Origin: Sphingorhabdus pulchriflava
Lineage (GTDB): Bacteria; Pseudomonadota; Alphaproteobacteria; Sphingomonadales; Sphingomonadaceae
Length of the DNA stretch: 64,000 nt
Reading direction: 5' to 3'
Assembly: GCF_003367235.1 (NCBI RefSeq)
Contig: NZ_QRGP01000001.1
Span: forward strand, 992,001-1,056,000
This document shows, in pieces, positions 1-64,000 of the stretch (position 1 is its first letter; every line of letters begins with the position of its first letter). The position numbers and the translations under genes are program-made. The notes under the pieces are model-generated. The model was not told where the DNA came from. It saw only the letters and a list, made by a program, of their open reading frames with translations, and ran no database searches.

Positions 1-2
1 TG

Positions 3-2786
3 GCTGCGATAGGTGACCTTGCGCTGGATGAAGCCTTAGGGCCGCTCCTTGATCCGCTCGGTGACGGTGAGCTGATCCCCCCTGCCATCGGTGATCTAGA
101 ACGCCAGCTGCTGTTGACGCGCTTGGTGCGCAATCGAAGGCCGCAGTTAAGCGCTGCCGAAGCACTGAATCTGGCTCGCCTATTGATGGAAACGGTCGAC
201 CAGCTTGAGATTGAAGGCGTCCCGGTCGCGAAGATTGAAACAGATCACCAAAGTCACGACCTCGCCGAACATTGGCAAAGCGCCTATGCCGATTTGCTGT
301 TGCTGGCTGAAGCGTATCAATCCGAACTGAGCAAGCTTGGTCTGCTGAACCCGGCTGCACGGCGAAACATGTTGCTGGATCGACTGGCCAGTCGACTGAC
401 ACAGCAAAGTGACAATCGATCAGTCTGGGCGGTGGGAATATCGACGGCGGCCCCGGCGATTGCCAGTTTGCTGCGCCAAGTTGCAGTATTGCCCAGCGGC
501 CGCGTCATTCTGCCGCATGTCGACCTTCAAATGCCCGCTGCCGAATGGGATGCTCTCGGTTCATTGGAAAAGCGTGACGACGGCTCCGACCCTCCCGGAC
601 AGCAAGAAACCCATCCGCAATATCATCTGAAACTGTTGCTTCACAGGATGAATATCAATCGGTCTGAAGTTTCAAGCCTGGCCCTGAACGAACCATCTGC
701 CCACGGGGCTGAGGTGCAAATGGCGGTCGCCGACATTTTTTGCGCAGCGACGCAGACTGTAAATTGGCAAGAACTGCCGGCGTCACGGAAAAAGCTAACC
801 AATGTTCGGCTGATGTCTTGCGCGGACAGTGCAGAAGAAGCCAAAGTCATCGCGGTTTTGATACGGGAGGCGCTGGAAACCCCGGCGCGACGTGTCGCAT
901 TGGTTACTCCCGATCGTGAAATTGCATTGCGTGTGTCGGCGCAACTGAAACGCTGGGATATTGACGCGGACGACAGTGCCGGCGTGCCTTTGACGCAGAC
1001 CCCGTCCGGTGTCCTGTTGCTGGCCATAACCGACATGTTGGCCGGTCAGTTTGATCCAGTCGCGTTGCTGGCTGTATTCAAACATCCGCTGGTTGCAGCG
1101 GGCGACGCTCGCCTTGCTTGGCTGGAAAATGTTCGCCAACTGGATCAGGCGTTAAGGGGGCCGAGGCTTGGACTTGGCATCGCTGGCATCAGGGATGCTA
1201 TGCGAGCAAAATTCAGCCGATCCGAAAAGGATGCCGCTCTATATGGCTGGTGGGCGGAAACAGAGAAGCGCCTGCAATCTTATGATTTTGATCACATGCG
1301 CAGCTTTGCCGATAAGGTGAAAGCGGTCGCGGCGCTGGCGAGTGAATTGTCTGATGGGGCGATCTGGAAAGGTCCTGCTGGTCGTGCGCTTGCCGATATA
1401 TTGACCGATATCCAGTCGCGCGACCTTTCGGTATTTGACGATACCAAAGGTGCAGCGGTCGCTGTAATTGTGCGTGATATGATTTCCATGCAGACAATAC
1501 GCCCTGCATTTGGAACCCATCCTCGCGTATCGATCTATGGTTTGCTCGAGGCGCGACTGCAGTCTGCGGATCTACTCATTTGTGCAGGATTGAACGAAGG
1601 TAGCTGGCCGCAATTGCCGCAGCCGGACCCGTGGCTGGCACCGCGCCTTCGCCGCGATTTGGGTTTGCCGGGATTGGAACGGAATATCGGGCTTTCAGCA
1701 CACGATCTTGCCTCGGCTTTGGGGGCGACCGAAGTGGTGCTTACCCGGGCGCAGCGTGACCGATCCGGACCCACGATCGCATCGCGTTTCTTGCTGCGCC
1801 TCCAAGCCTTTTTGGGACCCAACTTGCAGATTGAGGAGCGTGCGAGACATTTTGCCAATCAGCTTGACGCGCCGCAGATCAAGCACAAGCCTTATGCACG
1901 GCCAGTGCCCAGCCCATCGCGAGAGCAACGAAAGGTCGATATTTCCATCACGCAAATGGATGTCCTGAAGGCCGATCCATTTGCCTTTTACGCGCGCAAC
2001 ATATTGGGCCTTTCGCCGCTGAAAGCCGTTGCTGCTGAACCCGATTCCGCTTGGAAAGGGAGTGCAGTACATGATTTACTTCAGCTTTGGGCCGAAGAAG
2101 ATGACTGCGATCCGGATGCTCTAACGGCGCGCGCCAAGGCTATGCTGGCCAATCCCGCATTGCACCCAGCCTTGCGGATGTTGTGGCAACCACGGATAAG
2201 TGCGGCATTGAGCTGGATTGCCAGCGAAACCCTGCGCCAAAGGGTTGAAGACAAAAGAACGATTGCAGTCACTGAGAAAAAAGGCCGTGTCGAAATCGAC
2301 AATATCCTTGTCCATGGCCGTATCGACAGGGTGGATCGTCAGGAAGACGGCCGACTGGTGATCGTTGACTACAAGACCGGAAGTCCGCCGCCCAAAAAGC
2401 GGGTTCGTGTCGGCTATGCGCTGCAACTCGGACTTGCGGGACTTATGGCCGAGACGGGCGGGATTGAGGGCGCAGATGGGGAGGTGGCGAATTACGAATA
2501 TTGGTCGCTTTCACGCTCCAAGCGAAAGGGCACTGATATTCCCTTCGGCTATTCAGAGACACCTTTTACCAAAAAGACGAATGAAGACGAGCCAAACGCA
2601 GACAAATTCGCTGCATTTGCGGAAACGCAAGCGCGTCAGGCGATATCGCGTTGGATCACCGGAAACGATCCGTTCACAGCCAAACTCAAACCGGAATATG
2701 CCCCGTACAAAGATTATGACCAACTGATGCGTTTGGCTGAATGGATGGGGAACACTGACTGGAAGGACGATGATGATGTCGTCTGA
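3..2786 (+). CDS. addB: AddB, helicase-nuclease subunit (5' end outside window)
   Basis: AddB is a subunit of the AddAB helicase-nuclease that resects double-strand breaks for RecA loading. The frame stays open to the left edge, so the N-terminus is missing; about 927 residues are visible. The C-terminus has a PD-(D/E)XK (RecB-type) nuclease core, with VHGRIDRVD followed by VIVDYKTG, supplying the Asp and the DYK lysine of the active site. The entry helix QMDVLKADPFAFYARNILGL is typical of alphaproteobacterial AddB. The nuclease half has a single cysteine, so the four-cysteine Fe-S cluster of Bacillus AddB appears absent. The 3' end overlaps addA by 17 bases, indicating translational coupling. 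Confidence 0.93.
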   Translation, partial: AAIGDLALDEALGPLLDPLGDGELIPPAIGDLERQLLLTRLVRNRRPQLSAAEALNLARLLMETVDQLEIEGVPVAKIETDHQSHDLAEHWQSAYADLLLLAEAYQSELSKLGLLNPAARRNMLLDRLASRLTQQSDNRSVWAVGISTAAPAIASLLRQVAVLPSGRVILPHVDLQMPAAEWDALGSLEKRDDGSDPPGQQETHPQYHLKLLLHRMNINRSEVSSLALNEPSAHGAEVQMAVADIFCAATQTVNWQELPASRKKLTNVRLMSCADSAEEAKVIAVLIREALETPARRVALVTPDREIALRVSAQLKRWDIDADDSAGVPLTQTPSGVLLLAITDMLAGQFDPVALLAVFKHPLVAAGDARLAWLENVRQLDQALRGPRLGLGIAGIRDAMRAKFSRSEKDAALYGWWAETEKRLQSYDFDHMRSFADKVKAVAALASELSDGAIWKGPAGRALADILTDIQSRDLSVFDDTKGAAVAVIVRDMISMQTIRPAFGTHPRVSIYGLLEARLQSADLLICAGLNEGSWPQLPQPDPWLAPRLRRDLGLPGLERNIGLSAHDLASALGATEVVLTRAQRDRSGPTIASRFLLRLQAFLGPNLQIEERARHFANQLDAPQIKHKPYARPVPSPSREQRKVDISITQMDVLKADPFAFYARNILGLSPLKAVAAEPDSAWKGSAVHDLLQLWAEEDDCDPDALTARAKAMLANPALHPALRMLWQPRISAALSWIASETLRQRVEDKRTIAVTEKKGRVEIDNILVHGRIDRVDRQEDGRLVIVDYKTGSPPPKKRVRVGYALQLGLAGLMAETGGIEGADGEVANYEYWSLSRSKRKGTDIPFGYSETPFTKKTNEDEPNADKFAAFAETQARQAISRWITGNDPFTAKLKPEYAPYKDYDQLMRLAEWMGNTDWKDDDDVV

Positions 2787-5700
2787 CAGCGAAATAAAGC
2801 CGCTCCAAAAGCTAAAGCCTGCCCAATTGCTGGCCACAGAGCCAGAGGAAAGCGTCTGGCTTAGTGCCTCTGCAGGTTCTGGCAAAACGCAGGTCTTAAC
2901 CGCGCGCGTGATCCGTTTGCTGCTGGCCGGTTCGCGTCCCGAACAGATTTTGTGCCTGACGTTCACCAAGGCCGCCGCTGCCGAAATGGAGGAACGCATC
3001 AACCGCATCTTGGCGGGCTGGGTGCAAATGAAGAACCCGCTACTTGCAAGCGATTTGATAGCCATCGGTGCCGATCATGGCCCCGAAATGCAGGCGAAAG
3101 CGCGCGAACTTTTTGCACAAGTGCTCGACGCCCCGGGCGGTGGATTGCAGATCATGACAATTCACAGTTTCTGCCAGTCACTGCTTGGCAGTTTTCCCGA
3201 AGAGGCGGGTATCGCCCCCGGGTTCGAACCTATTGATGACCGTAAAAGGCGCGAATTGCAGCGCGAGGTTCTTTCGGACCTGGTGACCGAGGCAGAGACG
3301 CAATCCAATGATTGGATCCTGACGAAACTGCAGCAATTGAGCCTTGATCTGGGGGAAGACGGGGCATGGAATTTTCTGAACCGTTGTGCACAACATTCAA
3401 ACGCCGTTGGCAAGGTTCCCGAAGACGACGGCGCGTTGGTTTTTGCCCGTTACCTTGTTGGCGAAACCGAAACGGGCACCATTGATGAAATCATGCAAAA
3501 CCAGTGCAGTGATGACATCATAGATCGCAATCTGCTTTTGACGGTGGCGGACTGCAACCGCCAGTGGAATACCAAAACGGGATTGGACCGTGCTACAAAA
3601 ATCGCGGACTGGCTGGCGTCTTCCACTGAAGACCGCGTCAGTAAGTTGGAAGAACTGCATAGCTGCTGGGCAACCAAAGAGGGAACTCTTGTAAAGCAGG
3701 GGCCCAAGAATATCGCAGCTTTTGAAGCGCTCGCGCTTGCTGCTTTGCAATGGTGCCGACGCTTGCTCGACCGCCGCGAATTATTGAAATATGCGGATCG
3801 TCTGGCATCAGCCCTACTTGTCGGAAAAGCCTATGCTGCTCGCTATGTTGCTGCCAAGCATGCGCAAGGACTGGTTGATTTTGACGACCTGATCGAAAAG
3901 ACGGCGGAGCTGCTGCGGCAGGGCCGGATGGCCGAATGGGTCCGATTCAAGCTCGACCGGCGGATAGACCATATATTGATCGATGAAGCGCAGGATACCA
4001 ATCAGCCACAATGGGATATTGTCGACGCGCTGGCCGACGATTTTTTCACCGGCAGCGGACAAAAAGCTGATCGTGCGCGAACTATATTTGCAGTGGGCGA
4101 CTTCAAACAGGCGATTTACGGATTTCAAGGCACCGACCCTGCAAAATATCGGGACGCTGGTGTCCGCTTTGGCCAAAAACTCTCTGACAGTGGCGGAGAG
4201 CTTAAAAAGCTCACGCTTTCCCAATCGTTCCGCTCGACCCAGCCCATCCTGTCTTTCGTCAACAAGGCTATCGAGGAAATCGGGCACCAGGGCTTAGGGC
4301 TCGACGAAATTGTGCCAGATCATGAAAGCGATAATCCCGACAGCGGCATGGTCGAATTATTCGGTCTTGTCCGTTCCGGCGACGATGAAGACGAAGACTC
4401 CGACGGTGACGAGGAGAAATGGGTCAGCGCCGAAAAACGCAAACTTGCGGAAAAACTGGCGACGCACATCAAGCAACTGATCGACGAAAAGCCTTATTTG
4501 ACCAGCACCGAAAAGCCTTTGGAGCCGGGCAATATCTTGGTGCTGTTGCGCAAGCGTTCGGACCTTGCTGCCCTGATCGTCGCGAGGCTGCACGCGCTGA
4601 ACGTACCAGTCGCTGGGATCGACAGGATGTTGCTGGGCGAGCAATTGGCGGTGCAGGACCTGCTGTCTGCAATCCGCTTTGTGCTGCAGCCGGGTGATGA
4701 CATGAGCCTTGCCTGTTTGCTGGTGTCTCCATTGATGGGCTGGTCACAGCAACAGCTTCTCGACCATGGCTATCGCGCAAAAGGCGAGGCTTTGTGGAAC
4801 CATTTGCGCAGTCAGGCGGTATTGGAAAATGATCTGCGTCCCTTGAGGGACATGCTGGCGGAGGCGGACTTTACTTCTCCCTATGCGTTTCTTGAAACTA
4901 TCCTTTCGGGGCCGACCCAAGGCAGGCGTAAATTTGCCGAACGGCTCGGAAATGAGACGCTGGTTCCGATAGAGGAACTGCTGAACATTGCCCTGCAATT
5001 TGCGCAGGATGGTGGAGGCACGCTGCAGGATTTTCTGGACTGGTTCGAACGCGATAATGGCGAAATAAAACGCGAAGGGCTGGTTTCTGCGGGCGAAGTC
5101 CGGATCATGACTGTGCATGGAGCCAAGGGGTTGCAGGCGCCAGTCGTTATCCTCGCTGACATTGCGACCGATCCCCTGAAATCGCGTGGGTCGGGATCGG
5201 GGCTGTCGTTAAAATTGGACCACGGGGCAGAATTGCCGATCCTGCCTTTTGGTACAGCGCTGCGAATCGGGCAGCTTGGTGTCCTGCACGACAGCCATAA
5301 AGTAGAAGAACTCAGAGAGCATAACCGCCTTCTTTACGTGGCACTGACGCGGGCCGAAGAGCGTCTGATTTTGACTGGTAGTCTCGGGTCGAAGTCCAAG
5401 ACCGAAAACAGTTGGTATCCAATTCTGGAAGCCGCATTCAACCGGCTCGGACATGAGTGGGAAGCATCGTCGCTTTGGGGTAGCACCATGCGCCTGGAGG
5501 GAAAGATGAGCAGCGTTGCGTCAACAGACATCACTGCCGCAGTCGAGGTCGCCGCCTCGGAAACACCCGCATGGCTTTTTTCGCCCGCTCCCATGGAGGC
5601 TCGACCGCCAAGACCTCTCGCCCCTTCAAGAATCGACGACGCCGATATTGGTGACGCGCCGGCTATCGAAAAAATCCGTATTGCGGCAGAGCGCGGTAAG

Positions 5701-6177
5701 TTGTTGCACGGCCTGTTTGAACGGGTTGAAGGTAATCGTGCCCACAGCTTTGCGAACGATGCCGCTCGCTGGCTCGCCCTGCGCGACAAATCCGGCGCGC
5801 ATGATCATCAGGAACTGATCCGCCAAGCTGCCACCGTGCTCGAAGACGACAGATGGTCTGAGATATTTTCGCCCACCGCGCGGGCAGAAGTGCCCATCGC
5901 CGCATTAGTCGGGGAAACCGTAGTTACAGGGCGTATCGACCGTTTGGTCGTAACTGAAGCATATGTCCAAATAGTCGATTTCAAATCGGGGCGCTTTGTG
6001 CCGCGAACCTCAGAAAAGGTGCCTGTTTCGCAATTGCGGCAAATGGCGCATTATGTTGCTGCTCTCGAGAAAATCTTTCCTGACCGGCGCGTTGAAGCCG
6101 CTTTACTTTATACGTACGAGCCCCATTTGCTGACTTTGACTGCCGCCGATCTGGAACCCTACAAACCCGCCTCTTGA
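2770..6177 (+). CDS. addA: AddA, UvrD-type helicase and nuclease subunit
   Basis: This is the superfamily 1 helicase-nuclease subunit of AddAB, 1135 residues. Walker A is SASAGSGKT at residues 32-40, followed by LTFTKAAAAEM (motif Ia), LIDEAQDTNQ (Walker B), GDFKQAIYGFQG (motif III), SQSFRST (motif IV), TVHGAKGLQAPVV (motif V) and LYVALTRAEERL (motif VI). The C-terminal RecB-type nuclease has LLHGLFERV, TGRIDRLV and IVDFKSG. All catalytic motifs are intact. It starts with three ATG codons inside the end of addB. An acidic stretch near residue 540 (DDEDEDSDGDEE) looks like a linker. Order addB-addA-trxA is common in alphaproteobacteria. Confidence 0.96.
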   Translation: MMMSSDSEIKPLQKLKPAQLLATEPEESVWLSASAGSGKTQVLTARVIRLLLAGSRPEQILCLTFTKAAAAEMEERINRILAGWVQMKNPLLASDLIAIGADHGPEMQAKARELFAQVLDAPGGGLQIMTIHSFCQSLLGSFPEEAGIAPGFEPIDDRKRRELQREVLSDLVTEAETQSNDWILTKLQQLSLDLGEDGAWNFLNRCAQHSNAVGKVPEDDGALVFARYLVGETETGTIDEIMQNQCSDDIIDRNLLLTVADCNRQWNTKTGLDRATKIADWLASSTEDRVSKLEELHSCWATKEGTLVKQGPKNIAAFEALALAALQWCRRLLDRRELLKYADRLASALLVGKAYAARYVAAKHAQGLVDFDDLIEKTAELLRQGRMAEWVRFKLDRRIDHILIDEAQDTNQPQWDIVDALADDFFTGSGQKADRARTIFAVGDFKQAIYGFQGTDPAKYRDAGVRFGQKLSDSGGELKKLTLSQSFRSTQPILSFVNKAIEEIGHQGLGLDEIVPDHESDNPDSGMVELFGLVRSGDDEDEDSDGDEEKWVSAEKRKLAEKLATHIKQLIDEKPYLTSTEKPLEPGNILVLLRKRSDLAALIVARLHALNVPVAGIDRMLLGEQLAVQDLLSAIRFVLQPGDDMSLACLLVSPLMGWSQQQLLDHGYRAKGEALWNHLRSQAVLENDLRPLRDMLAEADFTSPYAFLETILSGPTQGRRKFAERLGNETLVPIEELLNIALQFAQDGGGTLQDFLDWFERDNGEIKREGLVSAGEVRIMTVHGAKGLQAPVVILADIATDPLKSRGSGSGLSLKLDHGAELPILPFGTALRIGQLGVLHDSHKVEELREHNRLLYVALTRAEERLILTGSLGSKSKTENSWYPILEAAFNRLGHEWEASSLWGSTMRLEGKMSSVASTDITAAVEVAASETPAWLFSPAPMEARPPRPLAPSRIDDADIGDAPAIEKIRIAAERGKLLHGLFERVEGNRAHSFANDAARWLALRDKSGAHDHQELIRQAATVLEDDRWSEIFSPTARAEVPIAALVGETVVTGRIDRLVVTEAYVQIVDFKSGRFVPRTSEKVPVSQLRQMAHYVAALEKIFPDRRVEAALLYTYEPHLLTLTAADLEPYKPAS

Positions 6178-6207
6178 GCGGACAAGCAAATCTTTGCGGC
6201 TCGGTGC

Positions 6208-6236
6208 TTGCAAGTGCAGGGCAGGGACAATAGATT
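6208..6236 (+). promoter_or_regulatory. Possible housekeeping promoter for trxA
   Basis: TTGCAA at 6208-6213 and TAGATT at 6231-6236 are separated by 17 bases, each matching four of six consensus positions. The predicted start would lie near 6243, giving a short leader before the AAGGAG site (6248-6253) of trxA. A GANTC site (GATTC, 6233-6237), the CcrM methylation motif of alphaproteobacteria, overlaps the -10 box. This is a visual match only. Confidence 0.35.
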
Positions 6237-6260
6237 CAACACCAACTAAGGAGATATCCA

Positions 6261-6581
6261 ATGGCGACGAAAGCAGTTGGCGATAACAATTTTGACACCG
6301 ATGTTTTGGCTTCGGACAAACCCGTATTGGTCGATTTCTGGGCCGAATGGTGCGGCCCGTGTAAGATGATTGGCCCCAGCCTTGAGGAAATCAGCGAAGA
6401 ACTGGGCGATCAGGTTACCATCGCAAAGCTCAACATCGACGACCACCCCGATACACCCAGCAAATATGGTGTGCGCGGCATTCCAACGATGATCCTGTTC
6501 AAGGATGGGAAGATTGTCGACACCAAGGTGGGCGCTGCCCCCAAGGCTGCCATCAAGGGCTGGCTGGAAGCTGCGCTTTAA
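6261..6581 (+). CDS. trxA: Thioredoxin 1
   Basis: Thioredoxin is the cytoplasmic dithiol reductant for ribonucleotide reductase, methionine sulfoxide reductase and other proteins. At 106 residues it has the usual length. The active site WCGPCK has cysteines at 31 and 34, and the conserved cis-proline loop is GIPTMILF. A strong ribosome site (AAGGAGATATCC) precedes the ATG. It lies 83 bases after addA and probably has its own promoter. Its stop overlaps the stop of the convergent argJ by 4 bases (TTAA shared). Confidence 0.97.
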   Translation: MATKAVGDNNFDTDVLASDKPVLVDFWAEWCGPCKMIGPSLEEISEELGDQVTIAKLNIDDHPDTPSKYGVRGIPTMILFKDGKIVDTKVGAAPKAAIKGWLEAAL

Positions 6582-7801
6582 CTTCGGTAATCCGCATTGA
6601 TGCTGATATAGCCATGGGTCAGGTCGCACGTCCAAACGGTTGCGTGACCTGATCCAAGGCCGATATCTACGCCAATCTGGATTTCTTGGCCTTTTAGATG
6701 CGCCGTCACCGGTGTCTCGTCAAAGCCTTCAACGGGCAGACCATTTAGCGCGACCGGCGTCGCGCCAAAGCTTATCGACAGCCTGTCACGATCCGCGGGC
6801 TCGCCTGCTTTGCCGACAGCCATGACGATACGTCCCCAATTGGCATCTTCGCCCGCAATCGCGGTTTTAACCAGTGGCGAATTGGCGATCGCGAGTCCGA
6901 TGCGCCTTGCGCTCTCGTCAGAAACGGCACCCGTAACCGAAATTTCGATAAACTTCTGTGCGCCTTCGCCGTCGCGCACGACCAGATGCGCTAGCTGACG
7001 GCACACATCATGCAATGCCGATGCAAACGCATCTGCCCCCACATCATTGAAAGATGCTAGCGGTGTGTTGTCGGCCTTACCGGTTGCGAAAGCGAGCACC
7101 GTGTCGCTGGTCGATGTATCGCTATCAACCGTGATGCAATTGAACGTCGAGCCGTTCGCTTCGACCAACAATTGCTGAAGGAAAGCGGGTTCGACCGCTG
7201 CATCGGTAAATATATAGCCCAACATTGTGGCCATATCCGGCGCGATCATGCCACTGCCTTTGATGACACCGATGATTTCAACACGGGTATCGCCAACCAT
7301 CGCGCTGGCTTTTGCGCCTTTGGCAAAGGTGTCGGTTGTGCCGATGGTGTCAGCCACATCCTGCCAGCTGCAAACCGACGCGCCAAAAGCCGCCTTTAAC
7401 CCGGCCTCGGCTTTGTCTTTAGGCAATGGCACACCGATAACACCGGTCGAGGAAACAAAGACTTCGGTTGCAGCGCAGCCCAGATGTGCTGCAACCTGCC
7501 GAGTAATGGCTTCAACCGCATCGCGTCCGCGATAGCCAGTAAAGGCGTTGCTGTTTCCGGCATTGACGACCAATGCACGCGCCCGGCCGCCTTTCAAATT
7601 ATCGCGGCACAACTCGACCTCTGACGAGCAGCAGATGTTACGCGTCGTCACACCCGCAACCGCCGTTCCGGTAGCAAATTCGATATAGGTCAGGTCGCAG
7701 CGATCCCATTCCTTATAACGCGCCTTCGCGACGCGTTTGGTCGCACCCGCAATTTCGGGCATTTCGGGAAAGGGAGTGGCCAATGGAGATTTTACTAACA
7801 A
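6578..7801 (-). CDS. argJ: Bifunctional glutamate N-acetyltransferase / N-acetylglutamate synthase
   Basis: ArgJ transfers the acetyl group of N-acetylornithine to glutamate and can also use acetyl-CoA in arginine biosynthesis. The 407 residues match the family length. The self-cleavage site is in MIAPDMATML, between Ala191 and Thr192; Thr192 is the predicted nucleophile of the mature beta chain. RYKEWDRCDLTYIE near the N-terminus and LTHGYISINADYRS at the end are typical of the family. The start appears to be TTG, with AAGG upstream; an internal ATG at about residue 14 is the alternative. It is divergent from the next gene and convergent with trxA. Confidence 0.95.
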   Translation of the reverse strand: MLVKSPLATPFPEMPEIAGATKRVAKARYKEWDRCDLTYIEFATGTAVAGVTTRNICCSSEVELCRDNLKGGRARALVVNAGNSNAFTGYRGRDAVEAITRQVAAHLGCAATEVFVSSTGVIGVPLPKDKAEAGLKAAFGASVCSWQDVADTIGTTDTFAKGAKASAMVGDTRVEIIGVIKGSGMIAPDMATMLGYIFTDAAVEPAFLQQLLVEANGSTFNCITVDSDTSTSDTVLAFATGKADNTPLASFNDVGADAFASALHDVCRQLAHLVVRDGEGAQKFIEISVTGAVSDESARRIGLAIANSPLVKTAIAGEDANWGRIVMAVGKAGEPADRDRLSISFGATPVALNGLPVEGFDETPVTAHLKGQEIQIGVDIGLGSGHATVWTCDLTHGYISINADYRS

Positions 7802-7851
7802 TTTGAACTGCCTTTATTAGAAACGCTGCATTGTTTCAGGAGAATTTTTTG

Positions 7852-8928
7852 ATGCCCTACTTGTTTTGGATTGGTGCCGCAATTGTTGCATCGGTGGCGG
7901 CGCCTTTGGATGCGCCGATAGTAACCGTTCCCGTCGTCAACATTCCCGCGCCGCCAGTTCCGAATGCAATACCCGCGCCGCCAACCAGGGGACAAAAATC
8001 TGTCGCTATTCCCAAAAACAATCCCGGCGCATGGGCGACCACCAACGATTATCCTACTAAGGCATTATCCGAGCGTCGCGAAGGAACTACTGGCTTCAAG
8101 GTGTTGATTGATGCCAGCGGTAATCCAACTGCATGCTCCGTCACCCAGGCAAGTGGACATGCCGATCTTGATGAAGCCACCTGTAACAATATCATGAGGC
8201 GTGGAACATTCTATCCGGCGCAAGATGAAAAGGGTGCCGCGATTGAAGGAGAATGGTCGAGTCGGGTGCGCTGGCAGATACCGACAATATTCAGTTCGGC
8301 GTCCCAGACGATTGCCGATCGCAGCTTTCCAAGGCCGCCCAAGATTGCCGATTTCAAACAATTGCAAATAAAGGAGAGTGACTATCCAGCGGATGCATTG
8401 GCTGAAGGATTCCAAGGGCGTACGGAGGTTGCGCTCGGCGTCAGTCCGACCGGATCAGTGGTGGTTTGCACTATTGCGAAAACAAGCGGTCACACTTCAT
8501 TGGACCAAAAGTCTTGTGATTTGGCACGGAAATGGAAGTTTAATCCGGCAGCAGCCCGCGATGGTTATGCAGTAGAGGGGGTAAGTGCGCATAGTTTTGA
8601 CTGGCGACTGCCTAAAGGGAGCTTTGGTCTTCCGCCACGGCCAATTACCGAACGCAACCCTTTTGAAAAACCAGGGATGATAACGCTGACGCTGGATTTC
8701 GATAGCGATGGTAAATTGGCCAATTGCCAGTCCGAATTTAAGGGTGAGTTTGGTTTTCTGCCGAAAGGCGTATTTTCACCCGACCAATTGTGCAAGAATC
8801 CGCCAACCAGTCGAATCAAACCCTTTGCGAACGAAAAGGGCGGAAATGAACCGCGACGCGTTATACTCAAGTTCGAAATCGCACACCAAGAGTGGAGCGG
8901 CACACCTGCTGCTTCGGAAGCGGACTAG
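7852..8928 (+). CDS. Secreted protein with two TonB C-terminal-like domains
   Basis: About 358 residues from an ATG preceded by AGGAG (7838-7842). An N-terminal hydrophobic signal or anchor is followed by a Pro/Ala-rich linker, then two homologous modules. Each begins with a DYP..AL element and contains V.I...G....C.V...SGH..LD...C, then a W/Y-F.PA..E.G turn, as in TonB_C domains. The first spans roughly residues 68-140 and the second 180-255; a third, degenerate part follows. Cysteine pairs suggest a periplasmic location. Such proteins are annotated as energy transducer TonB, but no ExbB/ExbD partner lies here and no clear transmembrane helix beyond the N-terminus was seen, so a true energy-coupling role is uncertain. 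Confidence 0.75.
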   Translation: MPYLFWIGAAIVASVAAPLDAPIVTVPVVNIPAPPVPNAIPAPPTRGQKSVAIPKNNPGAWATTNDYPTKALSERREGTTGFKVLIDASGNPTACSVTQASGHADLDEATCNNIMRRGTFYPAQDEKGAAIEGEWSSRVRWQIPTIFSSASQTIADRSFPRPPKIADFKQLQIKESDYPADALAEGFQGRTEVALGVSPTGSVVVCTIAKTSGHTSLDQKSCDLARKWKFNPAAARDGYAVEGVSAHSFDWRLPKGSFGLPPRPITERNPFEKPGMITLTLDFDSDGKLANCQSEFKGEFGFLPKGVFSPDQLCKNPPTSRIKPFANEKGGNEPRRVILKFEIAHQEWSGTPAASEAD

Positions 8929-9005
8929 GTCACTCCGTTAACCCAAATGGGTTAGGGATGGACTATGAGATGCCATCTACTTATATGGCACCCAACACTG
9001 GAAAC

Positions 9006-9287
9006 ATGTCTTCAATGCGATTGCTGCTTTACTTCCTCGCTCTGCTAACTGGCTTTTCAGCCGCGGAAGCTGCGCGGCCGGTTGAGGCAGCTTCGCCGAC
9101 CAGCACTGCGTCATCGGTCGCGCTGGCAGAAGCTTATGCGACGGTCGTTGCGGTGTCGGCAGACAGTCAGGGCACATTTGCACGCGCAGCGGCATCGCCT
9201 TCCGATTTTCGCTCTACATATTTGGTTCCAGACGATGCGATGCCGGCATCGACACCCGTTTCTCGGGCTGACCGCGCACATAAATAG
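9006..9287 (+). CDS. Small secreted protein upstream of secA, unknown function
   Basis: About 93 residues. MRLLLYFLALLTGFSAAEA is a signal-peptide-like segment, followed by an Ala/Ser-rich low-complexity region with no recognised domain. The frame is open further upstream, so ATG codons at 8958 or 8985 are possible; 9006 or 9015 places the signal peptide at the N-terminus. It ends 91 bases before secA in the same direction. That position mirrors E. coli secM, a secretion-monitoring arrest peptide that controls secA, but the SecM arrest motif is not present. No function is assigned. Confidence 0.5.
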   Translation: MSSMRLLLYFLALLTGFSAAEAARPVEAASPTSTASSVALAEAYATVVAVSADSQGTFARAAASPSDFRSTYLVPDDAMPASTPVSRADRAHK

Positions 9288-9378
9288 GCGGTCTTTGCGC
9301 TGATTTTTCGCGCGTTTCCCATTTGCACCGCCCGCTATCGGTTGGGCGTATTTCACATTTATATTTAAGGGGTTACCC

Positions 9379-12120
9379 ATGCTCGGCACTATCGCCAAGT
9401 CCATTTTTGGCTCGTCCAACGACCGTTACGTCAAAAAGACGATGAAAATCGTCACCAAAATCAATGCTTTTGAAGACCAATTGTCAGGACTTTCGAACGA
9501 AGATCTGAAAAACCAGACCCAGCTTTTTCGCGAACGACTTGAGGCTGGCGAAACCCTGGACGACATCTTGCCCGAAGCATTCGCCACGGTACGCGAGGCT
9601 TCGAAGCGTGTAACGGGAATGCGCCATTTCGACGTGCAGATGGTCGGCGGCATCGTGCTGCATCGCGGTGAAATCGCCGAGATGCGGACAGGTGAGGGCA
9701 AGACGCTTGTCGCAACACTCGCGACCTATCTGAATGCCATCGAGGGTAAGGGCGTTCATGTCGTGACGGTCAACGACTATTTGGCCAAGCGCGATGCCGA
9801 ATGGATGGGTCAGATATACGGCTTCCTTGGCCTGACCACTGGGGTGATAGTTCCCAACCTGTCGGAAAATGAACGTCGTGCCGCCTATAATTGCGACATC
9901 ACCTACGCGACCAATAATGAACTCGGCTTTGATTATCTGCGCGACAATATGAAGCATGAGCGCGCGCAGATGGTGCAGCGCCCCTTTAACTACGCAATTG
10001 TTGACGAAGTCGACTCGATCCTGATCGATGAAGCACGAACCCCGCTCATTATCTCCGGACCAACCGACGACAAGTCGGAATTGTACAAGGCGGTTCACGA
10101 GGTTGTCCTTCAACTCGATGAAGGCGATTATGAGAAAGACGAAAAACAGCGCAGTGTCATCCTGACCGAAGACGGTACCGAAAAGGCCGAACGGCTGCTG
10201 GAAAGTGCTGGCTTGATCGTCGGTACCAACCTGTATGATTTCGAGAATACCCAGGTCGTGCACCATCTCGACCAGGCCCTGAAGGCCAATACGATGTTTA
10301 AGCGCGATACCGACTATATCGTCAAGGATGACGAGGTTATCATCATCGACGAATTTACCGGTCGCATGATGGACGGACGCCGCTGGTCCAATGGCCTGCA
10401 CCAAGCCGTCGAAGCCAAGGAAGGTGTCCGTATCAAACCGGAAAACCAAACACTGGCTACGATTACCTTCCAGAACTATTTTCGCATGTATCCGAAAATT
10501 TCGGGCATGACCGGTACGGCCGCGACCGAGGCGCAGGAATTTTTCGACATTTATAAACTCAATGTCGTTGAAATTCCGACCAATGTTCCGGTGCAGCGTA
10601 TCGACGAGAATGACGAATTTTACAAAAATACCGCAGATAAATTTGCGGCGATTGCAAAGACAATTCGTGAAGCGAACGAGCGCGGCCAGCCAGTTCTGGT
10701 TGGCACGGTGTCGATCGAAAAATCGGAGCTGCTGAGCGACTATCTAAACAAGGAAGGCGTCGAACACGCCGTTCTGAACGCACGCTTCCACGAACAGGAA
10801 GCGCATATTGTGGCCCAGGCCGGGCGCCTCGGGGCAGTGACTATTGCTACCAATATGGCCGGTCGCGGAACCGACATTAAATTGGGCGGCAACCTTGAGT
10901 TCCGTGTCGAAGGCGAATTGAGCGATATGCCCGAAGGCCCGGAACGGGATGCCGCAGTGGCAAAGATTACGGCCGAAATCGAAGCTGAAAAAGCAAAGGT
11001 GCTTGAAGCAGGCGGTCTGTTCGTGCTGGCGACAGAACGCCACGAAAGCCGTCGCATCGATAATCAGTTGCGCGGCCGTTCAGGGCGTCAGGGTGACCCT
11101 GGCCTGTCGCGCTTCTATCTCTGCCTGGAAGACGATCTCCTCCGCATATTCGGTTCGGAGACCTTGTTTGCGCGCATGATGAACAACAGTCTGGAAGATG
11201 GCGAAGCCATCGGTGGCAAATGGCTTTCTAAGGCGATCGAAACGGCGCAGCGTAAGGTCGAAGCGCGCAACTATGACGTGCGCAAACAGTTGGTCGAGTA
11301 TGACAATGTCATGAACGACCAGCGCAAGGTCATTTACGAACAACGCAGCGACATCATGGATGCAGAGGCGGTTGATGATGTGCTGGATGATATGTTGCAC
11401 GAAACGGTCAACAATATTGTCGGCGAAAATTGCCCGCCTGAAACCTATCCCGAACAATGGGATGTGGATGGCCTGAAAAGACAGGTCAGCGAAATTCTGG
11501 GACTGCAGCCGGACATCGACGGCTGGCTGACGGAAGAATCGCTCGAACCGGAAACCGTAGAGGCCCGCTTGGCCGAAGCTGCAGAAGCGAAGCTCGCCGA
11601 AAAGCGTGCAGCGATCGATCCTGTGTTGTTCCGGCAAATCGAAAAGCAAATCCTGCTGCAAAATCTCGATCACCATTGGAAAGAGCATCTGGCGACGCTC
11701 GATGCTCTGCGTCAGGTCATCTATCTGCGTGCGTATGCGCAGAAAAACCCGATTAATGAATATAAGCAGGAGAGCTTTGGCCTGTTTGAGCGGATGCTGT
11801 CTGCTATTCGCGAAGATATCGTCAAGACGGTCCTGACAAACGAGTTCCGTGTGGAGCCGCCCGAATTTGCAGGCGAGCTGCCCGAACTGCCCGATTTCCT
11901 AACCACACATTTTGATCCGTTGACGGGCGAAGATGACAGTGATGACATTGATGCGGCCGATATGGGGCTTATCAAGGCGTCGATTCCGGCGCGGCAAGTT
12001 GCGACCAATCCGGCTGAAGGCGATCCATTTGCAGGCAATCCGGAAATTCGGCGTAATGATCCGTGCCCTTGCGGATCGGGGCAGAAGTACAAGCACTGCC
12101 ACGGTGCCTATAAGGCATGA
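9379..12120 (+). CDS. secA: Preprotein translocase ATPase SecA
   Basis: SecA is the motor that drives unfolded preproteins through SecYEG. The 913 residues are normal. Walker A is [13 protein letters not shown], Walker [20 protein letters not shown], and the NBD2 motifs include [14 protein letters not shown] and [20 protein letters not shown]. The helical scaffold and wing follow, and the C-terminus carries the zinc-binding SecB-interaction motif [17 protein letters not shown] (CxC-x8-CH). The ATG follows AAGGGG at 9367-9372. No insertion or truncation is visible. Confidence 0.98.
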
Positions 12121-12127
12121 TTAGGTA

Positions 12128-12868
12128 TTGAGCGTGATCCTGGCTCTTTTATTCGGCCTGATCGCGCTCATCTACGCCTCCGTCGGATTTGGCGGAGGAT
12201 CGTCCTATACAGCGCTGCTGTCATTGAGCGGGATTGAGCCAAGGCTGATCCCGATCATTTCTTTATGCTGCAATATCGTTGTTGTTACCGGTGGTACGTT
12301 CCGCTTTTGGCGGGCCGGACTCCTCGAATGGAAAGCAGTGCTGCCATTGCTGGTGGTGTCGGCGCCCTTGGCTTTCCTGGGTGGCTTGACGCCGCTCGAG
12401 GAAACCACCTTTCTCGCCATCTTAGGGTGCACCTTGTTGCTGTCGGCCTTCGCGCTGATTCTGCCTCAGGATCGCCTACCGGAGACCAAAGTCCCAAAAC
12501 CTGTTCTGCTCGCACTATCAGGCGCGGTAGGCTTGTTGGCGGGTCTATCGGGCATCGGGGGTGGTATTTTCATGGCGCCTGCGCTGCACCTCATCCATTG
12601 GGCGGAGGAAAAGCGGATTGCTGCCTTCGCATCGCTCTACATTTTGGTAAATTCGATCACGGGGCTTGCCGGGCAGTTGATTAAACATGGACCGCAATCA
12701 TTCGTAGAACCGGCACTGACATATTGGCCGCTTTTGCTGGCCGTATTGATCGGCGGACAAATTGGAACCCATATCGGCATCCAGCTTATTCCGCCTAAAT
12801 GGCTGCGTCGGATCACTGCCCTGCTGGTCGGCTATGCAGCCATCAGGCTGCTGATGCAGGCCTATTGA
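12128..12868 (+). CDS. TauE/SafE family membrane permease
   Basis: This 246-residue integral membrane protein has about eight predicted helices and the two-fold repeat of the TauE/SafE (DUF81) family. The hallmark glycine-rich motifs are GFGGGSSYTALL near the N-terminus and GLSGIGGGIFMAPAL in the second half. Members export sulfite, sulfoacetate or other organosulfur anions, but the substrate cannot be read from sequence. The start is TTG at 12128 or GTG at 12134. It begins 8 bases after secA and may be co-transcribed with it, although a functional link is not obvious. Confidence 0.85.
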   Translation: MSVILALLFGLIALIYASVGFGGGSSYTALLSLSGIEPRLIPIISLCCNIVVVTGGTFRFWRAGLLEWKAVLPLLVVSAPLAFLGGLTPLEETTFLAILGCTLLLSAFALILPQDRLPETKVPKPVLLALSGAVGLLAGLSGIGGGIFMAPALHLIHWAEEKRIAAFASLYILVNSITGLAGQLIKHGPQSFVEPALTYWPLLLAVLIGGQIGTHIGIQLIPPKWLRRITALLVGYAAIRLLMQAY

Positions 12869-12885
12869 TTTTTCACGAGAAAATC

Positions 12886-12960
12886 TGGCTCCCCGGGACG
12901 GATTCGAACCGCCGACCAATCGATTAACAGTCGATTGCTCTACCGCTGAGCTACCGGGGA
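12886..12960 (-). tRNA. tRNA-Asn (GTT)
   Basis: On the minus strand the sequence folds as a tRNA: acceptor stem TCCCCGG/CCGGGGA, D-arm TAGCTCAGCGGTAGAGC, anticodon loop CTGTTAA with anticodon GTT, T-arm GGCGGTTCGAATCCGTC, discriminator G and an encoded CCA. It lies between the convergent TauE-like gene and the co-directional nadK. Confidence 0.97.
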
Positions 12961-12963
12961 GCA

Positions 12964-12990
12964 GCCCGATGACATCGGGCAGGCGCGCCT
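12964..12990. repeat. Two adjacent palindromes before tRNA-Asn
   Basis: GCCCGATG-A-CATCGGGC (12964-12980) is a perfect 8-base inverted repeat with a one-base centre, directly followed by the 10-base palindrome AGGCGCGCCT (12981-12990). They lie 4 bases from the 5' end of the tRNA and about 30 bases after the nadK stop. They could end the moaA-nadK transcript or form a pre-tRNA leader hairpin. No T-run follows on the minus strand. Confidence 0.45.
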
Positions 12991-13020
12991 ATGGCTTGGC
13001 CTGAAACAAAAAGCAAGTGG

Positions 13021-13797
13021 TCAGGTAATAAATTGTTCCATCGCGATGCGATCATCGAGCGCATGTTCGGGATCAAAGAGCAAAGTGAGTGACCGGTTGC
13101 GGTCCAGAGCGACCTCAACCGATGCGATATCGCGAATTTCGCGCTGGTCGGCGACCGCGCTGACCGGGCGCTTCGAGCTTTCCAATATCGTCAGTTTGAC
13201 CACATAGCGATCGGGCAGGATAGCACCTTTCCAGCGGCGGGGGCGGAAGGGGCTGATGGGAGTCAATGCAAGCAGTGAACTGTCGAGTGGCAGGATCGGG
13301 CCATTGGCTGAGAGGTTATATGCAGTCGAGCCCACTGGGGTCGCAACAAGAACGCCATCACAAATCAGTTCATCCAGAACGGTGCGACCATTGACGTCGA
13401 TCTGCAGTTTTGCAGCCTGCCGCGTTTCTCGCAGTAGAGATACTTCGTTGATGGCGGGAAGGGTGAAGCGCTGTCCTGAGCTTGCCTCGATAGTTGCCAT
13501 CAAAGGCATGACGGTGACGCTTTTGGCCCGCTCTAACCGGTTGAGCAAATCGTCGGGATGCCAGTTGTTCATCAGGAAACCGATGGTCCCCAAATTCATG
13601 CCATAGGTGGGCAGGTCGCGCCGTTGTTCGAGCAGGCGGTGCAGCAGTTGCAGAAGGAACCCGTCGCCACCCAATGCTATGACTGCATCGGCTTCTTCGA
13701 TGGGTACAAACTCATGAATCTCGCGCAGTTGCTTCTCTGCCTTGCGGGCGGGCTCACCTGGTGAAGCTAGCAGGGCGAGTTTTGGAAAGCGACTCAT
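13021..13797 (-). CDS. nadK: NAD kinase
   Basis: NAD kinase phosphorylates NAD to NADP with ATP or polyphosphate. The 258 residues are the usual short proteobacterial form. The diagnostic GGDG motif is at residues 43-46 (ALGGDGFLLQ), and the NAD-binding region has DGVLVATPVGSTAYNLSANG. It starts inside the last codons of moaA with a 4-base overlap (ATGA), so the two are co-translated. Confidence 0.95.
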   Translation of the reverse strand: MSRFPKLALLASPGEPARKAEKQLREIHEFVPIEEADAVIALGGDGFLLQLLHRLLEQRRDLPTYGMNLGTIGFLMNNWHPDDLLNRLERAKSVTVMPLMATIEASSGQRFTLPAINEVSLLRETRQAAKLQIDVNGRTVLDELICDGVLVATPVGSTAYNLSANGPILPLDSSLLALTPISPFRPRRWKGAILPDRYVVKLTILESSKRPVSAVADQREIRDIASVEVALDRNRSLTLLFDPEHALDDRIAMEQFIT

Positions 13798-14780
13798 CCG
13801 CCGGTCGCATTCATATGACGATGCAGCCGCAAATTCCTGTCCTCCATCTGTGCTTCAAAGTCGTGCCTTTCCGGCTTTAGGCGAAGCGCTTTTTGCAACA
13901 GCCTATCGACAGCGTCCAATCCTCCGGCCCGAATTGCTTCGCGGAAATCGACATATAATTCGGAGCCGAGGCACATATGCACCTTACCATCGCTTGCCAG
14001 GCGCAAGCGATTGCAATCGCCGCAGAAATTGTGGGTCATGGGCGTAATCATGCCAAGTCTGAGGCCCAAGGGTTCGACGCGATAATAGCGCGCGGGGCCA
14101 GCTGTTACATGTTCGTCCGGAATCAGTTCATTCCGCTCCTGCAATGGACGTAAGAAATCTCGCAGCGATATGAAGCTGTCGGTGCGACCGGCTACGCCGT
14201 CGCCCAAAGGCATCGTTTCAATCAGCGCAAGATCGAAACCGTTTTCGGCGCAATAATTCGCCATATCCAGTAATTCAGTTTCGTTGAAACCGCGAAGCGC
14301 GACCATGTTTATTCGTATTGCAATGTCTGCGGCTCGGGTAGCCTGAAGACCTGCCAACACCTGCTGCAAACTACCGCCGCGTGTGATGGACTGGAACTTT
14401 GCGCTATCCAGGCTGTCGAGGCTGACATTGATACGCCGGATACCCGCTTGTGCCAGCATAGGGGCATATTGCTCTAACCGGCTACCATTGGTGGTAAGCG
14501 TCAATTCATCGAGCGCGCCCGACTTTACGTGCCGACCCAACTCTCGGATCAGAATGTCGATGTCGCGCCGCACAAGCGGTTCGCCGCCGGTCAACCGTAT
14601 TTTGCGAATGCCATGTTGAATGAAGCGTGCTGCGATCAGCGAAATCTCTGTGTAATCCAGTAAATCGCTGCGCGGTAGGAATTGTTGATGCTCGGGCATG
14701 CAATAGGTGCACCGGAAATTACACCGGTCGGTCACCGAAATGCGCAGATAGTCTATGGTTCGGCCAAAATTGTCGTGCAT
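13794..14780 (-). CDS. moaA: GTP 3',8-cyclase MoaA (molybdopterin synthesis)
   Basis: MoaA is the radical-SAM enzyme that, with MoaC, makes cyclic pyranopterin monophosphate, the first step of molybdenum cofactor synthesis. From ATG 14780 it has 328 residues, the family length; an in-frame TTG lies further upstream. The radical-SAM cluster is CNFRCTYC (Cys20, 24, 27). The second cluster is FCGDCNRLRLASDGKVHMC, with C-x2-C-x13-C spacing. The protein ends in the conserved Gly-Gly dipeptide that assists catalysis. It overlaps nadK by 4 bases. No other moa gene is in the window. Confidence 0.95.
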   Translation of the reverse strand: MHDNFGRTIDYLRISVTDRCNFRCTYCMPEHQQFLPRSDLLDYTEISLIAARFIQHGIRKIRLTGGEPLVRRDIDILIRELGRHVKSGALDELTLTTNGSRLEQYAPMLAQAGIRRINVSLDSLDSAKFQSITRGGSLQQVLAGLQATRAADIAIRINMVALRGFNETELLDMANYCAENGFDLALIETMPLGDGVAGRTDSFISLRDFLRPLQERNELIPDEHVTAGPARYYRVEPLGLRLGMITPMTHNFCGDCNRLRLASDGKVHMCLGSELYVDFREAIRAGGLDAVDRLLQKALRLKPERHDFEAQMEDRNLRLHRHMNATGG

Positions 14781-14850
14781 CGACACCGACCTATCGGGCC
14801 CAAAGCATGCTGGCAATGGTTAGGAAAGACTTTGCTGCTATTCTGTTGCG

Positions 14851-16134
14851 ATGGATGTCGCCAAAGCCGTAACCCAGATGAAGATTTCACCTGCGCGCGA
14901 TGCGCAGCTGTGGCTATCCGCATTTGAAGCAAGCCCGATGCGCCGGGTCGTATTATTTCTGATTGGTATCCGGGATCTAAAGCAAGTCAACGACTTGCAT
15001 GGTCGTGAGGCAGGCAATGCGGTTATTGCGGAAATTGGCCGACGGATCGGATTGTTCGCACCTTCGCTTGCGGGTGCTGTGGTGGCAGCCAGGCTTCCGG
15101 GTCGGGAATTTCTTATTGTCGCAGAGAGCGATGCGCGAAGGGCAGAGCTTGAGCAGGTCACCCGCAAACTACTTGCGTCTTTGGGCGCACCGATGACCAT
15201 TCAAGATGGCGAATTGCACATCAGTGCCCGTGTAGGCGTAGCAGTATCCACTCCGGGTCAGAAAGGGATCGACCTGCTAGCTGCGGCGTCGTCGGCGCTC
15301 GCATCCGCCTATTCGCGCAAAGGACGCAAATATCAATTTGGCGATAGCAGCAGCAAATCAGATCCTACGAAAAATGCGAGCTTGGACAAGGGTTTGAGGC
15401 AGGCATTGGCCAATGATGAAATCGCAATCCATTTTCAGCCACAGTTTGAGGTTGCTTCTGGAAGGCTTGTCGGTGCCGAAGCATTGGCCAGATGGGCACA
15501 TCCGGAATTTGGTGAAATCGGAGCCAGCGAATTATTTGCGGTAGCGGATCGATGTGATTTACGTGAAGAGTTGTCGTTTACCATCCAGCGACAAGCATTG
15601 GAACTCGCCGAAAAATGGCCGCGCGGGGATGTTGCGCTTAGACTGTCGATAAATCTCGGTGCCGAAGAGTTGGCGGATGATCATGCCGGGAAATTGCTGG
15701 GATTGCTGAAAGAAATCGGCTTTCCGCGAGAGCATTTGACTGTCGAACTGACCGAGGAGAGCATCGTCAATGATTTCGATCTGGCGCTTGCTCAATTGCA
15801 AATGCTGCGCAGCAAAAACATTCGGGTGGCCATCGACGATTTTGGCACCGGCTATTCCAGCCTGTCGTATCTGAAGAGCCTCCCGCTCGATTATTTGAAA
15901 ATCGACAAGGGGATGACCGCGGACATTGCGGGCAGCACGCGTGACCGTATTGTGCTGCGCGCTATCATCGCACTTGGCAAAGCCTTAGGATTGCAAATTA
16001 TCGCTGAAGGCGTCGAAAAAGAGGGCGAACTGGAAATGCTGCGTGACGAAGGATGCGATTATTTTCAGGGGTTCTTGAAATCGCCGCCCCTTACTGCGGC
16101 ACAGTTCCATGAATTTGCTGCGCAACAAAAGTGA
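14851..16134 (+). CDS. EAL-domain c-di-GMP phosphodiesterase with degenerate GGDEF domain
   Basis: This 427-residue soluble protein has an N-terminal GGDEF-like domain (about residues 30-165) and a C-terminal EAL domain (about 178-425). The GGDEF signature is replaced by PGREF at residues 83-87, so cyclase activity is unlikely. The EAL domain is intact: AEALARWAH (Glu209), VELTEESIVND, AIDDFGTGYSSLSYL, DYLKIDKG, IIAEGVEKEGE and CDYFQGF. It probably degrades c-di-GMP to pGpG, with the degenerate domain as a possible GTP sensor (inference). There are no transmembrane or PAS segments. It is divergent from moaA, convergent with mfd, and has no clear ribosome site. Confidence 0.9.
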   Translation: MDVAKAVTQMKISPARDAQLWLSAFEASPMRRVVLFLIGIRDLKQVNDLHGREAGNAVIAEIGRRIGLFAPSLAGAVVAARLPGREFLIVAESDARRAELEQVTRKLLASLGAPMTIQDGELHISARVGVAVSTPGQKGIDLLAAASSALASAYSRKGRKYQFGDSSSKSDPTKNASLDKGLRQALANDEIAIHFQPQFEVASGRLVGAEALARWAHPEFGEIGASELFAVADRCDLREELSFTIQRQALELAEKWPRGDVALRLSINLGAEELADDHAGKLLGLLKEIGFPREHLTVELTEESIVNDFDLALAQLQMLRSKNIRVAIDDFGTGYSSLSYLKSLPLDYLKIDKGMTADIAGSTRDRIVLRAIIALGKALGLQIIAEGVEKEGELEMLRDEGCDYFQGFLKSPPLTAAQFHEFAAQQK

Positions 16135-16135
16135 G

Positions 16136-19100
16136 TCAGGCGGCTCGTTTAGCCAGATTGGCCAGGCCCTTAGATAGCTGCAGGCAACCATTCAATTTGC
16201 TCGCGGGATCGGGCCAATTGCGAGTAATGACCAATTTGCTGTCAGGACGAAGCTTGGCCACGGCACCAAGCTTTTCGACATAAGCCAGTAGTCCGGGAAC
16301 ATTTGGCGGGCGGTCTTCATGGAAACTGACCAGTGCCCCGCGCGGCCCTACGTCAATTTTTGCAACTTGGGCGACCAAGGCATTCTGCTTGATGGCGATC
16401 AGTTTAAGCAAGTTTTGCGTCGGCTCCGGTATCGGGCCGAAACGGTCGGCCATTTCGGCAGCAAAGCCTTCAATATCCTGCGCTTCGTCCAGATCGTTGA
16501 GACGCCGGTATAGCGCCATGCGCACTGAAAGGTCGGGCACATAGCCGTCCGGAATCAGGATCGGCGCGTCGACGGTGATTTGTGGCGAGAAGCTGTCACG
16601 CGGTTTGGCGAGGCCATGCGCCTCAGCGCGGACGGCGACCACAGCTTCTTCGAGCATCGACTGGTAAAGCTCGAACCCGACTTCGCGGATATGGCCGGAC
16701 TGTTCGTCGCCCACCAAATTACCCGCGCCTCTTATGTCGAGGTCGTGGCTGGCCAGCTGGAACCCAGCACCGAGTGTATCAAGGTCGCTGAGCACCTTGA
16801 GACGCTTTTCGGCGGTCTCGCTGAGCACCCGATCGGCAGGTTGGGTCAAATAGGCATAGGCCCGCGCCTTTGACCGCCCAACGCGCCCGCGAAGCTGGTA
16901 AAGCTGAGCCAAGCCAAAACGATCTGCGCGATGGACGATCAGCGTATTGGCGCTGGGAATATCGAGCCCGCTTTCAATGATCGTGGTCGATAACAGCACA
17001 TCATAGCGCTTGTCGTAAAATGCGGTCATCCGCTCTTCGATTTCACCAGCGGCCATCTGGCCATGCGCTGTGACGAACTTCACTTCGGGAACTTGGTGGC
17101 GCAGATATTCTTCGATCTCGGCTAGGTCGGAGATGCGGGGAACCACGAAGAAACTTTGTCCGCCGCGATAATGCTCACGCAGCAAAGCCTCACGCATCAC
17201 GACTTCATCCCATGGCATGACATAAGTGCGCACGGCGAGACGGTCCACCGGCGGAGTCTGGATAACCGACAATTCGCGCAAACCGGACATCGCCATCTGC
17301 AAAGTGCGGGGGATCGGCGTTGCCGTCAGCGTCAGCATGTGGACATCGGTCTTCAGCGCCTTGAGTTGTTCCTTATGGTTCACGCCAAAGCGCTGCTCTT
17401 CATCGACGATAGCCAGGCCAAGTTTCCGGAATTTGATCGATTTTGCGAGAACGGCGTGGGTGCCGATGACTATGTCGACTGAACCGTCGGTCAGACCGTC
17501 ACGGGTCTTAGTTGCCTCGGCAGACGGAACGAGGCGCGACAGCCGCCCAAGCTTCAATGGCGTATCGGCAAAGCGTTCGACGAAATTGGTATAGTGCTGG
17601 CGTGCGAGTAAGGTGGTCGGAGCAATGACGGCCACCTGATAACCGGCCATAGCGGCTGCAAATGCTGCGCGCATGGCAACTTCGGTTTTCCCGAACCCAA
17701 CATCGCCACATACGAGGCGATCCATCGGTTTGCCGCTCGACAGGTCTTCCAAAACCTCGGCAATGACCCGTTCCTGATCGTCGGTTTCGGCATAAGGGAA
17801 ACGGTCGACAAAGGCAGCATAGCCCGCGTCCTCGACCTCTATTAACGCTCCTGGCCGCAGCGCGCGTTCGGCGGCGGTTCGAATAAGTTCATGGGCAATC
17901 GCTGTTATGCGTTCCTTGAGTTTCGCTTTGCGCCGTTGCCAAGCCTCACCGCCCAATTTGTCGAGCGTTACCGCCCCGTCCGAATTGCCGTAGCGCGAGA
18001 GGACATCGATATTCTCGACCGGAACATAGAGTCGGTCACCGCCTGCATAGGTCAGCGCGACGCAATCGTGAGGGCTTTGGCCAACCGGGATTGACGCCAA
18101 TCCTTCATAGCGCCCAATGCCATGTTCGACATGGACGATCAGGTCGCCCGGTGTAAGCGCTGCCATTTCGGCAAGGAAAGCATCGGCGCTCTTCTTGTTC
18201 TTCCGACGGCGGACGAGGCGGTCGCCCAATATGTCCTGTTCGGAAACCAGCGCGACATCTGGCGAGGTAAAGCCGTGGTCGATTGGCAGAACCACCATTG
18301 CTGCGGCTTTACCCGCTGCGACTCCCAATGCGGACTGCCAGCCATCAGCTTCCACCAATTTGGGCGCGCCGTGATCAGCCAACAGGCCTTTGAGGCGTTC
18401 GCGCGCGCCCGCCGAATAACTTGCGACGATGGCCTTTTGGCCAGCGCGGATGCTGTCCTTCAGATAAGCGGCAACCGCCTCATAGACATTATCCTTGCGC
18501 GCCCGCTCAGGCGCAAAATCACGTCCTGCTGAAATGCCGAAATCGATGGTGTTTGCGGATTCCGGTGCGGCAAAAGGTGTCAGTAGATGGCTGTTATGCG
18601 CTTCTAGCAACGCTTCGAGCTCTTCGCTGGTCAGATACAGCTTTTCCGGCGCCAACGGTCGATAACTGCCGGGGCTTGCGGACTGGGCCTTTTCGCGGTT
18701 GGCGTGGTAATCGGCAATCGCTTCAAACCGCGCTTCACCGGCTGCGAGTGCCGCCTGATCACGCAGGATCAGCGTGCCGCTGTCAAGATGGTCGAGCAAA
18801 GTGACCATACGCTCTTCAAACAAGGGCAACCAATGGTCCATGCCCGCCAGTCTGCGTCCCTCCGATACCGCCTGATAGAGCGGATCGCCGGTCGCTGTGG
18901 TCCCAAAAAGGTCGCGATATTGAGTGCGGAATCGGCGAACCGCATCCTCGTCCATCAGTGTTTCGACGGCAGGCAAAAGTGCGAACCGGTCGACGGTACC
19001 GATGCTCCGCTGGTCTTGAGGCGAGAAGCGGCGGATTGTTTCGATTTCGTCGCCGAAAAAGTCGAGCCGTAGGCCGTCCTCGCTGCCTGCCGGGATCAAA

Positions 19101-19609
19101 TCGACTAGGCTGCCTCTTATGGCAAACTCGCCCGCCTCGGCGACGGTATCGACTCTGAAATAGCCATTGGCTTGCAGCAGGCCCGCGAGCTTTTCGCGGT
19201 TTATCGATACACCTGAGGCCAGGATCGCCCCAGTCTGGCGAATGCGGAACGGTGTAATAACCCGCTGGACCATTGCCCCGATAGTGGTCAGCAATATTCG
19301 CTTGGATTTGGTCGGGTGCTGTAACGCGTTGAGCGTCGCCATGCGCTGGCTGGTTATCACCGTCGATGGCGAGGCGCGGTCATAGGGTAGGCAGTCCCAG
19401 GCCGGAAATTGCAGGATTTCCAGTTCGGGCGCGAAAAAGGGAATCGTCTCTGCCAGTGAGCGCATCGCCGCGTCGTCTGGCGCTATATAGAGCGTCGCAC
19501 TCTTGGCCCCGCGTGCGAGATCGGCGACCAGCAGAGGCGTGAATCCAGCAGGCACCGACGCCAGCGTCAGCGGGCGATCCGCTTTCAAGATGCGCTGCAA
19601 ATCAGTCAT
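16136..19609 (-). CDS. mfd: Transcription-repair coupling factor Mfd
   Basis: Mfd displaces RNA polymerase stalled at DNA lesions and recruits UvrA. The 1157 residues match the family. The order is a UvrB-homology region (FPAWDCLPYDRASPS), the RNA-polymerase-interacting domain (LTPGDLIVHVEHGIGRYEGL), then a RecG-like translocase with GDVGFGKTEVAMRAA (Walker A), VDEEQRFGVNHKEQLK (Walker B), LTLTATPIPRTLQMA and QLYQLRGRVGRSKA, and a C-terminal D7 autoinhibitory region. It follows sdhE by 4 bases, so the two are probably co-transcribed. Confidence 0.97.
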   Translation of the reverse strand: MTDLQRILKADRPLTLASVPAGFTPLLVADLARGAKSATLYIAPDDAAMRSLAETIPFFAPELEILQFPAWDCLPYDRASPSTVITSQRMATLNALQHPTKSKRILLTTIGAMVQRVITPFRIRQTGAILASGVSINREKLAGLLQANGYFRVDTVAEAGEFAIRGSLVDLIPAGSEDGLRLDFFGDEIETIRRFSPQDQRSIGTVDRFALLPAVETLMDEDAVRRFRTQYRDLFGTTATGDPLYQAVSEGRRLAGMDHWLPLFEERMVTLLDHLDSGTLILRDQAALAAGEARFEAIADYHANREKAQSASPGSYRPLAPEKLYLTSEELEALLEAHNSHLLTPFAAPESANTIDFGISAGRDFAPERARKDNVYEAVAAYLKDSIRAGQKAIVASYSAGARERLKGLLADHGAPKLVEADGWQSALGVAAGKAAAMVVLPIDHGFTSPDVALVSEQDILGDRLVRRRKNKKSADAFLAEMAALTPGDLIVHVEHGIGRYEGLASIPVGQSPHDCVALTYAGGDRLYVPVENIDVLSRYGNSDGAVTLDKLGGEAWQRRKAKLKERITAIAHELIRTAAERALRPGALIEVEDAGYAAFVDRFPYAETDDQERVIAEVLEDLSSGKPMDRLVCGDVGFGKTEVAMRAAFAAAMAGYQVAVIAPTTLLARQHYTNFVERFADTPLKLGRLSRLVPSAEATKTRDGLTDGSVDIVIGTHAVLAKSIKFRKLGLAIVDEEQRFGVNHKEQLKALKTDVHMLTLTATPIPRTLQMAMSGLRELSVIQTPPVDRLAVRTYVMPWDEVVMREALLREHYRGGQSFFVVPRISDLAEIEEYLRHQVPEVKFVTAHGQMAAGEIEERMTAFYDKRYDVLLSTTIIESGLDIPSANTLIVHRADRFGLAQLYQLRGRVGRSKARAYAYLTQPADRVLSETAEKRLKVLSDLDTLGAGFQLASHDLDIRGAGNLVGDEQSGHIREVGFELYQSMLEEAVVAVRAEAHGLAKPRDSFSPQITVDAPILIPDGYVPDLSVRMALYRRLNDLDEAQDIEGFAAEMADRFGPIPEPTQNLLKLIAIKQNALVAQVAKIDVGPRGALVSFHEDRPPNVPGLLAYVEKLGAVAKLRPDSKLVITRNWPDPASKLNGCLQLSKGLANLAKRAA

Positions 19610-19613
19610 GCGT

Positions 19614-19898
19614 TCAATCGGCCTTGGTCAGTCCGACGGGAAGCGAAATATAGTCAAGCCGCATCAGCAAATCGAGCATCGGGCCTTCCCATTTGGCGGG
19701 AACGGGCAGGGTACGCATCGCCCAGCCCATGATGTCGACATCCTGTTCCTCAAGCAAAGCTTCAAACCAGGCGAAATCCGTTTCGGACCATCGGGCATGA
19801 TAGCTGTCGAAAAAGCCGCCGACTATTGCATCGGCTTCGCGCGTGCCACGATGGTGGGCACGAAAATGCAGTTTGCGAAGATAGGATGCCCGGTCCAT
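19614..19898 (-). CDS. sdhE: FAD assembly factor SdhE
   Basis: A 94-residue SdhE/Sdh5 (DUF339) protein, which promotes covalent FAD attachment to the succinate dehydrogenase flavoprotein. The signature RGTRE (RGxxE) is at residues 17-21, and the rest shows the five-helix pattern with FEALLEEQDVDIMGW. It sits 4 bases upstream of mfd and is divergent from recG; this sdhE-mfd and recG neighbourhood is recurrent in alphaproteobacteria. Confidence 0.92.
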   Translation of the reverse strand: MDRASYLRKLHFRAHHRGTREADAIVGGFFDSYHARWSETDFAWFEALLEEQDVDIMGWAMRTLPVPAKWEGPMLDLLMRLDYISLPVGLTKAD

Positions 19899-19954
19899 GA
19901 TTTGTCTCGAAGATAGTGGAATGATGGCCAGCGGCCTATATAGTGCCCCTAGTC

Positions 19955-22015
19955 ATGCGGCCCGATATTCTCAATCCGTTATTTGCTGAAGTGGAAACGC
20001 TGAAAGGCGTAGGGCCGGGGATTGCGCGCCCGTTGGACCGGCTGGGCCTGAAGCGCGTCAAAGACCTGTTATATCATTTTCCGGCCGGATGGACCTATCG
20101 CAAAAGGGTGGCCTGCATTGATGAGGTGGATGTTGGCACCAACATCATCGTGCAGTTGATTATAGCGGACCATCGTAGCGGCGGGAGCTCACGTAGTCCG
20201 CTTCGCATTCACGGCGTTGACGGCGAAGGAAATTATCTGACGCTCACCTTTTTCGGACGAAATGGAGGCTGGGCCCGGAAGCAACTGCCAATTGGGGCAG
20301 AGCGGATAGTCTCTGGCAAGCTTGAGCGCTATGGCGATGAGCTACAGATTGTTCATCCTGATCATATTGCAGAAGCGGGCGGGAAAGGTTCCCCACCGTT
20401 GATAGAACCAGTCTATCCGCTGTCGGAAGGGTTGACGAGCAACCGCTTGTCGATGCTGGTCGCACAAGCGCAAGATCGCATCCCGACTCTGTCCGAATGG
20501 ATCGACTCGGGGCTGATTGAACAGCGCAAATGGCCAAGTTGGCGAAGCGCGCTGGCCACCGTTCATCAACGCGACGACAATAAAGCGAGGGACAGGCTTG
20601 CGTATGACGAACTATTTGCAAACCAGCTGGCCATGCGCCTCGTCCGCGCATCGCATGACCGCGTCACCGGCGTTGCTGTGGCTGGTGATGGAAATTTGGC
20701 CGCGCAGCTCAAACTTCCATTCGCGCTGACATCTGCACAGCGACGGGTCATCGAAGAAATCCGAGGAGATCTGGCGCAGACAAAGCCGATGTTGCGGCTG
20801 CTGCAGGGGGACGTCGGATCGGGCAAGACGGCGGTTGCGCTCCACGCTCTGCTGTCGGCTGTTGAGGCAGGCAAACAAGGAGCCATGCTAGCCCCGACCG
20901 AGATTTTGGCTCGCCAGCATTTTGCCAACCTGCAATCGATGCTTGCGGGGCTACCTATCAACATCGCGATCCTGACCGGCAGGGACAAGGGCCGCGTTCG
21001 CGAATCGGTCCTGATGGGGCTGGCGGATGGCTCAATTGATATTTTGGTTGGCACGCATGCGATTTTTCAGGAAGCAGTTGCCTATAGGGCGCTCGCGCTT
21101 GCAATTATTGACGAGCAGCACCGCTTTGGAGTCAGCCAACGCCTTATGTTGTCGCGCAAGGGAAGGGGGGTGCCACATTTGCTGGTGATGACTGCAACAC
21201 CGATTCCCCGCAGCCTTGCACTAGCCTGCTATGGCGACATGGACGTTTCGCAACTCGACGAAATGCCGCCGGGGCGCACGCCCGTTGAGACTTTGGTGAT
21301 ATCTGAAGAACGGTTGCCCGAGCTGATAGATGGCGTGGCTCGTCATCTTTCCGGTGGGGGCCAGGCATTCTGGGTCTGTCCTTTGGTCGAGGAAAGCGAA
21401 AACAGCGAATTGGCCGCAGTTGAACAGCGTGCCGAACTTTTGCGTGCCCGTTTTGGAAACAATGTCGCGCTCGTGCATGGCCGGATGAAAGGGCCGGACA
21501 AGGATGCCGTGATGGAACGCTTTGCATCTGGCCAAGCGCAATTGCTGGTCGCCACAACCGTGATTGAAGTCGGTGTCGACGTACCCAATGCCAGCTTGAT
21601 GATCGTGGAAGCTGCAGACCGTTTCGGTTTGGCGCAGTTGCATCAATTGCGAGGCCGGGTAGGAAGAGGATCCGAAAAATCGCGCTGCATTTTGGTGCGC
21701 AGTAAGGCAATTGGTGAAACCGCCCGTGCCCGGCTCGCGCTGATGCGTGAAACCAATGACGGGTTTCGGATTGCCGAAGAAGATCTCAAGCTCCGTGGGG
21801 CGGGTGAATTATTGGGCACCCGCCAATCAGGCGAAAGCCCCTTTCGCATTGCGACCGACGAACAAGTTCGCGATCTAATTGCGGCTGCTTCCGCAGATGC
21901 CCGCCTGCTAATAGACCGGGACGGAGGTTTGACCGGAGCACGCGGCGAGGCCGCGCGGGTGGCACTCTATTTATTCGAACGCGACGCCGGCGTTGCAACC
22001 TTGCGGAGCGGTTAG
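19955..22015 (+). CDS. recG: ATP-dependent DNA helicase RecG
   Basis: RecG remodels stalled replication forks and Holliday junctions. From ATG 19955 it has 686 residues; a GTG 12 bases earlier is also in frame. An N-terminal wedge/OB domain begins with TLKGVGPGIARPLDRLG, then come GDVGSGKTAVALHAL (Walker A), IIDEQHRFGVSQR (DEQH box), VMTATPIPRSLALA, VATTVIEVGVDVPNAS and QLHQLRGRVGRG. The C-terminal LRGAGELLGTRQSG matches the family. Its end overlaps the convergent PilZ gene by 4 bases. Confidence 0.97.
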   Translation: MRPDILNPLFAEVETLKGVGPGIARPLDRLGLKRVKDLLYHFPAGWTYRKRVACIDEVDVGTNIIVQLIIADHRSGGSSRSPLRIHGVDGEGNYLTLTFFGRNGGWARKQLPIGAERIVSGKLERYGDELQIVHPDHIAEAGGKGSPPLIEPVYPLSEGLTSNRLSMLVAQAQDRIPTLSEWIDSGLIEQRKWPSWRSALATVHQRDDNKARDRLAYDELFANQLAMRLVRASHDRVTGVAVAGDGNLAAQLKLPFALTSAQRRVIEEIRGDLAQTKPMLRLLQGDVGSGKTAVALHALLSAVEAGKQGAMLAPTEILARQHFANLQSMLAGLPINIAILTGRDKGRVRESVLMGLADGSIDILVGTHAIFQEAVAYRALALAIIDEQHRFGVSQRLMLSRKGRGVPHLLVMTATPIPRSLALACYGDMDVSQLDEMPPGRTPVETLVISEERLPELIDGVARHLSGGGQAFWVCPLVEESENSELAAVEQRAELLRARFGNNVALVHGRMKGPDKDAVMERFASGQAQLLVATTVIEVGVDVPNASLMIVEAADRFGLAQLHQLRGRVGRGSEKSRCILVRSKAIGETARARLALMRETNDGFRIAEEDLKLRGAGELLGTRQSGESPFRIATDEQVRDLIAAASADARLLIDRDGGLTGARGEAARVALYLFERDAGVATLRSG

Positions 22016-22335
22016 CGCAGCTTGGGAGATACTTTCTCTATCAGCGCCATAAAGTCCGGTAAGCGGATGACCCGTTCGAATTGAAAACCGGCGCGACTTT
22101 CGACCGTCCAGATCAAGTGCGCCTCTATCCGGCCAACAACCGGAAGGCGAATTTCAATGCGATCGCCATGCTCGAAAACACTGTTGTCATCGATCATAAA
22201 GCCATGCGCAGATACGTTCACGATGTGCATTTTCTGCTCGCCATGTCGCTTGCTTTCAGCAATCGCAACATGATTGGCACGATGACGTGCAGCACGACGC
22301 ATGTCATAATTTGTATCGGTAGCCGGTTGCACCAT
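22012..22335 (-). CDS. PilZ-domain protein (probable c-di-GMP receptor)
   Basis: This 107-residue protein is essentially one PilZ domain. The c-di-GMP motifs are intact: an arginine-rich RRAARHR (RxxxR, residues 13-19) and NVSAHG (N40-x-S42-xx-G45, fitting [DN]xSxxG). It is probably a stand-alone c-di-GMP adaptor; the partner is unknown. The EAL protein at 14851-16134 makes a nearby c-di-GMP enzyme, though not an operon partner. The gene is convergent with recG and lies downstream of tyrS. Confidence 0.88.
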   Translation of the reverse strand: MVQPATDTNYDMRRAARHRANHVAIAESKRHGEQKMHIVNVSAHGFMIDDNSVFEHGDRIEIRLPVVGRIEAHLIWTVESRAGFQFERVIRLPDFMALIEKVSPKLR

Positions 22336-22383
22336 AATTCCGTCCTGTCCCTTAATTGGGGTCGCAGGGTGGAATGTGACACG

Positions 22384-22406
22384 GCTTTACGAAAAAATGG
22401 TAAAGC
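22384..22406 (-). terminator. Inverted repeat between tyrS and the PilZ gene
   Basis: GCTTTAC (22384-22390) and GTAAAGC (22400-22406) form a perfect 7-base stem around a 9-base loop, 16 bases past the tyrS stop on the minus strand. It could end the tyrS transcript, but the T-run is in the loop rather than after the stem, so it might instead lie in the PilZ promoter or leader. Confidence 0.35.
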
Positions 22407-22422
22407 TCGCAGGCAATTTCGG

Positions 22423-23661
22423 TTAACCGACCGGTCCAAAATGGACTAGCCCATGTTTCTTTTTACCGACGGAAACACGAACCTCTTTCTTACCGTTTGA
22501 AACAAGAGCATTTTCATCTGAAATTGGTTCGCCGTCGATTTTCGCACCACCGCCCGCGATCAAGCGGCGTGCTTCTTTTTTTGAAGCAGCCAAGCCTAGC
22601 TGAACCATGGCGTCGACCAAAAGAATCGACGAATCACTTAGTGTCAGCGTCGGTAGTGCCTCTCCACCGCTCCCTTCCTCAAAGGTTTTTTTGGCGGTTT
22701 CGGCTGCTTGCTCGGCTGCGGCATCACCATGTGCCATTGCTGTTGTCGCGTCGGCCAAAATCTTTTTGGCGTCATTGATTTCGGCGCCCTGCAACGCTTC
22801 GAGCCTCGCAATCTCGTCAAGATCGATGTCGGTGAAAAGGCGCAAGAAGCGGCCTACGTCTGCATCCTGGCTATTTCGCCAAAACTGCCAATAGTCATAG
22901 GGTGACAATTGATCGCCATTCAGCCAGACTGCACCTTTTGCCGTCTTACCCATCTTTGCGCCATCAGCCGTCGCCAGCAGCGGTGTTGTCAGACCATAGA
23001 CCTCTAGCGCGTCCATACGACGCGACAATTCGATGCCGTTGACGATATTGCCCCATTGGTCCGAACCGCCCATTTGCAAACGCACGCCCATTTCCTGCGC
23101 CAGATGCCGGAAGTCATAGCCCTGCAAGATCATGTAGTTGAATTCGAGGAAAGTCATCGGCTGTTCCCGATCGAGCCGCAGCTTCACCGAATCGAACGAT
23201 AGCATCCGGTTGATGGTGAAATGGGTGCCGACTTTCTGCAGCATTTCGATATAGCCGATTTTTCCGAGCCAATCATGGTTGTTGACCATGACTGCATCGG
23301 TCAGACCATCACCGAATTTCAGGAAGCGCGCAAAGATGGTCTTGATGGAGGCGATATTGGCTTCGATAGCCTCATCACTCAACATTTTGCGGCTTTCGTC
23401 GCGCCCCGTCGGGTCGCCGATCCGCGTAGTGCCACCGCCCATCAAGACAATCGGCTTGTGACCCGTCTGTTGCAGGCGACGCAGCATCATGATTTGCACG
23501 AGCGATCCGACATGCAGCGAAGGCGCTGTGGCATCGAAACCGATATAGGCCGGCACGATTTGCTTTGCGGCAAGCGCGTCCAGCCCGTCTGCATCGGTTA
23601 GCTGGTGGATATAGCCGCGACTATCGAGTAGGCGCAGGAGATCGGATTTATACTGGCTCAT
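22423..23661 (-). CDS. tyrS: Tyrosine--tRNA ligase
   Basis: Class I aminoacyl-tRNA synthetase charging tRNA-Tyr. From the ATG at 23661 (MSQYKSDLL) it has 412 residues, the usual length; the open frame continues upstream but lacks homology there. The HIGH-like motif is LHVGSLVQ, the tyrosine pocket region includes [10 protein letters not shown] and [11 protein letters not shown], and the KMSKS-like loop is [10 protein letters not shown]-terminal S4 RNA-binding domain ([19 protein letters not shown]) completes it. Confidence 0.97.
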
Positions 23662-23724
23662 GTCGGTCTCTGGATGAATTTCGGGGCCGCCTAGCATGGA
23701 GTTTCGCGCTTGGCCAAGCATTCT

Positions 23725-24258
23725 ATGAAATGTCACCCGGACACGCCGACCAAAGCGGTCGATGAGTTTACTGTCGAGGTCGAACTACAAGAACATGGCC
23801 GGATATGGATTCGCTATCATGTCGTAGCGCCGGTTGATGAACTTACGCTGGGATTGCCAAGCGCGGCAGAGCGAACGGATGGACTATGGAAAACCACATG
23901 CTTCGAAGCCTTTGTGATGCAAGCTGGCAATCCTGGTTATCTGGAATTCAACTTTGCTCCCTCAAGTGAATGGGCGGCGTATAGTTTCTCAGGTTATCGT
24001 GAAGCCATGGAGGAGTTGCCCATGCCGATTGCGCCGGAACTGGGCAATGATGTCAGCCAAATTAACTTTGCGCTGGAAGCGACATTTGAACTGCCACACG
24101 CTTTTGCAGACAAGGATCTCTTGTTGGCCATCACGGCCGTGATTGAGGAACTGGATGGCACCAAATCCTATTGGTCGCTCGCACATCCCTCAGGAGCACC
24201 CGATTTTCACCATCCGGATTGCTTTACGCTGCGTCTTCCGGCACGAGCCGAACCATGA
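23725..24258 (+). CDS. DOMON-like domain protein of unknown function
   Basis: A 177-residue soluble protein of mostly beta-strand character. The segments [30 protein letters not shown] and [20 protein letters not shown] match a family annotated as DOMON-like in sphingomonads (recalled family resemblance). DOMON folds bind haem or sugars, but no ligand can be assigned. There is no signal peptide. The stop overlaps the start of the NamZ-like gene by 4 bases (ATGA), so they are translationally coupled. The start at 23725 was chosen because the upstream TTG adds non-conserved residues. Confidence 0.75.
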
Positions 24259-25466
24259 TCAAATTCGGTATCGACCGCCTGCTTTCCGAACCCGAACTGC
24301 GCCGTGAACTGGTGGGAAAAAGGGTTGCTCTTGTTGCTCATCCCGCCTCGGTAACGGCAGGGTTGCAGCATTCGCTCGATGCGCTGATTGCTATGGGTGA
24401 TCTCAACATCTCTGCCGCTTTCGGTCCGCAGCACGGGCTGAAGGGCGACAAGCAGGACAATATGGTTGAGTCTGCGGATTTCACCGACCCCGTTTACAAC
24501 ATACCGGTGTTCAGCCTGTATGGCGAGGTACGCCGCCCGAGCGGGCAGATGATGTCGACCTTCGATGTTGTGCTGGTCGATCTTCAAGATCTGGGTTGCC
24601 GGATCTACACTTTTATCACAACCCTGCTCTACATCCTCGAAGAGGCGGCGAAACACAAAAAGGCTGTTTGGGTGCTTGATCGCCCCAATCCTGCTGGACG
24701 ACCGATTGAAGGGCTGATGCTGCAGTCAGGGTGGGAGAGCTTCGTCGGAGCCGGACCTATTCCTATGCGCCACGGCCTGACGCTGGGCGAACTTGGCCGT
24801 TGGTTCATCGATCATTTCAAGCTCGACGTCGATTATCGCGTTGTCGAGATGCAGGGCTATCGTCCGGACGAGGGCCCTGGCTTTGGCTGGCCGTCGGAAG
24901 ATCGCGTATGGATCAATCCGAGCCCCAATGCCGCCAATTTGAATATGGCGCGTGCCTATGCGGGCACAGTGATGCTCGAAGGCGCTACGCTCAGCGAGGG
25001 CAGGGGGACAACGCGTCCGCTCGAGCTTTTTGGTGCGCCTGATATAGATGCTCGTCTCGTAATGGCCGAAATGGAGCGGCTCGCGCCCAAATGGCTGCGC
25101 GGATGCAAGATGCGCGAAATCTGGTTTGAACCAACTTTCCACAAGCATGTCGGCAAGATGTGCCACGGCGTGCACATCCATGCCGAGGGCAACTTCTACA
25201 ATCATGAAGACTTTCAGCCCTGGCGGCTCCAGGCACTGGCCTTCAAGGCAATTCGCCGCCTGTATCCCGATTACCAGCTATGGCGCGGCACGGATTTCAA
25301 ATATGAGTACACCAATGATGTGCTTGCGATTGATGTGATCAACGGCGGACCAATGTTACGCGAATGGGTGGATGATCCCGTTGCTATGCCGTCGGACCTT
25401 GACCTTGCCGCAAAGGCAGACGAAGACAGTTGGGGAGAGGAGAGGCAACGCTATCTCCTATATTGA
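24255..25466 (+). CDS. NamZ-like exo-beta-N-acetylmuramidase (DUF1343, GH171)
   Basis: A 403-residue DUF1343 protein. The founding member, Bacillus NamZ, removes terminal MurNAc from peptidoglycan fragments. Family blocks seen are AAFGPQHGLKGDKQDN, VFSLYGEVRRPS, VVLVDLQDLGCRIYTFI, VWVLDRPNPAGR, GPIPMRHGLTLGELG, INPSPNAANLNMARAY and EGATLSEGRGTTRPLELFGAP. Many relatives are secreted, but no signal peptide is seen from this start, so it may act on imported muropeptides. It overlaps the DOMON-like gene and is followed after 8 bases by an MFS carrier. Confidence 0.87.
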   Translation: MIKFGIDRLLSEPELRRELVGKRVALVAHPASVTAGLQHSLDALIAMGDLNISAAFGPQHGLKGDKQDNMVESADFTDPVYNIPVFSLYGEVRRPSGQMMSTFDVVLVDLQDLGCRIYTFITTLLYILEEAAKHKKAVWVLDRPNPAGRPIEGLMLQSGWESFVGAGPIPMRHGLTLGELGRWFIDHFKLDVDYRVVEMQGYRPDEGPGFGWPSEDRVWINPSPNAANLNMARAYAGTVMLEGATLSEGRGTTRPLELFGAPDIDARLVMAEMERLAPKWLRGCKMREIWFEPTFHKHVGKMCHGVHIHAEGNFYNHEDFQPWRLQALAFKAIRRLYPDYQLWRGTDFKYEYTNDVLAIDVINGGPMLREWVDDPVAMPSDLDLAAKADEDSWGEERQRYLLY

Positions 25467-25474
25467 GGAGAGAG

Positions 25475-26770
25475 ATGTTGACGACAGAGCCCGCAAAGGC
25501 TGAACTGCCGAAATCACCCAATTCGTTGCGTTTGACGCTTTGGGTTTTGCTCATCGTCTACATCTTCAATTTTCTTGACCGCCAGATCGTCAATATTCTC
25601 GCCGAGCCGATCAGCCGCGATCTTGGGTTGAGCGATACTCAAATTGGTCTGATGACGGGCATTGCTTTCGCAGCTTTCTACACATTTTTGGGCATCCCGA
25701 TCGCGCGCTATGCGGACAGACCCAAAACCAACCGTGTCGGACTGATATCGGTTTCGCTGATAATCTGGTCGGGTATGACAGCATTGTGCGGGCTGGCGCA
25801 AAACTTCTTCCAATTATTGCTTGCGCGTATCGGCGTTGGCGTCGGTGAGGCAGGGTGCACACCGGCAGCTCACTCTCTGATTGCAGATCTCGCACCACCC
25901 GAGAAACGTGCATCGGCTATTTCCTTTTACTCGCTCGGGATTCCAATAGGCTCATTGCTTGGAATGGTGATCGGCGGAATGATTGCAGACGCCTATGGCT
26001 GGCGTGCAGCCTTTCTGGTAGCCGGTCTCCCCGGAATTGCGCTTGCGGCCATTGTATTTTTTGTTTTGCGCGATCCGCGCATGTCCGCGCATCTCAAAGC
26101 TGCGGAGCCGAAGCCTGCGATTTCCACAGCAGAAGCCTTCAAGGAAATTCTGGCTTCCCGTGCATTTATCATGTTGGCAATCGGTGGCGCGATGGCCGCC
26201 TTCCTGAGTTATGGAAAAGCGACCTGGACCACTATCTTCTTCCAGCGAACGCATGAACTTTCGCCCGGCGAAGTCGGTTTCTGGTTCGGCATTGGCGGAG
26301 GTATTGCCGGCATCATAGGAACCTTTGCCGGGGGCTGGTTTGCCGACAAATATGGCAAGGTGAACCGGCGGCATGTGCTGACTGCACCTGCCATCGGCAT
26401 GCTGGTTGCCATCCCTATTGCGATTAGTGCCTATTGGGTGGAGAATTGGTGGTACGCTCTCATTTTGATCATGACGCCGACTTTCCTGAACTCCATGTAT
26501 GTCGGCCCAGCCTATAGCTGTGCACAGGGCCTTGTGCCGCTTCGAGCTCGCGCGATGGCTTCGGCTGTTTTGCTGTTTGCGCAAAATTTGATTGGTTTGG
26601 GCCTTGGGCCGCTATTCTTCGGAATGCTGTCGGACGGCATCAAGCCCATGGCAGGTGATGAAAGCGTGCGCTGGGTGCTTTACGGCGCAGCGCTACTCGG
26701 GCTCATTCCCTCCTTCTTCTTTTGGAGAGCGAGCCTGCATCTGAACAAGGAACTCGACCAGAAAGGCTAA
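25475..26770 (+). CDS. MFS transporter (spinster-like), possibly for cell-wall sugars
   Basis: A 431-residue major facilitator with about 12 predicted helices. It shows IFNFLDRQIVNILAEPI in helix 1, then GLSDTQIGLMTG, the motif-A-like PIARYADRPKTNR in loop 2-3, and RIGVGVGEAGCTPAAHSLI in helix 4. This matches spinster-type MFS proteins that are numerous in sphingomonads. A strong GAGGAG (25465-25470) overlaps the NamZ stop and precedes the ATG. The operon context suggests, but does not show, transport of MurNAc or muropeptides. Confidence 0.85.
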   Translation: MLTTEPAKAELPKSPNSLRLTLWVLLIVYIFNFLDRQIVNILAEPISRDLGLSDTQIGLMTGIAFAAFYTFLGIPIARYADRPKTNRVGLISVSLIIWSGMTALCGLAQNFFQLLLARIGVGVGEAGCTPAAHSLIADLAPPEKRASAISFYSLGIPIGSLLGMVIGGMIADAYGWRAAFLVAGLPGIALAAIVFFVLRDPRMSAHLKAAEPKPAISTAEAFKEILASRAFIMLAIGGAMAAFLSYGKATWTTIFFQRTHELSPGEVGFWFGIGGGIAGIIGTFAGGWFADKYGKVNRRHVLTAPAIGMLVAIPIAISAYWVENWWYALILIMTPTFLNSMYVGPAYSCAQGLVPLRARAMASAVLLFAQNLIGLGLGPLFFGMLSDGIKPMAGDESVRWVLYGAALLGLIPSFFFWRASLHLNKELDQKG

Positions 26771-26777
26771 GTTTGGC

Positions 26778-27959
26778 TCAGCCGTTCTTGCGGACCAATT
26801 CGCGCATGGCGTCGTCCAGCCCTTCAAGGGTCAACGGATACATGCGGTCTTTAACGAGTTCCTTGATGATCTTGGTCGACTGCGAATAATTCCAGTGTGC
26901 CTCGGGCGTGGGGTTAAGCCAGACGGTGGCGGGATAGGTGTTGACCATACGCTGTAGCCAGACCGCGCCAGCCTCTTCGTTGAAATGTTCAACCGAGCCG
27001 CCTGGGTGCGAGATTTCATAGGGGCTCATTGCCGCGTCGCCGACAAAGATCAGCTTATAGTCGTGCGGGAATTTATGCAGCACTTCCCAAAGCGGTGTGC
27101 GCTCGGCAAAGCGGCGGCGATTGTCCTTCCATACGCCTTCATAGACGCAGTTGTGGAAATAGAAGAATTCCAGATTCTTGAACTCGGCGGTTGCGGCGCT
27201 GAACAGTTCCTCGCACAGCTTTACAAACGGATCCATCGATCCGCCGACGTCCAGGAACAACAACACCTTGATAGCATTGCGCCTTTCGGGACGCATTTGG
27301 ATATCAAGCCAGCCTTGCCTTGCGGTTCCCTTGATAGTACCATCAAGATCCAGCTCATCGGGTGAACCCTCACGCGCAAAGCGACGCAGGCGGCGCATGG
27401 CAATTTTGATGTTTCGCGTGCCCAGTTCTTTGGTGTTATCCAGATTTTGGAACTCACGCTTTTCCCAGACTTTCAGGGCGCGTTTATGCTTGGATTCGCC
27501 GCCTATGCGAACACCTTCGGGGTTGTAGCCGTTATTGCCATAAGGGGATGTGCCGCCGGTGCCGACCCACTTGTTTCCGCCTTCATGGCGCTTCTGTTGT
27601 TCTTCGAGGCGCTTCTTCAGCGTCTCCATAATCTCCTCCCAAGAGCCTAGCGATTTGATCGCTTCCATTTCCTCTGGCGTCAAAAACTTCTCGGCGACGG
27701 CTTTCAGCCAGTCTTCTGGAATGTCGACCGGATTGGTGCCGTAATCGGTAAGCAGTCCCTTGAAGACCTTGTTGAACACCTGATCGAATCGGTCGAGAAG
27801 CGCTTCGTCTTTCACCAGAACGGCGCGTGCGAGATAATAGAATTCCTCCGGCGATTGCTCAATCACGTCAGCTTCCAGCGCTTCAAGCAGGGCCAAATGC
27901 TCTTTGAGTGAAGCCGGTATGCCGGCCAATCTCAATTCATCGAGGAAATTGAAGAACAT
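26778..27959 (-). CDS. CoxE-like VWA-domain protein, likely partner of MoxR ATPase
   Basis: A 393-residue cytoplasmic protein whose C-terminal half is a VWA_CoxE domain. The metal-site motif is LFLDVGGSMDPFV (DxxGS variant of DxSxS), followed by FKNLEFFYFHNCVYEG and FVGDAAMSPYEI. The N-terminal half is helical, starting FLDELRLAGIPASLKEHL. MoxR-VWA pairs act as ATP-dependent chaperones for metalloenzyme maturation. The MoxR gene lies 2.4 kb upstream on the same strand and not adjacent, but carries the same palindrome upstream. The start is ATG 27959 after GAGG; a GTG precedes it. Confidence 0.88.
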   Translation of the reverse strand: MFFNFLDELRLAGIPASLKEHLALLEALEADVIEQSPEEFYYLARAVLVKDEALLDRFDQVFNKVFKGLLTDYGTNPVDIPEDWLKAVAEKFLTPEEMEAIKSLGSWEEIMETLKKRLEEQQKRHEGGNKWVGTGGTSPYGNNGYNPEGVRIGGESKHKRALKVWEKREFQNLDNTKELGTRNIKIAMRRLRRFAREGSPDELDLDGTIKGTARQGWLDIQMRPERRNAIKVLLFLDVGGSMDPFVKLCEELFSAATAEFKNLEFFYFHNCVYEGVWKDNRRRFAERTPLWEVLHKFPHDYKLIFVGDAAMSPYEISHPGGSVEHFNEEAGAVWLQRMVNTYPATVWLNPTPEAHWNYSQSTKIIKELVKDRMYPLTLEGLDDAMRELVRKNG

Positions 27960-27985
27960 CACTCTGCCTCATCGTTGGCGCGGGC

Positions 27986-28004
27986 TTAATTGCGCAATTA
28001 ACTG
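27986..28004 (-). promoter_or_regulatory. Palindromic site CAGTTAAT-N6-ATTAA upstream of VWA gene
   Basis: TTAATTGCGCAATTAA (27986-28001) is a perfect 16-base palindrome, 27 bases upstream of the VWA start. With three flanking bases the minus strand reads CAGTTAAT-TGCGCA-ATTAA. The same pattern precedes the moxR-like gene (31225-31243). It is a candidate operator shared by the two genes. Confidence 0.55.
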
Positions 28005-28058
28005 CTCTATCCATGGAGCGCCGGATTGCGGTCGTCAACTCCATTGCGAATAGCCAAT

Positions 28059-28077
28059 TTAACCCGACGCTAACCAT
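28059..28077 (+). promoter_or_regulatory. CtrA-like binding site before chemoreceptor gene
   Basis: TTAA-CCCGACG-CTAACCAT fits the alphaproteobacterial CtrA consensus TTAA-N7-TTAA with one mismatch in the second half-site. It ends 11 bases before the annotated ATG of the chemoreceptor, which is unusually close. Either the real start is later, or this site overlaps the transcription start. Confidence 0.4.
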
Positions 28078-28088
28078 TCAAATTTACC

Positions 28089-29516
28089 ATGAATGACACA
28101 ACATATTTTGGGTCAAATAACCAAATGGAAAATATAGCTTTTCAGGCCAATGACTGGATCGATGATACCGCAAAAATTTGCGGAGAAGTCGCCGTCGATT
28201 GCTCCGATACCGCCGGGACGCTTGAGCAAGCGCTGAAATCGGCCGAACAATTGCGCCGCGAGCATAGCGAGTGGGAATCGATTACCGATCGCTTGACGTC
28301 AGAAATTGAAAATGTAGCGCATGCCACGGTTGAGGCACGAGAACTTTCTGACGCGGCGCGTGAAAAGCTGGAAGCGGGTAATGCGACCATTTCCAGTTCG
28401 ATGGCAGGCTTTGCTGATTTGCTCGATCTCATTAACCGGCTCGGCACGCACATCACTGGCTTTGCTGCTGCGATGGAACAGGTGAAAAGGGCGTCACAGG
28501 CGATCGATAACATTGCCCGGACTACAAACATGTTGGCTTTGAACGCAGCGATTGAAGCGCAAAAGGCGGGCGACGCCGGTCGGACTTTTTCGGTCGTTGC
28601 CGCCGAGGTTAAAAAGCTGGCACAGGATTCGCGTAGCGCCGCTGTCGAAATTACCGAAACCGTGAATTCGCTTGCATCAGAGGCAGAGAAGCTAGCTGGT
28701 GAAATCGGATCGGGCATCGAAGGTAGCGGAAACGCGCAAGCGCAATTTTCAAATATGGAGACGCTATTGGGCGGTCTGGGCGACATTGTGGGTCAGGTAG
28801 ACGAACGCACATCAGAAATCGCCAGCAACACTACGGCGATAAGCCAGGGACTCTCCGAATCCCGTACGGTGCGTTCGGCAGTATCTGATGCCAATGATCG
28901 TATGCACAAACAACTATCGACCGCCTTCAACGATGTGAACGAACTCGAACTTCGCGCAAACCGCATGTTTGACCAGCTTGTTCATAGCGGTATGTCGCGG
29001 ACCGACAGCGTATTTGTCGACTTGGCACTTGCTGAAGCAGCCAACATCATCGCTTTGACCGAGCGTGCCTTGAAAGACAGTAGCCTGACGCTCGATGCAC
29101 TGTTTGACACTAACCTCGTTCAAATCGAAGGTAGCAATCCGCCCCGTTTCCGTTCTCGGTTGACGTCATGGGCGGACGCCAATTGGCGGCCTGAGATTGA
29201 TCGCATAAAGAACAGTAACTCCGCGATACTCTCGACCTGCTGCACGTCCAGTAAGGGCTTCCTCGTAACCCATCTCAGCGAATATTCGCGCGCGCCGACA
29301 GGAGATTTGGCACACGACACCAAATATTGCCGCAATGGGCGCCTTTTGTTTGAGGGGATCGATGTCATCGCCAAGGCCAGCGAGCAAGATTATATGATGG
29401 CCGTCTATCGCCATGAAGGCGACGGAACCAATTATAACATCGTGCGCAATGTGTATGTGCCGCTGCGCTTTGAAGGACGGCGCTGGGGCGATCTGGAGAT
29501 TGCTTACATTCTCTGA
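28089..29516 (+). CDS. Soluble methyl-accepting chemotaxis-type receptor with C-terminal sensor domain
   Basis: A 475-residue receptor with no transmembrane helix. The central coiled coil has the chemoreceptor hairpin tip [20 protein letters not shown] followed by [17 protein letters not shown], which contacts CheA/CheW. Instead of an N-terminal periplasmic sensor it has a C-terminal module of about 150 residues ([62 protein letters not shown]), like a Cache-type fold found at the C-terminus of other alphaproteobacterial receptors. Cysteines CC in the sensor and TKYC could bind a metal or haem (speculative). No che genes are nearby. Its last 13 bases overlap the convergent DUF817 gene. Confidence 0.85.
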
Positions 29517-30403
29517 TGTTCAGGTGGTTGTGGGCGGTGAACCGCGGCAACCAATATGAATGATATGTACATTAGCAACATCCAGGCGCCCAATTTGGAC
29601 GGCGATACCAAGTGCCACCCTGCCTGCTGGGTTGGATAACTCCACGCCCGGGCAAAAGTTCCGATATTCTCTGCAAACCAGATGAAGGTTGCCACCAGAA
29701 ACAGGCCAACGAGCAACGGCATCCAACGATATTCGCGCCACACCCGGAACCAGATACGCGTCCGCCAGAATAACAGGCCCATGGCGGTAAAAAGAACCAG
29801 GCGGATGTCGGGCAACCAATGATGTGAGAAGAAATTGATATAGATCGCAACGCCCAAAACATAAGTGTGGATTGGCTTTGGGTAAGTCGAGAATCGGAAA
29901 TCGAATATGCGCCAAACACGCGCGATGTAGCTGCCGACCGCCGCGTACATGAAGCCTGAGAATAACGGCACTCCGCCGATTCGCAGCAATGAATCTTCAG
30001 GATAAATCCAGGAGCCGTGGGCTGTTTTGAACAATTCCATCACCGTTCCGACGATATGGAATATCAGAATGACCTTTGCTTCTTCCCATGTTTCCAATCG
30101 GAACAGCAGCATGGCAAGTTGAATTGCCAAGGCTGCAAGTGTCAGAAAGTCATATCGCGACAATTCTGCGTCATCAGGATACAGAAAATGTGTGGCCAGC
30201 AGCAACGCCAGCATCAGCCCGCCGAAAAGACAGGCCCAACCTTGTTTGAAGCCGAATAAAAGAAACTCATACACCCAAGCAGGCCAACCCGGCGCGGGTG
30301 TATATGCCTCAAGCTTGGCCCTGACCCGTGCGAAGCGGGTCGAGTTCAAGGGGATTATGAGATCAGTTCCCTTGGCGGCGTGCCATGAAAGCAAGCCGCT
30401 CAA
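29504..30403 (-). CDS. DUF817 integral membrane protein
   Basis: This protein of up to 299 residues has seven or eight predicted helices. Conserved segments include [75 protein letters not shown] and [18 protein letters not shown]. This matches DUF817, whose function is unknown. The conserved His, Trp and Glu residues in helices are reminiscent of membrane-bound metal or pigment enzymes (weak inference). The start is uncertain: the longest form begins at a TTG overlapping moxR by 41 bases, while TTG 30349 lies just after the moxR stop. It is probably in one transcript with moxR. Confidence 0.75.
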
Positions 30404-31208
30404 ATAGCATCACGTCCTGCTCGTTTTTCAGCAACGCACCATGCAAGGGAGGGATTGCCTTTGTCGGATCCCGATTTTGTAGGACGTCGAGTGGCATGTC
30501 TTCATGCAAAAGAAGCTTCAACCAATCAAGCAGTTCGCTGGTCGATGGCTTTTTCTTAAGGCCCGGTACCTCACGGATATCGTAGAAAATGTCCATGGCT
30601 TTTGACACAAGCATCTTTTGGATACCGGGGAAGTGGACGTCGATGATCGCCTGCATCGTCTCGCGGTCAGGGAATTTGATATAATGGAAGAAGCATCGGC
30701 GCAGAAACGCGTCAGGCAGTTCCTTTTCATTGTTCGATGTGATGACAACGATAGGACGCTCGATAGCCCTGACGGTTTCGTGCGTTTCGTAAACGTAAAA
30801 CTCCATCCGATCGAGTTCTTGAAGCAAATCGTTGGGGAACTCGATATCGGCCTTGTCAATTTCGTCGATCAACAAGACTGGTAGCTTTTCCGAAGTGAAC
30901 GCTTCCCACAATTTACCGCGCTTGATATAGTTGCGGATGTCGTGAACACGCTCGTCACCCAACTGACTGTCGCGCAAACGAGCAACCGCATCATATTCAT
31001 AAAGGCCCTGATGCGCCTTGGTGGTGGACTTGATGTTCCATTCGATCAACGGAGCATCCATGGCTTTGGCAATTTCCTGCGCCAAAACGGTTTTACCGGT
31101 GCCTGGCTCACCTTTGACAAGCAGCGGGCGGCGTAGCTTGACCGCGGCATTGACAGCCACTTTCAGATCGTCGGTAGCAACATAATTTTGGGTGCCGTCA
31201 AAGCGCAT
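30363..31208 (-). CDS. MoxR-family AAA+ ATPase
   Basis: A 281-residue AAA+ ATPase of the MoxR/CoxD type. Walker A is GEPGTGKT (residues 33-40), Walker B LLIDEIDKAD (113-122), sensor 1 VVITSNNEKELP, arginine finger LRRCFFHYI. These ATPases work with VWA proteins in cofactor insertion and assembly of metalloenzymes. The CoxE-like VWA protein at 26778-27959 is the likely partner. The ATG at 31208 lies 16 bases from a palindrome also found before that VWA gene. Confidence 0.92.
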   Translation of the reverse strand: MRFDGTQNYVATDDLKVAVNAAVKLRRPLLVKGEPGTGKTVLAQEIAKAMDAPLIEWNIKSTTKAHQGLYEYDAVARLRDSQLGDERVHDIRNYIKRGKLWEAFTSEKLPVLLIDEIDKADIEFPNDLLQELDRMEFYVYETHETVRAIERPIVVITSNNEKELPDAFLRRCFFHYIKFPDRETMQAIIDVHFPGIQKMLVSKAMDIFYDIREVPGLKKKPSTSELLDWLKLLLHEDMPLDVLQNRDPTKAIPPLHGALLKNEQDVMLFERLAFMARRQGN

Positions 31209-31224
31209 GGAAAATCCCCGAGAG

Positions 31225-31243
31225 TTAATCGTCTGATTAACTG
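31225..31243 (-). promoter_or_regulatory. Palindromic site CAGTTAAT-N6-ATTAA upstream of moxR-like gene
   Basis: On the minus strand the site reads CAGTTAAT-CAGACG-ATTAA, with perfect outer arms and an unrelated 6-base centre. It ends 16 bases before the moxR ATG. A further TTAAC lies directly upstream (to 31247). It has the same arms, spacing and orientation as the site at 27986-28004. Confidence 0.55.
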
Positions 31244-31289
31244 TTAAGGAGCGACGGCCCGCAACGCAATAAGGGATTTTGCTAAATGC

Positions 31290-31985
31290 TTACTCTGCCA
31301 ATATGGCTTGGTGGCGCGTTGAGATAAGCTGCCAAAGGCCTTTTTGTTGCGCCAGCATCTGCTCGCAGCCGAACAGCATCGCACGTTGTGCGGTTGCGGA
31401 GCTTGCCAGATCGCTCACCAACGACAGGCTATTTTGTGGATCGGGCAATGCGCACGGCGGTGCTTCTATCCCAAGAGAAATGGCTACTCTGTCCAATAAC
31501 GGGCGCGTTGCCTGCCAATCCAGGACAAAGGCTACTGCAGCGCCGACCGCAGTGCCTTTGCGGTCAGAAGTTGCAAGCATGGTAATGCTGCGCGATTGCC
31601 CTTCGACAACAGTATTGACCCTATCCTGTCCTACATGCCTGTGGACCGGGCCGGCTGCGACGGTCAGCTGGTTCAGATATTTGCGTTCAAATGCAAAGGC
31701 ATCGATCGACTGGACGAGCCAGTCGCGCGCTTCCTGCTCGATAATTTTTGTGGCGGCATGATCGACTATTCCAGGGTGGCGACCATGCGTTACGTTCAGG
31801 AAATGGGCAATGTCTGCCTTCAGGGCAGGGCGGCTGATTTTGACCGCCGACCGTAAGTCAGTGCCATAAGCGCTTTTGTCCAAAAAATTGGCTAGCGGGC
31901 ATGTAATGGGCAGACTTCCTTGCGCAGCAACAACTTCGGCGAATTGCGTCCCGAAATTTGCGCTATTTGCGACGGTTTGCAGCAT
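31290..31985 (-). CDS. Hypothetical protein
   Basis: 231 residues, no signal peptide and no transmembrane helix. It appears mainly helical, with DWLVQSIDAFAFERKYLNQL, GPVHRHVGQDRVNTVVEGQ and a C-terminal FGCEQMLAQQKGLWQLISTR. I recognise no catalytic motif. It lies between rpoD and moxR on the same strand, about 80 bases upstream of the moxR start, but a terminator-like hairpin separates it from rpoD. Codon use looks like its neighbours. Confidence 0.65.
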   Translation of the reverse strand: MLQTVANSANFGTQFAEVVAAQGSLPITCPLANFLDKSAYGTDLRSAVKISRPALKADIAHFLNVTHGRHPGIVDHAATKIIEQEARDWLVQSIDAFAFERKYLNQLTVAAGPVHRHVGQDRVNTVVEGQSRSITMLATSDRKGTAVGAAVAFVLDWQATRPLLDRVAISLGIEAPPCALPDPQNSLSLVSDLASSATAQRAMLFGCEQMLAQQKGLWQLISTRHQAILAE

Positions 31986-32063
31986 GCCTTACTCCGGTCC
32001 AGAACGTCGAAATGACGTTGGCTTCTTCGGGCGGTAGCAAAAAGATATAAATGCAAAGTTTAC

Positions 32064-32087
32064 GCGGAGCTATTTTACAAGCTCCGC
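32064..32087 (-). terminator. Hairpin downstream of rpoD
   Basis: GCGGAGCT-ATTTTACA-AGCTCCGC is a perfect 8-base stem with an 8-base loop, beginning 12 bases past the rpoD stop on the minus strand. The following tract (GTAAACTTTGCATTT) is only partly T-rich. It is the likely end of the yqeY-dnaG-rpoD transcript. Confidence 0.65.
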
Positions 32088-32099
32088 ATAATCAAGCAG

Positions 32100-34127
32100 T
32101 TATTGGTCGAGGAAGGACCGCATCTTGCGGCTGCGGCTGGGGTGCTTCAGTTTGCGCAGCGCTTTTGCTTCGATCTGGCGGATACGTTCGCGCGTAACCG
32201 AGAATTGCTGGCCGACCTCTTCAAGCGTGTGGTCGGTGTTCATACCGATACCAAAACGCATACGCAGCACACGTTCCTCGCGCGGCGTAAGCGAGGCCAA
32301 CACGCGTGTGACCGTTTCCTTCAAATTCGCCTGAATGGCTGCATCGACGGGAATGATCGCGTTTTTGTCTTCGATGAAATCGCCAAGATGCGAGTCTTCT
32401 TCGTCACCGATCGGCGTTTCGAGCGAAATCGGCTCCTTGGCGATCTTCATCACCTTGCGAACCTTTTCCAGCGGCATCGACAGGCGTTCTGCCATTTCCT
32501 CAGGAGTCGGTTCGCGGCCCTGTTCGTGCAGGAACTGGCGGCTAGTGCGCACAAGCTTGTTGATCGTTTCGATCATGTGCACCGGAATACGTATGGTGCG
32601 CGCTTGATCCGCAATTGAGCGCGTGATCGCCTGCCTGATCCACCAGGTGGCGTAGGTGCTGAACTTGTATCCACGGCGATACTCGAATTTATCGACCGCC
32701 TTCATCAAGCCGATATTGCCTTCCTGAATGAGGTCGAGGAACTGCAGGCCACGATTGGTGTATTTCTTGGCGATGGAAATCACGAGGCGCAGATTGGCCT
32801 CGACCATTTCTTTCTTCGCAATGCGGGCCTCGCGTTCGCCTTTTTGTACCATATTCACAATGCGGCGGAATTCGTTGAGGCTCATGCCCGTATTCGCAGC
32901 GATATCAGAGATTTCACCGCGAATACGTTCTACTGCATCGACTTCGTTCTCAGCAAATTTTGCCCACTTCTTGTCGAGCGCAGCAACGCTTTCAAGCCAA
33001 CCCTCATCGAGTTCATGGCCCATATAGCGATCGAGGAAGTCCTTGCGCGGCACTTTATGGCGCTCGGCGAGACGCAGCATCTGGCCGCCCAGCGCAGTAA
33101 GGCGACGGTTGAATGAATAGAGCTGGTCAACCAGATATTCGATCTTGTTGGCGTGGAACTGCACGCTTTCAACTTCCGCTGTCAGGTCTTCGCGCAGCTT
33201 CTGGTACTTATTTTCGGAGTTTTTGGAGAACTCGCCACTCGTTGCCATCGCGATCATGCGGTCGTTCTGGATCTTGGAAAACTGTTTGAACAGGCTGGCA
33301 ATCGTCGCAAAGCGTTCGAGCGCTGCCGGTTTTAGAGCCTCTTCCATCTGTGCGAGGCTGAGGGTGTTGTCTTCCTCTTCCTCTTCAACCGGGCGCGCAC
33401 GACGTTCGGTCATGTCGTCTTCATCTTCGTCGGCGCTCTGCTCTTCCTCGATATCTTCCTCTTCCTTGTAGGACGGGCCTGCAGTCGCCTCGCTGATTTC
33501 GCCGTCGCCTTCATCCTCACCATCTTCGGTCAAGTTCTCGGGGGCGGGTTCTTTCGATAGCATCGCGTCGAGATCAAGAATCTCGCGCAACTGCATTTCG
33601 CCATTGTTCAGTGCGTTCGACCATTCGATAATCGCGTGAAAAGTGATAGGGCTTTCGCACAGCCCGAGAATCATGGTGTCCCGGCCGGCCTCGATGCGCT
33701 TGGCGATCGCGATTTCACCTTCGCGGCTCAGCAGTTCGACCGCGCCCATTTCGCGCAGATACATCCGCACCGGATCGTCTGTGCGATCGCCAGTGCCGGT
33801 CTTCTTGACCGTTGAAGTCAGCGAGCGTGGGTCGTTTTCAGAGATGTGATCGACGGTTTCGGTGTCTTCTTCTTCGCGCTCCTCGCCATCTTCACCGGCT
33901 TCATCGCTTTCGACGATTTGTACTCCCATGTCGTTGATGGCCGACATTACGTCTTCGATCTGCTCAGACGACATCTGGTCTTGGGGCAGTGCCTCGTTCA
34001 ATTCGTCATAGGTCAGATAGCCACGACGTTTCGCTTTCGCGAGCAGCTTTTTCACCTGTGCGTCGTTGAGGTCGATCAGCGGTGCATCGCCGCCGGCACC
34101 GTCTTCCATATCGGGTTGCGTAGCCAA
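32100..34127 (-). CDS. rpoD: RNA polymerase primary sigma factor RpoD
   Basis: The housekeeping sigma-70, 675 residues. Region 1.1 is [20 protein letters not shown], region 1.2 [20 protein letters not shown], then a long non-conserved acidic insertion (about residues 190-250, rich in Glu/Asp). Region 2 has [20 protein letters not shown] and [17 protein letters not shown], and region 4 has [20 protein letters not shown]. It probably starts at TTG 34127 with AGGA close upstream. It lies 21 bases after dnaG in the classical macromolecular-synthesis order. Confidence 0.97.
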
Positions 34128-34148
34128 GTTCCTGTTTCCCCGTTGCTT

Positions 34149-36002
34149 TTACAAAACGTCTTCGCGCTGCAACAGCGCAGCCAGACGCGTGTCGAATTCC
34201 TGCTTTTCCTGTCGCAGCCGCTGTTGCTCGGCGTAATTGGCTTCAGTGAGATCGGTGCTCGCCAATTCGGTTGCCCTTTGCAGTGCTGCTTCCAACTCGG
34301 GCCGCTGCTTCATCAACCGGATTGCTTCGTCCAGCTGCCTGAAGGCTTTTGCCCCAGCCAGTTCCTCGCTGCCTGATTGACGGTTGAAGGCAAATGCCGT
34401 TCCGCCACTCTGCAACAAGGCTTGCGCCATATTATACAGATCGTCCCCTAATATGGTAAGCAATGCCGTACTATCAAGTGTTTCTTTGCCGCTTCCGATC
34501 ATTGCCGAATCGAGCATAGCCGAAAGCAGCCGGGCATAGCCCGGATCGCGTGGCGTAAAGTCCGTCAACGCTTCCTGATGGCGTAGGATTTGTGAGGGAT
34601 CGCGCAAAAGAGCCGCGAGAATTTCGCGCACCAAAATGTCGCTACCCTGATTGCCGATAGCTCTGGCATCGGCGGTCAAGGGTGGCGGCGCGTTGGGCCG
34701 CCATGGACCTCGCTTGCCTGAGAATTGGCGTTGCGGTGGAGAGCTGCGTGCAAACAGCGCATCAAAACGCTCCCGAAATGCGTCGGCATAGTGGTGGCGG
34801 ATTTCTGCATCGGCGATATTCGCAACATGCAGCCCTAGCCGTTGTTTGAAACCAGCTCGGTCCTCTGGCGTGGCGACCGGCTCTGCGGCCAGTTCGATCT
34901 TCCAGATGCGCTCAACCAGCGGCTCGGACTTGTCGAGCAGCTCGGCAAAAGCGCGCGGACCAGCACTGCGCACCAGATCATCGGGGTCCTGACCTTCGGG
35001 CAGGGTCACAAATTCAAGGCTGTGACCCGGCTTCAGTCCTCCCAAAGCGCGTTGTGCCGCACGGAAGGCGGCTTTCTGTCCGGCGGCATCGCCATCGAAG
35101 CAGAGCAGGGGCTTTGGCACCATCCGCCACAGCATCGTGATTTGCTGCTCGGTCAGTGCGGTTCCCAAGGGAGCGACCGCCTCGTCAAATCCGGCCTGGG
35201 CAAGGGCGATGGCGTCCATATAGCCTTCAACCACGATAACCCGCCCCGAAGCGCGTGAGGCGGCTGAAGCCTTGTCCAGATTATAAAGCGTGCGCCCCTT
35301 GTCGAACAAAGGCGTGTCGGGCGAGTTCAGATATTTGGGTTCGCCCGCGCCCAATATGCGTCCACCAAAAGCGATTACCCGTCCGCGCGGATCGCGGATC
35401 GGGATCATCAGGCGACCGCGGAAACGGTCATAAGGCTCCTTGCCCTCGACCGAGATCAACAGGCCTGCCTCGACCAGCTTGTCGTCGCCGAAATGCTTGA
35501 GCGCCTCTTTCAGTTTGCCCCGGCTGTCCGGTGCAAAGCCTATGCCGAATGTCTTGATCGTTTCCGGCTTCAATCCGCGCCGTTCACAATAGGCGCGGGC
35601 TTCTGCTCCCTCCAACCCCTGGAATTGCGCGACAAACCAATCCTGCGCTGCCGCCATGACGTCATATAGCGTGTTGGCGCGTTCGGCTTTAGCCGCGGCT
35701 TTCGGGTCGGCTGCGGGAACCTGCATGCCTGCGGCATCTGCCAGTTCCTTCACTGCATCCATGAAGCTCAGTCCACGCTGGTCGGTCATCCAGCGGATAG
35801 CGTCGCCATGGGCGCTGCAGCCGAAGCAGTGGTAGAAGCCCTTTTCATCGTTGATCGTGAAACTGGGCGTCTTCTCATTATGGAAAGGGCAACAGGCCTT
35901 AAACTCGCGCCCCGCCTTGGTCACCTTGATGCTACGGCCGATAAGCGCGGAAAGCGTGGTCCGCGCGCGCAGTTCATCCAGCCATTGCGGAGTGAGGGTC
36001 AT
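34149..36002 (-). CDS. dnaG: DNA primase DnaG
   Basis: DnaG makes the RNA primers for replication. At 617 residues it has the zinc-binding CHC2 domain (Cys38, His41, Cys59, Cys62 in CPFHNEKTPSF and YHCFGC), the RNA-polymerase/TOPRIM core (IVVEGYMDAIALAQAG with the catalytic Glu, and LLCFDGDAAGQKAA with the Asp-x-Asp) and a less conserved DnaB-binding C-terminus. It follows yqeY by 12 bases and precedes rpoD. Confidence 0.97.
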   Translation of the reverse strand: MTLTPQWLDELRARTTLSALIGRSIKVTKAGREFKACCPFHNEKTPSFTINDEKGFYHCFGCSAHGDAIRWMTDQRGLSFMDAVKELADAAGMQVPAADPKAAAKAERANTLYDVMAAAQDWFVAQFQGLEGAEARAYCERRGLKPETIKTFGIGFAPDSRGKLKEALKHFGDDKLVEAGLLISVEGKEPYDRFRGRLMIPIRDPRGRVIAFGGRILGAGEPKYLNSPDTPLFDKGRTLYNLDKASAASRASGRVIVVEGYMDAIALAQAGFDEAVAPLGTALTEQQITMLWRMVPKPLLCFDGDAAGQKAAFRAAQRALGGLKPGHSLEFVTLPEGQDPDDLVRSAGPRAFAELLDKSEPLVERIWKIELAAEPVATPEDRAGFKQRLGLHVANIADAEIRHHYADAFRERFDALFARSSPPQRQFSGKRGPWRPNAPPPLTADARAIGNQGSDILVREILAALLRDPSQILRHQEALTDFTPRDPGYARLLSAMLDSAMIGSGKETLDSTALLTILGDDLYNMAQALLQSGGTAFAFNRQSGSEELAGAKAFRQLDEAIRLMKQRPELEAALQRATELASTDLTEANYAEQQRLRQEKQEFDTRLAALLQREDVL

Positions 36003-36014
36003 CGAACCCCTATG

Positions 36015-36467
36015 TCAGGAAAGCGCGGCCTTCACCAGCGCGCTTGCCTTGCTCATATCGAGCTGCGTGCCGTGGCGTTCCTTGAGGGTGGCCATGACGC
36101 GGCCCATATCCTTGACCGAGCTTGCGCCCAGTTCAGCTTTGATCGCTTCTATTGCCGCGCTGGTATCTGCCTCGCTCATTTGGGCAGGCAGGAAAGTCTC
36201 GATAACCGCCAACTCCGCCTTTTCGACATCCGCCAGTTCCTGACGGCTGCCCTGTTCATACAGCGAAATCGATTCGCGGCGCTGCTTGACCATTTTCTGG
36301 AGCACTTCGACGACCACGGCGTCGTCATCCGCCGGGGCAGACTGTGTACGCAGCTCGATGTCGCGGTCTTTCAGCTTGGCCAAGATCAAGCGAACAGCCG
36401 CCAAACGGTCTTTCTCGCCAGCCTTCATTGCGGCGATCTGGGCCGCCTTTATGTCATCTCGAATCAT
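36015..36467 (-). CDS. GatB/YqeY domain protein
   Basis: 150 residues from ATG 36467 (MIRDDIKAAQIAAMKAGEKD); the upstream in-frame extension is unsupported. The YqeY family shares the C-terminal domain of GatB, the tRNA-dependent amidotransferase subunit, and probably binds tRNA, but its role is undefined. Typical blocks are RLAAVRLILAKLKDRDIE, RRESISLYEQGSRQELA and EIEVIETFLPAQMSE-like ELAVIETFLPAQMSE. In alphaproteobacteria it commonly takes the place of rpsU before dnaG-rpoD. Confidence 0.92.
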   Translation of the reverse strand: MIRDDIKAAQIAAMKAGEKDRLAAVRLILAKLKDRDIELRTQSAPADDDAVVVEVLQKMVKQRRESISLYEQGSRQELADVEKAELAVIETFLPAQMSEADTSAAIEAIKAELGASSVKDMGRVMATLKERHGTQLDMSKASALVKAALS

Positions 36468-36609
36468 GTTCCGATTTCTTTGAAAAAGTGGAAGCAGCCC
36501 TCTTAGCCACAACTTTCCGATTTTAATAGATTGACCTTGCGGCGGCTCGTCTCTAGGCGCGGTGCCTTAGCGACATCGCCAGAAACACTATTGAAAAAGG
36601 ACCGCCACC

Positions 36610-37788
36610 ATGGCTGACCCTACCACTACGCGCGCGCCCACCGGAGCGACAGGCGTATTGGTTTTGGCCAGTGGAGAGGTGATCTGGGGTAGGGGCTTTG
36701 GCGCAGAGGGTAGCGCGGTAGGCGAAGTCTGCTTCAATACCGCGATGACCGGCTATCAGGAAGTGATGACCGACCCGAGCTATGCCGGGCAGATCATCAA
36801 CTTCACATTCCCGCATATCGGCAATGTCGGCACCAACCCCGAGGATATAGAGGCGACCAACCCGCATGCCTTGGGTGCCATCGTGCGGCAAGATGTCACC
36901 AGCCCCTCCAATTTCCGCGCGACGCAGCATTTCCGCGACTGGATGGCCGCAAATGGCCGGATCGGGCTTTCGGGCATTGATACCCGCGCGCTGACCCGGC
37001 TGATCCGCCTGAAAGGCGCGCCCAATGCGGTGATTGCGCATAGTGCCGATGGCAAGTTCGACATCCCCGCCTTGCTGGCGCAGGCAAAGGCCTGGCCGGG
37101 GCTGGAGGGGATGGATCTGGCGAAAGATGTTACCACCTTGCAGACCTATAGCTGGGAGGATGGGCTTTGGAAGCTGGGGCAGGGTTATGCCACAAAAGCT
37201 GACAAACCTGACCTATGTTCCGCCAAGCGGCCAAAAGTCGTTGCCATTGATTATGGTATAAAACGCAATATATTGCGGAACTTAGTTGATACTGGTTGCG
37301 AAGTAACCGTCGTCCCCGCGACCGCGAGCTTTGACGAGATCATGGCGCATCAGCCCGATGGCCTGTTCCTTTCCAACGGCCCCGGCGATCCGGCGGCGAC
37401 GGGGGTTTATTCGGTGCCCGTCATCAAGGCTTGGCTCGAAACCAAAAAGCCGCTGTTTGGCATCTGCCTTGGCCACCAGATGCTCGCGCTCGCGGTGGGT
37501 GCGAAGACCGAAAAGATGCATCAGGGCCACCGCGGCGCGAACCATCCGGTGAAGCGGCTTTCTGACGGTGCGGTAGAGATTACCAGCATGAACCACGGCT
37601 TTGCGGTGAATGCGGAGACCTTGCCCGCCAACGCCCGCGCAACGCACACCAGCCTGTTCGACGGCAGCAATTGCGGTTTTGAACTCACCGACCAGCCCGC
37701 CTTCAGCGTACAATACCACCCCGAAGCAAGCCCCGGCCCGCAGGACAGCCATTATCTCTTTGAGAAATTTGCGGGGATGATGGCGTGA
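36610..37788 (+). CDS. carA: Carbamoyl-phosphate synthase small subunit
   Basis: The glutamine-hydrolysing subunit that feeds ammonia to CarB for arginine and pyrimidine synthesis. The 392 residues include the N-terminal CarA domain (GEVCFNTAMTGYQEVMTDPS) and a class I amidotransferase with nucleophile Cys in GICLGHQMLAL, plus FSVQYHPEASPGP with His and Glu of the triad. AAGGA precedes the ATG. It is divergent from yqeY; TTGACC at 36531 could be part of its promoter, but the -10 is poor. Unusually, a gene on the opposite strand separates it from carB. Confidence 0.97.
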   Translation: MADPTTTRAPTGATGVLVLASGEVIWGRGFGAEGSAVGEVCFNTAMTGYQEVMTDPSYAGQIINFTFPHIGNVGTNPEDIEATNPHALGAIVRQDVTSPSNFRATQHFRDWMAANGRIGLSGIDTRALTRLIRLKGAPNAVIAHSADGKFDIPALLAQAKAWPGLEGMDLAKDVTTLQTYSWEDGLWKLGQGYATKADKPDLCSAKRPKVVAIDYGIKRNILRNLVDTGCEVTVVPATASFDEIMAHQPDGLFLSNGPGDPAATGVYSVPVIKAWLETKKPLFGICLGHQMLALAVGAKTEKMHQGHRGANHPVKRLSDGAVEITSMNHGFAVNAETLPANARATHTSLFDGSNCGFELTDQPAFSVQYHPEASPGPQDSHYLFEKFAGMMA

Positions 37789-37791
37789 CGC

Positions 37792-38313
37792 TCAAAGGTC
37801 GGAAAAAACGGCGTTCGCTTCGTGGAAGGCACGGAACAAATGCCTGACCAAATACAATCTAGTGTTACCCCAAAATATGGCGATATCGTCGTGATAGTCG
37901 CACTCGAGTGCCGTTCCATTGATGAACATGGCTTGCGGGCTGTATCCAGATATAACGCAAAAAGTGAACTTGTTGTTCTCGAATATTCTTTTGCCGCTAG
38001 GAACGTGGCAGGATGCATTTCGGCAATCGTTGATCAAATCTGTAATGTCCTTCGCTTTCGCCGACTGAGGAATGTCGTCAGTAAAAGTGACTCTCAAGTT
38101 CTTTTTTGCCGCCTTTTGAAGCACGTCGTTCAGTTCGATAAGAACTTGGGTGATGCACGGTTGAAAATAAGGGCTTCTGCCATCAATCGGGTTGAAAATC
38201 GGGCTTTCGAAAATTCTTTTAATGATCATCAAGGACGTTTCAGCGTCGCGGTCACCGTAATCGGCCGGATTATCAACAGTTTTTCTCATATCAGATTCCG
38301 TTTGTTTCGGCAT
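37792..38313 (-). CDS. Putative HEPN-motif protein inserted between carA and carB
   Basis: 173 residues from ATG 38313, read against carA and carB. The helical segment DITDLINDCRNASCHVPSGK carries RNASCH (Arg98-His103), which fits the R-x4-6-H motif of HEPN RNases, with the usual polar residue after Arg. The preceding helix QPCITQVLIELNDVLQKAAK and a C-terminal helix LYLVRHLFRAFHEAN fit a HEPN-like bundle. The DNA is visibly more AT-rich than the flanking car genes, suggesting acquisition. HEPN proteins are frequent RNase toxins or phage-defence effectors, but no antitoxin or partner is visible. Homology is inferred from the motif alone. Confidence 0.6.
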   Translation of the reverse strand: MPKQTESDMRKTVDNPADYGDRDAETSLMIIKRIFESPIFNPIDGRSPYFQPCITQVLIELNDVLQKAAKKNLRVTFTDDIPQSAKAKDITDLINDCRNASCHVPSGKRIFENNKFTFCVISGYSPQAMFINGTALECDYHDDIAIFWGNTRLYLVRHLFRAFHEANAVFSDL

Positions 38314-38343
38314 CAAACTTTAAGAACATGGGGTTTTTAAGCA

Positions 38344-41300
38344 ATGCCCAAACGCACTGACATCCAATCCATCCTCATCATCGGCGCTGGCCCGATCATT
38401 ATCGGCCAGGCGTGCGAATTTGACTATTCGGGGACGCAGGCGTGCAAGGCGCTGCGCGAGGAGGGCTATCGCATCATCCTCGTCAATTCCAACCCGGCGA
38501 CGATCATGACCGATCCGGAAATGGTCGGCGACAATGGCTCCACCTATGTCGAGCCGATCACGCCGGAGGTGGTCGCCAAGATCATCGAAACCGAGCGCGC
38601 CAAATATCCGCATGAGAAGATGGCCGTGCTGCCTACCATGGGCGGGCAAACCGCGCTGAACACCGCGCTGGCGCTGGAGGCCAATGGCACGCTGGCCAAA
38701 TTTGATGTCGAAATGATCGGCGCGACCGCCGAAGCCATCGATAAGGCCGAAGACCGCATCAAATTCCGCAATGCGATGGACAAAATCGGCCTCGAATCCG
38801 CGCGTTCAGGGATTGCCCATACGCTCGAAGAGGCGCTCACCGTGCTCGAACGCACCGGGCTGCCCTCAATCATCCGCCCCAGCTTCACCATGGGCGGCAC
38901 AGGCGGCGGGATTGCCTATAATCGGGATGAATTCATCCAGATCGTCACCGGTGGCCTCGATGCCAGCCCGACGACCGAGGTGCTGATCGAGGAATCGCTG
39001 CTCGGTTGGAAAGAATATGAGATGGAGGTTGTCCGCGATAAGAAGGACAATGCCATCATCATCTGCTCGATCGAAAATGTCGATCCGATGGGCGTGCATA
39101 CCGGCGACAGCATCACCGTCGCCCCCGCTCTGACGCTGACTGATAAGGAATATCAGATCATGCGCAACGCGAGCATCGCGACGCTGCGTGAAATCGGAGT
39201 CGAAACAGGCGGTTCGAACGTACAGTTCGCAGTCAATCCGAAGGATGGCCGCCTGATCGTGATCGAAATGAACCCGCGCGTGTCGCGGTCTTCGGCGCTG
39301 GCATCGAAGGCCACCGGCTTCCCGATTGCCAAGGTCGCAGCGAAACTGGCGGTGGGCTACACGCTCGACGAAATCGACAACGACATCACCGGCGCAACAC
39401 CCGCCTCGTTCGAACCGACCATCGACTATGTCGTCACCAAAATCCCGCGTTTCGCCTTTGAAAAGTTCAAAGGTTCGGAACCTTTGCTGTCGACCGCAAT
39501 GAAATCGGTCGGCGAAGTGATGGCGATTGGCCGCAACATCCACGAATCGATGCAAAAGGCGCTGCGCGGCCTTGAAACCGGGCTGTCGGGCTTCAACTAT
39601 GTCGATGCGCTCAAAGGCGCGCATAAGGATGAGCTGGCGGCCGCGCTCAGCCGTGCGACGCCCGACCGGCTGCTCGTCGCGGCGCAGGCGCTGCGCGAAG
39701 GCATGTCGGTATCCGAGGTGCACCAATATTCGAAATTCGATCCCTGGTTCCTCGAACGGCTTGCCGAAATCGTCGAGGCGGAAAATGAGGTCAAGGCCAA
39801 TGGCCTGCCGCAGGATGCGGAAGGGATGCGTCGCCTGAAAGCCATGGGTTTCAGCGATAAACGGCTTGCCTTCCTTGCACTCGAATCCGCGCATGTCCGC
39901 CCCGGAATGGAATCTGCAATCCGCCGCGGTTCGGGCCTGATCCGCGAGGCTATCGTCGCGATGACCGGCGGGATTACCGAGGCCGAGGTGCGCAAGGCAC
40001 GTCACAAGCTGGGCGTCCGCCCTGTGTTCAAGCGCATTGACACCTGCGCGGCGGAATTTGAGGCGAAAACGCCTTACATGTATTCGACCTATGAGGCCCC
40101 GATCTTTGGCGAGCCTGAATGCGAGGCGCAGCCCAGCGACCGCGAAAAGGTCGTTATCCTGGGTGGTGGGCCGAACCGGATCGGGCAGGGAATCGAGTTC
40201 GATTATTGCTGCGTCCACGCCTGCTTCGCGCTTGAGGAAGCTGGCTATGAAACAATCATGGTCAACTGCAACCCGGAAACGGTTTCGACCGATTATGACA
40301 CTAGCGATCGTCTGTATTTTGAGCCGCTGACCGCTGAAGATGTCCTAGAAATCCTGCATGTCGAGCAGTCGAAGGGCAAGCTGAAGGGCGTTATCGTCCA
40401 GTTTGGCGGGCAGACGCCACTCAATCTGGCGAAAGCTCTCGAGGATGCGGGCATTCCGATCCTCGGCACCTCGCCAGACGCCATCGACCTTGCCGAAGAC
40501 CGTGAGCGTTTTGCCGCGCTGATCAACAAGCTGAAGCTCAAACAGCCCGAAAATGGCATTGCACGCAGCCGGGAAGAGGCGATCAAGGTTGCCGAAACCA
40601 TCGGCTATCCCGTGCTGATGCGGCCGAGCTACGTTTTGGGCGGCCGTGCGATGGAGATTGTCGACACGCAGGCGCAGCTCGAAAACTATATCGAAACGGC
40701 AGTGCGTGTTTCAGGTGACAGCCCCGTGCTGATCGACCGCTATCTGCGCGATGCAGTAGAGGTCGATGTCGATTGTGTTGCCGATGGCGATGACGTCGTG
40801 GTGGCCGGCATTTTGCAACATATCGAAGAAGCTGGCGTCCATTCGGGCGACAGCGCCTGTACGCTGCCGCCCTATAATCTGCCCGAGGAAATCATCGCCG
40901 AAATCCGCCGTCAGGCGGAGGTTCTGGCGCGTGCGCTGAAGGTCAAAGGCCTGATGAATGCGCAGTTCGCGGTAAAAGACGGGCTGGTCTATCTGATCGA
41001 AGTCAACCCGCGCGCTTCACGGACCGTGCCTTTTGTTGCGAAAGCCATCGGCGCCCCCATCGCCAAGATTGCCGCGCGCGTGATGGCGGGCGAGAAGCTG
41101 AAAGACCTGCCGCCAATCGATCTCGACATCGATTATATCGCGGTCAAGGAAGCCGTTTTCCCGTTCAACCGCTTCCCCGGCGTCGACCCCGTGCTTTCGC
41201 CAGAAATGAAATCGACGGGCGAAGTGATGGGCATCGACAAGGATTTTGCGATGGCCTTTGCCAAGGCGCAGCTGGGGGCCGGAATGACTTTGCCGCAATC

Positions 41301-41697
41301 GGGCAAGTTGTTCGTTTCGGTGAAAGACAGCGACAAGCCGCATATCGTGCCTGCAGTCGCAAAGCTGATCGAAATGGGCTTTGCCGTTTGCGCCACCGGT
41401 GGAACCGCCGATTATCTGCAAGGGCAGGGGATCGCCGTCGAACGCGTGAACAAAGTGGCACAGGGCCGGCCGCATATCGTCGACAAGATTATCGATGGCG
41501 AAATCGCTTTGGTGTTCAACACCACCGAGGGTTGGCAGAGCCTGAAAGACAGCGAAGACATTCGCCGTTCGGCGCTGGTGAACAAGGTCAGTTACTTCAC
41601 AACGGCCAGTGCATCGCTCGCCGCGACAGAGGCTATCGAGGCGTTGCGGACGAGAAAACTTGAAGTTTGCACGCTTCAGGACTATCATAAGGTCTGA
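38344..41697 (+). CDS. carB: Carbamoyl-phosphate synthase large subunit
   Basis: CarB makes carbamoyl phosphate from bicarbonate, ammonia and two ATP. The 1117 residues hold two homologous ATP-grasp halves, seen as [20 protein letters not shown] and [20 protein letters not shown], with [20 protein letters not shown] and [20 protein letters not shown] in the metal-binding loops. The C-terminal MGS-like allosteric domain begins near [13 protein letters not shown]. No defect is visible despite the insertion upstream. Its own promoter must lie in or beyond the antisense gene before it, unless transcription runs through from carA. Confidence 0.98.
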
Positions 41698-41722
41698 CAG
41701 CACTTCCCCAAATGCTGAAAAT

Positions 41723-41757
41723 CCTTGGGCTGGCCCTCCAGCCTGCAAGGAAGTTTT
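41723..41757 (+). terminator. Rho-independent terminator after carB
   Basis: CCTTG-GGCTGG-CCCT-CCAGCC-(TG)-CAAGG forms an 11-pair stem with a 2-base bulge and a 4-base loop (41723-41750), followed by TTTT at 41754-41757. It lies 26 bases past the carB stop and before greA. Confidence 0.75.
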
Positions 41758-41780
41758 GACTGCGAAGGACCCTAGTTTCG

Positions 41781-42257
41781 ATGGCGAGTTTTGATAAAAT
41801 GCCGATGCTGGCGGAAGGTTTTGAAAAACTGACCTCAGACCTCAAGCGCCTTCGGCTTGAGCGCCCGACCATTGTCGAGGCCATCGAAGAAGCTCGCGCA
41901 CATGGCGATTTGTCGGAAAATGCCGAATATCACGCGGCGAAAGAACGCCAGGGCCAGGTTGAGGCGACGATTTCAGATCTGGAAGACAAGATCAGCCGTG
42001 CGCAGATCATCGATCCTTCGACGCTTTCGGGTGACAAGATTGTCTTTGGCGCGACGGTCACTCTGCTCGACGAAGACGACAAACAAGTGAAATATCAGGT
42101 TGTCGGCGAAGCGGAAGCAGACGCAAAACGGGGCATGATCAGCTATAACTCGCCACTCGGTCGCGCGCTGATTGGTCGTCAGGTCGATGACGAGGTTGAA
42201 GTGACGGTGCCGTCGGGCGACAAATATTACCTCGTCCAGAAGATCGAGTTTATCTGA
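41781..42257 (+). CDS. greA: Transcription elongation factor GreA
   Basis: GreA enters the RNA polymerase secondary channel and rescues backtracked complexes by stimulating transcript cleavage. The 158 residues include the N-terminal coiled coil with the acidic tip [15 protein letters not shown] (Asp43, Glu46) and the C-terminal FKBP-like domain ([20 protein letters not shown]). The ribosome site is weak. The gene is separated from carB by a terminator and followed after 22 bases by a rhomboid gene. Confidence 0.96.
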
Positions 42258-42279
42258 TCGCTAAAGCAGGAGCCTGTTG

Positions 42280-42921
42280 ATGCGCGGTTCGATGGGTCCG
42301 GTGATCAAGGCCATTGGCGCAATCAACATCCTGATTGCTCTCGTCATGCTTATCCCCGCGATGTGGGACGCATTTGTCGTGGCGGGGGCGCTGTTCCCCG
42401 CGCGCTTCATCGATGGCAGTGCAGCATTTGAAGGTGCTGCTTTCGTGCTGCCGGTCTGGCTGACGCCAATCAGTTCGGCCTTTCTGCACGGCGGGCTGCT
42501 GCATGTCGGGCTCAACATGATGATGCTGGCGATGATCGGCCCCAATATCGAGCGGATATTGGGTAGGGTTGGCACGATAGCTCTTTACGGTGCAGGCATG
42601 ATTTTCGCGGCGGCTGCCGAAGTTGCGGCGCAACCGCATTCGATGATGCCAGTGGTCGGTGCGAGCGGCGCAATCTCTGCAATCATTGCTGCGCACGCGC
42701 TCCTTTTCCCGCGCGAACGTCCCAAGCCGGTCGGACCAATTCCTGGCGGTTGGGCGCACGCAATCAAGCTGATGATCGGATGGATCATCCTTAACCTGAT
42801 GCTGGGCTTTGTCGGCCCCGGAATCGGCGTCCAGATCGCCATCTGGTCGCACATTGGCGGCTTTGCTGCCGGCCTTATGCTAACTTGGCCCTTGCTGCGT
42901 TGGAAATACCGGAAAGCTTAA
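42280..42921 (+). CDS. Rhomboid-family intramembrane serine protease
   Basis: 213 residues with about six helices. The catalytic dyad is visible: Ser129 in VVGASGAIS (GxSG) and His191 in IWSHIGGFAAG. The HGGLLHVGLNMMML segment supplies the conserved His and Asn of the oxyanion region. The loop after helix 1 and the WLTPISSAFLH entry are typical. AGGAG at 42268-42272 supports ATG 42280. Its substrate is unknown. Its stop overlaps the convergent DUF4170 gene by 4 bases. Confidence 0.9.
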   Translation: MRGSMGPVIKAIGAINILIALVMLIPAMWDAFVVAGALFPARFIDGSAAFEGAAFVLPVWLTPISSAFLHGGLLHVGLNMMMLAMIGPNIERILGRVGTIALYGAGMIFAAAAEVAAQPHSMMPVVGASGAISAIIAAHALLFPRERPKPVGPIPGGWAHAIKLMIGWIILNLMLGFVGPGIGVQIAIWSHIGGFAAGLMLTWPLLRWKYRKA

Positions 42922-43136
42922 GCGTCGGGTTCCAGCAGCTTGTGCAGATGCACGACGACATATTTCATCTCGGCATCGTCGACCGTGCGCTGCGCGGCTG
43001 ACCGCCAAGCATCCTCGGCTTCTGCATAGTCGGCATAAACGCCGACAATGTCGAGCTTATCGAGTTCGGTAAATTCCAGGGTCTGCGGATCCTTGACGCG
43101 ACCACCGAAAACGAGGTGCAACTTGGCCTTGGCCAT
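42918..43136 (-). CDS. DUF4170 protein
   Basis: 72 residues, no membrane segment. KLHLVFGGRVKDP, VGVYADYAEAEDAWRSAAQRTVDDAEMKY in parts, and VVVHLHKLLEP match the DUF4170 family, small proteins conserved in alphaproteobacteria with unknown function. The ATG at 43136 is preceded by an in-frame GTG. Confidence 0.85.
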   Translation of the reverse strand: MAKAKLHLVFGGRVKDPQTLEFTELDKLDIVGVYADYAEAEDAWRSAAQRTVDDAEMKYVVVHLHKLLEPDA

Positions 43137-43235
43137 CACTGATTTTCCTTATCTGCAATTGGGTTGCCGCTAGGGCTTGGCGGCGCCCTTAGCGATGTGC
43201 AGACCAAATCACCAGCGGAAATAGACGGTTCCGGA

Positions 43236-43742
43236 TCAGTCTTTCTTGCGCGCTTCTTCTGCGGCAGCCTGTCCAGCAGCCTTTACCGCTTCGCTGGCTT
43301 TGCTGACGAGATCGCGAAACTGGTCGCGCATCGAATCAGCGTTCAGGCCAAGCTCGTCAACGCGTGCCTTTCCGGCCTGCTTTGCGGCGTCGGCTGCACG
43401 TTTGGCAGTGTTGTTGATCGCTTTTCCGGCCTTGCCAAGTACTTTGCTTTCACGCTCGGTCTTGGGCAGTAACATGGCGACGATTGCGCCAATGGCCAAG
43501 CCGCCCGCGACGATGGCCAGCGGATTGCTCTCGATGCCTTTGGCCGATTTATCGCCAGCCTTTTTGGCCAGGGCTTTCGACGTTTCGACACTCTTAGCAG
43601 CAGCAGCTTTACTTTTGCCAACAGCCTCTGCGGCAGTTTTGCGCGCAGTTGAACCTGCTTCACGTGCCTTTGCGCCCGCGGTTTCCAGACTGTCGCGAGC
43701 AGCATCGGTTGCCGATTTCAGATTTTCGCCCAGCTTGCTCAT
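43236..43742 (-). CDS. Alanine/lysine-rich membrane-anchored protein (DUF883/YqjD-like)
   Basis: 168 residues: an amphipathic Ala/Lys/Glu-rich helix (SATDAARDSLETAGAKAREA onward), one hydrophobic segment (PLAIVAGGLAIGAIVAMLLP, about residues 73-92) and a second Ala/Lys-rich helix. The composition resembles DUF883/ElaB-YqjD proteins, although here the membrane segment is central instead of C-terminal. Its start overlaps the previous gene by 4 bases, making it the last gene of a four-gene cluster. Confidence 0.7.
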   Translation of the reverse strand: MSKLGENLKSATDAARDSLETAGAKAREAGSTARKTAAEAVGKSKAAAAKSVETSKALAKKAGDKSAKGIESNPLAIVAGGLAIGAIVAMLLPKTERESKVLGKAGKAINNTAKRAADAAKQAGKARVDELGLNADSMRDQFRDLVSKASEAVKAAGQAAAEEARKKD

Positions 43743-44065
43743 TGCGCATCATCCTTATCTGTCTCGGGTCTTGAGTCCCGAAATTTGTTCATCCAGCCAG
43801 AGATGGGTTTTCGCAGCGAAAATAGCAATATGCCTATCCCTGCCAATCCGATGGCCGGTGCATTATTTGCAACTTTTTGCTTCGCGGTTCCGGTAGCGCT
43901 CAGTAGCCGGTCTCTCTGACGAGCGCTCCAGCGCTGCAACAGTGTTTGAGGATGGAGGTCATGCCTTGCTTGTTCTAAGTCAGTCGTGAGTGCTGCACGC
44001 TGTATTTTGCGTTCCCGGTCGAGTGCCTTGACAGTCTCACGCTCCGGATCAGGCATCGTTTTCAT
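43739..44065 (-). CDS. Small single-pass membrane protein (YqjK/DUF3618-like position)
   Basis: 108 residues. A charged N-terminus with DLEQARHDLHPQTLLQRWSARQ precedes a hydrophobic segment APAIGLAGIGILLFSL and a basic tail. No firm family assignment is possible. By order and size it occupies the place of YqjK or DUF3618-type proteins, downstream of a phage-holin-like gene. It overlaps the preceding gene by 17 bases and the following by 4. Confidence 0.65.
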   Translation of the reverse strand: MKTMPDPERETVKALDRERKIQRAALTTDLEQARHDLHPQTLLQRWSARQRDRLLSATGTAKQKVANNAPAIGLAGIGILLFSLRKPISGWMNKFRDSRPETDKDDAQ

Positions 44066-44426
44066 CCTCTTCGAATTTGAGGTTGCGGGAGGTGTTACGC
44101 GCGGCGATGCCCAATGCCCATGTCGCGATTGCGAAGGTTATCACAACCACTAGTGTCGCGATTATCGGTCCGAAATAGCTCGCGAGTATAAGCAATAGTC
44201 CGAGGATAAGCGCCGTAGCCGCGCCAGACAGCGCCAGCAGTGACAATAAAGCCAACAGGCCCGCTTTCCTTAAAACGCCGCCGCTATAGCTCAACCGCGC
44301 CTTTGCATAATCCATTTCAGCGGCGGCGAGGCTGCGGACTTCTCCAAAAAGCGCTGTTACCTGTTCCGCGGGCGAGGGAGCTTCCTGTTCACGGGGATCT
44401 GCGGGGATGCTGTCTTTTTCCATCAT
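44049..44426 (-). CDS. Phage-holin-superfamily membrane protein (YqjE-like)
   Basis: 125 residues. After an acidic N-terminus comes SPAEQVTALFGEVRSLAAAE and two long hydrophobic helices (about residues 53-75 and 82-105), as in the Phage_holin_3_6 (YqjE, DUF1469) family. These are cellular proteins despite the name, and no phage genes are near. It overlaps the downstream gene by 17 bases, indicating coupling. Confidence 0.8.
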   Translation of the reverse strand: MMEKDSIPADPREQEAPSPAEQVTALFGEVRSLAAAEMDYAKARLSYSGGVLRKAGLLALLSLLALSGAATALILGLLLILASYFGPIIATLVVVITFAIATWALGIAARNTSRNLKFEEDENDA

Positions 44427-44477
44427 CCCCGCCTTTAGTCGTCAAGCGGCGTTTCTTGAAGCCGCTTTGTTGTTCAT

Positions 44478-44990
44478 TCAGGCGTCCCGTCCCGATTTGA
44501 CCATCCGGGCAAGAACGAAGCCGATAGCTGCTGCTGCGCCAATCGCCACTGCAGGGCTTTTGCGCACGAACTGGCGAGCTTCTTCGACGATATCTTCGAC
44601 CTGTTTCGCATCCATTTTGTCGGCAAAGCCGTCAACCGCATCAGCGGCCTTGCGGGCATATTCGCCATATTGAGCGCCGACTTTCTCATCGATCGTTTCC
44701 GCACTGTCGCGCAGGATCTTACCGAACCCACCTAGAGCTTCTGATGCGCGCTCCTTACCGCGATCAGCGGCATCTTTCGCTTGCTGACCGGCCTTTTCCT
44801 TGAAGTTCGAAAATTCGTCTTTCATGGTGGCTTTAGCTTCCGTTTGAACTTTACCCAGATCGGGCTTTACCTTTGCGACGCCATTTTTTGGTGCGGCTTT
44901 GGCCTTAGCGGTTGATGCCGTCGTCGCCTTTTTGGCTGCCGGTTTGGAAGCGGCTTTCGGCTTGGCTGCGGGTTTCTTTTCAGTTGCCAT
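44478..44990 (-). CDS. DUF883/YqjD-like protein with histone-like N-terminus
   Basis: 170 residues. ATG 44990 is fixed by an excellent ribosome site (AAAGGAGG, 7 bases away). The first 60 residues are Lys/Ala/Pro-rich (KKPAAKPKAASKPAAKKA), like H1-type histone tails. A helical middle (FSNFKEKAGQQAKDAADRGK) follows, and a C-terminal anchor RKSPAVAIGAAAAIGFVLAR ending in Arg/Lys is the hallmark of DUF883 proteins. E. coli YqjD binds ribosomes at the inner membrane in stationary phase; such a role here is inference. It heads the four-gene cluster. Confidence 0.8.
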   Translation of the reverse strand: MATEKKPAAKPKAASKPAAKKATTASTAKAKAAPKNGVAKVKPDLGKVQTEAKATMKDEFSNFKEKAGQQAKDAADRGKERASEALGGFGKILRDSAETIDEKVGAQYGEYARKAADAVDGFADKMDAKQVEDIVEEARQFVRKSPAVAIGAAAAIGFVLARMVKSGRDA

Positions 44991-45139
44991 CGTCAATCCT
45001 CCTTTCAGGACCGTTTGCACCAATATTTGTATTGTAGGTGCCTTATTCAACTAGGACAGTAAAAATTTCAACGATTTTGCAAGTCTGACATTCGAATGAA
45101 CGGGGTCGGACAATTGCATATGGGCGGCGATGGCGATAG

Positions 45140-46450
<1,311 letters not shown>

Positions 46451-46485
46451 TTGCGTGCACTGACGCCGTGGTGGTATAGTCCTGC

Positions 46486-46812
46486 ATGGCCAAAGCGAAA
46501 CGCAAGACGAATCCGGAAGAATTCAAGGCAAAGCTGGTGACGGCAGCGGCGTTGGTCGCCTTGCTTCTGATTGCCTCTTACGCGTTGCTTGGACCAACTG
46601 GGATTATCGCCTGGGCGGATTACAAGCAGTCGCTGAATGAGCGCAGCAAGGAACTGGCGAAACTAGAGAAAGAGCGTGATGCGCTGCGCAACCGCCAGCG
46701 GTTGCTCGATCGCGACAATGTCGACCCCGACCTTGCCGGTGAACTGATGCGCAAGGAGCTGAATGTCGTCGCTCCCGACGAAATTGTTATCCCGTTGAAG
46801 GATAATGAATAG
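46486..46812 (+). CDS. ftsB: FtsB/DivIC-family septum formation initiator
   Basis: 108 residues: a short basic cytoplasmic tail, one transmembrane helix (LVTAAALVALLLIASYALLG, residues 17-36), then a periplasmic coiled coil (LNERSKELAKLEKERDALRN) and a short C-terminal domain with ELMRKELNVVAPDE. That is the layout of FtsB, which forms the FtsQLB complex at the division septum. It lies 35 bases after eno and 104 before pdhA, the usual place in alphaproteobacteria. Confidence 0.88.
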   Translation: MAKAKRKTNPEEFKAKLVTAAALVALLLIASYALLGPTGIIAWADYKQSLNERSKELAKLEKERDALRNRQRLLDRDNVDPDLAGELMRKELNVVAPDEIVIPLKDNE

Positions 46813-46916
46813 CTATGTCATGTGCGGCTTGCGCATAAAAGCTCTTCCATAGGGGCGCTCGAATCTTTAGGCGCTTTCCCTAACGTCAAACCAAAAGCCC
46901 GTGAGAGGACGACGCA

Positions 46917-47987
46917 TTGGCAAAATCCCCAGCGACCAAGCCTGCAAAGGTCAAAGCTCCTTCAGCTTCCGGTGACGCGATTGCGAACCGCGAACGTCCC
47001 GCAACTTCGGTGCCTTACAAGGCGAGCAAGGACGAACTGCTCGAATTCTACAAGCAGATGCTCTTGATCCGTCGTTTCGAGGAAAAGGCGGGGCAGCTTT
47101 ATGGGCTGGGTCTCATTGGCGGGTTTTGCCACCTCTATATCGGGCAGGAAGCCGTTGCTATAGGCCTGCAGTCGGCGCTGACGCCTGGCAAGGACAGCGT
47201 GATTACCGGCTACCGTGACCACGGCCACATGCTGGCTTATGGCATCGACCCCAACGTCATCATGGCGGAATTGACGGGCCGGGCTGCGGGTATTTCGAAG
47301 GGCAAAGGCGGGTCGATGCACATGTTTTCGACCGAGCATAAATTCTATGGCGGTCATGGCATTGTTGGCGCGCAGGTCTCGCTCGGCGCTGGCCTCGCTT
47401 TCGCCCACAAATATAACAATGATGGCGGCGTATGCCTTGCCTATTTCGGTGACGGCGCAGCGAATCAGGGACAGGTTTACGAGAGCTTCAACATGGCGGA
47501 GCTCTGGAAACTGCCGATCATCTTCGTGATCGAAAATAACCAATATGCGATGGGCACCAGCGTCAATCGCGCTTCGGCAGAGGACCAACTCTATCGCCGC
47601 GGTGAGAGTTTCCGCATTCCCGGACTGCAAGTCGACGGCATGGATGTGCTTGCGGTTCGTGGGGCGGCCGAAGTTGCGCTCGATTGGGTGCGTAGTGGCA
47701 AGGGACCAATCCTGCTCGAAATGAAAACCTACCGTTATCGCGGCCACTCCATGTCCGACCCGGCCAAATATCGCAGCCGCGAAGAAGTGCAGTCGGTACG
47801 CGAGAAATCCGATCCGATCGATGGCTGCAAGGAAGATTTGCTCGCGATGGGTGTTGTTGAAGACGAGTTGAAAGCCATTGAAAAGGAAATCCGCGCTATC
47901 GTGAATGCGTCGGCTGAGTTTGCCGAGCAGGCGCCCGAGCCCGATCTTTCCGAATTATATACTGACGTGCTGGTGGAGGCTTACTAA
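46917..47987 (+). CDS. pdhA: Pyruvate dehydrogenase E1 component, alpha subunit
   Basis: The alpha subunit of the thiamine-diphosphate-dependent E1, converting pyruvate to acetyl groups on lipoate. The 356 residues include the ThDP motif [14 protein letters not shown] to ENNQYAMG, the [11 protein letters not shown] block, [11 protein letters not shown], and the phosphorylation-type loop [13 protein letters not shown]. The first 30 residues are Lys/Pro/Ala-rich. It starts at TTG 46917 after AGAGGA. Its stop codon shares one base with the pdhB start. Confidence 0.97.
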
Positions 47988-49336
47988 TGGCAATCGAGCT
48001 CAAAATGCCCGCTTTGTCGCCCACCATGGAAGAGGGCACGCTGGCGAAATGGTTGGTGAAGGAGGGCGACACCGTGTCGTCCGGAGATATCCTTGCCGAA
48101 ATCGAGACCGACAAGGCAACAATGGAATTTGAGGCGGTTGACGAAGGCACCGTTTCACAGATCCTAGTGGCCGAAGGCACCGACGGCGTGAAGGTCGGCA
48201 CAGTAATTGCGCTCATATCAGGCGACGATGAGGCCGCTTCGCCCGCGCCAGTTGCAAAAGCAGAGCCAATGATTGTTGCTGTTGCCGAAACGCCAAAACC
48301 CGTTACTGCTGCACCCAAAGTTGTAGCCGAACCCTCCGTTCCTGCGGGCACAGCCATGGCAACTGTCACCGTGCGCGAAGCGTTGCGTGATGCAATGGCG
48401 GAAGAAATGCGCGCCGATAACCGCATCTTCGTAATGGGTGAGGAAGTCGCCGAATATCAGGGTGCTTACAAAGTCACTCAAGGTCTGCTTGAAGAGTTCG
48501 GGCCACGCCGCGTAATCGACACCCCCATCACAGAATATGGCTTTGCCGGCATTGGTACTGGGGCAGCCATGGGTGGCTTGCGTCCCGTTATCGAGTTCAT
48601 GACCTTCAACTTTGCCATGCAGGCGATTGACCATATCATCAACTCTGCCGCGAAGACCAATTACATGTCCGGTGGCCAGATGCGTTGCCCGATTGTCTTC
48701 CGCGGCCCCAATGGCGCTGCGGCGCGCGTCGGTGCACAGCATAGCCAGAATTACGCCCCTTGGTATGCCAGCGTTCCCGGCCTAATCGTGATTTCGCCTT
48801 ACGACGCGGCGGACGCGAAGGGCTTGTTGAAAGCCGCAATTCGCTGCGAAGATCCGGTTGTCTTCCTCGAAAACGAGCTGATGTACGGTCGCAGCTTTGA
48901 AGTGCCGGCTGTCGATGATTTCGTCCTACCGATTGGCAAGGCGCGCGTCGTCCGTGACGGCAAGGACGTCACTATCGTATCCTATTCGATTGGTGTCGGC
49001 TTTGCACTGGATGCCGCCGAAAAGCTGGCGGGTGAGGGGATTGATGCCGAAGTCATCGACCTGCGTACCATCCGTCCGCTGGATAAGGCCACGGTGCTGG
49101 CGAGCTTGGCCAAAACCAATCGCCTTGTCATTGCAGAGGAGGGCTGGGCAACCTGCTCTGTCGGCAGCGAGATTTCTGCCATTTGCATGGAAGAAGGTTT
49201 CGATGATCTCGACGCCCCTGTCTTGCGCATCGCAAACGAAGATGTGCCGATGCCCTATGCAGCCAATCTGGAGCGCGCGACTTTGATCAACGCCGACAAG
49301 ATTGCCGGCGGTGTCAGGAAATTATTTGGCCGCTAG
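47987..49336 (+). CDS. pdhB: Pyruvate dehydrogenase E1 component, beta subunit with lipoyl domain
   Basis: 449 residues. The first 80 or so form a biotinyl/lipoyl domain, with the lipoylated lysine in ETDKATMEF. An Ala/Pro/Val linker (about 85-125) joins it to the E1-beta transketolase domain ([70 protein letters not shown]). This fusion is typical of alphaproteobacteria. GGAGG inside pdhA is its ribosome site. The E2 and E3 genes do not follow. Confidence 0.97.
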
Positions 49337-49345
49337 AATTTGGCG

Positions 49346-49374
49346 AACGCCATCAACTGCAAGTTGACGGCGTT
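49346..49374 (+). terminator. Long hairpin at the convergent end of pdhB and tadE-like gene
   Basis: AACGCC-A-TCAACT-GCA-AGTTGA-C-GGCGTT is a 12-pair hairpin with one mismatch and a 3-base loop. It begins 10 bases past the pdhB stop and includes the last codons and stop of the convergent TadE-like gene. No strong T-run follows on the plus strand. It probably ends the pdh transcript. Confidence 0.55.
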
Positions 49375-50078
49375 ACACCTTCCGCATTGTAGATTTGCGT
49401 GAAATCGCGCGAGTCACGAACGATCATCGCAGAAGTAGCCACAATTTCCTTCTCCACCAGATTGGAGAAACCGATGTCGAGCATAGGCCGGAAATGATAG
49501 TGGATTTCGGCAAACATCACGGCTCCATATTCAGGGGCAGTCACCTGACGACCAGCCGGACCGATGCCGTCGACGTTCCCATGGGTGCCCGGCTTGCCAT
49601 AAAGTGGCTGATAGTGTGTGCCCGGGCCTGAGCAGCGCTGCCAACGAATGCGGAATTTGTTGCTGGGGTTGGGGTTGGCTACCGGTTCAACGCTGGATAG
49701 GAAAATGCGGGCATTTCCGCGTGCAACGATCTGGTTGGTACCCGGATCGAGATAGGGGTGGAATCCGTCAATGGTCAGGCCGCGGCCTTCATGCCGTGCA
49801 CCGGTGAAAACGTCGTTGATGTCGATTTCAGACACACGCTTCGCCGTCAAAAGGCTGTTGGCACCCATTCGCGCGGCGTTATCCGCGACGTGCACGACAA
49901 TCTGGTTTACCTGCATCGTTGTCGCCGCATAATTTGCGGTTTCAAGGCCAGCGACCGCCAGTCCCATAAAAAATGGTAGCGATATGGCAAATTCGACTAG
50001 CGCTAGACCACTTCGGTCATTGCGCAATTCCACTGCAAAGTTGCGGAATTTTTCGGTGTTTTTCCGGGTATCAATCAT
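49353..50078 (-). CDS. TadE-family pilus/pseudopilus assembly protein
   Basis: 241 residues from ATG 50078 (MIDTRKNTEK), whose start overlaps the stop of the previous gene. The N-terminus shows the TadE pattern: a short charged head, then DRSGLALVEFAISLPFFMG, with the conserved Glu after the cleavage-like Gly, and a hydrophobic helix. The rest is an extracytoplasmic domain with two cysteines (RCSGPG and the last-but-one residue) that could pair. It is the last of three Tad-type genes. Confidence 0.82.
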   Translation of the reverse strand: MIDTRKNTEKFRNFAVELRNDRSGLALVEFAISLPFFMGLAVAGLETANYAATTMQVNQIVVHVADNAARMGANSLLTAKRVSEIDINDVFTGARHEGRGLTIDGFHPYLDPGTNQIVARGNARIFLSSVEPVANPNPSNKFRIRWQRCSGPGTHYQPLYGKPGTHGNVDGIGPAGRQVTAPEYGAVMFAEIHYHFRPMLDIGFSNLVEKEIVATSAMIVRDSRDFTQIYNAEGVTPSTCS

Positions 50079-50697
50079 CGCAGTTTCTCGTCTGTGGGGC
50101 AGCATAGGCTGCTTGCTCGGCATAAGGCTGGTTTGCCAGCACGGTGTTTGCAGCAATGGTGATCTGTTCGGGCAATCCGATCAACTTGGCGAGCGGGAAC
50201 AGGCGGTCATAGGTCACCGTTACCGTTACGATTGAAACGTCCTTTGCGCCCCCCTGGCCTTCGTCACCACCGTCTGAGTCCCATACTTCGTTCAAATTGG
50301 CATCGACATAGGGTTCACCATTGTCACAGACGCCATTGTCATTTGTGTCGGTATAGTCTTCTTCTTCGGCATTGAATGCGTTCGAGAAGTTGCGGTAATA
50401 GCGACGCTTGATTTTGATGTCCTGGGCGGGATCGATGTTCTTGTTGAGCTTTCGTATCTGCATTTTGATACGGGCGTCGATCGCCTCTTGCTTAGACAAA
50501 ACGCCTCCATCTTCGAGCGATGAATCGCGCGCCACTTCCTGAATCGCGCCGTCGATGACGGTCCGCATATACAGTGTGTGGCCGACATCCATCGTCCCAA
50601 GCAACATGGTGATGACGGCAGGCGCAATCAAACCGAATTCGGTGACCGACACACCCGATTGGTTGCGAAGCAGCTTTTGCATGTCGAGTTTTTTCAT
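50071..50697 (-). CDS. TadE-like protein with calcium-loop-like repeat
   Basis: 208 residues from ATG 50697. The N-terminus has NQSGVSVTEFGLIAPAVITM (TadE signature with Glu in the helix). The extracytoplasmic part carries an Asp/Asn-rich segment, DYTDTNDNGVCDNGEPYVDA then NLNEVWDSD, with spacing like EF-hand or thrombospondin type 3 calcium loops. The C-terminus has VSIVTVTVTYDRLFPLAKLIG. It lies 11 bases after the TadG-like gene and overlaps the next. Confidence 0.8.
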   Translation of the reverse strand: MKKLDMQKLLRNQSGVSVTEFGLIAPAVITMLLGTMDVGHTLYMRTVIDGAIQEVARDSSLEDGGVLSKQEAIDARIKMQIRKLNKNIDPAQDIKIKRRYYRNFSNAFNAEEEDYTDTNDNGVCDNGEPYVDANLNEVWDSDGGDEGQGGAKDVSIVTVTVTYDRLFPLAKLIGLPEQITIAANTVLANQPYAEQAAYAAPQTRNCDD

Positions 50698-50708
50698 CGC
50701 AACGATCC

Positions 50709-52835
50709 TCACGTAGTCAGGCGCAGGGCGGCAATCTGCCCGGCGATCTGCTTAAACTGGGTCGTCAGGCTGACCCCTGCCTGATATTGGAAGAACTTGC
50801 CCGGCGAAGCACATGCCTGCAGCCTCGCATTGGTCGAACCGGAAACGTCCGAACCATAGGATACGACCCACAGGGTGATGTTCATATTCTTGACCGCCGT
50901 GCAAAGCGCTGCAGTCCGATCGTCTGTCAAGGTGTTCAACTGCGAAGTGGACGGAGCGCCATCGGTCTGGAGTCTGTCAAACCACGGAACATTGTAGGCT
51001 GACAAGGCATCAGGATTGGCGTTGGTGTCGCCGTCGGTCATGAAAATCATGTGCCGCTGCACATTATCGTTCACAACCGCGTTATGCGTGGCGAAAATTC
51101 CGGTGGGCGACATCAATCGGGCACCCCACAACATGCCGATGTCGTGGAACGTATACCCGTCCGTGGTCAGATTGTTGATATATGTCTGAAACACGCTGGC
51201 ATCCCAAACTTCCAAAAGCTTGGAAGGAGATGGGCACGCTGTTGTCGTGGAACCTGATGTCGGACGGCTGAAATTGGACGTCGTCGTGACCGGGTTAAGC
51301 GTCCAGCCGTTCGAGTCGCTACGCGAATACAGCACGTTGGGGAGTCGAGGCCCCCACAATGTGGTCGGGTCTGACGGATTGGGTATGAGGTCGATCGCCA
51401 TATCCTTTTGCGGCGATGACGCTGACGTATCCCATGTCGTCACATTTTTCTGCGTAGGCCGTTCGAGGATGCAGCCGTCCCAGTTGATAGTCGTATTGGC
51501 CCCGCTTGTTCCAATCGGAAGCGTGAGTGAACTGTTGTAGCTGTTCGTTGCTGTATTTTTGAGCGCAGAAACGTTCACTTCCATACGGTCATATGTCCAG
51601 TTGTTGAATATCGTCTTCGGTATCCAAGTCACTGGCCGTGAAGCCGTATATTGCGTTGTTTTAACCGACGAGCTCACCTTGCGCTGCAATACACAACTCT
51701 TGTTTTTGCTGGGATTGCTGTCCGTCGGTACATATCGATATTCCGTCGATCCGCTCGTTTCGGTTTTTTCGTAGTAAGATGTCGTGGAATTGGCCGGATA
51801 GCTCGGCGTGTCCGTCGACGTTTCATAAGGCCCGTTTACCGTGGGCCCAGTGTTCTGCGTCGGCGGCCAGCTGATATTGTTACAATTAAGCGGTGCTTTG
51901 CTGACCGACACGGTTTTCAGATACAACGTACCGTTGATCGTTATGTTGTTCCCCATATTTTGCCAGCTACCGGTAGTCGGATTGGTGGAAGGAGAACCGC
52001 TTTGTGTCAGGGGGCCTGGTGCGCCCAATGTATAGCTATTGTCGGGATCAACCGTCGTATTGGCACGACGGGTCTGATAGAACCAAGTATCAGCCATATA
52101 CTCTAGCGGAAGCAGTCGACCGACATTGACGTTGATTGAATAAGGCACAAATCCAAAACGGATCTGAGATGTGTTCGACGCAGACTCGACTGGTTCAGCG
52201 GTTTCACCGCATTGCGCAGCGGTCACGTCGGCAATGTTTTTCTGGGTCAGCGTTTCATAGAAGCACTTAACAGCCTTGCGCAGCTCGGTAATCTTCACCG
52301 GATTTGTCGCAGAAACTGATTGGCTTGAATTAACCGGATCGTCCATTGAGCCGGTCGTATCGAGCACGAACATCACGTCTGAATTGGGGATGCGCATTTC
52401 CGCACTGCAGCTGACGCTGATGGTTCGCTCTTCCTGGCCGAGCACTTTCATCAGCGTCATCGGGATGTCGACTGATGCTGTTCCGGTGACTTTGCCCCCG
52501 GATTCGGAGAAGGACTTTGCGAGGCTCTCCGTTCCATATGCACCGCTCTCGAAGTTGGCAAGAAATGCGGCGTTCGCCTGAGAATTGGCACGGCCGCTAT
52601 TGTCGGCCCATGCCCCTCCTGCCATGACCTTGCGCCCCATCAGCGCACCCGCATCGCACGCAGCCTGCAGGCGCGTTTGCGTCAGGTAGATGCGGCTCAT
52701 GTCTACACTGCCGCCGACAAGACCGATAACCGGAATGACAGCCGCCGCCATTATGGCGATGGTATTACCGGCTTCATCTTTACGCAGTCGTGAAAGCACG
52801 CCAGCGAGACTTTTGGTCTCCAGATTCTTCTTCAC
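50709..52835 (-). CDS. TadG-like protein with VWA domain
   Basis: 708 residues, starting at GTG 52835 after AGGGGA. The N-terminus has DEAGNTIAIMAAAVIPVIGL (TadG/TadE-like anchor) and LQAACDAGALMGRKV. A VWA domain begins with VMFVLDTTGSMDDPV (metal site), and its later strand HMIFMTDGDTNANPD lies some 440 residues on. The long intervening stretch is rich in Ser, Thr, Asn and Pro and includes many Tyr/Trp. That implies a large insertion in the VWA fold, likely surface-exposed. It is the first gene of the Tad trio. Confidence 0.85.
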   Translation of the reverse strand: MKKNLETKSLAGVLSRLRKDEAGNTIAIMAAAVIPVIGLVGGSVDMSRIYLTQTRLQAACDAGALMGRKVMAGGAWADNSGRANSQANAAFLANFESGAYGTESLAKSFSESGGKVTGTASVDIPMTLMKVLGQEERTISVSCSAEMRIPNSDVMFVLDTTGSMDDPVNSSQSVSATNPVKITELRKAVKCFYETLTQKNIADVTAAQCGETAEPVESASNTSQIRFGFVPYSINVNVGRLLPLEYMADTWFYQTRRANTTVDPDNSYTLGAPGPLTQSGSPSTNPTTGSWQNMGNNITINGTLYLKTVSVSKAPLNCNNISWPPTQNTGPTVNGPYETSTDTPSYPANSTTSYYEKTETSGSTEYRYVPTDSNPSKNKSCVLQRKVSSSVKTTQYTASRPVTWIPKTIFNNWTYDRMEVNVSALKNTATNSYNSSLTLPIGTSGANTTINWDGCILERPTQKNVTTWDTSASSPQKDMAIDLIPNPSDPTTLWGPRLPNVLYSRSDSNGWTLNPVTTTSNFSRPTSGSTTTACPSPSKLLEVWDASVFQTYINNLTTDGYTFHDIGMLWGARLMSPTGIFATHNAVVNDNVQRHMIFMTDGDTNANPDALSAYNVPWFDRLQTDGAPSTSQLNTLTDDRTAALCTAVKNMNITLWVVSYGSDVSGSTNARLQACASPGKFFQYQAGVSLTTQFKQIAGQIAALRLTT

Positions 52836-53088
52836 GGTCTAAATCCCCTGTCAAATCCAATTGGACTTATCGTGCCGTTTACGGGCACGGGTGTAACCGT
52901 CGCTTGAAGAAACAGGGTTAGGAACAGGTTAATTTGACGACGCGTAAAGAATGCTAAGTATTGAAAATTTGTAATTTCTCTCAAATTTGGGGGCTGTTGC
53001 GTTAACCTTCCGGCTATTTGGTGACCATGTGCCAAGCCAAATCTTCGCCCTTGTGCGTCGTCGCAATTGCGTGTTTTGGAATACCGGA
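52836..53088. other. Intergenic region upstream of the Tad operon, with leader hairpin
   Basis: This 253-base AT-richer gap separates divergent genes. CGTGCC-GTTTACG-GGCACG (52871-52889) is a perfect 6-base stem in the Tad leader, between the CtrA-like site and the GTG. The stretch nearer the squalene-synthase-like gene shows no clear promoter by eye. Confidence 0.4.
52915..52932 (-). promoter_or_regulatory. CtrA-like binding site upstream of the Tad operon
   Basis: On the minus strand TTAA-CCTGTTC-CTAACCC matches the CtrA consensus TTAA-N7-TTAA with one mismatch. It lies about 80 bases before the TadG-like start, a normal promoter distance. Tad/Flp pilus genes are classic CtrA targets in Caulobacter. 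Confidence 0.45.
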
Positions 53089-53703
53089 ATGGATATCGCG
53101 CAAAATCTCTCTCCCCCGCAGCGCTTGGCCGTGGCTTATGCCCGACGAGATCTGCGCGAGGCACTTTCGCTGCTGCTCGAATTTGACAACCGGTTAATGG
53201 CGCTGGCTTCGAAGGGCCAAGAATCTCTAATAATGCAATTGCGGTTAGCCTGGTGGCGTGAACAACTGGAAAAGAACAGTGATACCCGCCCGATAGGAGA
53301 GCCATTGCTGGCCAGGTTATCGGCGTGCGAGAATCCTGAGGGTTTGGTTCCTGGGATGCAATCACTGGTTGATGCATGGGAGCTCATTGTTTCGGCTGAC
53401 GGTGATGCAGAAAGTCCGGCAATAGTTGCCGCAAATAAAGCTCGCGCTGATGTTGTGTTCGGTAGCTATGCGTTTTGGTCGACCGGTGATCGCATATCGA
53501 CAGAGGCCTTCGATACTGCAGGAGATTGCTGGGCGCGGGGAAGTCTGGGGCTTCCCGCGTACGCTGGAAAAGCAGAGATACTCCCCGGCCTGAAGCCATT
53601 GAACCTTTTGTGGCTTGCTTATACCAGTGATAGAAACGCAACGGGTCTTGCTGGATTTCGAATATTTGTCCGGATGGGCTTGCATGCCTTGACTGGGCGT
53701 TAG
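53089..53703 (+). CDS. Squalene/phytoene synthase-like protein without catalytic Asp motifs
   Basis: 204 residues from ATG 53089. LSPPQRLAVAYARRDLREAL, LEFDNRLMAL and MQLRLAWWREQL match the N-terminal part of the squalene/phytoene synthase superfamily, close to the NDUFAF6-like branch. The two Asp-rich DxxxD motifs needed for prenyl condensation are not visible, and the protein is shorter than the family norm of about 270. It is therefore probably non-catalytic, perhaps like NDUFAF6, a respiratory complex I assembly factor (inference). Confidence 0.7.
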   Translation: MDIAQNLSPPQRLAVAYARRDLREALSLLLEFDNRLMALASKGQESLIMQLRLAWWREQLEKNSDTRPIGEPLLARLSACENPEGLVPGMQSLVDAWELIVSADGDAESPAIVAANKARADVVFGSYAFWSTGDRISTEAFDTAGDCWARGSLGLPAYAGKAEILPGLKPLNLLWLAYTSDRNATGLAGFRIFVRMGLHALTGR

Positions 53704-53754
53704 TTTTTCGCACAATCGGGTCCTTCACACAGGGTGGTGCCGGAGTGTTGAGCC

Positions 53755-54219
53755 ATGCGGAAGCTTTTGGCTGGCGCGGGGATTGCCTTGATCGCCTCTT
53801 CGTTGGGATATTGGTTCTGGCAGAGCTGGGCGGCAGCCGATCTGATCATTCCGCGACCGCCACCAGAGGAACCTGCGCCGCTGGAACTGCCTGTTGCGGG
53901 CAAAGACGCGCCAGCCTTTGGCGCTCCGCCGCCTGAACCGCCGAAAGCGACGAAGCTGAGCCGGGAGGAAGTGCGGTTCAACCGATATGATCGAAACCGC
54001 GACGAGCTGGTTTCGCGCATCGAGATGATGTCGAGCCGGACCAAAGATTTCAAAAAACTCGACCGCGATGGCAATAATCTGTTGTCGTTCGAGGAATGGG
54101 CTGCGGCTACTGGGGAGCGTTTTGCTGGGGCCGATTCCAACCGTGATAATCTATTGACCCGAAAGGAGTTTCTTTCCACCCGTCCCAAAAAAACAGCCAA
54201 GCCTAATTGCCGCTGCTGA
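53755..54219 (+). CDS. Membrane-anchored EF-hand calcium-binding protein
   Basis: 154 residues: an N-terminal signal or anchor helix ([19 protein letters not shown]), a Pro-rich linker (about residues 33-65), then three canonical 12-residue EF-hand loops at 79-90 ([12 protein letters not shown]), 103-114 ([12 protein letters not shown]) and 127-138 ([12 protein letters not shown]). All have acidic or Asn ligands at 1, 3, 5 and Glu at 12. It ends NCRC. It is probably a periplasmic calcium sensor or buffer; partner unknown. Its 3' end overlaps trmFO by 17 bases. Confidence 0.85.
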
Positions 54220-55543
54220 GCCCGAATTCGGTCATCCAGCGCTGCAGTTCGGTCCGTGCGCGGTTTGTCATGAAGGCCTTCCGTTCCTTCTTGTGCACCT
54301 TTCCCTCGGGCGGCGGGAAGAGGCCGAAATTGATGTTCATCGGCTGATAGCTTTCGGCCTCTGCATCGCCGGTGATGTGGTGCAGCAAGGCGCCAAAAGC
54401 GGTCGTTTCGGGCGGCGGCGCGAAGTCGCGCCCTGCCAGCTCGTTCGCTGCCATGATCCCCGCCATCAAGCCGACCGCGGTACTTTCAACATAGCCTTCG
54501 CAGCCGGTTATCTGCCCGGCAAAGCGGATATGCGGCGCAGATTTCAGCCGCAACTGGCGGTCGAGCAAAATGGGCGAACGGATGAACGTGTTGCGGTGCA
54601 ATCCGCCCAGTCGTGCAAATTCGGCCTTCTCCAGACCAGGGATACTGCGGAACAATTCCACCTGCGCGCCATGCTTCATCTTGGTCTGGAATCCGACCAT
54701 GTTCCACAGCGTGCCCTGCTTGTTATCCTGTCGCAATTGCACCACCGCATGTGGCCAGCGCCCGGTCTTGGGATTGTCGAGCCCGACCGGCTTCATCGGC
54801 CCAAAGCGCAACGTATCAAGCCCGCGTTCGGCCATCACCTCGATCGGCATGCAGCCTTCGAAATAGGGCGTGTCGGTCTCCCACTCCTTGAACTCGGCCT
54901 TGGGAGAATCGAGCAGGCCTTGATGGAAGGCGAGATACTGGTCCTTATCCATCGGGCAGTTGATATAATCCTTGCCATCGCCCTTGTCCCAGCGCGAGGC
55001 GTACCAGGCGACGTCCATGTCGATGCTGTCATGATAAACGATCGGCGCGATGGCATCGAAAAAGGCGAGGCTGTCTTGCCCGGTTGCAGACAAGACGCTT
55101 TGCGCCAGCGATTGCGCGGTCAGCGGACCGGTCGCGACAATGGTGAGGCCGTCCGCCGGGAGTGTGTCGACTCTTTCGCGGACGATTTCGACATTGGGCT
55201 GTTCGGAGAGTAGCCGCGTGACCTCGCCCGAAAACACGTCGCGGTCGACGGCCAGCGCCGAACCCGCAGGCACCTTTGCCACTTCCGCCGCGCGCATCAC
55301 CAGCGAGTCCAGACGCCGCATTTCCTGATGCAACAGGCCAACCGCATTATTATCAGCATCGTCCGAACGGAAGCTGTTCGAGCAGACCATTTCGGCGAGA
55401 CCATCGCTCTGGTGTGCTGGCGTCATATCGCCGCCACCGCGCATTTCGGACAGGCGCACCTTGACCCCGCGCTTGGCAAGCTGCCACGCCGCTTCGCTTC
55501 CGGCGAGCCCGCCGCCGATGATATGAACCTGATGATTAGACAT
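54203..55543 (-). CDS. trmFO: tRNA (uracil-54-C5)-methyltransferase TrmFO
   Basis: The folate/FAD-dependent enzyme that makes ribothymidine at position 54 of tRNA. From ATG 55543 ([11 protein letters not shown]) it has 446 residues, the family length. FAD-binding [20 protein letters not shown] begins at residue 6; [20 protein letters not shown] is the family signature with the active-site Cys, and [19 protein letters not shown] is at the C-terminal end. The frame is open for another 800 bases upstream, but that part is antisense to nnrD. Confidence 0.96.
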
Positions 55544-55604
55544 AGGCCGCGCCGCTATCAAAAAAGCGTGGCGATGCACAGGCAAAAGCGGCATGCTTTG
55601 CAGC

Positions 55605-56444
55605 ATGAGCTTTCTCTGCACCATTTCCGATGAGCGGGTGATCGAGCGCCCAGTGCTGCTGGTGCCGCCTGCTGACACGCACAAATATGCGCGGGGGAGT
55701 GCGATGGTGTTCAGCGGGCCTGCCTTGCATACGGGCGCATCGCGATTGACAGCGCAGGCGGCGTTGGCGGTCGGGGCAGGGTTGGTGACGCTGGTGGGCG
55801 AGCGCGACGCACTGCACGAGCATGCCGCCCATGTGACGGCGATCATGCTGCGTGAGGAAGACGCGCATCTGGCGATCGTTGATGAACGCGTACGTGCGGC
55901 AGCCATCGGGCCGGGGGCCGGGGTTTCGTCGCATACGCGCGATACAGTGATGCACCTCCTCAAAAAAGGGGTTCCACTTTTGCTCGATGCGGATGCGCTG
56001 ACCAGCTTCGAAAATTGCCCGGCGAAGCTGTTTGAACATCTGCACGACCAGATCGTGTTGACACCGCATGAAGGCGAGTTCGCTCGGTTGTTTCCCGCAA
56101 TTGATCTAGCAGACCGCAGGACCGCGGCACGATTGGCAGCGGAAGTGAGCGGGGCCGTGGTTCTGCTCAAAGGCCCGGAAACCGTGGTTGCTGCACCGGA
56201 TGGGCGTTTGGCAGTCAACCGGCATGCTTCGCCTTGGTTGGCCACAGCAGGATCGGGCGATGTGCTGACGGGGCTGGTCTGCGGGACACTCGCGCAAGGA
56301 CATACGGCGTTCGAGGCTGCATGCATCGCTTGCTGGCTGCATGGCGACATCGGCGTGCAGGGAGGGCCGGGATTGACTGCCGATCATATGGTTGGCCTGA
56401 TTCCGCTTGTCTTGGCGGAATGCCTAAGCGAAGGGAAGGGATGA
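55605..56444 (+). CDS. nnrD: ADP-dependent (S)-NAD(P)H-hydrate dehydratase, stand-alone
   Basis: NnrD repairs hydrated NAD(P)H using ADP. About 279 residues (an ATG at 55593 is also in frame). The ribokinase-like fold shows [54 protein letters not shown] and the catalytic [15 protein letters not shown]. The N-terminal NAD(P)HX epimerase domain, fused to it in many bacteria, is absent. The stop overlaps the following start by 4 bases. Confidence 0.92.
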
Positions 56445-57106
56445 CCCAAGACCTCGCACATAAACGCCCGTGGCTGTTTGCCAGTTTGCTTTTCGGGCTC
56501 ACCTATCCGCTTAGCTGGCAGCTTCAGATGCCTGAAATAGCTTCGATTGCGTGGAAGATGGGCGGGGTGGGGTTGCTTGCCGGTTTTGCCTTGCGCAAGC
56601 ATCATAGCGGGGAATTTCTGCTGCTCGCGGCGGTGATGGCCTTTTGGGCGCTGGGCGATGGCTTGCTGGAGATCGACATGATCTGGGGCGCGATTGCTTT
56701 TGCCATCGGCCATGTCGTCGCCATTGCGCTGTTTCTGCGGCACCGGCGGGTGCATCCGGTTTTCAGCCAGAAATTGCTCGCGATAGCGGTCTTCATTCTC
56801 GCGCCGGTGATTGCCTTTTTCCTGCCCGCCGAGCGTGAGTTGGGGATTCAAGCGGCAGTTTATACCTTGTTCGTCGCAGGAATGGCGGCCTGCGCATGGA
56901 ACAGCAACTTCCCCCGCTATCGTGTGGGCCTTGGCGCGATGGCCTTTGTCGCCTCCGACCTGCTGATCTTCGCACGGGCAGGGGCGCTGGCCGAGGCGGG
57001 CTGGGTCAGCCTTGCCATCTGGATGTTGTACTATGGCGGCGTGTTGATGGTTGCGACCGGGGTGGTGACCACTTTGGTCAAACGCGGGCATTTCGCCGAA
57101 GGGTGA
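56441..57106 (+). CDS. YhhN-family membrane protein (lysoplasmalogenase-like)
   Basis: 221 residues with about eight predicted helices. GDGLLEIDMIWGAIAFAIGH and FVASDLLIFARAG contain the Asp residues conserved in the YhhN/TMEM86 family. TMEM86B is a lysoplasmalogenase and some bacterial members show that activity, but the role here is inferred. ATG 56441 overlaps the nnrD stop (ATGA); the longer open frame to the left is out of frame with nnrD and not coding. Confidence 0.85.
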   Translation: MTQDLAHKRPWLFASLLFGLTYPLSWQLQMPEIASIAWKMGGVGLLAGFALRKHHSGEFLLLAAVMAFWALGDGLLEIDMIWGAIAFAIGHVVAIALFLRHRRVHPVFSQKLLAIAVFILAPVIAFFLPAERELGIQAAVYTLFVAGMAACAWNSNFPRYRVGLGAMAFVASDLLIFARAGALAEAGWVSLAIWMLYYGGVLMVATGVVTTLVKRGHFAEG

Positions 57107-57130
57107 GTGACCGTCCACAGCGAATCCATG

Positions 57131-57916
57131 TCAGTTCGCCGGATTAGCTGCTGATGGAACTATCGTCGCGACCGCCTTTTCCATCGCTCTTTGGGAGACG
57201 GTTATCGTCCCGCTCCTGCTGAAATCTAGGTCGAGCGTGATTGCAACGGTCAGCGCAAGCAGGGCAACGGTCAGCCCCGAAGGCAGGATCATGCGTCGCC
57301 CGACTTCGCCCAGCCGCCAACCCACAAGCCCGGTCGTGAACAGCATGAAGAACAGCAGCATGGCGAGCATCGAGCCGGGCAAATGTGCCGTCCTCCGCTC
57401 CTCCCTTTCTGCCGCCAGATCAAAGCTTTCGTTCAGCGGATCGAGTATCAACTTGTTGTCGACCACCGCCTCGCCATTGGCAAGTGCTGCAATCACGGCA
57501 TTCCACACGGCTGTTTGCTGCTGCTGGGTCTGTTTGGAAAAGGCGACCGCATCATCGCCATGGTCGCTGGCGAGCGACCATTGCAAGCGCGACTCTGCGT
57601 AGCGTCGGAACGGTTCGACGATCCTTTCACGATCGGCGCGATCAATGGCCTGTATCCGCAACCAGCTGGTGCCGAGCGCATTGGCCTCTGCAATCACCAG
57701 ACTGCGTCGCTCTTCATGCCTCTGCAACGCCAGCGAAAAGGTGAAGCCCAGCAGCAAGGCAAGAAGGCCCAAAGTCGCGGAGGCGAGAAAGTCTGACCCC
57801 TCTTTTTCATCCTCGCTGCGCCGTTGCCGCGACAGCCGAAAGCCGCATTCCAGCGCGACATAGAGCAAGATGAAGACGACAATCCCCAGCAGCCAGATTG
57901 GAGTGTTCAACAGCAT
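57131..57916 (-). CDS. Bestrophin-like DUF4239 membrane protein
   Basis: 261 residues. An N-terminal helix (IWLLGIVVFILLYVALECGF), then LASATLGLLALLLGFTFSLA, a soluble middle with RHEERRSLVIAEANALGTSWLR in parts, and two C-terminal helices around MLLFFMLFTTGLVGWRLG. This arrangement matches the DUF4239 family, annotated bestrophin-like; channel activity is unproven. The start overlaps the end of the upstream gene by 10 bases. Confidence 0.75.
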   Translation of the reverse strand: MLLNTPIWLLGIVVFILLYVALECGFRLSRQRRSEDEKEGSDFLASATLGLLALLLGFTFSLALQRHEERRSLVIAEANALGTSWLRIQAIDRADRERIVEPFRRYAESRLQWSLASDHGDDAVAFSKQTQQQQTAVWNAVIAALANGEAVVDNKLILDPLNESFDLAAEREERRTAHLPGSMLAMLLFFMLFTTGLVGWRLGEVGRRMILPSGLTVALLALTVAITLDLDFSRSGTITVSQRAMEKAVATIVPSAANPAN

Positions 57917-58710
57917 TTCCAGCCCCCATCGTCGGCCGCGTGTCTGTTCGCGGCGGCTATGGGGGCGAGACTGGCAAAAGACATTCGGCTTTTCAAGCTG
58001 GTAGATTGGGTTCGCACAGAGCTTGCGGAGCGGATCGGGTTTGCGCCACGAATATATCCATCGCGCGGCGCCGGTCCTTCCATTGATTTATACTCGATCG
58101 GCGGTTCCTCCTGTCCCTCTTCCTCGTCTAAACTCGCAGATTCTTCAGAAAGTAGAAGCGAATGCCTTACCCTTGCCCGCGCCTCTCGGTCGCTGGCGGG
58201 AAGCGCCTCTTCAAAGAACAAATCCCACAATTCCTGCCCGTTCAGCCCTTCGTCGAGCATCTGCAAATAGCAATCGAAACGCACCACGACCGCCAACACC
58301 TCTGGCACGGCGGTTGCGGGGTTTACCCGGTCGAGCAGCGCCATCGACAGCCGGGTGTTTTGGCGGGTGTAGGTGGTGACGCCTTCTTCGCGCACCCAGC
58401 GGGCTTCTTCCCCCCGGATCGCAGCGCTCATCAACCGGTCGGCAACGATCCGCCGGGCAAGGATCAACGCGGCCTCCCAACCCAGATCAAAGGCAAAACC
58501 CCGCGCCTGCCGCCGCAGCGCATAGCCACCCGATACGCTCATCCCCACCGACCGCGCCGCATCCTCGACCACGCCATTGTCGGCCAGATGCGCCAGAAAC
58601 GCCGCTTGCCGCCCGCCACTCCAGCCATCGGCGCGGGATTCATAGCGGAGGTAAGCGGCGGCAGGCAGTTTGACGTCGGTATCGTGGCGGAGGGGGGAGG
58701 GGTGGTTCAT
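57907..58710 (-). CDS. Putative HTH protein of unknown function
   Basis: 267 residues. SGGRQAAFLAHLADNGVVED followed by AARSVGMSVSGGYALRRQARG looks like a helix-turn-helix of the terminase-small-subunit type that occurs widely in sphingomonad proteins. The middle is helical (TRLSMALLDRVNPATAVPEV). After an acidic segment (EEEGQEEP) the last 50 residues look low in information and overlap the DUF4239 start, so the C-terminus may be altered. No phage genes are adjacent. Function not assigned. Confidence 0.6.
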   Translation of the reverse strand: MNHPSPLRHDTDVKLPAAAYLRYESRADGWSGGRQAAFLAHLADNGVVEDAARSVGMSVSGGYALRRQARGFAFDLGWEAALILARRIVADRLMSAAIRGEEARWVREEGVTTYTRQNTRLSMALLDRVNPATAVPEVLAVVVRFDCYLQMLDEGLNGQELWDLFFEEALPASDREARARVRHSLLLSEESASLDEEEGQEEPPIEYKSMEGPAPRDGYIRGANPIRSASSVRTQSTSLKSRMSFASLAPIAAANRHAADDGGWKCC

Positions 58711-58778
58711 GGCATGCGTCCTTTATCGAAAAGGCAAAGGACATATGCGGAAGAAGTGCGTGTAGGACAGCGTGGATT

Positions 58779-58914
58779 TTTGTTCACGCGAAGAGCACGA
58801 AGATTTTCAAGAGCGTAGCTCTTGCTTCAAAGATCGCGCACGCAGCGAATGGGGATGAGGGGATGGTTTAGGCCACCCTCTTCAAAATCGTCGTAGCCTT
58901 CGTGTGAAACAAAT
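58779..58914. repeat. Long imperfect inverted repeat
   Basis: The left arm begins with TTTGTTCACGCGAAGAGC (58779 on) and the right arm is its near reverse complement, ending CTTCGTGTGAAACAAA (58898-58913). Arms of about 38 bases agree at roughly 80 per cent of positions and enclose about 55 bases. The TTCACGCGAAG core resembles dispersed intergenic elements seen in other sphingomonad genomes (recalled, not checked). Confidence 0.55.
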
Positions 58915-58951
58915 ATGGGCACTGCCGTGCCGGAAGAAGGGGATAGATTCC

Positions 58952-59054
58952 CCTAAAAGAAAGAAGGGAAAAAGGAAGAAGGGCCGCAGCTTTACCCAGC
59001 AACGTGGTCGTCATCAGACGACGTCTTCTTTCTTCTTTCCTTATTCCTTCTAGG
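58952..59054. repeat. Purine/pyrimidine-rich inverted repeat
   Basis: A purine-rich left arm (CCTAAAAGAAAGAAGGGA..., 58952-58983) and a pyrimidine-rich right arm (59022-59054, ending CCTTCTAGG) are about 75 per cent complementary over 32 bases. The centre contains the perfect hairpin GTCGTC-ATCA-GACGAC. No transposase is associated. Confidence 0.5.
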
Positions 59055-59188
59055 AAAAATATTTCACACCCAGCACCGCCGCCATCAAGAAAACCTTCGT
59101 GTACTAGTTCCTTGAAGGGTTTTGTTTGTCGATGATTACCAGATATCGCCAAAGCAACAACATTATGACGCCGTTAAAGGGAACAAAA

Positions 59189-59701
59189 GTGATACTGAAA
59201 TCATCGGCTATTGTTTTGAAATGTGCTTTGCTTGCCTCTTTCATGAGCGGCACGGCGAATGCCAGCGGATTGACAGCCGACTTGTCTAAGTATCCCGGCG
59301 CACATCCGCAAATGCACCAAGGCCTTGGTGCGCAAGTTCGTTTATCTGCACCAGTTGGAGGAACGAAAACAAAATCGAAAACAGATCAGCTTCGCCTAAA
59401 TGTTGAGGCTGGGCCACAGCTATTGCTTTCGCGGCGCGACGCAACAACTCTCCGCTCTTTGGCTCCTATGATTCAGTTTTCTTACCTCATTGGGCGTTCT
59501 GAGCAATTGTCCGTTGCTGGAATAAAGCTATACGATGCTCAATTTGTACCAATGTCTTATTCTGACCGCGAAGCACTGAAGCAAGTGAAAGCCAAAGCTG
59601 GCATAAGTACTGCTGGCTGGGTAGGTATTGGTGTTGGTGCAGCTGCGGCGTTAGGTTTCTATCTCATGGCGACTGGCGAATTATCCGGTCCGACAGATTG
59701 A
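59189..59701 (+). CDS. Small secreted protein of unknown function
   Basis: 170 residues from GTG 59189, chosen because AAAGGG lies 7 bases upstream and the product then begins directly with a signal peptide (LKSSAIVLKCALLASFMSGT, cut near NASG). An ATG at 59165 adds eight residues and has no ribosome site. The mature part is Ser/Thr-rich with alternating beta-like stretches (SEQLSVAGIKLYDAQFVPMS) and a hydrophobic glycine-rich C-terminal segment (GWVGIGVGAAAALGFYLMAT), possibly a second anchor. No family is recognised. Confidence 0.6.
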   Translation: MILKSSAIVLKCALLASFMSGTANASGLTADLSKYPGAHPQMHQGLGAQVRLSAPVGGTKTKSKTDQLRLNVEAGPQLLLSRRDATTLRSLAPMIQFSYLIGRSEQLSVAGIKLYDAQFVPMSYSDREALKQVKAKAGISTAGWVGIGVGAAAALGFYLMATGELSGPTD

Positions 59702-59734
59702 GAAGTTTTTAGGTATAAATTTTTACCGAGCTAA

Positions 59735-62407
<2,673 letters not shown>

Positions 62408-62456
62408 GCCGCAAAAATCCTTATTATTTTCTGTATTGGCAGACCCTAGCTCAGCG

Positions 62457-62474
62457 GGGTGGAAATAGCCACCC
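62457..62474 (-). other. Hairpin in gyrA leader
   Basis: GGGTGG-AAATAG-CCACCC is a perfect 6-base stem with a 6-base loop, 50 bases before the gyrA start. It could be a leader structure. No T-run follows on either strand. Confidence 0.35.
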
Positions 62475-62506
62475 GAGCACCCCTGAAATGCACGTTTTTC
62501 ACCAGT

Positions 62507-62520
62507 TTATCCACAGATTC
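62507..62520. promoter_or_regulatory. DnaA box next to a GANTC methylation site upstream of gyrA
   Basis: TTATCCACA (62507-62515) is a perfect DnaA box (TTWTNCACA) directly followed by GATTC (62516-62520), a CcrM-type GANTC site. It lies about 100 bases upstream of the gyrA start, between gyrA and a divergent secreted-protein gene. Confidence 0.4.
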
Positions 62521-62675
62521 GCGGCGGTAGGGATAGTTTACAAATGCATTCAACCGGAATTCATCTGCGCACCGCTATCCCGATTGCGAAACATGGGCGA
62601 GGCGCGTAAGGATGGCGGCAAATCAGGGCCGCCTTTTGTGCGATTGGCCGGTCTGTTTTCTAGTTGGAGAGTAGA

Positions 62676-63965
62676 ATGAATCGCATTTCGAAATTTGCCG
62701 CTGCCCTTGCTTTGGGTGCATTTGTCGCTGTGCCTGCTGCCTATGCGCAAAAGGACGACAAAAAGAAGAAAGAAGAAGCTGCCAAGCCCGTTAAGCGCAA
62801 CTTCTCCAAGGAATTCCAGAAGGCCTATGCGCCGGCTGCCGATGCGTTGGTGAAGAAGAAGGACCTGGCCGCAGCTCAGGCTGCGTTTCCGGCCGTTGAA
62901 GCCGCGATTATGACTCCCGATGACCGCTATGAAGCCGGTATTTTTGCGCTCAACCTCGGCGGCCAGCTCAAGGACGTGTCGTTTCAGCGCAAAGGCGTCA
63001 ACCTGATCGTCGACAGTAATGCTGCGCCCGCAGAACTGAAGTCTGCTTATGTGTTCCAGCAAGGCGTGTTCGCTTATGGCGACAAGGACTATCCCGGTGC
63101 CGAAAAGAAGATGCTTGAGGCCTATAATATGGGTTATCGCGGCAGCAGCGTAGAGGTGCAGATTTCCAACACCTATCGTCTGCAGAATAACTTTGGCGAA
63201 GCGATCAATTGGCTGCGCAAGGCAATAGACGCAACCAAAGCTGCCGGTGGAACGCCGGAAAAGCAATGGTATGCTCAGGCGGCCAACTATGCCGCCAAAA
63301 TGAAGGATAAGAACGAGATCCTGTTCTGGGGCAAGGAAATGATCAAGGTCGATCCGCGTCCCGAAACCTATCACGACGCTATCTTCCAATATCAGTCGAT
63401 TGCTGACCTCGACAATCTGGAATCGCTCGCGATGCTGCGTCTGGCGCGCAAGGCCAAAGCGATCATGTTCGAGCATGAATATAAGCAATATGTCGAATAT
63501 GCCGATGCCCGCCGCTATCCGGCAGAGGTTGTGGCGGTGCTCGACGAAGGCTTTGCCAAGGGAACGATTTCGAAGAGCAACATGACCTTCTCCGAAATCT
63601 ATACGAGTGCTAAGACGCGTATTCCTGAACTTTCGGGCTCTTGGGCCGCTGACGAAAAGGCGGCACTGGCTGACCCCAAAGGCTATAGCGCGATGCTGAC
63701 GGGGGATGCCCTGCTGTCGTTCAACCAGTTTGATCGTGCCAAGGCGATGTATGAGGCTGCTCTGGCCAAGGGTTCGATCGTTGACCGCGATGGTGTCAAC
63801 CAGACTGACCGTGCGCTGACCAATCTGGCAATAGCCAAGATCAATCTGGGTGATTTGGCCGGTGCCAAGGCTGATCTGGCAAAGGTTTCCAGCCCGAAAC
63901 GCAAGGGAATTGCGGAATATTGGACGATCTACATAGACCAGCAGACAGCAGCTCCTGCTGCCTGA
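62676..63965 (+). CDS. Secreted TPR-like protein
   Basis: 429 residues from ATG 62676 with GGAGAG upstream. The signal peptide is MNRISKFAAALALGAFVAVP, cut near AYAQ, followed by a Lys/Glu-rich stretch (KDDKKKKEEAAKP). The mature part is helical with TPR-like pairs: FAYGDKDYPGAEKKMLEAYN, NNFGEAINWLRKAIDATKAA and later FNQFDRAKAMYEAALAKG with INLGDLAGAKADLAKV. It is probably a periplasmic or outer-membrane scaffold; partner unknown. Divergent from gyrA. Confidence 0.8.
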   Translation: MNRISKFAAALALGAFVAVPAAYAQKDDKKKKEEAAKPVKRNFSKEFQKAYAPAADALVKKKDLAAAQAAFPAVEAAIMTPDDRYEAGIFALNLGGQLKDVSFQRKGVNLIVDSNAAPAELKSAYVFQQGVFAYGDKDYPGAEKKMLEAYNMGYRGSSVEVQISNTYRLQNNFGEAINWLRKAIDATKAAGGTPEKQWYAQAANYAAKMKDKNEILFWGKEMIKVDPRPETYHDAIFQYQSIADLDNLESLAMLRLARKAKAIMFEHEYKQYVEYADARRYPAEVVAVLDEGFAKGTISKSNMTFSEIYTSAKTRIPELSGSWAADEKAALADPKGYSAMLTGDALLSFNQFDRAKAMYEAALAKGSIVDRDGVNQTDRALTNLAIAKINLGDLAGAKADLAKVSSPKRKGIAEYWTIYIDQQTAAPAA

Positions 63966-64000
63966 ACGATCTTAAGTCACTGCATTTACGAAAGGGTCTG

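Follow-up and report, generated by a model that had tools for sequence, protein, structure and literature searches.

RESULTS

A solitary gene on the opposite strand separates carA from carB

The stretch of DNA analysed here (the window; 64,000 nucleotides of contig NZ_QRGP01000001.1 of Sphingorhabdus pulchriflava) carries carA and carB, which encode the two subunits of carbamoyl-phosphate synthase, separated by a gap that is filled by a single HEPN-like gene in antisense orientation (Table 1). The coding frame begins with an ATG at 38313 and ends with a stop codon at 37792–37794; a TTG located 3 bases upstream of the ATG would add one residue. The stop lies 3 bp from the stop of carA and the start 30 bp from the ATG of carB. 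The gene has a GC content of 0.452 and a GC3 of 0.540, compared with a GC content of 0.558 for the window and a GC3 of 0.71–0.72 for carA/carB. An earlier note, made from the sequence alone, had described an AT-rich antisense gene of this length filling the gap, which the open reading frame and the GC content (45% versus 56%) bear out; its description of the gene as solitary, acquired and without an obvious antitoxin also fits, the gap having no room for another gene. No neighbouring gene in the window gives a functional link to defence.

Table 1. Coordinates (window positions) and supporting evidence for the features of the carA–carB region.
Feature	Position	Strand	Basis
carA, carbamoyl-phosphate synthase small subunit	36610..37788	+	ORF and homology across relatives
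carA–carB cassette slot, 555 bp here	37789..38343	.	69-locus gap comparison; wholesale content replacement between close relatives
HEPN-like solo gene	37792..38313	-	173 codons plus stop; ORF, tblastn and profile-search relatives, AlphaFold2 model
β-rich insert (predicted), residues 119–154, between helices 3 and 4	37852..37959	-	AlphaFold2, moderate confidence; weaker in the second model
RNASCH, residues 98–103, putative RNase motif (RNxxxH), end of helix 3	38005..38022	-	Invariance in 7 sequences; model helix 90–102
D63-x3-K67, helix 2, similar to the HEPN Ex3[KR] motif	38113..38127	-	D63 invariant in 7; helix 50–70; PMC3710099
carB, carbamoyl-phosphate synthase large subunit	38344..41697	+	ORF and homology across relatives

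We regard the minus-strand frame as a real gene because it has relatives on a plasmid, on IMG/VR contigs and in other genomes; throughout, these were found by the minus-strand frame only, and not by the overlapping plus-strand ORF. That ORF (37822–38340) was dismissed as a shadow since relatives match the minus frame only, and its single match (L022; 33% over 79 aa) is a mirror of the true homology. On the strand opposite the gene (37789–38340, plus), an open frame of 183 codons runs from the carA stop to within 3 bp of carB, and comparable open antisense frames lie in the carA–carB gaps of three other loci (L068, L078 and L081). An open plus frame across the whole gap has a probability of approximately 0.28 under host codon usage and of 0.003 under a base-composition model; given the former value, and as the copy in a second genome (G229, below) is not open, a second overlapping coding frame is not claimed.

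A putative RNase motif is conserved in divergent relatives

The sequence RNASCH is located at Arg98–His103, as the earlier note had stated. Anantharaman et al., in their survey of HEPN domains, place the Rx4–6H motif at the end of helix 3 or where the loop to helix 4 begins; the arginine is typically followed by N, D or H, and many HEPN families, though not all, have an acidic Ex3[KR] motif in helix 2 (PMC3710099). Taken as a HEPN signature, the bare pattern carries no weight: R-x4–6-H is at chance level, being present in 50% of shuffles of the protein, the narrower R[NDH]x3–5H is present in 11%, and two further Rx4–6H matches occur in the protein itself, at R152 and R157. The motif is raised above chance by its conservation, since R98, C102 and H103 are kept in seven divergent sequences (the others being 29–45% identical to the window protein), with N or D at residue 99 in every one of them. 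D63 is likewise invariant in all seven, as an aspartate where HEPN proteins usually have a glutamate, and is followed at +4 by K or R in six. S106, L58–I59, T78–D79–D80, L93, G123, D142–D143, G149, Y154–L155 and R157 are also invariant in this set. Conservation of Arg98 and His103 thus holds in every relative outside Spirosoma, but fails in a remote branch of Spirosoma sequences, which have lost or displaced the motif (RNSAH or RQMAY).

Predicted structure and library searches

Two AlphaFold2 models were obtained, each built on only 5–6 sequences (mean pLDDT 75 and 69). The model of the window protein, made with five relatives (pLDDT 74.7, pTM 0.72), is predicted with moderate confidence to be a four-helix bundle comprising residues 24–35, 50–70, 90–102 and 155–171, with R98–H103 positioned at the end of the third helix. 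The second model, of an IMG/VR relative (L025), has the same helix layout. When the models were compared with known structures using VIA-align, HepT ranked first for both: 6m6w for the window model (Z 6.7, rmsd 3.8, 106 residues) and 5yep for the L025 model (Z 7.3, rmsd 3.5, 110 residues). Further down, both lists include the HEPN chains 1wty, 1wol and AbiV, together with 2hsb, 3jrt and IRE1 for the window model and sacsin for the L025 model; in one list HEPN chains occupy 7 of the first 8 rows, in the other all of the first 5. The Z-scores are below 8 for both models, values that helical bundles can attain fortuitously, and a designed four-helix bundle attains Z 6.9 in the L025 list. Foldseek returned no significant E-value for either model, and a BFVD fold search with the HEPN-like protein gave no significant match. 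A HEPN-like helical bundle is predicted, with HepT as the leading match, but the scores of both models are too modest to settle HEPN membership. We consider that the gene product probably has a HEPN fold and, with a step less confidence, that it is likely to be an active RNase, both as a matter of judgement rather than computation.

No Pfam or NCBIfam model, HEPN included, matches the protein, PADLOC gave no match for the seven family members scanned, and a PDB sequence search yielded no relevant match. The weak PHROG matches of the gene family are all to families without known function. Comparison by hhalign with HepT and HEPN sets gave no signal, nor did the HEPN–HepT positive control. By sequence comparison the protein family is absent from the libraries searched and previously unnamed, although the kinds of element concerned, a HEPN-type effector on mobile DNA and a cassette slot between conserved genes, are already known.

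Relatives lie in mobile contexts

By tblastn, a relative with 39.5% identity was located on a MOBQ plasmid (5.8 kb) from Acinetobacter schindleri, and weaker ones on Spirosoma plasmids. On the Acinetobacter plasmid (L018:4570–5679) the relative adjoins an annotated pair of HigA antitoxin and RelE/ParE toxin. The Spirosoma oryzicola plasmids (L019: 685–999, 3421–3744 and 6001–6423; L020) carry several diverged paralogues; the R...H motif is broken or shifted in the three that were read, which suggests, at the level of sequence, that these are inactive or re-purposed copies. In IMG/VR, relatives were found on four contigs that carry phage genes, one of them 48% identical and adjoining an integrase gene. 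On two near-identical phage contigs (L099 and L100, approximately 4800–6470), the family gene lies just downstream of a DUF1902 gene, at a site bounded by a tail-spike-like gene and a large virion-protein-like gene, where accessory genes are typically located.

Among genomes of the order, the gene family is present in 2 of 396, in line with the expectation that the gene would not be found at this locus across the order. The survey took in 396 genomes from the order, 397 from the bacterial family, 385 from the class and 398 from the phylum; it brought to light G229 and G605 as further carriers, both belonging to the same bacterial family. The G229 copy, in another genus, also lies antisense in the carA–carB gap in the same orientation as the window gene, and the two share the neighbourhood rpoD-dnaG-yqeY-carA-carB-greA. 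The G605 copy (L027:514–1014) is located between clpP and clpX, another tight housekeeping pair, and is codirectional with both. Each of the seven family genes checked is richer in AT than the DNA around it. A tree of the insert could be built, as the earlier note had proposed, but the window, G229, L098 and clpP–clpX copies form an unresolved group, which fits either two entries into the slot or shared descent.

The phage and E. coli collections contained no relative and the plasmid collection three convincing records. Matches at E > 0.04 in one of the searches were treated as noise, and a Burkholderia match (H4; E ~1) was dropped because an annotated gene occupies the other strand there. The 41 relatives searched contained no HepT-family gene, a result that is uninformative on the HEPN-like gene itself. 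Overall, the gene family is rare, scattered and, judging by its contexts, mobile.

The carA–carB gap is a variable cassette slot

Comparison of the gap between relatives, also proposed in the earlier note, revealed a variable slot with unrelated occupants. Across 69 loci (L029–L097), which represent different species rather than strains, the gap is 15 bp or less, overlaps included, in 15, 16–200 bp in 24, 201–400 bp in 7 and more than 400 bp in 23, reaching 1806 bp at the longest. Occupants include PIN/FitA-type toxin–antitoxin pairs, DUF559, RraB-like and DUF695-like proteins, an outer-membrane barrel, DUF6680, DUF4177 and a recurring family with a PASDRIV motif. The closely related genome G033, whose CarA is 96% identical to that of the window, has a wholly different gene in the gap; identity between the two breaks off within the final codons of carA and returns at the carB ATG. 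This sharp flank identity, together with the lack of a mobility gene at the slot, fits entry by flanking homologous recombination. The carA–carB gap of the order is a general variable cassette slot, with different whole genes between two conserved ones as in minimal mobile elements, and it follows that the splitting of carA from carB is not peculiar to the HEPN-like gene. Unrelated open reading frames have also been recorded between carA and carB in Xanthomonas and Pseudomonas (PMC4619228).

Two features of other occupants were observed. The recurring family is found in seven gaps (L029, L050, L063, L069, L078, L082 and L089); its members vary in the N-terminal half, conserve the motif PA[SA][DN]R[IV]V and are hydrophobic at the C-terminus, and those tested gave no family match. 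In five gaps (L030, L048, L050, L063 and L084), plus-strand cargo genes begin on the carA stop or immediately behind it, frequently as ATGA, and their own stop falls on the start of carB (TAATG), an arrangement suggestive of selection for translational coupling.

DISCUSSION

Proposed function and alternatives

The explanation that we favour, with some reserve, from the models and by analogy, is that the gene belongs to a rare new family of solo HEPN-fold RNases that move as single-gene cargo, an abortive-infection or growth-arrest effector being the likeliest role. The product would be a metal-independent endoribonuclease acting as a dimer, with a putative active site formed by Arg98 and His103 and with Asp63 of helix 2 alongside, and the β-rich insert between helices 3 and 4 may sense a trigger. 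The gene would travel alone between plasmids, prophages and chromosomal slots, and probably entered the carA–carB slot, antisense, by homologous recombination in the flanking genes. By analogy with Tha (see below), the effector may be conditional, staying silent during normal growth with no antitoxin of its own and cleaving RNA once triggered, for example by a phage product.

The earlier note had named three outcomes that would count against its reading, namely a predicted fold lacking the helical bundle, a motif not conserved in homologues and a gene present at this locus across the order; all three were examined, and the reading is refuted by none and partly supported. A four-helix protein outside the HEPN group, with another function and carrying RNxxxH by chance, would account for the sub-threshold fold scores, the missing profile match and the frequency of the motif in shuffles; we think it improbable, as HEPN chains dominate the top fold rows of both models, and the position of the motif, the polar residue after its arginine and the acidic residue of helix 2 all fit HEPN. 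A HEPN-like protein that binds RNA or regulates without nuclease activity, or that has been domesticated as housekeeping cargo, appears similarly doubtful. Inactive HEPN families such as MtlR have been described (PMC3710099), and the Spirosoma relatives persist, with several paralogues on one plasmid, despite a lost or shifted histidine; in the branch of the window protein, however, R, [ND], C and H stay unchanged even where identity falls to 29%, as would suit an active site.

In the other alternative, the gene would be the toxin half of a HepT–MntA-like toxin–antitoxin system whose partner is elsewhere or lost, leaving an orphan or mild toxin here. HepT toxins are the best fold matches, and a toxin–antitoxin setting is hinted at by the HigBA genes next to the Acinetobacter copy and by the DUF1902 gene upstream of two phage-contig copies. 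Yet HigBA is already a complete pair, the two phage contigs, being near identical, amount to a single case, and no partner is conserved across contexts, the gene standing alone both in carA–carB and between clpP and clpX; we therefore judge an orphan toxin unlikely also.

A more specific proposal, again by analogy with Tha, is that the carAB operon itself acts as the antidote, head-on transcription from carA to carB silencing the antisense RNase gene. Once carAB transcription stopped, through pyrimidine and arginine repletion or phage take-over, the RNase would be released. We consider this very improbable; if true, an essential biosynthetic operon would be the transcriptional antitoxin of a foreign toxin, and the antisense placement would allow a clear-cut test of operon transcription as a substitute for an antitoxin. 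The present analysis adds an unannotated, putatively HEPN-type family of solo proteins, overlooked by the profile libraries searched and carried by plasmids, phage contigs and chromosomes alike, and the carA–carB gap of the order is a promising place to look for small genes of defence or toxin type.

Comparison with known systems

The HepT structures (5yep, 6m6u, 6m6w and 7bxo), the best fold matches of both models, have the RNxxxH motif in common with the window protein. HepT has an adjacent gene for the MntA nucleotidyltransferase, whereas the window gene has none and only 3 bp and 30 bp to its flanks; the window protein also has a longer predicted insert between helices 3 and 4, and shows no similarity to HepT in a sequence test of low power. 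The integron-cassette HEPN protein 3jrt (Z 4.8) and AbiV (9bj7; Z 3.8 and 5.0 in the lists of the two models) provide precedents for HEPN on mobile DNA or in abortive infection and appear in the fold lists, but have no sequence match to the window protein.

Closer in arrangement is Tha, a HEPN RNase of Staphylococcus prophages with an RNSIMH motif (R265NSIMH270), which acts as a single-gene anti-phage defence and is switched on by phage minor tail proteins; its gene lies antisense within a noncontiguous operon and is kept in check in part by head-on transcription (PMC11087260). Tha and the window gene are alike in encoding a HEPN or HEPN-like effector with RNxxxH, in lying antisense between genes and in belonging to families present on phage DNA. 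They differ in that Tha has 301 residues, a C-terminal HEPN domain and a prophage-encoded inhibitor, as opposed to 173 residues with a predicted β-rich insert, with no sequence relation established.

For the slot, the nearest parallels are the minimal mobile elements of Neisseria, in which whole-gene cassettes are swapped between two conserved genes (PMC3898611), and the carA-orf-carB arrangements of Xanthomonas and Pseudomonas. These concern other lineages and other cargo; in the case described here the cargo is antisense and recombination is only a candidate route, but the layout of a cassette between conserved genes is the same.
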